A stretch of DNA of 21,082 nucleotides from a virus (IMGVR_UViG_3300005253_001731:416-21497); one strand, 5' to 3'. Positions 1 through 21,082 are shown, counted from the stretch's first letter. Notes: generated by a model not told the origin, from the letters alone. Program-made: numbers and translations.

Positions 1-72
1 GGGCGTGCGACAGTTGGAGCAGGACAGGTAAGTGCCTAGCATATGTATGTGTCCGCATCCAGGTGCGTACAT
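1..72 (-). CDS. partial small zinc-ribbon-like protein (cut by window edge)
   Basis: The start codon shares one base with the TAA stop of the upstream gene (TAATG arrangement) and follows a good ribosome site, AGGAGA. The 24 visible codons read MYAPGCGHIHMLG and so on, with Cys6, His8, His10 and a CSNC pair at 18-21. This spacing suggests a single zinc-binding knuckle like those in many neighbouring small proteins. The gene continues beyond base 1, so length and function are unknown. The coupling and strong ribosome site make it a likely real gene. It is the last visible member of the leftward cluster. Confidence 0.5.
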   Translation of the reverse strand, partial: MYAPGCGHIHMLGTYLSCSNCRTP

Positions 73-254
73 TAGGAGTCTCCTCTCTTGGGTATAGGCT
101 CACGGCTCTCACGCTCAAGCAGGACACCGAATGTATCCGTGGCCTCATCTGCGGCCATTGCGAAATGTGTAGGCACCCAACCCGTCTTGGCGAGGACGTT
201 CAGGTTGCTGGTGACATCCTTCCGTTCTCCGTTGACTATTGTGTACTCCTTCAT
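72..254 (-). CDS. DUF4177-like small protein, 60 aa
   Basis: I chose the ATG at 254 because it follows a GAGAGGAGAGA ribosome site. The longer frame starting at 278 has no such signal and would read through that site. The protein begins MKEYTIVNGE and has the pattern LNxLAKTGW near residues 18-26, then a hydrophobic FGVLLER strand. That resembles the short DUF4177 fold (Tyr-rich strand, LNxLgxxGW helix, final strand), whose function is unknown. It lies one base after the stop of the 145-residue upstream gene and its own stop overlaps the next start, so the three are probably co-translated. The family assignment rests on pattern only. Confidence 0.6.
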   Translation of the reverse strand: MKEYTIVNGERKDVTSNLNVLAKTGWVPTHFAMAADEATDTFGVLLERESREPIPKRGDS

Positions 255-255
255 C

Positions 256-693
256 TCAGTCTCTCCTCTCAGGTACACACGCCGATGTACAAGGCCCGTC
301 GTGACTGCCTACTTCACACCTTGGGTCTGGTTGAGTTTGTTCACATATACTGTCCTCTGTGGCAGTATCCGCCATATACTGTTCAAGATCAGCCGAAGGC
401 TCTACTACGTAGCCTACAGGTCCATCGTCCAGCCCGCAGGCTGCTAGGAACCACTTACGGTTGAAGCCACCTTCGTACTCATGCAATCCTTCGCCCGCAT
501 AGAAAATAGAGTGTTCAACATCACACGTTCGGCAGAAGGGCGGGTTGTCGGCGGCGAAGAGGTCAATGAAGCTCTTAGCTACCCAAGCAAGCCATTGCAT
601 CCGCTCCCGCTCGTTGTCCACCCTTGCCGCTGTTGTATGGTAGGACAGGACACGGGCCACGTCCTCGTAATGCTCCTTGGTGTACCTACTCAC
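256..693 (-). CDS. conserved phage protein of unknown function, 145 aa
   Basis: It starts with GTG at 693 behind GAGGCG and overlaps the end of the upstream gene by 8 bases. The N-terminus, SRYTKEHYEDVARVL, and the central FNRKWFLAACGL match a recurrent type of small actinobacteriophage protein that I know only as hypothetical. A CRTC pair at about 54-57 and several Cys and His residues in the C-terminal 35 residues could bind metal. No enzyme motif is visible. The expected role is early or accessory, given its place in the leftward small-gene cluster. I am confident it is a gene, not about its function. Confidence 0.75.
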   Translation of the reverse strand: MSRYTKEHYEDVARVLSYHTTAARVDNERERMQWLAWVAKSFIDLFAADNPPFCRTCDVEHSIFYAGEGLHEYEGGFNRKWFLAACGLDDGPVGYVVEPSADLEQYMADTATEDSICEQTQPDPRCEVGSHDGPCTSACVPERRD

Positions 694-1117
694 GGTACGC
701 CTCGATTGGCAACTCAGGGAACCAGCGGTTGGCCTGCTTGCGGCTCAGCTTGCAGCCGCGCCTTATAGTCCACTCCACGCAGTCCTCGCTCCTCATGCCA
801 TCGTCTGCTCCTATGTAGGCAGCCCAATCAGCGATGGCGCCTTCGACAGCCGCAATGCAGATGCCTGCACCGTTGGCGTTCCAGTAGGAGTAGTTGAGGA
901 CGCGGAGGTGCTCCACTCCTCGAATGTATGGCAGACCTAGGCTTGGCTGAGAGGGAGGACGCTCAGGGTCCTCGGTCATCATCTCGCGGTCCTGTTCGAC
1001 ATCGCGCCGATGGTCAGCCTCTTGCTGCGCCTGCTCGGCATCGTACCGAGCGGCCTCCTCGGAGGCAATGGCGTCTTCGGGTCCTGGTCCTTTTGTATGT
1101 GATTTCTCACAAGGCAT
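686..1117 (-). CDS. hypothetical protein with Gln/Glu-rich N-terminal helix, 143 aa
   Basis: The start is set at the ATG at 1117 because GAGGAGG lies a proper distance upstream; the longer frame from 1135 would absorb that ribosome site. The first 60 residues are rich in Glu, Ala, Gln and Arg and look helical or disordered. The remaining 80 residues (LPYIRGVEHLRVLNYSYW, then AAVEGAIADWAAYIG) look folded. Cys occurs in a CVEW...RGCKL segment, but no full zinc site is clear. The stop overlaps the GTG of the downstream 145-residue gene. I recognise no family. A 12-base stretch inside it (922-933) recurs beside the leader element at 1904-1915. Confidence 0.65.
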   Translation of the reverse strand: MPCEKSHTKGPGPEDAIASEEAARYDAEQAQQEADHRRDVEQDREMMTEDPERPPSQPSLGLPYIRGVEHLRVLNYSYWNANGAGICIAAVEGAIADWAAYIGADDGMRSEDCVEWTIRRGCKLSRKQANRWFPELPIEAYRE

Positions 1118-1170
1118 GATTAACCTCCTCGTCAATGATTATTAGGTGTGCTCGATGTCCGCCGAACACC

Positions 1171-1329
1171 CTAGTCCCTTTCAGGCGGTATGAACCACTC
1201 GGCTACGGTGTCCCGGGCCTCATCGATGCCGGCCATGTAGCACTCACAGTCATCGAGGTGAGCGTCGAATAGCTCATCGCCGAGTAGACGGCCAAGCCTA
1301 TCATGTAGCCACACTATTAGCCTGTGCAT
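1171..1329 (-). CDS. small acidic hypothetical protein, 52 aa
   Basis: This short frame begins at an ATG that shares its A with the TGA stop of the gene before it (TGATG), a typical coupling arrangement. The product is MHRLIVWLHDRLGRLL followed by an acidic stretch with CEC at 28-30 and a WFIPPERD end. The first 16 residues form an amphipathic or weakly membrane-active helix. No family is recognised. Coupling, sensible composition and the filled gap between genes support it. A 50-base leader separates its end from the next gene start. Confidence 0.6.
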   Translation of the reverse strand: MHRLIVWLHDRLGRLLGDELFDAHLDDCECYMAGIDEARDTVAEWFIPPERD

Positions 1330-1649
1330 CAGTGACACCCTCCTCTATGACCAGGCGAGGCGGGCACCTCGTCTCGGCGCCCTTCGTCGTAATACTCCTT
1401 GTGCCGCATGAACACACCGTACCCGTCCACTGGACACGCCTCGTCGGGCTCACCGGGCTGGCAGATGCAGTGAGGTACATATAGGTCCTTCCATTGAAGC
1501 CCCTCTGCGACCTCGTACCTACCAGACTCGGCCAGGTAGACATACCGAGTCCCACAGGTCCCGCATGGAGGGTACGGCTGTGCCGGGCCAAGGTGGCGGC
1601 GTTGAGGAGCGTATGGTTCTATCCGGGTCCCGTCTTCAGGGCAGAACAT
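1329..1649 (-). CDS. Cys-rich zinc-binding hypothetical protein, 106 aa
   Basis: The ATG at 1649 overlaps the TGA of the upstream gene (TGATG) and is preceded by GAGGAA. The N-terminal 35 residues hold FCPEDG and PPCGTCGTRY, the two halves of a classic zinc ribbon. A second Cys group follows (CIC, then CPVDG). A nucleic-acid or protein-binding role is plausible for such ribbons, but no partner can be inferred. The C-terminus is basic and ends GCH. It sits in a run of three translationally coupled genes (70, 106 and 52 residues). Confidence 0.65.
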   Translation of the reverse strand: MFCPEDGTRIEPYAPQRRHLGPAQPYPPCGTCGTRYVYLAESGRYEVAEGLQWKDLYVPHCICQPGEPDEACPVDGYGVFMRHKEYYDEGRRDEVPASPGHRGGCH

Positions 1650-1861
1650 CAGCGATTCCTCGTCTCCGACGACGGGACTGGGTGACTGAGGGCCATGCCC
1701 CCCTTCTGCGCCATATCATCGGCCTTGGACTCGTATTGGGCCGCATCACCACCATCACCGTCACGCCGTCTACTAATGGCGCGAATCTCAAGGCGCAGTG
1801 CCTCAAGCATACAGCCGAGGCCGTACATCTGCTCCTCCTTGACTATGTCAGGCTCTTGCAT
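1649..1861 (-). CDS. hypothetical helical protein, 70 aa
   Basis: I used the ATG at 1861 behind AGAGAGGAGAA. An open frame extends upstream to 1999, but that stretch is the conserved leader element and has no better start. The protein begins MQEPDIVKEEQMYGLG, then LEALRLEIRAISRRRDGD, which looks like one long amphipathic helix with a charged, disordered tail. It resembles no family I know. It heads a coupled run with the 106- and 52-residue genes and is one of the genes carrying the repeated leader. Confidence 0.55.
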   Translation of the reverse strand: MQEPDIVKEEQMYGLGCMLEALRLEIRAISRRRDGDGGDAAQYESKADDMAQKGGMALSHPVPSSETRNR

Positions 1862-1867
1862 CCGCTT

Positions 1868-1904
1868 CTCCTCTCTACTAAACCGTCCAACTCCACCACC
1901 GAGG
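1868..1904 (-). promoter_or_regulatory. repeated 5'-leader element, copy A
   Basis: On the plus strand this holds the 14-base block TACTAAACCGTCCA (1876-1889), six variable bases and CCACCGAG (1896-1903). The same two blocks with the same six-base gap recur at copy B (3304-3331). The element ends 14 bases before the ATG at 1861 and merges with that gene's ribosome site. It could be a start-associated sequence, a protein-binding site or an RNA element; the sequence alone does not decide. Confidence 0.55.
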
Positions 1905-1988
1905 AATGTATGGCAAATAACAGGCGGGCCTCGCAACACCGAACTCTGAAGGCGTTGACTATGGGCCTCGGTGATGGAGTAGGCAGGT

Positions 1989-2336
1989 CTAGTCCTCAAA
2001 CAGCTTCACCTCGACTCCCTTCTTCCTTGCTATCCCTATCATGTTCGCTGTACCTCGGCTCCGCCTAATGTCATTATGGAACGCAAGCACGAGGTTGGGC
2101 CTTGCATCCAGCATCCACTTGTTCCGTATTGCGCCAGCGGCTCGGCCGAACTGCTCCCACTCAGCAGGGTACACCCTGACCTCAAGACCCATCCGTACGC
2201 CGAGCACACCGGCTATGGTATCGGCTCCCTTGGCAGCGCCGTGTATGATGACGGTATCTGATGGTAGCCGCTCCAACTCTCGCTTAATTGCGGCCCAACC
2301 TATCCAGTGCCTGTCACCGCACACTATGACCTTCAA
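1989..2336 (-). CDS. YspA-like SLOG-family nucleotide-binding protein (DUF2493 type), 115 aa
   Basis: The start is TTG at 2336, ten bases after GGAGGT at the end of the upstream gene. The protein is a compact Rossmann-like fold: MKVIVCGDRHW at the N-terminus, VIIHGAAKGADTIA at 29-42, a VYPAEWEQFGRAAGAIRN segment at 56-71 and SRGTANMI at 93-100. These are the hallmark blocks of the YspA/DUF2493 branch of the SLOG superfamily, which binds nucleotide-derived ligands. The length is normal for a stand-alone domain. The reaction or ligand is unknown. In phages such proteins sit among accessory genes, as here. The family call is firm; the function is not. Confidence 0.85.
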   Translation of the reverse strand: MKVIVCGDRHWIGWAAIKRELERLPSDTVIIHGAAKGADTIAGVLGVRMGLEVRVYPAEWEQFGRAAGAIRNKWMLDARPNLVLAFHNDIRRSRGTANMIGIARKKGVEVKLFED

Positions 2337-2343
2337 CTAATGC

Positions 2344-2448
2344 CTACCTCCATCCTTTGCGCCACAAGTACCTATGGCAGCTAGAACAGTAGCCACCGAA
2401 CCTCTTGCGCCCATGACCACTATTGCATAACCAGTTGCGGCAGGACAT
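2344..2448 (-). CDS. mini zinc-finger protein, 34 aa
   Basis: A short frame between two solid genes, with GGGAGTAG upstream of its ATG and a stop eight bases before the next TTG. The product, MSCRNWLCNSGHGRKRF and onward, is strongly basic. It holds Cys3, Cys8, His12, Cys21, Cys24 and His25, enough for one zinc site. The many Arg and Lys residues suggest nucleic-acid contact, which is inference. Its coding end also supplies the ribosome site for the downstream SLOG gene. No known family is recognised. Confidence 0.6.
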   Translation of the reverse strand: MSCRNWLCNSGHGRKRFGGYCSSCHRYLWRKGWR

Positions 2449-2450
2449 GA

Positions 2451-2642
2451 CTACTCCCTCGACGTGTCCAACGCCATGACGGTGACGCTGATGGCGTGCG
2501 GGGGACCACCTGGGAACGCCGTCTGCTGCACGTACAGGGTGGTAACTGGCGGGTTCTCCTCGGCAGTCTCGTCGGCATCGTAGCGGTACGTCCGCTTCGT
2601 TGGCCTAGTGAACACGAGGGTCACTGTGATAATCTCAGGCAT
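2451..2642 (-). CDS. conserved small phage protein (TVTLxFxxxTKxTxRY family), 63 aa
   Basis: A strong AAAGGAGG site lies before the ATG at 2642. The protein MPEIITVTLVFTRPTKRTYRYD, followed by PPVTTLYVQQTAFPGG and a VTVMAL strand, matches a beta-strand-rich family widespread in actinobacteriophages and annotated only as hypothetical. The typical pattern is a TVTL strand, a TKxTxRY turn, then LYVQKxA. Length is typical. No catalytic residues are apparent. It is two bases from the 34-residue zinc protein downstream. Confidence 0.75.
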   Translation of the reverse strand: MPEIITVTLVFTRPTKRTYRYDADETAEENPPVTTLYVQQTAFPGGPPHAISVTVMALDTSRE

Positions 2643-2658
2643 CGCTGCCTCCTTTCGG

Positions 2659-2766
2659 CTAGTTCCTCTGCTGCTCCACTTTGGAGGCCAGCAGTATCCT
2701 CATGGCTTGGTTGCGCCGCTCCCTGCCGAGCCCACGCAGTAGCTTCTGCAACTCTTTGTAGGTCAT
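2659..2766 (-). CDS. small basic helical protein, 35 aa
   Basis: The ATG follows AGGAGTAAGT, with the ribosome site overlapping the stop region of the upstream membrane peptide. The product is MTYKELQKLLRGLGRERRNQ and on to a LLASKVEQQRN end: one amphipathic helix-turn-helix-like unit, strongly basic. It could bind nucleic acid or be a regulator, but nothing proves this. It fills the space between two supported genes exactly and has a proper start signal. Confidence 0.55.
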   Translation of the reverse strand: MTYKELQKLLRGLGRERRNQAMRILLASKVEQQRN

Positions 2767-2774
2767 ACTTACTC

Positions 2775-2882
2775 CTAGTGGATTGCTCCTACTAGGCTAA
2801 GGAAGACTCCGGCCAGAGCGCCAACCCCGACGACCGCCAAGAGAAATATCTGCCACTTCAGGCTAATATCCTTCGCGCTCAT
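2775..2882 (-). CDS. single-pass membrane peptide, 35 aa
   Basis: The start overlaps the stop of the upstream 54-residue gene (ATGA), so it is probably translated by re-initiation. After a short polar head (MSAKDISLKWQ) residues 12-34 (IFLLAVVGVGALAGVFLSLVGAI) form one hydrophobic helix long enough to span a membrane. There is no signal-peptidase site or lipobox. Phage peptides of this type can be holin-like, superinfection or envelope-acting factors; none can be chosen here. Confidence 0.6.
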   Translation of the reverse strand: MSAKDISLKWQIFLLAVVGVGALAGVFLSLVGAIH

Positions 2883-3043
2883 ACCGCCCTCTCCTTGTGG
2901 CACCATTCGCGTATCATCTCGGCCAGCTCCGCGATGCCCTTTGACTTGACCGTGAGCATCTCCGTGTTGTTCAGTTTGCGGCCGCCATCAGCCTCGAAGA
3001 ACTCCCGAACCACGGATACTGAGCCCTTGCCTTCGCAAGACAT
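2879..3043 (-). CDS. hypothetical protein, 54 aa
   Basis: The ATG at 3043 follows AGGAGGACGGTACA, an excellent ribosome site, and the stop overlaps the next start. The product runs MSCEGKGSVSVVREFFEADGG, then KLNNTEMLTVKSKGIAELAEMIREWCHKERAV. The second half is a predicted amphipathic helix. The initiation context GGTACAATG also occurs at the DUF2786 gene start (5182). I recognise no family. Coupling and start signal make it likely real. Confidence 0.6.
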   Translation of the reverse strand: MSCEGKGSVSVVREFFEADGGRKLNNTEMLTVKSKGIAELAEMIREWCHKERAV

Positions 3044-3050
3044 TGTACCG

Positions 3051-3090
3051 TCCTCCTACTACTCCGTCCGGTGCCGGCCCCAACGCCAAG
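3051..3090 (-). promoter_or_regulatory. repeated 5'-leader element, divergent copy D
   Basis: Plus-strand TACTACTCCGTCCG (3057-3070) aligns with the 14-base block of copies A and B, with ACTCCGTCC in place of AAACCGTCC. The second block is poorly kept (GCCCCAAC at 3077-3084). It lies 13 bases before the ATG at 3043, the same relative position as the other copies. It may be a diverged member; the match is weaker than A-C. Confidence 0.35.
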
Positions 3091-3124
3091 GGGGTGCAAG
3101 ACGTTAGGGCCAACGCTGGAGGGA

Positions 3125-3286
3125 CTAGGCCGCAAAGAGAGGACGTGTAGCGTTGCGGTAGGTGATCGGGTGGATCACCGCGAGATGATTTCGCCTGCAC
3201 TTGCACCGTCCCCAGTAACAACCTGTTTTGGGGTCTAGCTCTACTGATATGAGGCGCCCAGTCCATGCACACTTGACCTTTGCCAT
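3125..3286 (-). CDS. mini zinc-ribbon protein, 53 aa
   Basis: The ATG at 3286 has AGGAGGG upstream and lies just after leader copy B. The product begins MAKVKCAWTGRLISVELDP and contains Cys6, then CYWGRCKC at 23-30 and His34 and His39. This gives one plausible zinc site inside a small beta-ribbon, with a basic C-terminus (TYRNATRPLFAA). No family is recognised. An 80-base gap with leader copy D follows before the next gene. Frame, start signal and composition support a real gene. Confidence 0.6.
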   Translation of the reverse strand: MAKVKCAWTGRLISVELDPKTGCYWGRCKCRRNHLAVIHPITYRNATRPLFAA

Positions 3287-3293
3287 CGTGTCT

Positions 3294-3331
3294 TCCCTCC
3301 TGTTACTAAACCGTCCAGTGCTGCCACCGAG
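3294..3331 (-). promoter_or_regulatory. repeated 5'-leader element, copy B
   Basis: Contains plus-strand TACTAAACCGTCCA at 3304-3317, a six-base gap and CCACCGAG at 3324-3331, identical in both blocks and in spacing to copy A 1.4 kb away. It ends 17 bases before the ATG at 3286. The 117-base stretch from 3287 to 3403 has no other convincing gene. Confidence 0.55.
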
Positions 3332-3403
3332 TACCCGTCCGAGGCTCCACTCACCACAACTACCAGGGCTCGGCAGCAGCGCGGGAAGGTCTAGCCCACC
3401 CAG

Positions 3404-3568
3404 TCACCGTGCTTCGGTGCCTAGACGCTTCACTGTTTGGATAGCCTCGTCTTGGCTATTGCAGGGTATCAATGCCACCTGCGAAAGGTAAGGCTCAGCT
3501 ACCCAGGCAGAAGGCGTCTTATACACCCTACCTAGGTACCTGCCATTTGGTCCTTCAACTCTTTCCAT
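3404..3568 (-). CDS. hypothetical protein, 54 aa
   Basis: The ATG at 3568 is preceded by GAGGGGAG. The product MERVEGPNGRYLGRVYKTPS, then AWVAEPYLSQVALIPCNSQDEAIQTVKRLGTEAR has a strand-strand-helix outline. The EAIQTVKRL helix at the end is like the last helix of small alpha/beta folds. No catalytic or metal-binding pattern is visible. It sits 15 bases after the 87-residue gene and before a non-coding leader. The function is unknown. Confidence 0.6.
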   Translation of the reverse strand: MERVEGPNGRYLGRVYKTPSAWVAEPYLSQVALIPCNSQDEAIQTVKRLGTEAR

Positions 3569-3583
3569 TGACTCGACTCCCCT

Positions 3584-3847
3584 CTAATCCTCGGTCTTAG
3601 TGTCGGGTTCACAGACCTCACAAGCTGAGGCCACAAACTCCGTCCTCACCTCACCGTGACGGTCTAGCTCCTGTCGAACCTCGTCCCAGTTGAGTTGTAT
3701 CACCTTTGGCTTGGAATGGCCACACCGGCAGGTGAGCGTCATGGTAGGTGGGTAGTTCTCCTCAACCCACATTATGCTGGCGTTGAGGTCATCTCGCACC
3801 TTGTCGTACTCAGCTAACTTGGCTCGGTATTCCTCAGTCTGCATCAC
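3584..3847 (-). CDS. hypothetical protein with CxC...CxxC metal-binding pattern, 87 aa
   Basis: Two adjacent start codons are possible: GTG at 3847, nine bases after a full AGGAGGTGAT ribosome site, or ATG at 3844, twelve bases after it. The protein starts with a helical segment (QTEEYRAKLAEYDKVRDDLN), then TLTCRCGHSKPKVI at about 38-51 and a CEVC pair near residue 76. CRCGH plus CEVC make a split zinc ribbon. The acidic end (EPDTKTED) is probably disordered. No known family; likely a real early gene. Confidence 0.65.
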   Translation of the reverse strand: MMQTEEYRAKLAEYDKVRDDLNASIMWVEENYPPTMTLTCRCGHSKPKVIQLNWDEVRQELDRHGEVRTEFVASACEVCEPDTKTED

Positions 3848-3879
3848 TTAGTATCACCTCCTCACACTGATACTGATGA

Positions 3880-4080
3880 TTAGGTGCTGCGCAGTAGTGC
3901 GGTTGCCCTACAACGCTCACAGGCTTGGCGGGTACGAGGTGTAAAGCTGACAGCGGACGTAAGTGCTCCTACTCTCGCCGTACCTGCCTTTATCATCTTT
4001 GTGATATGCTCGTGATCGGCACAGTCGAGGCACTGAACGTGCCTGACTCCGCCTACGAACAGTTCTAGAAACTTCTTCAT
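3880..4080 (-). CDS. small zinc-ribbon-like protein, 66 aa
   Basis: The ATG follows GAGAGGAGA and leader copy C. The protein begins MKKFLELFVGGVRHVQ, then CLDCADHEH at 17-25, a basic middle and CERC near 55-58. Two CxxC pairs about 35 residues apart are the usual ligand layout of a zinc ribbon. The C-terminus is basic (RATALLRST). Function unknown; DNA, RNA or protein binding are all open. A 32-base gap with the strong ribosome site of the next gene follows. Confidence 0.65.
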   Translation of the reverse strand: MKKFLELFVGGVRHVQCLDCADHEHITKMIKAGTARVGALTSAVSFTPRTRQACERCRATALLRST

Positions 4081-4090
4081 CGTGCTGCTA

Positions 4091-4128
4091 TCTCCTCTCT
4101 ACTGTTCGGCTCAGCGCCGCCACCAAGG
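4091..4128 (-). promoter_or_regulatory. repeated 5'-leader element, copy C
   Basis: Plus-strand TACTGTTCGGCTCA (4100-4113), six bases, then CCACCAAG (4120-4127). Block lengths and the six-base gap match copies A and B while the first block has diverged. It lies 19 bases before the ATG at 4080. The rest of 4081-4205 shows no gene that I can support. Confidence 0.45.
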
Positions 4129-4205
4129 AACCACGGTGCGCAGCCATGTTCGGCATCCTAGGCACTGCAAGTACCGCCTCAGCAGCGGCGCTCAACCGAC
4201 CAGCC

Positions 4206-4412
4206 TCATGACATCCTCTCCAATCTTCTACGGAGGCGCTGTTGAGGAGTCAGCAACGTGTCCGCTAGCTGTGCATCTATGAATTGGCGTAAGCCATGTG
4301 TATCCTCTGTCTGAGGGTAGCTTGCTAGCTGTTGCCTCGTGCGCCGAAGGCGAGCAGTAGCCCGTTGCCAATCTTCGTCCTCCCAGAGGCGTCCCGCGGT
4401 CAGTTTACTCAC
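4206..4412 (-). CDS. small basic helical hypothetical protein, 68 aa
   Basis: It starts with GTG at 4412, with a modest GAGG about nine bases upstream inside the end of the preceding short gene. The product is almost entirely helical and rich in Arg, Gln and Leu: DWQRATARLRRTRQQLASY, then GLRQFIDAQLADTLLTPQQRLRRRLERMS. This could be a small DNA-binding or coiled-coil protein. No family is recognised. The weaker start signal lowers certainty compared with its neighbours. Confidence 0.5.
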   Translation of the reverse strand: MSKLTAGRLWEDEDWQRATARLRRTRQQLASYPQTEDTHGLRQFIDAQLADTLLTPQQRLRRRLERMS

Positions 4413-4421
4413 ACTACAGCC

Positions 4422-4496
4422 TCAACTAGGCGCGAACGTCACCATGAACACGACCACTGCCGTCACGAACACTATGTAACCGATTGCGTTCAGCAT
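4422..4496 (-). CDS. possible 24-aa membrane peptide
   Basis: The ATG shares its A with the TAA stop of the DUF2786 gene (TAATG), so it could be translated by re-initiation. The product MLNAIGYIVFVTAVVVFMVTF, then APS, is a single hydrophobic helix with no charged residue. It may be a membrane-inserting peptide. Such a short frame could arise by chance. The coupling and the pure transmembrane composition are the only support. Confidence 0.4.
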   Translation of the reverse strand: MLNAIGYIVFVTAVVVFMVTFAPS

Positions 4497-5182
4497 TACC
4501 TTACCTGCCTCTTCTCCGGCATGATGGACACCGAATCGCCAGCGCCCACACCGGCATTGTACGCTCCGCCATGCACGTAGAACCTGCGCCCGTTCCGCAA
4601 ACTCGGGTAGCGCTCGGTGATGAAGTCGGTGTTCTCCTCGTCGAACGTCACAACCAATGCACGGACGTTCTCCGAGACGCCATCATCGTCCGCTCGTTGC
4701 TGCCTGAGGCGCTCGTCGAGTCTCTGCATGACGCCTCGAATGAAACTCTCCCGCCAATCATTCCTACTGACCCCGTCCGTCCGACCAAGGAACTCCCTTG
4801 CGTCCCAATCGGTGCTCGCAAGACCTGAGATTTGCCCTATCAGCCACAAGGACAACTGGTGGACAACCTTGACGTTGTAAGACCTTCCAATGATGGACAA
4901 CTGGCCCGTGTGCAGGATTACGACCCGACAGTAGTTGTTGCTACCTATCACCGACACCAGTGTCGGTATCCAGCGTTGCCTTGTCAGCCCATCAAACAGG
5001 AACTCCTCAACGCCGCCACCTTGGCCGTCTCCCTCAACATCAGCCATCTCTAGGCCATGCTTGAGTAGGAGTGTGTGAGCCCGCTCCATAGCGAGACTTG
5101 CTTCGGCCTCGGTAGCTCCACCATCCTGAGCCAGACGTAGCAAGGCCTGGAGCCGCTCCATGACCTTATCGTCTACGTCCAT
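4496..5182 (-). CDS. DUF2786 domain-containing protein, 228 aa
   Basis: The start is the ATG at 5182 in the context GAGGATGGCGGTACA. An upstream ATG at 5236 adds only a poor 18-residue extension. Residues 1-50 (MDVDDKVMERLQALLRLAQD, then ATEAEASLAMERAHTLLLKHGLEMADVE) are a clear DUF2786 helical pair. The remaining 170 residues, with WIPTLVSVIGSNNYCRVV, then a WRESFIRGVMQRLDERL helix and FYVHGGAYNAGVGAG near the end, match the usual C-terminal partner region of phage DUF2786 proteins. Biochemical function is unknown. It is the first gene after the leftward promoter and so the likely first early product. Confidence 0.85.
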   Translation of the reverse strand: MDVDDKVMERLQALLRLAQDGGATEAEASLAMERAHTLLLKHGLEMADVEGDGQGGGVEEFLFDGLTRQRWIPTLVSVIGSNNYCRVVILHTGQLSIIGRSYNVKVVHQLSLWLIGQISGLASTDWDAREFLGRTDGVSRNDWRESFIRGVMQRLDERLRQQRADDDGVSENVRALVVTFDEENTDFITERYPSLRNGRRFYVHGGAYNAGVGAGDSVSIMPEKRQVR

Positions 5183-5261
5183 TGTACCGCCATCCTCTTG
5201 CCATCCTTTCTGCTGGCCGTGCCCGACCATACTCACACGGCTCTCAGCGACCTACATATAC

Positions 5262-5291
5262 ATTATACACTAGGTAGCGTGACGTTGTCAA
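5262..5291 (-). promoter_or_regulatory. leftward sigma-70 promoter for the small-gene cluster
   Basis: Reading the minus strand, TTGACA (5291-5286) is followed by 18 bases and a perfect TATAAT (5267-5262). Transcription would start near 5255 and reach the DUF2786 gene at 5182. A second GCTTGACA lies 15 bases further upstream (tandem TGTCAAGC on the plus strand at 5286-5293 and 5301-5308), possibly a repeated activator or repressor site. Confidence 0.8.
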
Positions 5292-5437
5292 GCGTTTTTA
5301 TGTCAAGCTGAGTAGCAATTATGTTCTGACTGAGTACCCGTGCATCTGCATACGCACTTGTACCATACCCTGCAACCGCGCATTGGATAACACGGATTAG
5401 CAATTGACCCAACCGCGCGCAACCTCATCATATACTT

Positions 5438-5454
5438 TTAGCGCTAAGTTTAGC
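5438..5454. promoter_or_regulatory. operator-like TTAGC inverted repeats
   Basis: TTAGCGCTAA (5438-5447) is a perfect 10-base palindrome. With the following GT and TTAGC it makes three TTAGC half-sites (two inward, one more facing back), ending 13 bases before the -35 hexamer of the rightward promoter. The site is AT-richer than its surroundings. The octamer AACCGCGC also occurs twice just upstream, near 5373 and 5410. This looks like a protein-binding site; the binder is unknown. Confidence 0.4.
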
Positions 5455-5467
5455 CTACAACAAGTGC

Positions 5468-5496
5468 TTGACACGTGCCCCACGATTTGATAAGGT
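5468..5496 (+). promoter_or_regulatory. rightward sigma-70 promoter
   Basis: TTGACA (5468-5473), a 17-base spacer, then TAAGGT (5491-5496) with TGA just before it, giving an extended -10 feel. It shares the GCTTGACA form with the other promoters here. It would produce a leader of about 115 bases before the ATG at 5618. Confidence 0.7.
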
Positions 5497-5564
5497 GACT
5501 ATGGTAGTCGTACATTAACAACGAGTCCCAATGCGGTGCCGAGCCAATTTGGGAGCGCACAATA

Positions 5565-5600
5565 GAACGGACACCCCCACAAGTGGGGATTGTTACGTTC
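5565..5600 (+). other. hairpin in the 5' leader of the 219-aa gene
   Basis: GAACG (5565-5569) pairs with CGTTC (5596-5600), and inside it CCCCAC (5575-5580) faces GTGGGG (5583-5588). The hairpin ends 17 bases before the start codon, close to the weak ribosome site. It could modulate translation. It has no T-run, so it is not an ordinary terminator. Confidence 0.35.
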
Positions 5601-5617
5601 GGAAAGCGAGAACACAG

Positions 5618-6277
5618 ATGGCCGAGGAAATTACGACTCCAACAGCGGAGTCTATCAACGCCGATATCGAGCGCTTGACTGGTGATCTAGTAGAGGCTCA
5701 GCAAGCGCACAGCGACGCCCTGGAGACGCTGGAAAAGGGGCGCAAGAGCGCCAGTATCGAGGAGCTACTCGCACTGGCCGAAGGTGTTCGCACCGCCAGC
5801 ACTGGGGTAGAGAAGGCTGAGAGCGCAATCGCAGTAGCGCGCAAGGGGCTGGACCGCATCGAATGGGAGAGCAAGACGGCCGCACTACGCGAGGTCTTGA
5901 CGCCCATAGGTAGCACCGTCCGCGAGATGGTCATGACCAATGGCGGCACGTTCGACGAGTTCAAGGTGACTGGGCTGGTAATCACAGTGTCCAATATCGG
6001 CCAGCCCGACATGGAAACGAGCGTCAAGCCAACAGGCCCGGACATCCCGAAGCCACCCGGCGGCGTCAAGCGTGGTGGCGGCGGTGGCGGCAAGCGAGCA
6101 AGCCATAGCGTCACGGAGAATGGGACGCTAATGACGCCACGCGAATACGTCGCGGCCCACGGCGAGGACAGCACGGATATCATCCGGGCATACCTGGGCG
6201 GCGACACAAGTCACAAGGTCAACCTGACGCATGAAGCGGAGCGCATCGCCAAGAAGCTAGGCCACCAGTTCAGCTAG
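5618..6277 (+). CDS. coiled-coil protein with Gly-rich linker, 219 aa
   Basis: The frame opens at 5531, but the ATG at 5618 (MAEEITTPTAES) is the better start because the upstream 29 residues look like leader sequence. Neither start has a strong ribosome site. Residues 15-100 form a long helix or coiled coil (ADIERLTGDLVEAQQAHSDA and onward). A small strand-rich domain follows (FDEFKVTGLVITVSN), then Pro/Gly linkers including GGGGGGKR. The C-terminal 45 residues (MTPREYVAAHGEDSTDIIRA, then LTHEAERIAKKLG) look helical and could bind DNA. It stands alone between a promoter and a strong terminator, so it is its own transcription unit, perhaps a regulator. No family recognised. Confidence 0.8.
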   Translation: MAEEITTPTAESINADIERLTGDLVEAQQAHSDALETLEKGRKSASIEELLALAEGVRTASTGVEKAESAIAVARKGLDRIEWESKTAALREVLTPIGSTVREMVMTNGGTFDEFKVTGLVITVSNIGQPDMETSVKPTGPDIPKPPGGVKRGGGGGGKRASHSVTENGTLMTPREYVAAHGEDSTDIIRAYLGGDTSHKVNLTHEAERIAKKLGHQFS

Positions 6278-6290
6278 GGCGCTGAGCGCC
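6278..6290 (+). terminator. short hairpin right after the stop codon
   Basis: GGCGC, TGA, GCGCC directly abuts the TAG of the 219-residue gene and is followed by TTATCAATT. It could aid RNA 3'-end formation together with the stronger hairpin 27 bases downstream. Confidence 0.4.
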
Positions 6291-6316
6291 TTATCAATTA
6301 GCACTTAGACAGCAAT

Positions 6317-6360
6317 AACCCCGGGTAGTACAAATGTGCGACTACCGCCCGGGGTTTTGT
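6317..6360 (+). terminator. strong intrinsic terminator
   Basis: CCCCGGG (6319-6325) pairs with CCCGGGG (6348-6354), with TAGT and ACTA extending the stem across a two-base bulge and a loop of about twelve bases, followed by TTTTGTT. This is a standard rho-independent terminator for the gene ending at 6277. It also separates it from the convergent leftward operon. Confidence 0.8.
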
Positions 6361-6375
6361 TGCGGGCTGTGCCGC

Positions 6376-6405
6376 TTGACATAACGTTGGTGGTGCTAAT
6401 ACCCT
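6376..6405 (+). promoter_or_regulatory. possible rightward promoter with no gene downstream
   Basis: GCTTGACA, the same -35 octamer used by the other promoters in this window, with an 18-base spacer and TACCCT (6400-6405), a weak -10. The only plus-strand frame after it is 11 codons long (6428). Any transcript would run through a repeat-rich non-coding block and then antisense to the leftward operon. Confidence 0.4.
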
Positions 6406-6564
6406 CCGCGCTGCGAATAGAGATAGTATGCCTCGTGGTGATGCTAACAGCCGAAGTAAGTAGACCCTAACACTCACTCTCAGGCACCCCATGCCCCCCT
6501 TGCATAGGTTTGCATAGCCTTGGAGCTTAGGCATCGGGCGCGACCCTGTATAGGCTGGGTAACC

Positions 6565-6612
6565 CTCACTACGATATTTTTGCAAAATTACAGGATAGAC
6601 CACCGTAGTGAG
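6565..6612. repeat. inverted repeat with nested palindrome
   Basis: CTCACTACG (6565-6573) and CGTAGTGAG (6604-6612) are perfect inverted repeats. The 30 bases between them are AT-rich and contain the 10-base palindrome TTTTGCAAAA (6578-6587). Imperfect direct repeats flank the whole (TATAGGCTGGGTAACC before, TATAGGATGGGCGAACC after). Upstream, TTGCATAG occurs twice in tandem near 6500-6517. No gene is visible in 6361-6657. An origin, recombination site or structured RNA are possible. Confidence 0.5.
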
Positions 6613-6657
6613 CTGGTGGACTGCGGGCTATAGGATGGGCGAACCGTGGATGGAGAG

Positions 6658-6822
6658 CTACGGGCGGAATAGAAGTATCGCCGCGCCCACGATTGCCGCG
6701 TAGAGCAGGAGTAAGCCGTAGTTCCTCCGCAGCAGCCAGCCGAATGTGTACAAGGTACCAGCAGTTACCGCCGTCAGCCACAGCGCTACGGGAGTGAGCC
6801 AGATTAGGTTAAGTAGGTTCAT
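6658..6822 (-). CDS. small two-helix membrane protein, 54 aa
   Basis: The ATG at 6822 follows a strong AGGAGG site. The product begins MNLLNLIWLTPVALWLTAVT. Residues 5-30 are a hydrophobic helix, then LLRRNYG forms a positive turn, and residues 36-52 (YGLLLLYAAIVGAAILLF) make a second helix. The Arg-Arg turn predicts a cytoplasmic loop. This is the size and topology of small holins and other membrane effectors, but no lysis gene is near, so holin is only one option. It is the last gene of the leftward three-gene operon. Confidence 0.7.
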   Translation of the reverse strand: MNLLNLIWLTPVALWLTAVTAGTLYTFGWLLRRNYGLLLLYAAIVGAAILLFRP

Positions 6823-6831
6823 AGTAGCCTC

Positions 6832-7020
6832 CTAGTCTATACCGATGCCCTTGTAGAAGTATGTCTGAGGGTACGCCGCGAACCTATGGACCGCAAGGCA
6901 GTATTTGCATACAGCGGGGTAGGCACCATCCTTCGGCAGTGGCGCTACCATCCAGCAGTGGCGGTTGTTAGGCGACTTCGGGCAGTACAGTCGCTCCTCG
7001 GTGACAACCTTACCAGACAT
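6832..7020 (-). CDS. Cys/His zinc-binding protein, 62 aa
   Basis: The ATG at 7020 lies inside the last codons of the upstream gene, an 11-base overlap, so coupling is likely. The protein contains CPKSPNNRHCWMV at 13-25 and AVCKYCLAVHRF at 36-47. This is the C, HCW, GxCKxC, RxF pattern of a small zinc-finger family common in actinobacteriophages. Function in those phages is unknown. The end (YPQTYFYKGIGID) is aromatic-rich. It is second in the operon with the PARP-finger-like gene and the two-helix membrane protein. Confidence 0.7.
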   Translation of the reverse strand: MSGKVVTEERLYCPKSPNNRHCWMVAPLPKDGAYPAVCKYCLAVHRFAAYPQTYFYKGIGID

Positions 7021-7510
7021 GACTACCGCCTAGCTTCAACTTGGCAGTAACGGCCTCTTGGGCCTCCTTGCTGCGACGTATGAGGTTAGGGTTAAGTGCA
7101 CCGCCAAGTGCCGTAATCTTCTCAGATGTGACCGTGATGCGCCCCGTGAGCATCTTTATGCGGTCCACGTCATCCGTCTCCAGCAGCAGCCTCATCAATC
7201 GTGCACTTGTCCGGGTCAGATGTCGGCGCTGCTTCTTATTGGGGTCCGACAATTGCATACCAGTACCCTCTGGTCGGCCACCCTTCTCTTTGACCCTTGT
7301 GCCGTATCTTAGGTCCGCCAAGATAAGCCACTTGGCAAGGCATGTAAAGTGTACCCGCACGGCCTTGTACTTAGTCTTGCCTACCTTGGACTTGCCGAAT
7401 GTCATCACCACCGTCACGTAGCGCTCGCCCTTGAGTATCTCATCTGGGCACTGTTCGCACGGCCCGGTCTTAGCCTTTGCGGTTACTCTAACTCGGACTG
7501 ATGGCGGCAT
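7010..7510 (-). CDS. protein with PARP-type-like zinc finger, 166 aa
   Basis: AGGAGG precedes the ATG and a good leftward promoter lies just upstream. Residues 12-62 hold GPCEQCPDEILKGERYVTVV, then VRVHFTCLAKWL: C-x2-C, KGE, later H-x2-C. That is the outline of PARP-type or similar treble-clef fingers that recognise DNA ends. The rest is basic and helical (KKQRRHLTRTSARLMRLLLE, then a VDRIKMLTGRITVTSEKITAL segment). DNA binding is therefore likely but unproven. It is the first gene of its operon. The finger-family call comes from motif spacing alone. Confidence 0.7.
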   Translation of the reverse strand: MPPSVRVRVTAKAKTGPCEQCPDEILKGERYVTVVMTFGKSKVGKTKYKAVRVHFTCLAKWLILADLRYGTRVKEKGGRPEGTGMQLSDPNKKQRRHLTRTSARLMRLLLETDDVDRIKMLTGRITVTSEKITALGGALNPNLIRRSKEAQEAVTAKLKLGGSHVW

Positions 7511-7550
7511 AATACTGACCTCCTAACTGGGTGTACACTCTACGAGTAGT

Positions 7551-7579
7551 AGTATATCACAGGGGGTCACTTTTGTCAA
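7551..7579 (-). promoter_or_regulatory. leftward sigma-70 promoter
   Basis: On the minus strand TTGACA (7579-7574), a 17-base spacer and TATACT (7556-7551). The spacer contains one copy of the GGGGTCACTT repeat, so a repressor bound there would block this promoter. It drives the operon of the 166-, 62- and 54-residue genes. Confidence 0.75.
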
Positions 7580-7673
7580 TGGCTGACATGTATAAGCGGA
7601 TTAGCATATCCAACTGACTCCCCCATACTTACTACTACTTAGTAGTCTACACGGCTTTATGGGGTCACTTGTG
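7563..7673. promoter_or_regulatory. operator-like repeats between divergent promoters
   Basis: GGGGTCACTTTTG (7563-7575) and GGGGTCACTTGTG (7661-7673) differ by one base and lie 98 bases apart. The first overlaps the leftward promoter. Between them ACTACTTAGTAGT (7634-7646) is a perfect palindrome around a central T. These are likely regulator sites. Nothing else is seen in 7580-7747. Confidence 0.45.
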
Positions 7674-7747
7674 CTACGGTGGTCTAAAATCGTGATACCA
7701 GTGCATACAACTATGTACTAATACCTACCCATGCACACGAATATCGC

Positions 7748-7776
7748 TTGACACGACTACCGCAGTATGGTATAAT
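7748..7776 (+). promoter_or_regulatory. perfect-consensus rightward promoter of the head operon
   Basis: TTGACA (7748-7753), exactly 17 bases, then TATAAT (7771-7776). This is the best promoter in the window and sits 17 bases before the first start codon of the packaging and head genes. Confidence 0.85.
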
Positions 7777-7793
7777 AGACAGTGGAGGGATAA

Positions 7794-7952
7794 ATGCTGG
7801 AAAACTGCGGCGCAGCTCACGGACCCGGGCCCTCAAAGTGCTCCTGTAGAAGAATTAAAGGGCACCCTGGCGAGCATGTTGACGAGCATGGGAGCCGTTG
7901 GCCATACACCGCGGCGGAGTTACTTGAAGGGCGAGGTCCCGATAATGGGTAG
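7794..7952 (+). CDS. small Cys/His-rich protein opening the head operon, 52 aa
   Basis: GGAGGGATAA precedes the ATG, seventeen bases after the perfect -10 box. The product begins MLENCGAAHGPGPSKCSCRR, then IKGHPGEHVDEHGSRW. Cys16, Cys18, His23 and His28 sit in the C...GHxGxH...GxxW arrangement of a small zinc knuckle common in actinobacteriophage proteins. Its stop overlaps the terminase small-subunit start by eight bases, so the two are coupled. It lies in a frame different from the longer competing frame that begins at 7876. A packaging or regulatory accessory role is inference. Confidence 0.65.
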   Translation: MLENCGAAHGPGPSKCSCRRIKGHPGEHVDEHGSRWPYTAAELLEGRGPDNG

Positions 7953-8589
7953 CGAGACCGATAGCACCGGGGTCACCGTTGTTGAGCCGCTAACGGCCGA
8001 CGACATCGACATCGACCCGGATGACCTTAGTGCGATAGCCGAGGCGCGGATACCGCTCAGCCAGAACCCGCGGAAGGCGGAATACCTGAGCAATCGAGCC
8101 GTAGGGTTCACCATCAGGGAGGCGCTAGCGCTATCTGAGGTCACACAGACCACCCTGAACAGGTGGCGACGTGAGGACCACGAGTTCCTACAGTTCGAGC
8201 AGGAGCGGCTGGCCTTCCTCCATCGGACCATTTCTAGCGACATCATGCGGATGAAATGGCTCCGCAACTTCTTCCTAGTTCTGAGGCGCGATTCCCGCAT
8301 ACTGTACAAGTCGGCCTTCAACTTCGAGGGGCTGACCGAGAACGAGCGCTCCTATTTGCACCTCATTCGTAAGCACTACACACCGCAGGACCTGCTAGCC
8401 CTAGAGAAGGCCTTGGAGCCCGAACATGGTGAGCGAGCCAGGATAGAGGTCGATAAGGCCGTCTTCATTGTTGACGGCAAAGAGGTCAGAGACCCAGACC
8501 AGCGGCAGGCCGTAGCCCGCGTGGTGCTTGACCGTTTCAATGCCAATGCCAAGTACGTCGAGACCCGAGAGGCTGAGGATGAGTCCTAG
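7945..8589 (+). CDS. terS: putative terminase small subunit, 214 aa
   Basis: I chose the ATG at 7945 (MGSETDSTGVT), which has GCGAGG upstream and overlaps the previous stop; the frame itself opens at 7876. Residues 55-76 (FTIREALALSEVTQTTLNRW) form a helix-turn-helix like those in small terminases that bind the packaging site. The acidic start (ADDIDIDPDDLS) is disordered. A long helical middle and a C-terminal half with YLHLIRKHYTPQDL and VVLDRFNANAKY follow, matching a TerS oligomer core. Position directly before the large terminase supports the call. Sequence identity to named TerS families is not obvious. Confidence 0.7.
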   Translation: MGSETDSTGVTVVEPLTADDIDIDPDDLSAIAEARIPLSQNPRKAEYLSNRAVGFTIREALALSEVTQTTLNRWRREDHEFLQFEQERLAFLHRTISSDIMRMKWLRNFFLVLRRDSRILYKSAFNFEGLTENERSYLHLIRKHYTPQDLLALEKALEPEHGERARIEVDKAVFIVDGKEVRDPDQRQAVARVVLDRFNANAKYVETREAEDES

Positions 8590-8788
8590 TAGGTTCCACT
8601 GGCAGGATGGCTGGTATTTCAGCCGCCTAGAGGACGGCGATGTCCTTATGGAGAACGAACCGTTGCGGGTAGTTATACCCGCCGCTGAGTGGGCGAGCAT
8701 CGTGGCATCTGTCACACCAAGCGGCGATACGGCCGAGACGTATAGCGAGGCAGTGAGGCTCCACAGTGGTAACCGAAGCGCCAGTTAG
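8579..8788 (+). CDS. conserved small phage protein (WxDGWYFxR...EWASIVAxV), 69 aa
   Basis: The ATG at 8579, behind GAGAGG, overlaps the terS end by eleven bases. The product starts MSPSRFHWQDGWYFSRLEDG and has IPAAEWASIVASVTPSGD at about 32-49. This is a known small phage family usually found beside terminase genes; its role is not established. The WYFxR and EWASIV blocks are its signature. Its end overlaps the start of the large terminase by 23 bases, which implies coupling of all three packaging-region genes. Confidence 0.7.
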   Translation: MSPSRFHWQDGWYFSRLEDGDVLMENEPLRVVIPAAEWASIVASVTPSGDTAETYSEAVRLHSGNRSAS

Positions 8789-10178
8789 CGCGTTTCAGGC
8801 TCGGGTGGCCGCCACCCAGGATGGCGACCTTGGCACCTACGCCCAGGCCGTACATGAGCGCACGTATTACCAGTATCAGGATGTCTGGGCCGTGGCCCTG
8901 GAGTCGTACAACGAGGCTGTCATCGTCTGCCCGCCAGATACCTACAAGTCCACCACTGTCCGTGACTTCGTGGAGCGCGAGATAGGCAAGAACCCCAACG
9001 TCCGTATCCTGTGGCTGATGAATGCGGGTGCCCAGTCCACTAAGCAGATTATGGCCGTTCAGCAGACCCTTGAGTTTAACAACGTGTATAAGGCTGCTTT
9101 TGACGTTCGTGAGGACCCTAAGGCCCAGTGGACGAAAGAGGTACTATACGTTGAGAGGACGAGGGAGGGCGCCGACCCGACACTAATGGGCACGGGCATG
9201 AATGGCCCGTATCAGGGCCTCCACTTCGACATCATCATTATCGATGACCCTACCGAGCAAGAGGACCCTCACAGCCCGACCACAATGGAGATGCAGAGGA
9301 ACAAGGTCCGAGGCGTAATACACGACAGGCTCGTTGAGGGTGGCCGTATCGTCGTCATACTGACCCGTTGGGGCGACAACGACCTGGTGCCTACCTTCGC
9401 TGAGATGGGCTTTACCATCATCGAGATGCCTATTGTGGCCGACTACCCGTGGGGGCCAACCCTCGACCCTGTAAGGTTCCCCGAGGAATGGATTGAGAAG
9501 AAGAGGCAAAAGAAGGGCGACATACTGTTCGCGCTTACCTTCATGCTCAGCGCGGAGGCGGCCGCTGGCAATCTGGTGCTCCGTGAACATATCCGATACT
9601 GGGATAAGGATACTCTGCCTACTACGCCTCTGGACCTCTTCATGGGGATAGACCCGGCGGCGAGTCTCAAGACCTACGCTGACCATTCGGCTATAGCCAC
9701 GATAGGGCTGGACCTGCGCACCAAGACTAAGTACCTCGTCGATATGTGGTGCGGGCGGGTCGAGACACCTGACCTTGAAGCGGAGATAGTCAAGCGGGCC
9801 CAGAGACAGGTCGGGCTAAGGAAAATCGGCCTTGAGACCAAAGGCTTCCAGCTTAGCCTGCTCCAAGGTATGCGCCGGCGCTACAACCTGCCATTCGATG
9901 AGGTACCCTATCGCACTCGCCGCACCGAGATGTACCGTATAAAGGCTATCGACAACAACAAGGTCGGGCGGGCCATGTACCTCGATGCTCAGTTTTCCAG
10001 CGGCCTGTTGCTGATTCCTAAGAACCTTCCGCTAGTTGACGGCGTATCCCTGGAGTCCGAGCTATGCTCAATACCGCACGGTAAGATGGACGACCGCATG
10101 GATGCCCTAGCAATTGCGAGCATACTCGCCGAGGCCGCTGTGCCTTCAGGTATGAAAGTGCGCCTAAGGGGATTTTGA
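8766..10178 (+). CDS. terL: terminase large subunit (packaging ATPase and nuclease), 470 aa
   Basis: It starts with GTG at 8766, about ten bases after GAGG. The ATPase domain comes first: a Walker A position CPPDTYKSTT at 55-64, Walker B HFDIIIIDDP at 153-162, then the ILTRWGDNDLVPTF coupling motif at 198-211. The RNase H-like nuclease has its three acidic motifs: MGIDPAA at 293-299, IGLETKG at 354-360 and MDDRMDA at 441-447. The length is normal. TerL pumps DNA into the prohead through the portal and cuts it. The Walker A lacks both usual glycines, yet Lys61 and Ser62 are kept. Next to terS and portal, this identification is secure. Confidence 0.95.
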   Translation: MVTEAPVSAFQARVAATQDGDLGTYAQAVHERTYYQYQDVWAVALESYNEAVIVCPPDTYKSTTVRDFVEREIGKNPNVRILWLMNAGAQSTKQIMAVQQTLEFNNVYKAAFDVREDPKAQWTKEVLYVERTREGADPTLMGTGMNGPYQGLHFDIIIIDDPTEQEDPHSPTTMEMQRNKVRGVIHDRLVEGGRIVVILTRWGDNDLVPTFAEMGFTIIEMPIVADYPWGPTLDPVRFPEEWIEKKRQKKGDILFALTFMLSAEAAAGNLVLREHIRYWDKDTLPTTPLDLFMGIDPAASLKTYADHSAIATIGLDLRTKTKYLVDMWCGRVETPDLEAEIVKRAQRQVGLRKIGLETKGFQLSLLQGMRRRYNLPFDEVPYRTRRTEMYRIKAIDNNKVGRAMYLDAQFSSGLLLIPKNLPLVDGVSLESELCSIPHGKMDDRMDALAIASILAEAAVPSGMKVRLRGF

Positions 10179-10179
10179 T

Positions 10180-12090
10180 ATGGCCGAAGATACAATAGGC
10201 TGGACCTACGTCAATACGCTCTTGCAGGAGCTTAAGGAGGAGCTTCGTGGCTTCCACACGCGGGTCAAGGAGGTCGAGGAGCTCCGGTACCTAGAAGACA
10301 AGATTCAGCTTCCGGCTGAGGAGAAGGCCTCGGGGCTGGAGATTCGACTCGGGGCTACGGCCGAACTCATCGAGAACGTGAAGGCGGCGCTCACGGCTAA
10401 CAGGCCAAGGGCGCTGTTTGAGGCGCTTCGCACAGGCCCGGCTGCCCTTGAGAACACCAGCAAGCGGGAGAAGTTTTGGGACGAGTACCTACAATGGGCG
10501 AGTGCCTTGGTGCCGTTCCTTGTCGAGCTTGCAGACAGTCAGACGATGGCTCTGGGTATTCTAAAGGCGGCCTACTCCCCCTGGCCTCAGAAGGAGCGTA
10601 AGAGGACCAAGGACGAGCCACGGACCAAGGAAGGTGATGCTGAGTACCGCGACCGCCAGCGAGCGTTGAAGCGCCGATGGGGGCCTCCGTTCAAGGTCAT
10701 CACTATCCACCCACTGACGTTCTATTTCAGGCTAGGTCCTGGTGGGGAGCTTGCTGAGGTCATTGAGCATAGCTACAAGTCGCGGCGTGAGGTTTATGGC
10801 GCGTTCGGCATTAAGGGCGCTGCCCAACTCACGGCCGAAGTCCCCGACAAGCTGCCTAAAGAAACCGGAGCCTCGCTTGCGGCCGTGGTCGGGTTCCCAT
10901 CCGAAGAGATACAGACGCTTCCGCAGGGCGTGAGCACTACTACCTTGGCGCTGGTAACGGAATACTGGGCACCGGATATGCCTGGCATACCAGGTATCTA
11001 CCAGTGCTATATTGAGGGCAACCTGGTGTACGAGGAGATAGGCGACCCTAGTGTAGCCTACTTCGTCTGCCCTGGACGGACGACGAGCAGCAAAGACCCG
11101 GACAAGTTCGCCTTGAGCATTGCGGAGATACTGCGCCACAATGAGCCTACGCTGAACAGGTCATTGACCTATATGGCTGAGGCCACCGAGCTACTGGTAA
11201 GGCGCAGGCTGACGCTTGAGGTGCCTGAGGGCTACACTCCACCTACGGAGCTAGTCGGTGAGTCCAACGAGCCTCAGACTAAAACCTGGACGTTCAATGC
11301 GGATAAGGCCGAGGCGCTTCCTCCGGGGGCCGTGATTAAGGACCCGTTCGAGGGCGCCGAGAACGTCTATATGGCGATGCCGTTCATCAACCTTATGTTG
11401 CAGTTGCTAGGGCAGCACGGTGTGAGTCCGATATTCAAGGGCGTACCATCCGGGGCTGCGGGTTCGGGGTACAAGGAGAACTCGTTGTACCTCATGGCCA
11501 AGAGCCAGTTCCAGTACCTGCTCGATTCGTATGCCAGGTGTATCAGCAACCTCATCGAATGGTTGGAGCACATTGTGGTGACGAAGGCCAAGCAGGAGGT
11601 CTGGGTAGGCAATCTGAGCCTCACGCCCAAGGACATCAAGGCTTTCCCTGCTGTTATCGCCGTTGACGTTGAGCCGTTGCTGCCTCAGAACATCATCGCC
11701 GAGGGCCAGTTCTGGGACAGGATGCATGCCCGAGGCCACATCACCGAGCGAACCCTCCTAGAGAAGGGCCTGCGTATGGAGCAGCCCGAGAAGGAGATAT
11801 GGAACAGGTTCATCGAGGACATTCAGAACATGCTCAAGCCTGTGCTGGCTCAGGATGTTCTACAAACGGTCGGTGTGCTACCTCCACCGAATGAACTGGT
11901 CGGCCCAGATGGGAAGACGCCTATCAGTGGGCCAAGAGGTCGGCCAGGCCCCACTGGCGGTAACGGTGCGCGCGGCAACCCAGTTGAGGAGATAATGAAG
12001 TCAATGGGCGGCATGACCAGAGCGGGACAGGCCCGACAGCCTCCCGAAGAGGCCGGCTCAACCCCGGGCCTTGAGGAGCCGTTGGAGTGA
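10180..12090 (+). CDS. portal protein, 636 aa
   Basis: It starts one base after the terL stop, with AAGGGG upstream. Size, position and content fit a portal: an N-terminal helical region (LLQELKEELRGFHTRVKEVE), a strand-rich core (FKVITIHPLTFYFRL, then YWAPDMPGIPGIYQCYIEGN), a central helix-rich part (AEILRHNEPTLNRSLTYMAE) and a C-terminal crown. Portals form the dodecameric DNA gate at one vertex and dock the terminase. Residues 575-601 form a collagen-like Gly-X-Y run, unusual for a portal. Called by order and shape rather than by one diagnostic motif. Confidence 0.85.
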   Translation: MAEDTIGWTYVNTLLQELKEELRGFHTRVKEVEELRYLEDKIQLPAEEKASGLEIRLGATAELIENVKAALTANRPRALFEALRTGPAALENTSKREKFWDEYLQWASALVPFLVELADSQTMALGILKAAYSPWPQKERKRTKDEPRTKEGDAEYRDRQRALKRRWGPPFKVITIHPLTFYFRLGPGGELAEVIEHSYKSRREVYGAFGIKGAAQLTAEVPDKLPKETGASLAAVVGFPSEEIQTLPQGVSTTTLALVTEYWAPDMPGIPGIYQCYIEGNLVYEEIGDPSVAYFVCPGRTTSSKDPDKFALSIAEILRHNEPTLNRSLTYMAEATELLVRRRLTLEVPEGYTPPTELVGESNEPQTKTWTFNADKAEALPPGAVIKDPFEGAENVYMAMPFINLMLQLLGQHGVSPIFKGVPSGAAGSGYKENSLYLMAKSQFQYLLDSYARCISNLIEWLEHIVVTKAKQEVWVGNLSLTPKDIKAFPAVIAVDVEPLLPQNIIAEGQFWDRMHARGHITERTLLEKGLRMEQPEKEIWNRFIEDIQNMLKPVLAQDVLQTVGVLPPPNELVGPDGKTPISGPRGRPGPTGGNGARGNPVEEIMKSMGGMTRAGQARQPPEEAGSTPGLEEPLE

Positions 12091-12392
12091 CACTCATAAC
12101 CGGGCCTAAGCTAGACGAAGTCGCTGAGGTAGTCCGTCAGTGGTACCTAACGACACGGGGAAAGCTAATCGCGGCGCTGGAGGAAGGTTACCCGTACGGT
12201 AGTGCCCCTCTCACACCTAGAGAGCAGGTCGAGAGGTTCCTTGCCATGAGTCCGGAGGACTGGAACAGGTTAGCGACCAAGCTGGTCGATAGGTACCGAG
12301 GACAGCCTAACGCTGAGACGTTAGCGCGTAAGGACCTAGAGGACTACGTGGCCAAGATGAATCGTGAGGCCTTCTCAAGGAGAGCAGTCTAA
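12087..12392 (+). CDS. hypothetical head-operon protein, 101 aa
   Basis: The GTG start overlaps the portal stop (GTGA), with GAGGAG a little upstream. The protein is helical and charged: LDEVAEVVRQWYLTTRGKLI, then LTPREQVERFLAMSPEDWNRL and a LVDRYRGQPNAETLARKDLE segment. No catalytic or metal motif is seen. Placement between portal and accessory virion genes suggests a head-assembly or packaging accessory role. No family recognised. Confidence 0.75.
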   Translation: MTLITGPKLDEVAEVVRQWYLTTRGKLIAALEEGYPYGSAPLTPREQVERFLAMSPEDWNRLATKLVDRYRGQPNAETLARKDLEDYVAKMNREAFSRRAV

Positions 12393-13150
12393 TGGCAGGA
12401 CATAGCCCGCGACCCACATTACAACCGGGAGAGAACCCCGGTAGTTCCACGTTCCAAGGTCGTATGGCTGCCTGGAGAGCGACCCCTGCTCCTGGTGGGG
12501 GCGGCGGTGGAACTGTCGGCACCGGCTTCTTTAGCGTTATAGACGGTCACGAGTTGGACGCTACCGAGCTAGCCAACTCCAACCTCGTGCTCGGTGCCGA
12601 GGGGTTCGTTTATCAGCCGGTGTTTGGTGAGGGGCCTTTCGCAGGCCAGATTACTGGCTTTGAGTTGGCTCCTAAATGGCTACAGGATGAAGTGCTAGGC
12701 ACTGGGGGGGCACCTGGCAGTACGGGGCCGACGGCTGCCGAGCTGGCGATTGAGCGGTCCAGAGTACAGGCTCAAAACCTATCCACCTTCATCCAGGGCA
12801 CCATAGCTGAATTGTCGACTGAGATAGATGCAGGCCGCCTCAAGACCGAGCAGGCTCTAGGCGAGTTCAATCGCCGACTCGACGCCTTCAGTGAGGCCGG
12901 TGCCCAGTTCCAGGGTATACAACCCTACACAGTTACTCCTGGGGCCAAGTATCTTCCTGGCCGAGAACCTGGAGGTGTTGGGGAGAGGCTCGGTAGGCCG
13001 GTGCTTGAGGCTAGTCCCGTAATGTTTGACCCCTTTGAAATGGCTAATCAAATAGTGGCCGAGACACCCGTACTAACCGACATAGGGGCACCTTCTGGTG
13101 ATGCGCTTAGAGAGGCTATGGAGATAGCCAGAGGATTCTTAGGAGGTTAA
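12392..13150 (+). CDS. putative virion accessory protein, 252 aa
   Basis: ATG and the previous TAA overlap (TAATG); AAGGAGA lies upstream. The first 40 residues are Pro/Gly-rich and disordered with a hexaglycine run. A central part has FFSVIDGHELDATELANSNL and GFVYQPVFGEG. Residues about 120-170 are a long helix (LAIERSRVQAQNLSTFIQGT and on). The end reads REAMEIARGFLGG. The last codons supply the AGGAGGT ribosome site of the next gene. No known family; a minor virion or ejected protein is possible. Confidence 0.7.
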   Translation: MAGHSPRPTLQPGENPGSSTFQGRMAAWRATPAPGGGGGGTVGTGFFSVIDGHELDATELANSNLVLGAEGFVYQPVFGEGPFAGQITGFELAPKWLQDEVLGTGGAPGSTGPTAAELAIERSRVQAQNLSTFIQGTIAELSTEIDAGRLKTEQALGEFNRRLDAFSEAGAQFQGIQPYTVTPGAKYLPGREPGGVGERLGRPVLEASPVMFDPFEMANQIVAETPVLTDIGAPSGDALREAMEIARGFLGG

Positions 13151-13151
13151 G

Positions 13152-13883
13152 ATGGCCGAGTTAGTCTATCAGACCTGGGAGCGAATAACCGGCAGGCCGT
13201 GGTCGGACGCCCGCAAGAGTGGCTTCACTACTGGCAGCTATGCCGACAACATAGCCTTACAGAAGAGGCTGTTAGGAGGCTGGAGGCCCTACGCACCAAA
13301 GGCAGCGCCTAGGCCTGCTCCTAAACCCGCGCCAAAGCGCAGGCCTAGGCCTGCTGCACCATCTCCTGGCCCTGTCCCTGTCCAGCCTGGTCTTACGGCT
13401 GAGCAGTTTGCGGACCAGTTGGCCTTGGGGGAGGCCACACTTGCCGAAACGATAAGGGCTGCTATGGTGGCGGAGGCACAGCAGAGGATAGCAACGGAGG
13501 CTCAATATGCCGCTAACCCCGCTGACTTCGTAGCCTATGAACTATACAAACGGAGTCTGGAGGAGCAGGGTTACACTCCTCAAGGTGCTATCAGGTCTGA
13601 TGTCGACATCCAGGACATCTTTAGTCTGGCGTTAGGACTAGACGAGGGGCTCAGTGCAGGCACAGGCCAATTCGGAGTGGATATACCTACCACAGGCTCC
13701 ATCAGCAGGTCTGAACTTCAAGGATTCAACCCGACAGATATAGGCATTCTGTCTAGCTTCCTGCGGGGAGGAGTTGAGACCGATGGTGGATTCCAAGGCA
13801 TCAACCCTGAGGACTTCTTCACCGAGCTAGAGGAAGGGTTAGTACCTACGCTAACTCCACAGCGAACACAGTTTAGGTTCTAA
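13152..13883 (+). CDS. putative virion accessory protein with Pro/Ala/Lys linker, 243 aa
   Basis: Strong AGGAGGT upstream, one base after the previous stop. The N-terminus (MAELVYQTWERITGRPWSDA) is followed by a linker at about 48-78 made of Pro, Ala, Lys and Arg. In the DNA this linker carries a 12-base repeat CCTAGGCCTGCT twice, 36 bases apart (13308 and 13344). A helical part follows (EQFADQLALGEATLAETIRA), then a Gly/Phe-rich end with ELQGFNPTDIGILSSFLRGG. It may be an unstructured capsid-interior or ejection protein. No family recognised. Confidence 0.7.
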   Translation: MAELVYQTWERITGRPWSDARKSGFTTGSYADNIALQKRLLGGWRPYAPKAAPRPAPKPAPKRRPRPAAPSPGPVPVQPGLTAEQFADQLALGEATLAETIRAAMVAEAQQRIATEAQYAANPADFVAYELYKRSLEEQGYTPQGAIRSDVDIQDIFSLALGLDEGLSAGTGQFGVDIPTTGSISRSELQGFNPTDIGILSSFLRGGVETDGGFQGINPEDFFTELEEGLVPTLTPQRTQFRF

Positions 13884-13894
13884 GGAGGACACAA

Positions 13895-14278
13895 ATGGCA
13901 CAACATGACCCAGTGGAGGATGCTCTGAATGAGAGGAAAAGGAGGGCTCGATTCGTCGAAGCAGGAGGAGCATTTAGCTCTCCTGTCAATCCCGAGGCCT
14001 TGGATATTACTAGGCAGTTCCTGGGAGGGAAACAACAGGTACGGAGGAGACTACCTCCTCAGGCATCTCCTGTAGCCGGTCAGCGGGCATTTGGTCAGCA
14101 AGGGGCTAGGCAGAGACCTGGAGGTGGGGGCCTGGTCACGCCTGGTCCAACCCAGCCTGACCCTGCTCAGCCATTGTCCGACCGCTTCTTTGACTTGCAA
14201 GGTCCGGTAGGCTTTTCTAAGACGCCGCAAGGCCGAGCCATACTACAGCGCATATTGGGCCTACGGGGTAAGAGGTAG
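13895..14278 (+). CDS. small basic virion accessory protein, 127 aa
   Basis: AAGGAGG precedes the ATG. The protein is basic and rich in Gln, Pro, Gly and Arg: MAQHDPVEDALNERKRRARF, then EALDITRQFLGGKQQVRRRL and a disordered PGGGGLVTPGPTQPDPAQP middle, ending AILQRILGLRGKR. The Arg/Lys content suggests contact with DNA or capsid. No known family. It sits four bases before the giant gene and shares a short FLGG motif with its upstream neighbour. Confidence 0.7.
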   Translation: MAQHDPVEDALNERKRRARFVEAGGAFSSPVNPEALDITRQFLGGKQQVRRRLPPQASPVAGQRAFGQQGARQRPGGGGLVTPGPTQPDPAQPLSDRFFDLQGPVGFSKTPQGRAILQRILGLRGKR

Positions 14279-14282
14279 GACT

Positions 14283-17200
14283 ATGGGCAAGCCCTGGGAG
14301 TACGAACCTAAACGAGCCGAAGAGTTAAAGGCGAGCGCTGCCTTCCGTCGTAGGGCAGCGGTTGGTGCCTTCTCAAGGCTTACGAGGGATTCATTGAGGC
14401 AGAGGGGTATCGACCCTGCGGTCCTGACGCCTTCCAGGGGCTTAGAGGATAATGAGCCTGGGACTGAGAATGAGCAGTTTGAGAGGACTGTCAGACGCCT
14501 AACTGGCATGGGTATGGAGCCTGGTGAGGCCGTGAAGCAAGTACGCCGATACCTGGATGTGACAGCTAGGCGTGTTAACGCCGGTATGGTGAGGCCAAGG
14601 ACTACAATTCAATCTGGCCTAGATGCTGTTCAACAAGGCGTTACTCAGCCTCCTGTTCCGTACAGGACCGTGTATGATGAAGAGACTGAGGCAGCCATCC
14701 AACAGTTCCGCTCTGACCTGACTGAGGAGGGGTATGAACCTTGGATGATAGATACTCAGCTTCGAGGCCAGATTCGGCTCGCTACTCTTACAGAGGAGAC
14801 GAAGGTCAGCTTCCCAACGCGGACACCTCCTGGCACGACTATCGAGACCATTGCCCTTGAGAGGCTAAACAACGAGATGGGTGACCTGCTAAGGAAAGCT
14901 ACGCCCAAGGAGGAGAAAGGGCTGTTCGGTAAAGTAGTCAGTGCGGCCTTTAAGCCCTACCAACTTGTTATGGAGGAGACAGCGGTTCTAGGAGGTGTGA
15001 GGCGGGAGCAAGTACCGCAACTTAGCGATGAAATCCTCCCGCTAGCCTTAACTGGCACGGGTGCTGCAATAGGAGAACTGGAGAAGACTCCTGCTGGAGG
15101 ACCGTTCTACCGTGACCCCGCAACTGGTAAGACCGCGTTCGAGACTGGGGCAGAGATTAGCCGTCCCGTAGTGCAAAGAGGACAGGAGATAGTAGGCGAA
15201 CCCTTCGAGCAGGTAGAGAAGGCTGGCATCCCTGTCGTCTCTCCCGCTGCTGGTGGTATCAGTGACGCTATCAGGAGCCAGATTGTTGAGGACATAGGCA
15301 CCGAGCTAATCAACCCTGCCGCTTTGGTCCTAGTGGCTCCATTTGCCCTACAAGGTATCCAAGGGCTGAGAGGCACTGCCTTGGCCTTCCAGATAGCAGA
15401 CAACCTCATTGGTACAGGTGTCACTCGCCCTCTCCTTCGTGGCACTATGAGAGGATTGACGGTCCTAGGTAGGGAAGGATTGGCAGGAGCGTCTAAGTTG
15501 TCAAGAACAATTAAGGAAACTCCTGCCATTCGGAGAGCCATAGTCGGTATGCAAGGTGAGGCTGGTGCTAGGCCTCTAGGTGGCGGAGCGGCACGAGAGG
15601 CCCGCATACTAAAGTCTAGCCAGAAGTTCGTAAGGGACCTAATGAAGGCCGCTAAGAGGCTCGGGATTCCTCTGGAGGAGTCTGCTGGTATGCCTACTAG
15701 CAAGCTGCTTACGAGGGTGCGGCTTGCTGCTAGAGAGCAGGGCATTGACCTCAAAAGTATTTTGCCTGGGGTTGAGGAGGCTGGCGGTCGGGGTGGCCGT
15801 GTGCGAATAGAAGGTGTAGGCGATGTTGTACCGACACCTCGCAAGCATGTGCCTACTCCTATGGAGCGCAATATCCTTAAGGCGACTAAGCCTACTCGAC
15901 CGGCCGTGACCCCTAGCCTCAAACCCTTCGAGCGCGACCAGGCCGGTGAAGCCCTGCGGCGTCTTTCAGAGGCTCCTGACAATCCTGTGCCAATACGCTC
16001 TCGCCGTGACCTACCTGAGTTAAGCCAATACGACGACCAGCTTGAGTCCGTCCTACGCTTCCGTGACGATGCCAGGGAGACCTTGAAGTTCAACCGCTCT
16101 GCCGCTAAGGCCGGTATATTGAGCCCTAGCCGTGTGGACGAGGCTACTCTACAACTCGGTAGGGCCAATGACCAGTTGAAGTCTGCCAGGGCTATCCTTA
16201 GGGAGTCCAAGATAAGGGCCACTAGGGACAGTGTGATGTCCCTAGTGACCAGCGTGGGAGGCAGTGAGGAGGCTGCTGGTATTATAGGCAGAGCCTTCGA
16301 TGCCAGTGTGAGGATGGTGCCTGCCGCTGATTCTTTACTTACGGCAGCCTCGTGGAGACAGCATATTGCTCGTGGTGTAGCCCTTATCAAGGGTCGAGTA
16401 TTCAGAGGTGTAGGACTGCTGGCCGACCAAAGGCTCGCCCTTGTGGAGGCGCTGCACCTGCGGACTGCTGATGAGGTGGATGACATCTTTAGGAGTGTGA
16501 GGAAGCTACTCGAAAAGGAATCGGAAGGGCTTACCTTTACAGGACCGTCTAAGTACGCCGAGCTAGCTGACGGTGAATATAGGCTTTACCATGTCGTACA
16601 GCATCCGGACTGGTTCTCAGGTAAGTCGGCTAGGTTAGACGGCCTCCTTATAGACGCCCAACTCGCCATGAGGGGTCGCCTAGAACAGTCCCGTGCTCTA
16701 GGCTATCCCATCGAGGCCCTTGATGGCGCTTATCTAGAACAGCTATGGGACATACCTAGAGCAGCCCTAGAGCAGCCCATCCTGCGAGCCAGGGGCAAGG
16801 TAAGTGTGGCTAAGCAGAGGTGGTTTGATGACTACTTTGAGGGTCTCTCTAGGGGAGGCAAGCCCATCGACTTGACGGTTGAGGAGCTCATGCAGCACTC
16901 CTCTCGCCTACTAGACGAGGCTATAGCTGACGCTTGGTTGCGCCAGGAAGTCCTCAGGCGCTACGGCACCAGGACTGCTAAAGTCCCTGCCCTTAGAGGT
17001 GCCAGGAAGTTCGGTAATCCTCTGTACCAAGGTTGGAGTGCTCCTCAAGACGTAACCAGCGCCATAGACCGACTCTACAGCCCTGTAGGTACGGGTTCCC
17101 GTGCTGTAGGTGACGTTGCTGCTACCATGAAGAACACGGCCTTCGGCCTCGTGGACATTGCTGTAGGTGGAGTCCAGTTTCCCCTTGCGATGGCTCACGG

Positions 17201-19208
17201 TGGATTCCAGATAGGGGTAGGCACTCTCAACCGTAGTCTCCAAGGCCTTGGTCTGCCCTACATCCATGTTGCGTTACAGGACGAGAGGGTAGTGGGGCGC
17301 TTGGTACAATATGCCGAGGATACTCTCCATATAGGTATAGGTCCATCATCTGTCCGCCTCAAGAGTGGCACCGTTATCAAGTACATCCCCATAGTAGGCA
17401 AGTACATCGATGCGCCTATTAGTACCGTCATCGACTTTATGGCCCGTGTGCAGTTCGGTGACGCTCTAACGGCTCTCAGAATCCGTGCACATGAGGGTAA
17501 TCTTATCGCGTTGAAGTTTATAGGTGAGGATATCACCGACCCTAAGGTGAGGCAGTTCTCTGCAAGGTGGGCTGACGCCGGTACAGGAGCCTCACGGGGA
17601 GCACAAACTCCAGGGCGGAGGGCTGCTGAGACCTTCGCTCTAACGTCTGCTCCTATGACTCGGGCTAATCTGGCTGTTTATGCTCAGGTGGCTGAGGGTC
17701 TTACGGTTGGTGGCCGTATGCATAAGCTTCGCGCGGCGCTAGTGTTGGCTAACTTAGCGGCATACACCTATGGTATGCAATACCTAATCAATGGAGTCTT
17801 CGGTGATGGTCCTCAGGAGTGGCAGCCTGGAAAGCCTGATTGGGCCACTATCAGGGTCAGGGGTGAGACCATTCCTCTCATGCCTCAGAGAACACTTGCC
17901 CGTGCCATTGACAAAAGCATTACCATCATCACAGAAGGTATTGAGGGAGAGGGTTGGCGTCCTGAGGATATAGCTCTAGCGTGGTCACAGGTTATGATAG
18001 GTAAGTTTTCCCCGGCAATGGGGGCGATGCTCGCCCCGTTCGGAGTCGGGTTTGAGCCTGAGACAGGCCGCTTCCACATGGGAGGGCTTTCACCTAGAGG
18101 TCGTGCTCTGGGTGTTCCTCCTACGCCGCCTCTGGTAGAGCAGGTGATGTTTCAGGAGAACGATGCGCTCTCCATTGTCCTAGCTGGTGTAGGCTTCAAT
18201 CCCTATCCCACAAGCCCTAACAAACTCCTTACGGAGGAGTGGTTGGAGACAACTGGCAATAAGTTCAACCCCGAGGTGGACTGGATAGTTGCCGACTCTC
18301 ACCCTGAACTCTCTGCCGAGTTCTCTCCTCTGGTGGCAGCCTCCAACGCTTCTAGCCTCAAGTGGGGTTCTCTGTCTGCTCTGCGGCGCGACCGTATTGA
18401 GGAGTTCCGCGCCCAAGAGGAAGTTGAGAGTGGCCTCGAACAGGATGCCATTGAATACCTGGCTGGTGGAGATGTAGGCAGGGTGCTTATAGGTGACTGG
18501 TTGGACCATCAGGCTCGTATGTCGGCCGCTATAGCGTTCTCCATCTTCGGGGACACTCGGGAGCCCGAGACGCCTGAGGGCAAGGCTCTCCAGGCCTGGG
18601 GAGAGGTGCAGCCCGATGACGAGAGGTACCGTGACCCGATTACCAGGGACGTAGATAGGGATGCCTACCGCGCAGACAAGGAAGCGGCCTTTGATGCAAT
18701 ACGGAAGATTTATCCTGAACTCGCTGACTCGCTTGAGGCGCGTACCAAAGCCGTTAGTCCTAACCTAGTCAAGGTGGAACCGGACATACTGGCGGCGCTA
18801 GATTCCCTCTCGGGATACCGCAAGGTGGACCGCTGGTTTGGCATCGATAAGGACATGGAGAATAAGGTCGAGGACATTCACGCCCTCGTCGAGGCCAAGA
18901 GAGATGAACTCGCTTTCCAGGGCTTCCTCGATGTCAGTAGTGGCACCGTTTATACTATCCTTGCAGAGGAGAGACCCGACATATCTCAGGACATCTGGCA
19001 GGCAGCCTGGATTGTTCGGCCTGGGGCGGGCAACAATTACCGTAATCCAGAGGCGGATAGATACCTCATCGATAATGAGGCGACACTGCGCGGGTTCTGG
19101 CCGGGCCTGTACAGGCGTAGCCTACTGGTAGCAATCGGGGGTGGTGCTCCTAGTGGTACGAGGCAACTATCTCCGGCTCTGAGGGCCAGATTGGGCGTCG
19201 GCGAGTAA
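14283..19208 (+). CDS. giant putative inner-virion/ejection protein, 1641 aa
   Basis: This single uninterrupted frame follows AGAGG and lies between the portal-adjacent genes and the scaffold. The N-terminal 200 residues are charged and helical. A hydrophobic stretch occurs at about 343-359 (INPAALVLVAPFALQGI). Residues 410-660 are basic and helical. About 950-985 is Gly- and hydrophobic-rich. A segment at 1090-1240 (ARWADAGTGASRGAQTPGRR, then WATIRVRGETIPLMPQRTL) resembles the central part of large polyvalent or ejected phage proteins. The C-terminus is helical. No lysozyme, protease or polymerase motif was found. An internal ejected protein is my best inference; a polyvalent multi-domain protein is the alternative. 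Confidence 0.8.
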   Translation: MGKPWEYEPKRAEELKASAAFRRRAAVGAFSRLTRDSLRQRGIDPAVLTPSRGLEDNEPGTENEQFERTVRRLTGMGMEPGEAVKQVRRYLDVTARRVNAGMVRPRTTIQSGLDAVQQGVTQPPVPYRTVYDEETEAAIQQFRSDLTEEGYEPWMIDTQLRGQIRLATLTEETKVSFPTRTPPGTTIETIALERLNNEMGDLLRKATPKEEKGLFGKVVSAAFKPYQLVMEETAVLGGVRREQVPQLSDEILPLALTGTGAAIGELEKTPAGGPFYRDPATGKTAFETGAEISRPVVQRGQEIVGEPFEQVEKAGIPVVSPAAGGISDAIRSQIVEDIGTELINPAALVLVAPFALQGIQGLRGTALAFQIADNLIGTGVTRPLLRGTMRGLTVLGREGLAGASKLSRTIKETPAIRRAIVGMQGEAGARPLGGGAAREARILKSSQKFVRDLMKAAKRLGIPLEESAGMPTSKLLTRVRLAAREQGIDLKSILPGVEEAGGRGGRVRIEGVGDVVPTPRKHVPTPMERNILKATKPTRPAVTPSLKPFERDQAGEALRRLSEAPDNPVPIRSRRDLPELSQYDDQLESVLRFRDDARETLKFNRSAAKAGILSPSRVDEATLQLGRANDQLKSARAILRESKIRATRDSVMSLVTSVGGSEEAAGIIGRAFDASVRMVPAADSLLTAASWRQHIARGVALIKGRVFRGVGLLADQRLALVEALHLRTADEVDDIFRSVRKLLEKESEGLTFTGPSKYAELADGEYRLYHVVQHPDWFSGKSARLDGLLIDAQLAMRGRLEQSRALGYPIEALDGAYLEQLWDIPRAALEQPILRARGKVSVAKQRWFDDYFEGLSRGGKPIDLTVEELMQHSSRLLDEAIADAWLRQEVLRRYGTRTAKVPALRGARKFGNPLYQGWSAPQDVTSAIDRLYSPVGTGSRAVGDVAATMKNTAFGLVDIAVGGVQFPLAMAHGGFQIGVGTLNRSLQGLGLPYIHVALQDERVVGRLVQYAEDTLHIGIGPSSVRLKSGTVIKYIPIVGKYIDAPISTVIDFMARVQFGDALTALRIRAHEGNLIALKFIGEDITDPKVRQFSARWADAGTGASRGAQTPGRRAAETFALTSAPMTRANLAVYAQVAEGLTVGGRMHKLRAALVLANLAAYTYGMQYLINGVFGDGPQEWQPGKPDWATIRVRGETIPLMPQRTLARAIDKSITIITEGIEGEGWRPEDIALAWSQVMIGKFSPAMGAMLAPFGVGFEPETGRFHMGGLSPRGRALGVPPTPPLVEQVMFQENDALSIVLAGVGFNPYPTSPNKLLTEEWLETTGNKFNPEVDWIVADSHPELSAEFSPLVAASNASSLKWGSLSALRRDRIEEFRAQEEVESGLEQDAIEYLAGGDVGRVLIGDWLDHQARMSAAIAFSIFGDTREPETPEGKALQAWGEVQPDDERYRDPITRDVDRDAYRADKEAAFDAIRKIYPELADSLEARTKAVSPNLVKVEPDILAALDSLSGYRKVDRWFGIDKDMENKVEDIHALVEAKRDELAFQGFLDVSSGTVYTILAEERPDISQDIWQAAWIVRPGAGNNYRNPEADRYLIDNEATLRGFWPGLYRRSLLVAIGGGAPSGTRQLSPALRARLGVGE

Positions 19209-19564
19209 TGGAAACTCTGAGGCTGGTCAGAAGAGACGCTCTGCCGGAGGATAGCACCTACTACGACGACGGCTGCGAGGTGGCTCCTAGCTGCCTAGCC
19301 TGTCCCCTGGTGAGGTGTCGCTATGACTATCCACAGGGCCTCGAAACGGTGCGCGACCAGGCCCGAGTGAACCGCACTATGCAGCTTAGGGACCTAGGCT
19401 ACATGGATGGCGAGATTGCCGACATGATGCAGTCCTCCGTTCGCTCAGTTTATAGGCGCCTGGCAACCGCACGGCGACAGTCGGCTGACGTTAGACTCTA
19501 TGAGGTGAAAACGAATCGTGGTATAGTAGTCCTGATTGGAGAATCTAACTATGGTACAGCCTAA
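19208..19564 (+). CDS. Cys4 plus helix-turn-helix protein, 118 aa
   Basis: ATG overlaps the giant gene's stop (TAATG). Cys23, Cys29, Cys32 and Cys37 (CEVAPSCLACPLVRC) form a compact four-Cys site for zinc or an iron-sulfur cluster. Residues 55-88 (NRTMQLRDLGYMDGEIADMM, then SSVRSVYRRLA) form a helix-turn-helix typical of DNA-binding regulators. The C-x5-C-x2-C-x4-C-YD pattern followed by an HTH is a recurring phage protein type of unknown role. A regulator within the head operon is likely. Its last 14 bases overlap the next gene. Confidence 0.75.
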   Translation: METLRLVRRDALPEDSTYYDDGCEVAPSCLACPLVRCRYDYPQGLETVRDQARVNRTMQLRDLGYMDGEIADMMQSSVRSVYRRLATARRQSADVRLYEVKTNRGIVVLIGESNYGTA

Positions 19565-20570
19565 AGACCCACCCGCAGCAAAGCCTGAGCCGCCCAGTCC
19601 TGAGGCTGTAGCTCTGGCCAACGCCATTGATAGCGGGATAGCGGTCGAATATACCGACCAGCCAGGCGGAGCTGTAACTCCTGCCCCCGCGTCGGATACT
19701 TCGGCGGAGAAGGAGCCTAAAGCTGAGGAGCCTCCAGAGGCCAAGAAGCCGCCCGCGAAGAAGGGCGACGAGGTGCCTCCGGAGCGACCTAAAGCTAAAA
19801 AGGCTCCGGCTTCAAAGGAGGAGCCGGCTAAGGAGGAGCCCGACGGCGGTGAGAAGCCTAAGGAGGGTGATGAGGACCCGTTCAAGGGCATGAAGCCCAA
19901 GGAAATCCTTCGCACACTTCTTGAGCACACCGAAGTCGGGCCTGTGCTGCAACAATGGGCCGACCAGGCCGGCGATGCCCAAGTTGCGACAGCCTTGGAC
20001 AACGCGCGACCTAACATCGAGGCCGAGACTCGAAGGTCCGAGGCCGAGAGGTCTGAGGACGCGCATTTCTCGGAGATGACTCAGGAGCAGATTGCCGAGG
20101 AGATTGCCGGTAATCAGAAGGCCGCTTCTGCCTATGCTCGCTACCAACTCCGTAAGGAGGCCGGAGAGGCTCCCAATGCGGAGGCGGTAGCCCAGTCATC
20201 CCAACTCTATAGTTACGCTTCCAGGGTGGCCGCGGTATCAGGTCTGATAGAGGGGTCAGAGCTTTCGGCTGAGATAAAGGAAAGCCTGAAGCCTGGCAAC
20301 TTTACACACCTGAAAGCCGAGGGTATCAGGGAGTGGGAAAAGGCCGTATTCAGCGCTCTAGTGGAGCATGATGCTGAGGCTAGAGCTAATGAACTCCTCG
20401 AGGAGAGGTGGGAAACTCACCTCCAGGAACGGATGGCAGAGACCGATGGTAGCGGTCCTCCAATGGTGCGGGGGCGCAAAGTCGCCGGGACTCTGCCTGA
20501 CCTTATCAAGACCGACACCGGCGCCCTCTTCGAGGACGCCTTCACTCGAACAGCACAAGAAAAGAAATAG
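19551..20570 (+). CDS. putative scaffolding protein, 339 aa
   Basis: I use the ATG at 19551 (GGAG nine bases upstream); a TTG at 19536 in the same frame lacks that support. The N-terminal 110 residues are Pro/Lys/Glu/Ala-rich and disordered (KKPPAKKGDEVPPERPKAKK). The rest is helical and acidic, with EEIAGNQKAASAYARYQLRK and a C-terminal basic and acidic mix (LQERMAETDGSGPPMVRGRK). No Cys occurs. This composition and its place just before the major capsid protein are typical of scaffolds, which guide capsid assembly and then leave. No protease domain is seen. Confidence 0.75.
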   Translation: MVQPKDPPAAKPEPPSPEAVALANAIDSGIAVEYTDQPGGAVTPAPASDTSAEKEPKAEEPPEAKKPPAKKGDEVPPERPKAKKAPASKEEPAKEEPDGGEKPKEGDEDPFKGMKPKEILRTLLEHTEVGPVLQQWADQAGDAQVATALDNARPNIEAETRRSEAERSEDAHFSEMTQEQIAEEIAGNQKAASAYARYQLRKEAGEAPNAEAVAQSSQLYSYASRVAAVSGLIEGSELSAEIKESLKPGNFTHLKAEGIREWEKAVFSALVEHDAEARANELLEERWETHLQERMAETDGSGPPMVRGRKVAGTLPDLIKTDTGALFEDAFTRTAQEKK

Positions 20571-20586
20571 GAAGGAGTGAGCGACC

Positions 20587-21082
20587 TTGGATTTGACATT
20601 GCTCGAGGCAGCTAAGGCTTCTCAGGATGTGGTCGAAAGGGTGGTCGCCAAGACCATCGTTGAGGCCTCCCCCATCCTGGAGTACCTGCCTTTCAAGATA
20701 ATCAACGGCCCGGCATACCGCTACCACCGCGAAGCGTCACTCGGTACGATTTCGTTCCGTGGTGTTGGCGGGACCTACACCCCCGACTCGGGAATCATCA
20801 ACCCCGAGTTCGAGGCTCTGGTCATCATGGGTGGTGAGGTCATCATCGACAACTTTGAGGTCGAGGTGATGGGCAACCTTACGGACCTCAAGGGCACCAG
20901 GTACCGCATGAAGGCCCGTCAAGCTGGCATCACCTTCTCGGAGCAGTTCTTCGAGGGGGATACCATTGTCACCGAGTTCGGCTTCGACGGTCTTCGCAAG
21001 CGCCTGGTCGGTAGTCAGCTTATGGGCTCCGCTGTGGGAGCCGTCCTGGCCCTTGCCCAACTGGACGAACTCCTGGACATGG
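20587..21082 (+). CDS. major capsid protein, HK97-type, 5' part (cut by window edge)
   Basis: It starts with TTG at 20587 after GGAAGGAG and stays open to the window end (165 codons seen). It begins MDLTLLEAAKASQDVVERVV, then SPILEYLPFKIINGPAYRYH, LGTISFRGVGGTY and NPEFEALVIMGGEVIIDNFE. These blocks match a well-known group of actinobacteriophage-type major capsid proteins: LPF with GxAYRYxRE, FRGV, and GG with a DxF strand. Capsid monomers of this fold build the icosahedral head. The scaffold gene just upstream agrees. The C-terminal half is outside the window. Confidence 0.9.
   Translation, partial: MDLTLLEAAKASQDVVERVVAKTIVEASPILEYLPFKIINGPAYRYHREASLGTISFRGVGGTYTPDSGIINPEFEALVIMGGEVIIDNFEVEVMGNLTDLKGTRYRMKARQAGITFSEQFFEGDTIVTEFGFDGLRKRLVGSQLMGSAVGAVLALAQLDELLDM

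Follow-up and report, generated by a model that had tools for sequence, protein, structure and literature searches.

A family of long hairpins lies between small genes of a phage operon, and the hairpins most likely act as RNA processing or mRNA-stabilizing signals akin to the RNase III sites of phage T7. We give this functional reading a probability of about one half. It grew out of a repeated two-block motif that a first-pass annotation had described upstream of several small genes in the window, the 21.1-kb stretch of DNA analyzed here, which is part of a 21.5-kb record of an uncultivated virus. Comparison with related sequences indicates that each copy of the repeated motif forms the 3' arm of a conserved cis-acting intercistronic RNA hairpin. 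On the minus strand, one block makes up the lower portion of this arm and the other the upper portion, so that what had been noted was half of the element; the conserved unit is both arms together and not the motif alone.

Hairpins in the leftward operon

The four copies of the motif belong to the four best hairpins on the minus strand of the window. In an ungapped scan of the whole window, the four hairpins of Table 1 (A, B, D and E) took the top four places, with scores of 52, 52, 47 and 47, and the next candidate scored 38.5. Each has an imperfect stem of about 27 bp and a loop of 18-63 nt, for a total of 72-117 nt. Folding z-scores were -2.8 to -4.2 on the minus strand and weaker on the plus strand.

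The motif copies described earlier were recovered, and neither the window nor the full 21.5-kb record yielded any other. Those at 1876 and 3304 are identical (TACTAAACCGTCCA-N6-CCACCGAG), with 0 expected in shuffled sequences and no further match in the window at up to three mismatches. A repeat search joined 4091-4130, around the diverged copy at 4100, to the family, and a covariance model scored 4101-4204 at 66 bits; the weaker copy at 3057 was scored at 53 bits (3058-3129). Distances from copy to start codon agreed with the 13-19 nt given before: 14 nt from 1876 to 1861, 17 nt from 3304 to 3286, 19 nt from 4100 to 4080, and 13 nt from 3057 to 3043. The expectation that copies would be confined to gene starts and conserved in related phages also held when we examined relatives.

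Table 1. Features of the leftward operon in the window (window coordinates).
Feature	Position	Strand	Details
Promoter, sigma-70 type	5262-5291	-	perfect TTGACA-18-TATAAT; start of leftward small-gene operon
Hairpin A, 117 nt	1877-1993	-	5' arm 1967-1993, loop 1904-1966, 3' arm 1877-1903 (copy at 1876); 63.9 bits; folding z -4.2
Stop before A	1989-1991	-	TAG of SLOG-family gene (1989-2336), in 5' arm, stem pairs 3-5
Gene after A, 70 aa	1649-1861	-	ATG 1861; SD GAGAGGAG between; L003 ortholog 86% identical
'Empty' junction	2643-2661	-	...CTAG, then CCGAAAGGAGG; before MPEI gene
Hairpin E, 72 nt	3058-3129	-	5' arm 3103-3129, 3' arm 3058-3084 (weak copy at 3057); 53.1 bits; folding z -3.8
Stop before E	3125-3127	-	TAG of 53-aa gene 3125-3286, in 5' arm, stem pairs 3-5
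Gene after E, 54 aa	2879-3043	-	ATG 3043; SD AGGAGG
Hairpin B, 91 nt	3305-3395	-	5' arm 3369-3395, 3' arm 3305-3331 (copy at 3304); 71.8 bits; folding z -2.8
Stop before B	3404-3406	-	TGA of 54-aa gene 3404-3568, 8 nt before hairpin
Gene after B, 53 aa	3125-3286	-	ATG 3286; SD CAGGAGG
Hairpin D, 104 nt	4101-4204	-	5' arm 4178-4204, 3' arm 4101-4127 (copy at 4100); 66.3 bits; folding z -3.9
Stop before D	4206-4208	-	TGA of 68-aa gene 4206-4412, immediately before hairpin
Gene after D, 66 aa	3880-4080	-	ATG 4080; SD GAGAGGAG

The hairpins lie in an operon whose first gene, encoding a DUF2786 protein, follows a perfect sigma-70-type promoter, and most related contigs contain exactly one occurrence of that promoter pattern. 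Genes in the window were called with a simple script, which misjudged a few short open reading frames inside hairpins. The terminase large subunit was recognized in the window. No near relative of the window was present among 50,697 phage records, and a scan of genome contigs for the portal-like protein, made in search of a host, gave no match. We gathered relatives with three types of search (motif, DUF2786 protein and portal-like protein), which added eight further lineages with such hairpins to the window's own, the ninth.

Conservation of pairing in RNA

The stems were conserved as paired RNA across the family. Those of 19 distinct members, each 27 bp, aligned without gaps; 88.7% of cells were paired, and both sides had changed at 17 of the 27 base pairs. 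The covariation score was 0.554; shuffles gave 0.261 ± 0.018, and slid controls did not exceed 0.19. When a paired position changed within a hairpin type, the pair was kept in 19 of 24 cases. Mismatches fell mostly at stem pairs 9 and 13, with fewer at pairs 5, 12, 15 and 27. The apical part of the hairpin was variable, and the spacer between arms ranged from 2 to 107 nt over the family.

Departures from perfect pairing pointed to RNA. On the transcript strand there were 85 G-U versus 18 A-C combinations (p 1e-11), in stems whose choice had partly used a scoring that favors G-U over other mismatches; the window hairpins alone, whose four copies were picked by sequence, gave 15 versus 3. This asymmetry, together with the weaker folding of the plus strand, rules out a plus-strand element or a symmetric DNA palindrome.

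We built a covariance model (R1) from 17 members. It matched 22 members, which come from nine lineages and all lie in one leftward operon. Elsewhere in the same records, scanned in full, it found no further member, and more distant phages that carry DUF2786 gave no match. Since R1 was built from them, the bit scores of most members are not independent evidence; the independent evidence from R1 is the absence of matches elsewhere and the two members in contig L033.

The family resembles the extended start-associated sequences (ESAS) of Cluster K mycobacteriophages in layout but is not an ESAS. The ESAS is an imperfect inverted repeat of 17 bp with a variable spacer, mostly 4-13 bp, that precedes the Shine-Dalgarno sequence (SD) and start codon of some small non-structural genes in several copies per genome; Pope et al. 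(2011) found RNA pairing of the ESAS unsupported and considered RNA hairpins unlikely (PMC3203893). The comparison with start-associated sequences made in the first-pass annotation therefore stands for the layout, an inverted repeat with a variable spacer right before the SD and start of small genes, and fails for the pairing: here, unlike in the ESAS, covariation and G-U bias support RNA, and the arms are 27 bp with 2-107 nt between them. The 13-mer of the start-associated sequence (GGGATAGGAGCCC) had 0 matches in the window at up to two deviations. R1 had no match in phage Anaya, a source of ESAS repeats, or in T7.

This comparison also bears on the idea that a protein binds the inverted repeat as DNA, as proposed for the ESAS, which shares the imperfect repeat and spacer just before start codons (PMC3203893). 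The ESAS repeats of phage Anaya, counted in the same way, gave 6 G-U versus 5 A-C, in agreement with Pope et al. and against the strong skew found here, and a spacer of 2-107 nt would be hard for a dimeric DNA-binding protein to accommodate. DNA-level binding is disfavored, and we regard it as extremely unlikely.

Fit between stop codon and ribosome-binding site

The hairpin fills the gap between two genes. It usually ends 14-21 nt before the start codon with the SD in between, and an SD and start codon were found within 26 nt after the hairpin in 22 of the 23 tabulated members (compared to 8% of positions). In about 20 of the 25 tabulated hairpins, the upstream stop codon lay at an offset of -4 to +2. 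Where a type has CTAG at its 5' foot, the upstream gene usually terminates at the TAG of this tetramer (stem pairs 3-5); where it has CTGG, the gene terminates immediately before the stem. With the stop in or just before the 5' foot and the SD at the 3' foot, the hairpin constitutes the whole intercistronic gap. In the window, hairpins occur only at junctions with long gaps; most other junctions overlap or have short spacers.

CTAG ends many genes of the leftward operon (window 1-5290), whether or not a hairpin comes next, and may thus be a common junction sequence here.

Translational insulation or coupling is the main rival for the function. The hairpin could juxtapose the upstream stop and the downstream SD, or could halt the drift of terminating ribosomes, with the downstream gene starting independently. 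Most members have the stop in or adjoining the 5' foot and the SD adjoining the 3' foot, and, judging from the positions of the mismatches, the mismatch-rich lower half of the stem approximates what a ribosome at the stop codon would melt. One gene pair that overlaps (TAATG) in contig L042 is parted in L003 by a hairpin and an SD of its own. Against this, the SD is outside the stem in every member, and such a role does not need conservation of the arm sequence. We consider insulation rather unlikely as the principal function; it is compatible with a processing signal, and the two are not exclusive.

Hairpins and flanking genes

The hairpins were kept, and were present or absent, without regard to the genes around them. 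Hairpin B of the window and its counterpart in L003 are identical at 54 of 54 arm bases and at 34 of 37 loop bases, while the 200-nt flanks on both sides are unrelated, at background similarity. Type D occurs in six lineages. Its arms are close to identical in most of these, the loops are unrelated, and so are most of the genes downstream. The overlapping pair mentioned above encodes proteins beginning MAYVxPDYK and MFTLRQLL. The MSCxGKGSV gene (2879-3043) follows hairpin E in the window and only TAG followed by GAGG in L003. Hairpins also precede the L008 and L042 orthologs of the MPEI gene, which lacks one in the window. Hairpins are missing from many of the operon's junctions; there is not one per gene. 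From these sequence comparisons we propose that the hairpin is a modular spacer at several junctions of one operon, and that its gain, loss or retention does not depend on the genes beside it.

These patterns could also come from a site used mainly for recombination, either an attC-like single-strand hairpin or a linker of shared homology for cassette exchange. A conserved island between unrelated genes, presence or absence of the hairpin between the same genes, and a 3' loop part common to one D-type and one E-type hairpin are consistent with such a site. Like the family, integron attC sites are long imperfect hairpins between small genes, with structure kept above sequence, variable terminal loops and strand bias (PMC8946536). 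Unlike attC, the 27-bp stems are ungapped and lack extrahelical bases, hairpins do not follow every gene, and no integrase accompanies them. Tyrosine recombinase (PF00589) was found in 0 of 10 records, four of them 43-45 kb and some of them fragments, with controls positive in 14 of 14 genomes; an IntI could act in trans. Recombination as the main function is quite improbable. The earlier suggestion of a cassette or recombination boundary is supported as a pattern: hairpins are kept between unrelated flanks, and a given gene pair can have a hairpin in one phage and lack it in another.

The family also recalls the PeSLs of T4-type phages, reportedly described by Arbiol in 2010 as mobile regulatory cassettes. 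PeSLs are stem-loops that are repeated between small genes, are linked with module shuffling, as the hairpins here appear to be, and contain an early promoter. A search for promoters of the sigma-70 type found none at the hairpins.

The accessory regions of phages consist of very small genes in long, freely swapped series, and a newcomer must be supplied with the right stop codon, spacing and ribosome-binding signals. An RNA spacer that is conserved, carries its own stop and is placed before the SD would be a plug-in joint for gene swapping. We tentatively suggest, as a possibility that is more doubtful than the processing function, that the hairpin, with its 5'-foot stop and adjacent SD, is a mobile intercistronic RNA module that moves between junctions within one phage clade independently of genes, makes overlapping coupled pairs separately expressed, and serves as a joint for cassette exchange. 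A spacer of this kind, from a family for which comparative support is strong, would also help to decide whether an element marks mosaic junctions or whether these are simply what selection has left over.

Proposed function

Structure, conservation, strand and position of the hairpins, and their presence or absence, are direct observations, and a processing or stabilizing role would account for them as follows. The hairpin would be a double-stranded signal within the polycistronic mRNA of the leftward operon, presumably a place where host RNase III cuts or an obstacle to exonucleases. Neighboring small genes would thereby be converted to separate, stable messages, much as happens in phage T7 where RNase III acts between genes. 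No RNase III gene was encoded in the ten records searched.

The T7 sites (R0.3-R4.7) are likewise imperfect intercistronic hairpins that end about 20 nt before the next start, and the members of the family, as intercistronic imperfect RNA hairpins, reach the stem length of at least about 20 bp typical of that class. Applied to T7, our hairpin scan picked out 6414-6452, which precedes gene 1.3 by 22 nt and so has a position like that of the family. The two groups differ in that they have no sequence homology and that the hairpins here have longer stems, large loops and a stop codon often in the stem. The T7 sites are cleaved by RNase III, whereas the hairpins here are known from sequence.

Two observations count against this role. 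Many of the operon's junctions lack a hairpin, and the near-identity of arms between copies exceeds what generic double-stranded RNA needs, which suggests either a sequence-specific factor or recent exchange. In another reading, a phage protein, an antiterminator or translational regulator, would recognize the nascent RNA as at nut or put sites. Arms are near-identical between phages whose portal-like proteins are only about 58-60% identical to that of the window, with unrelated loops and flanks, and every copy lies within one operon headed by a perfect sigma-70 promoter. We identified no candidate RNA-binding partner, and to our knowledge repetition before several genes and a tight stop-to-SD fit are not typical of nut and put sites. 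Recognition of this kind is unlikely.

Other candidates and additional structures

The hairpins did not correspond to known elements. They are followed by SD sequences and have no terminator-like site, which excludes intrinsic terminators, in which a U run comes after a G+C-rich hairpin. Against Rfam, the window and L003 had no match up to E 1 and six relatives had none at gathering thresholds, and we therefore consider the family new. Blastn against known phages gave no meaningful match (one match of 28 nt in a tail gene, E 0.03), and we found no report of such an element in open-access literature text. Contigs that matched by chance lack such a hairpin: L028 and L029 matched an 18-mer from the D arm, and L032 and L034-L037 matched the E pattern.

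tRNA genes in the loops were rejected: ARAGORN found none, and the Rfam matches were sub-threshold chance matches only. Two D-type loops (L003:5112-5226 and L026:1362-1522, minus strand) contain T-arm-like stems (GAGGGTTCGACTCCCTC and CTGGGGTTAGAGTCCCCTA, respectively), as if from a decayed tRNA.

We noted three other kinds of inverted repeat. A perfect 24-nt inverted repeat (GGCCAAGGTGGCGGCGTTGAGGAG) occurs at window 1586-1609 and 5003-5026, in two different leftward genes 3.4 kb apart, and thus places complementary stretches within one transcript. Many relatives have a very long intergenic dyad before the terminase genes, with 28-53 bp per arm and TTGACA-like sequences in the loop (L006:4748-4900, L017:2672-2803, L025:5539-5670, L011:7384-7537 and window 7545-7639); this is perhaps an operator or a replication origin. 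Two more long hairpins, with stems unrelated to the family, lie directly before an SD and start codon in L024 (1302-1400 and 2084-2192). The first of these, with a wholly different sequence, matches hairpin A in its mismatch layout (8 bp, 2x2, 2 bp, 1x1, long stem).
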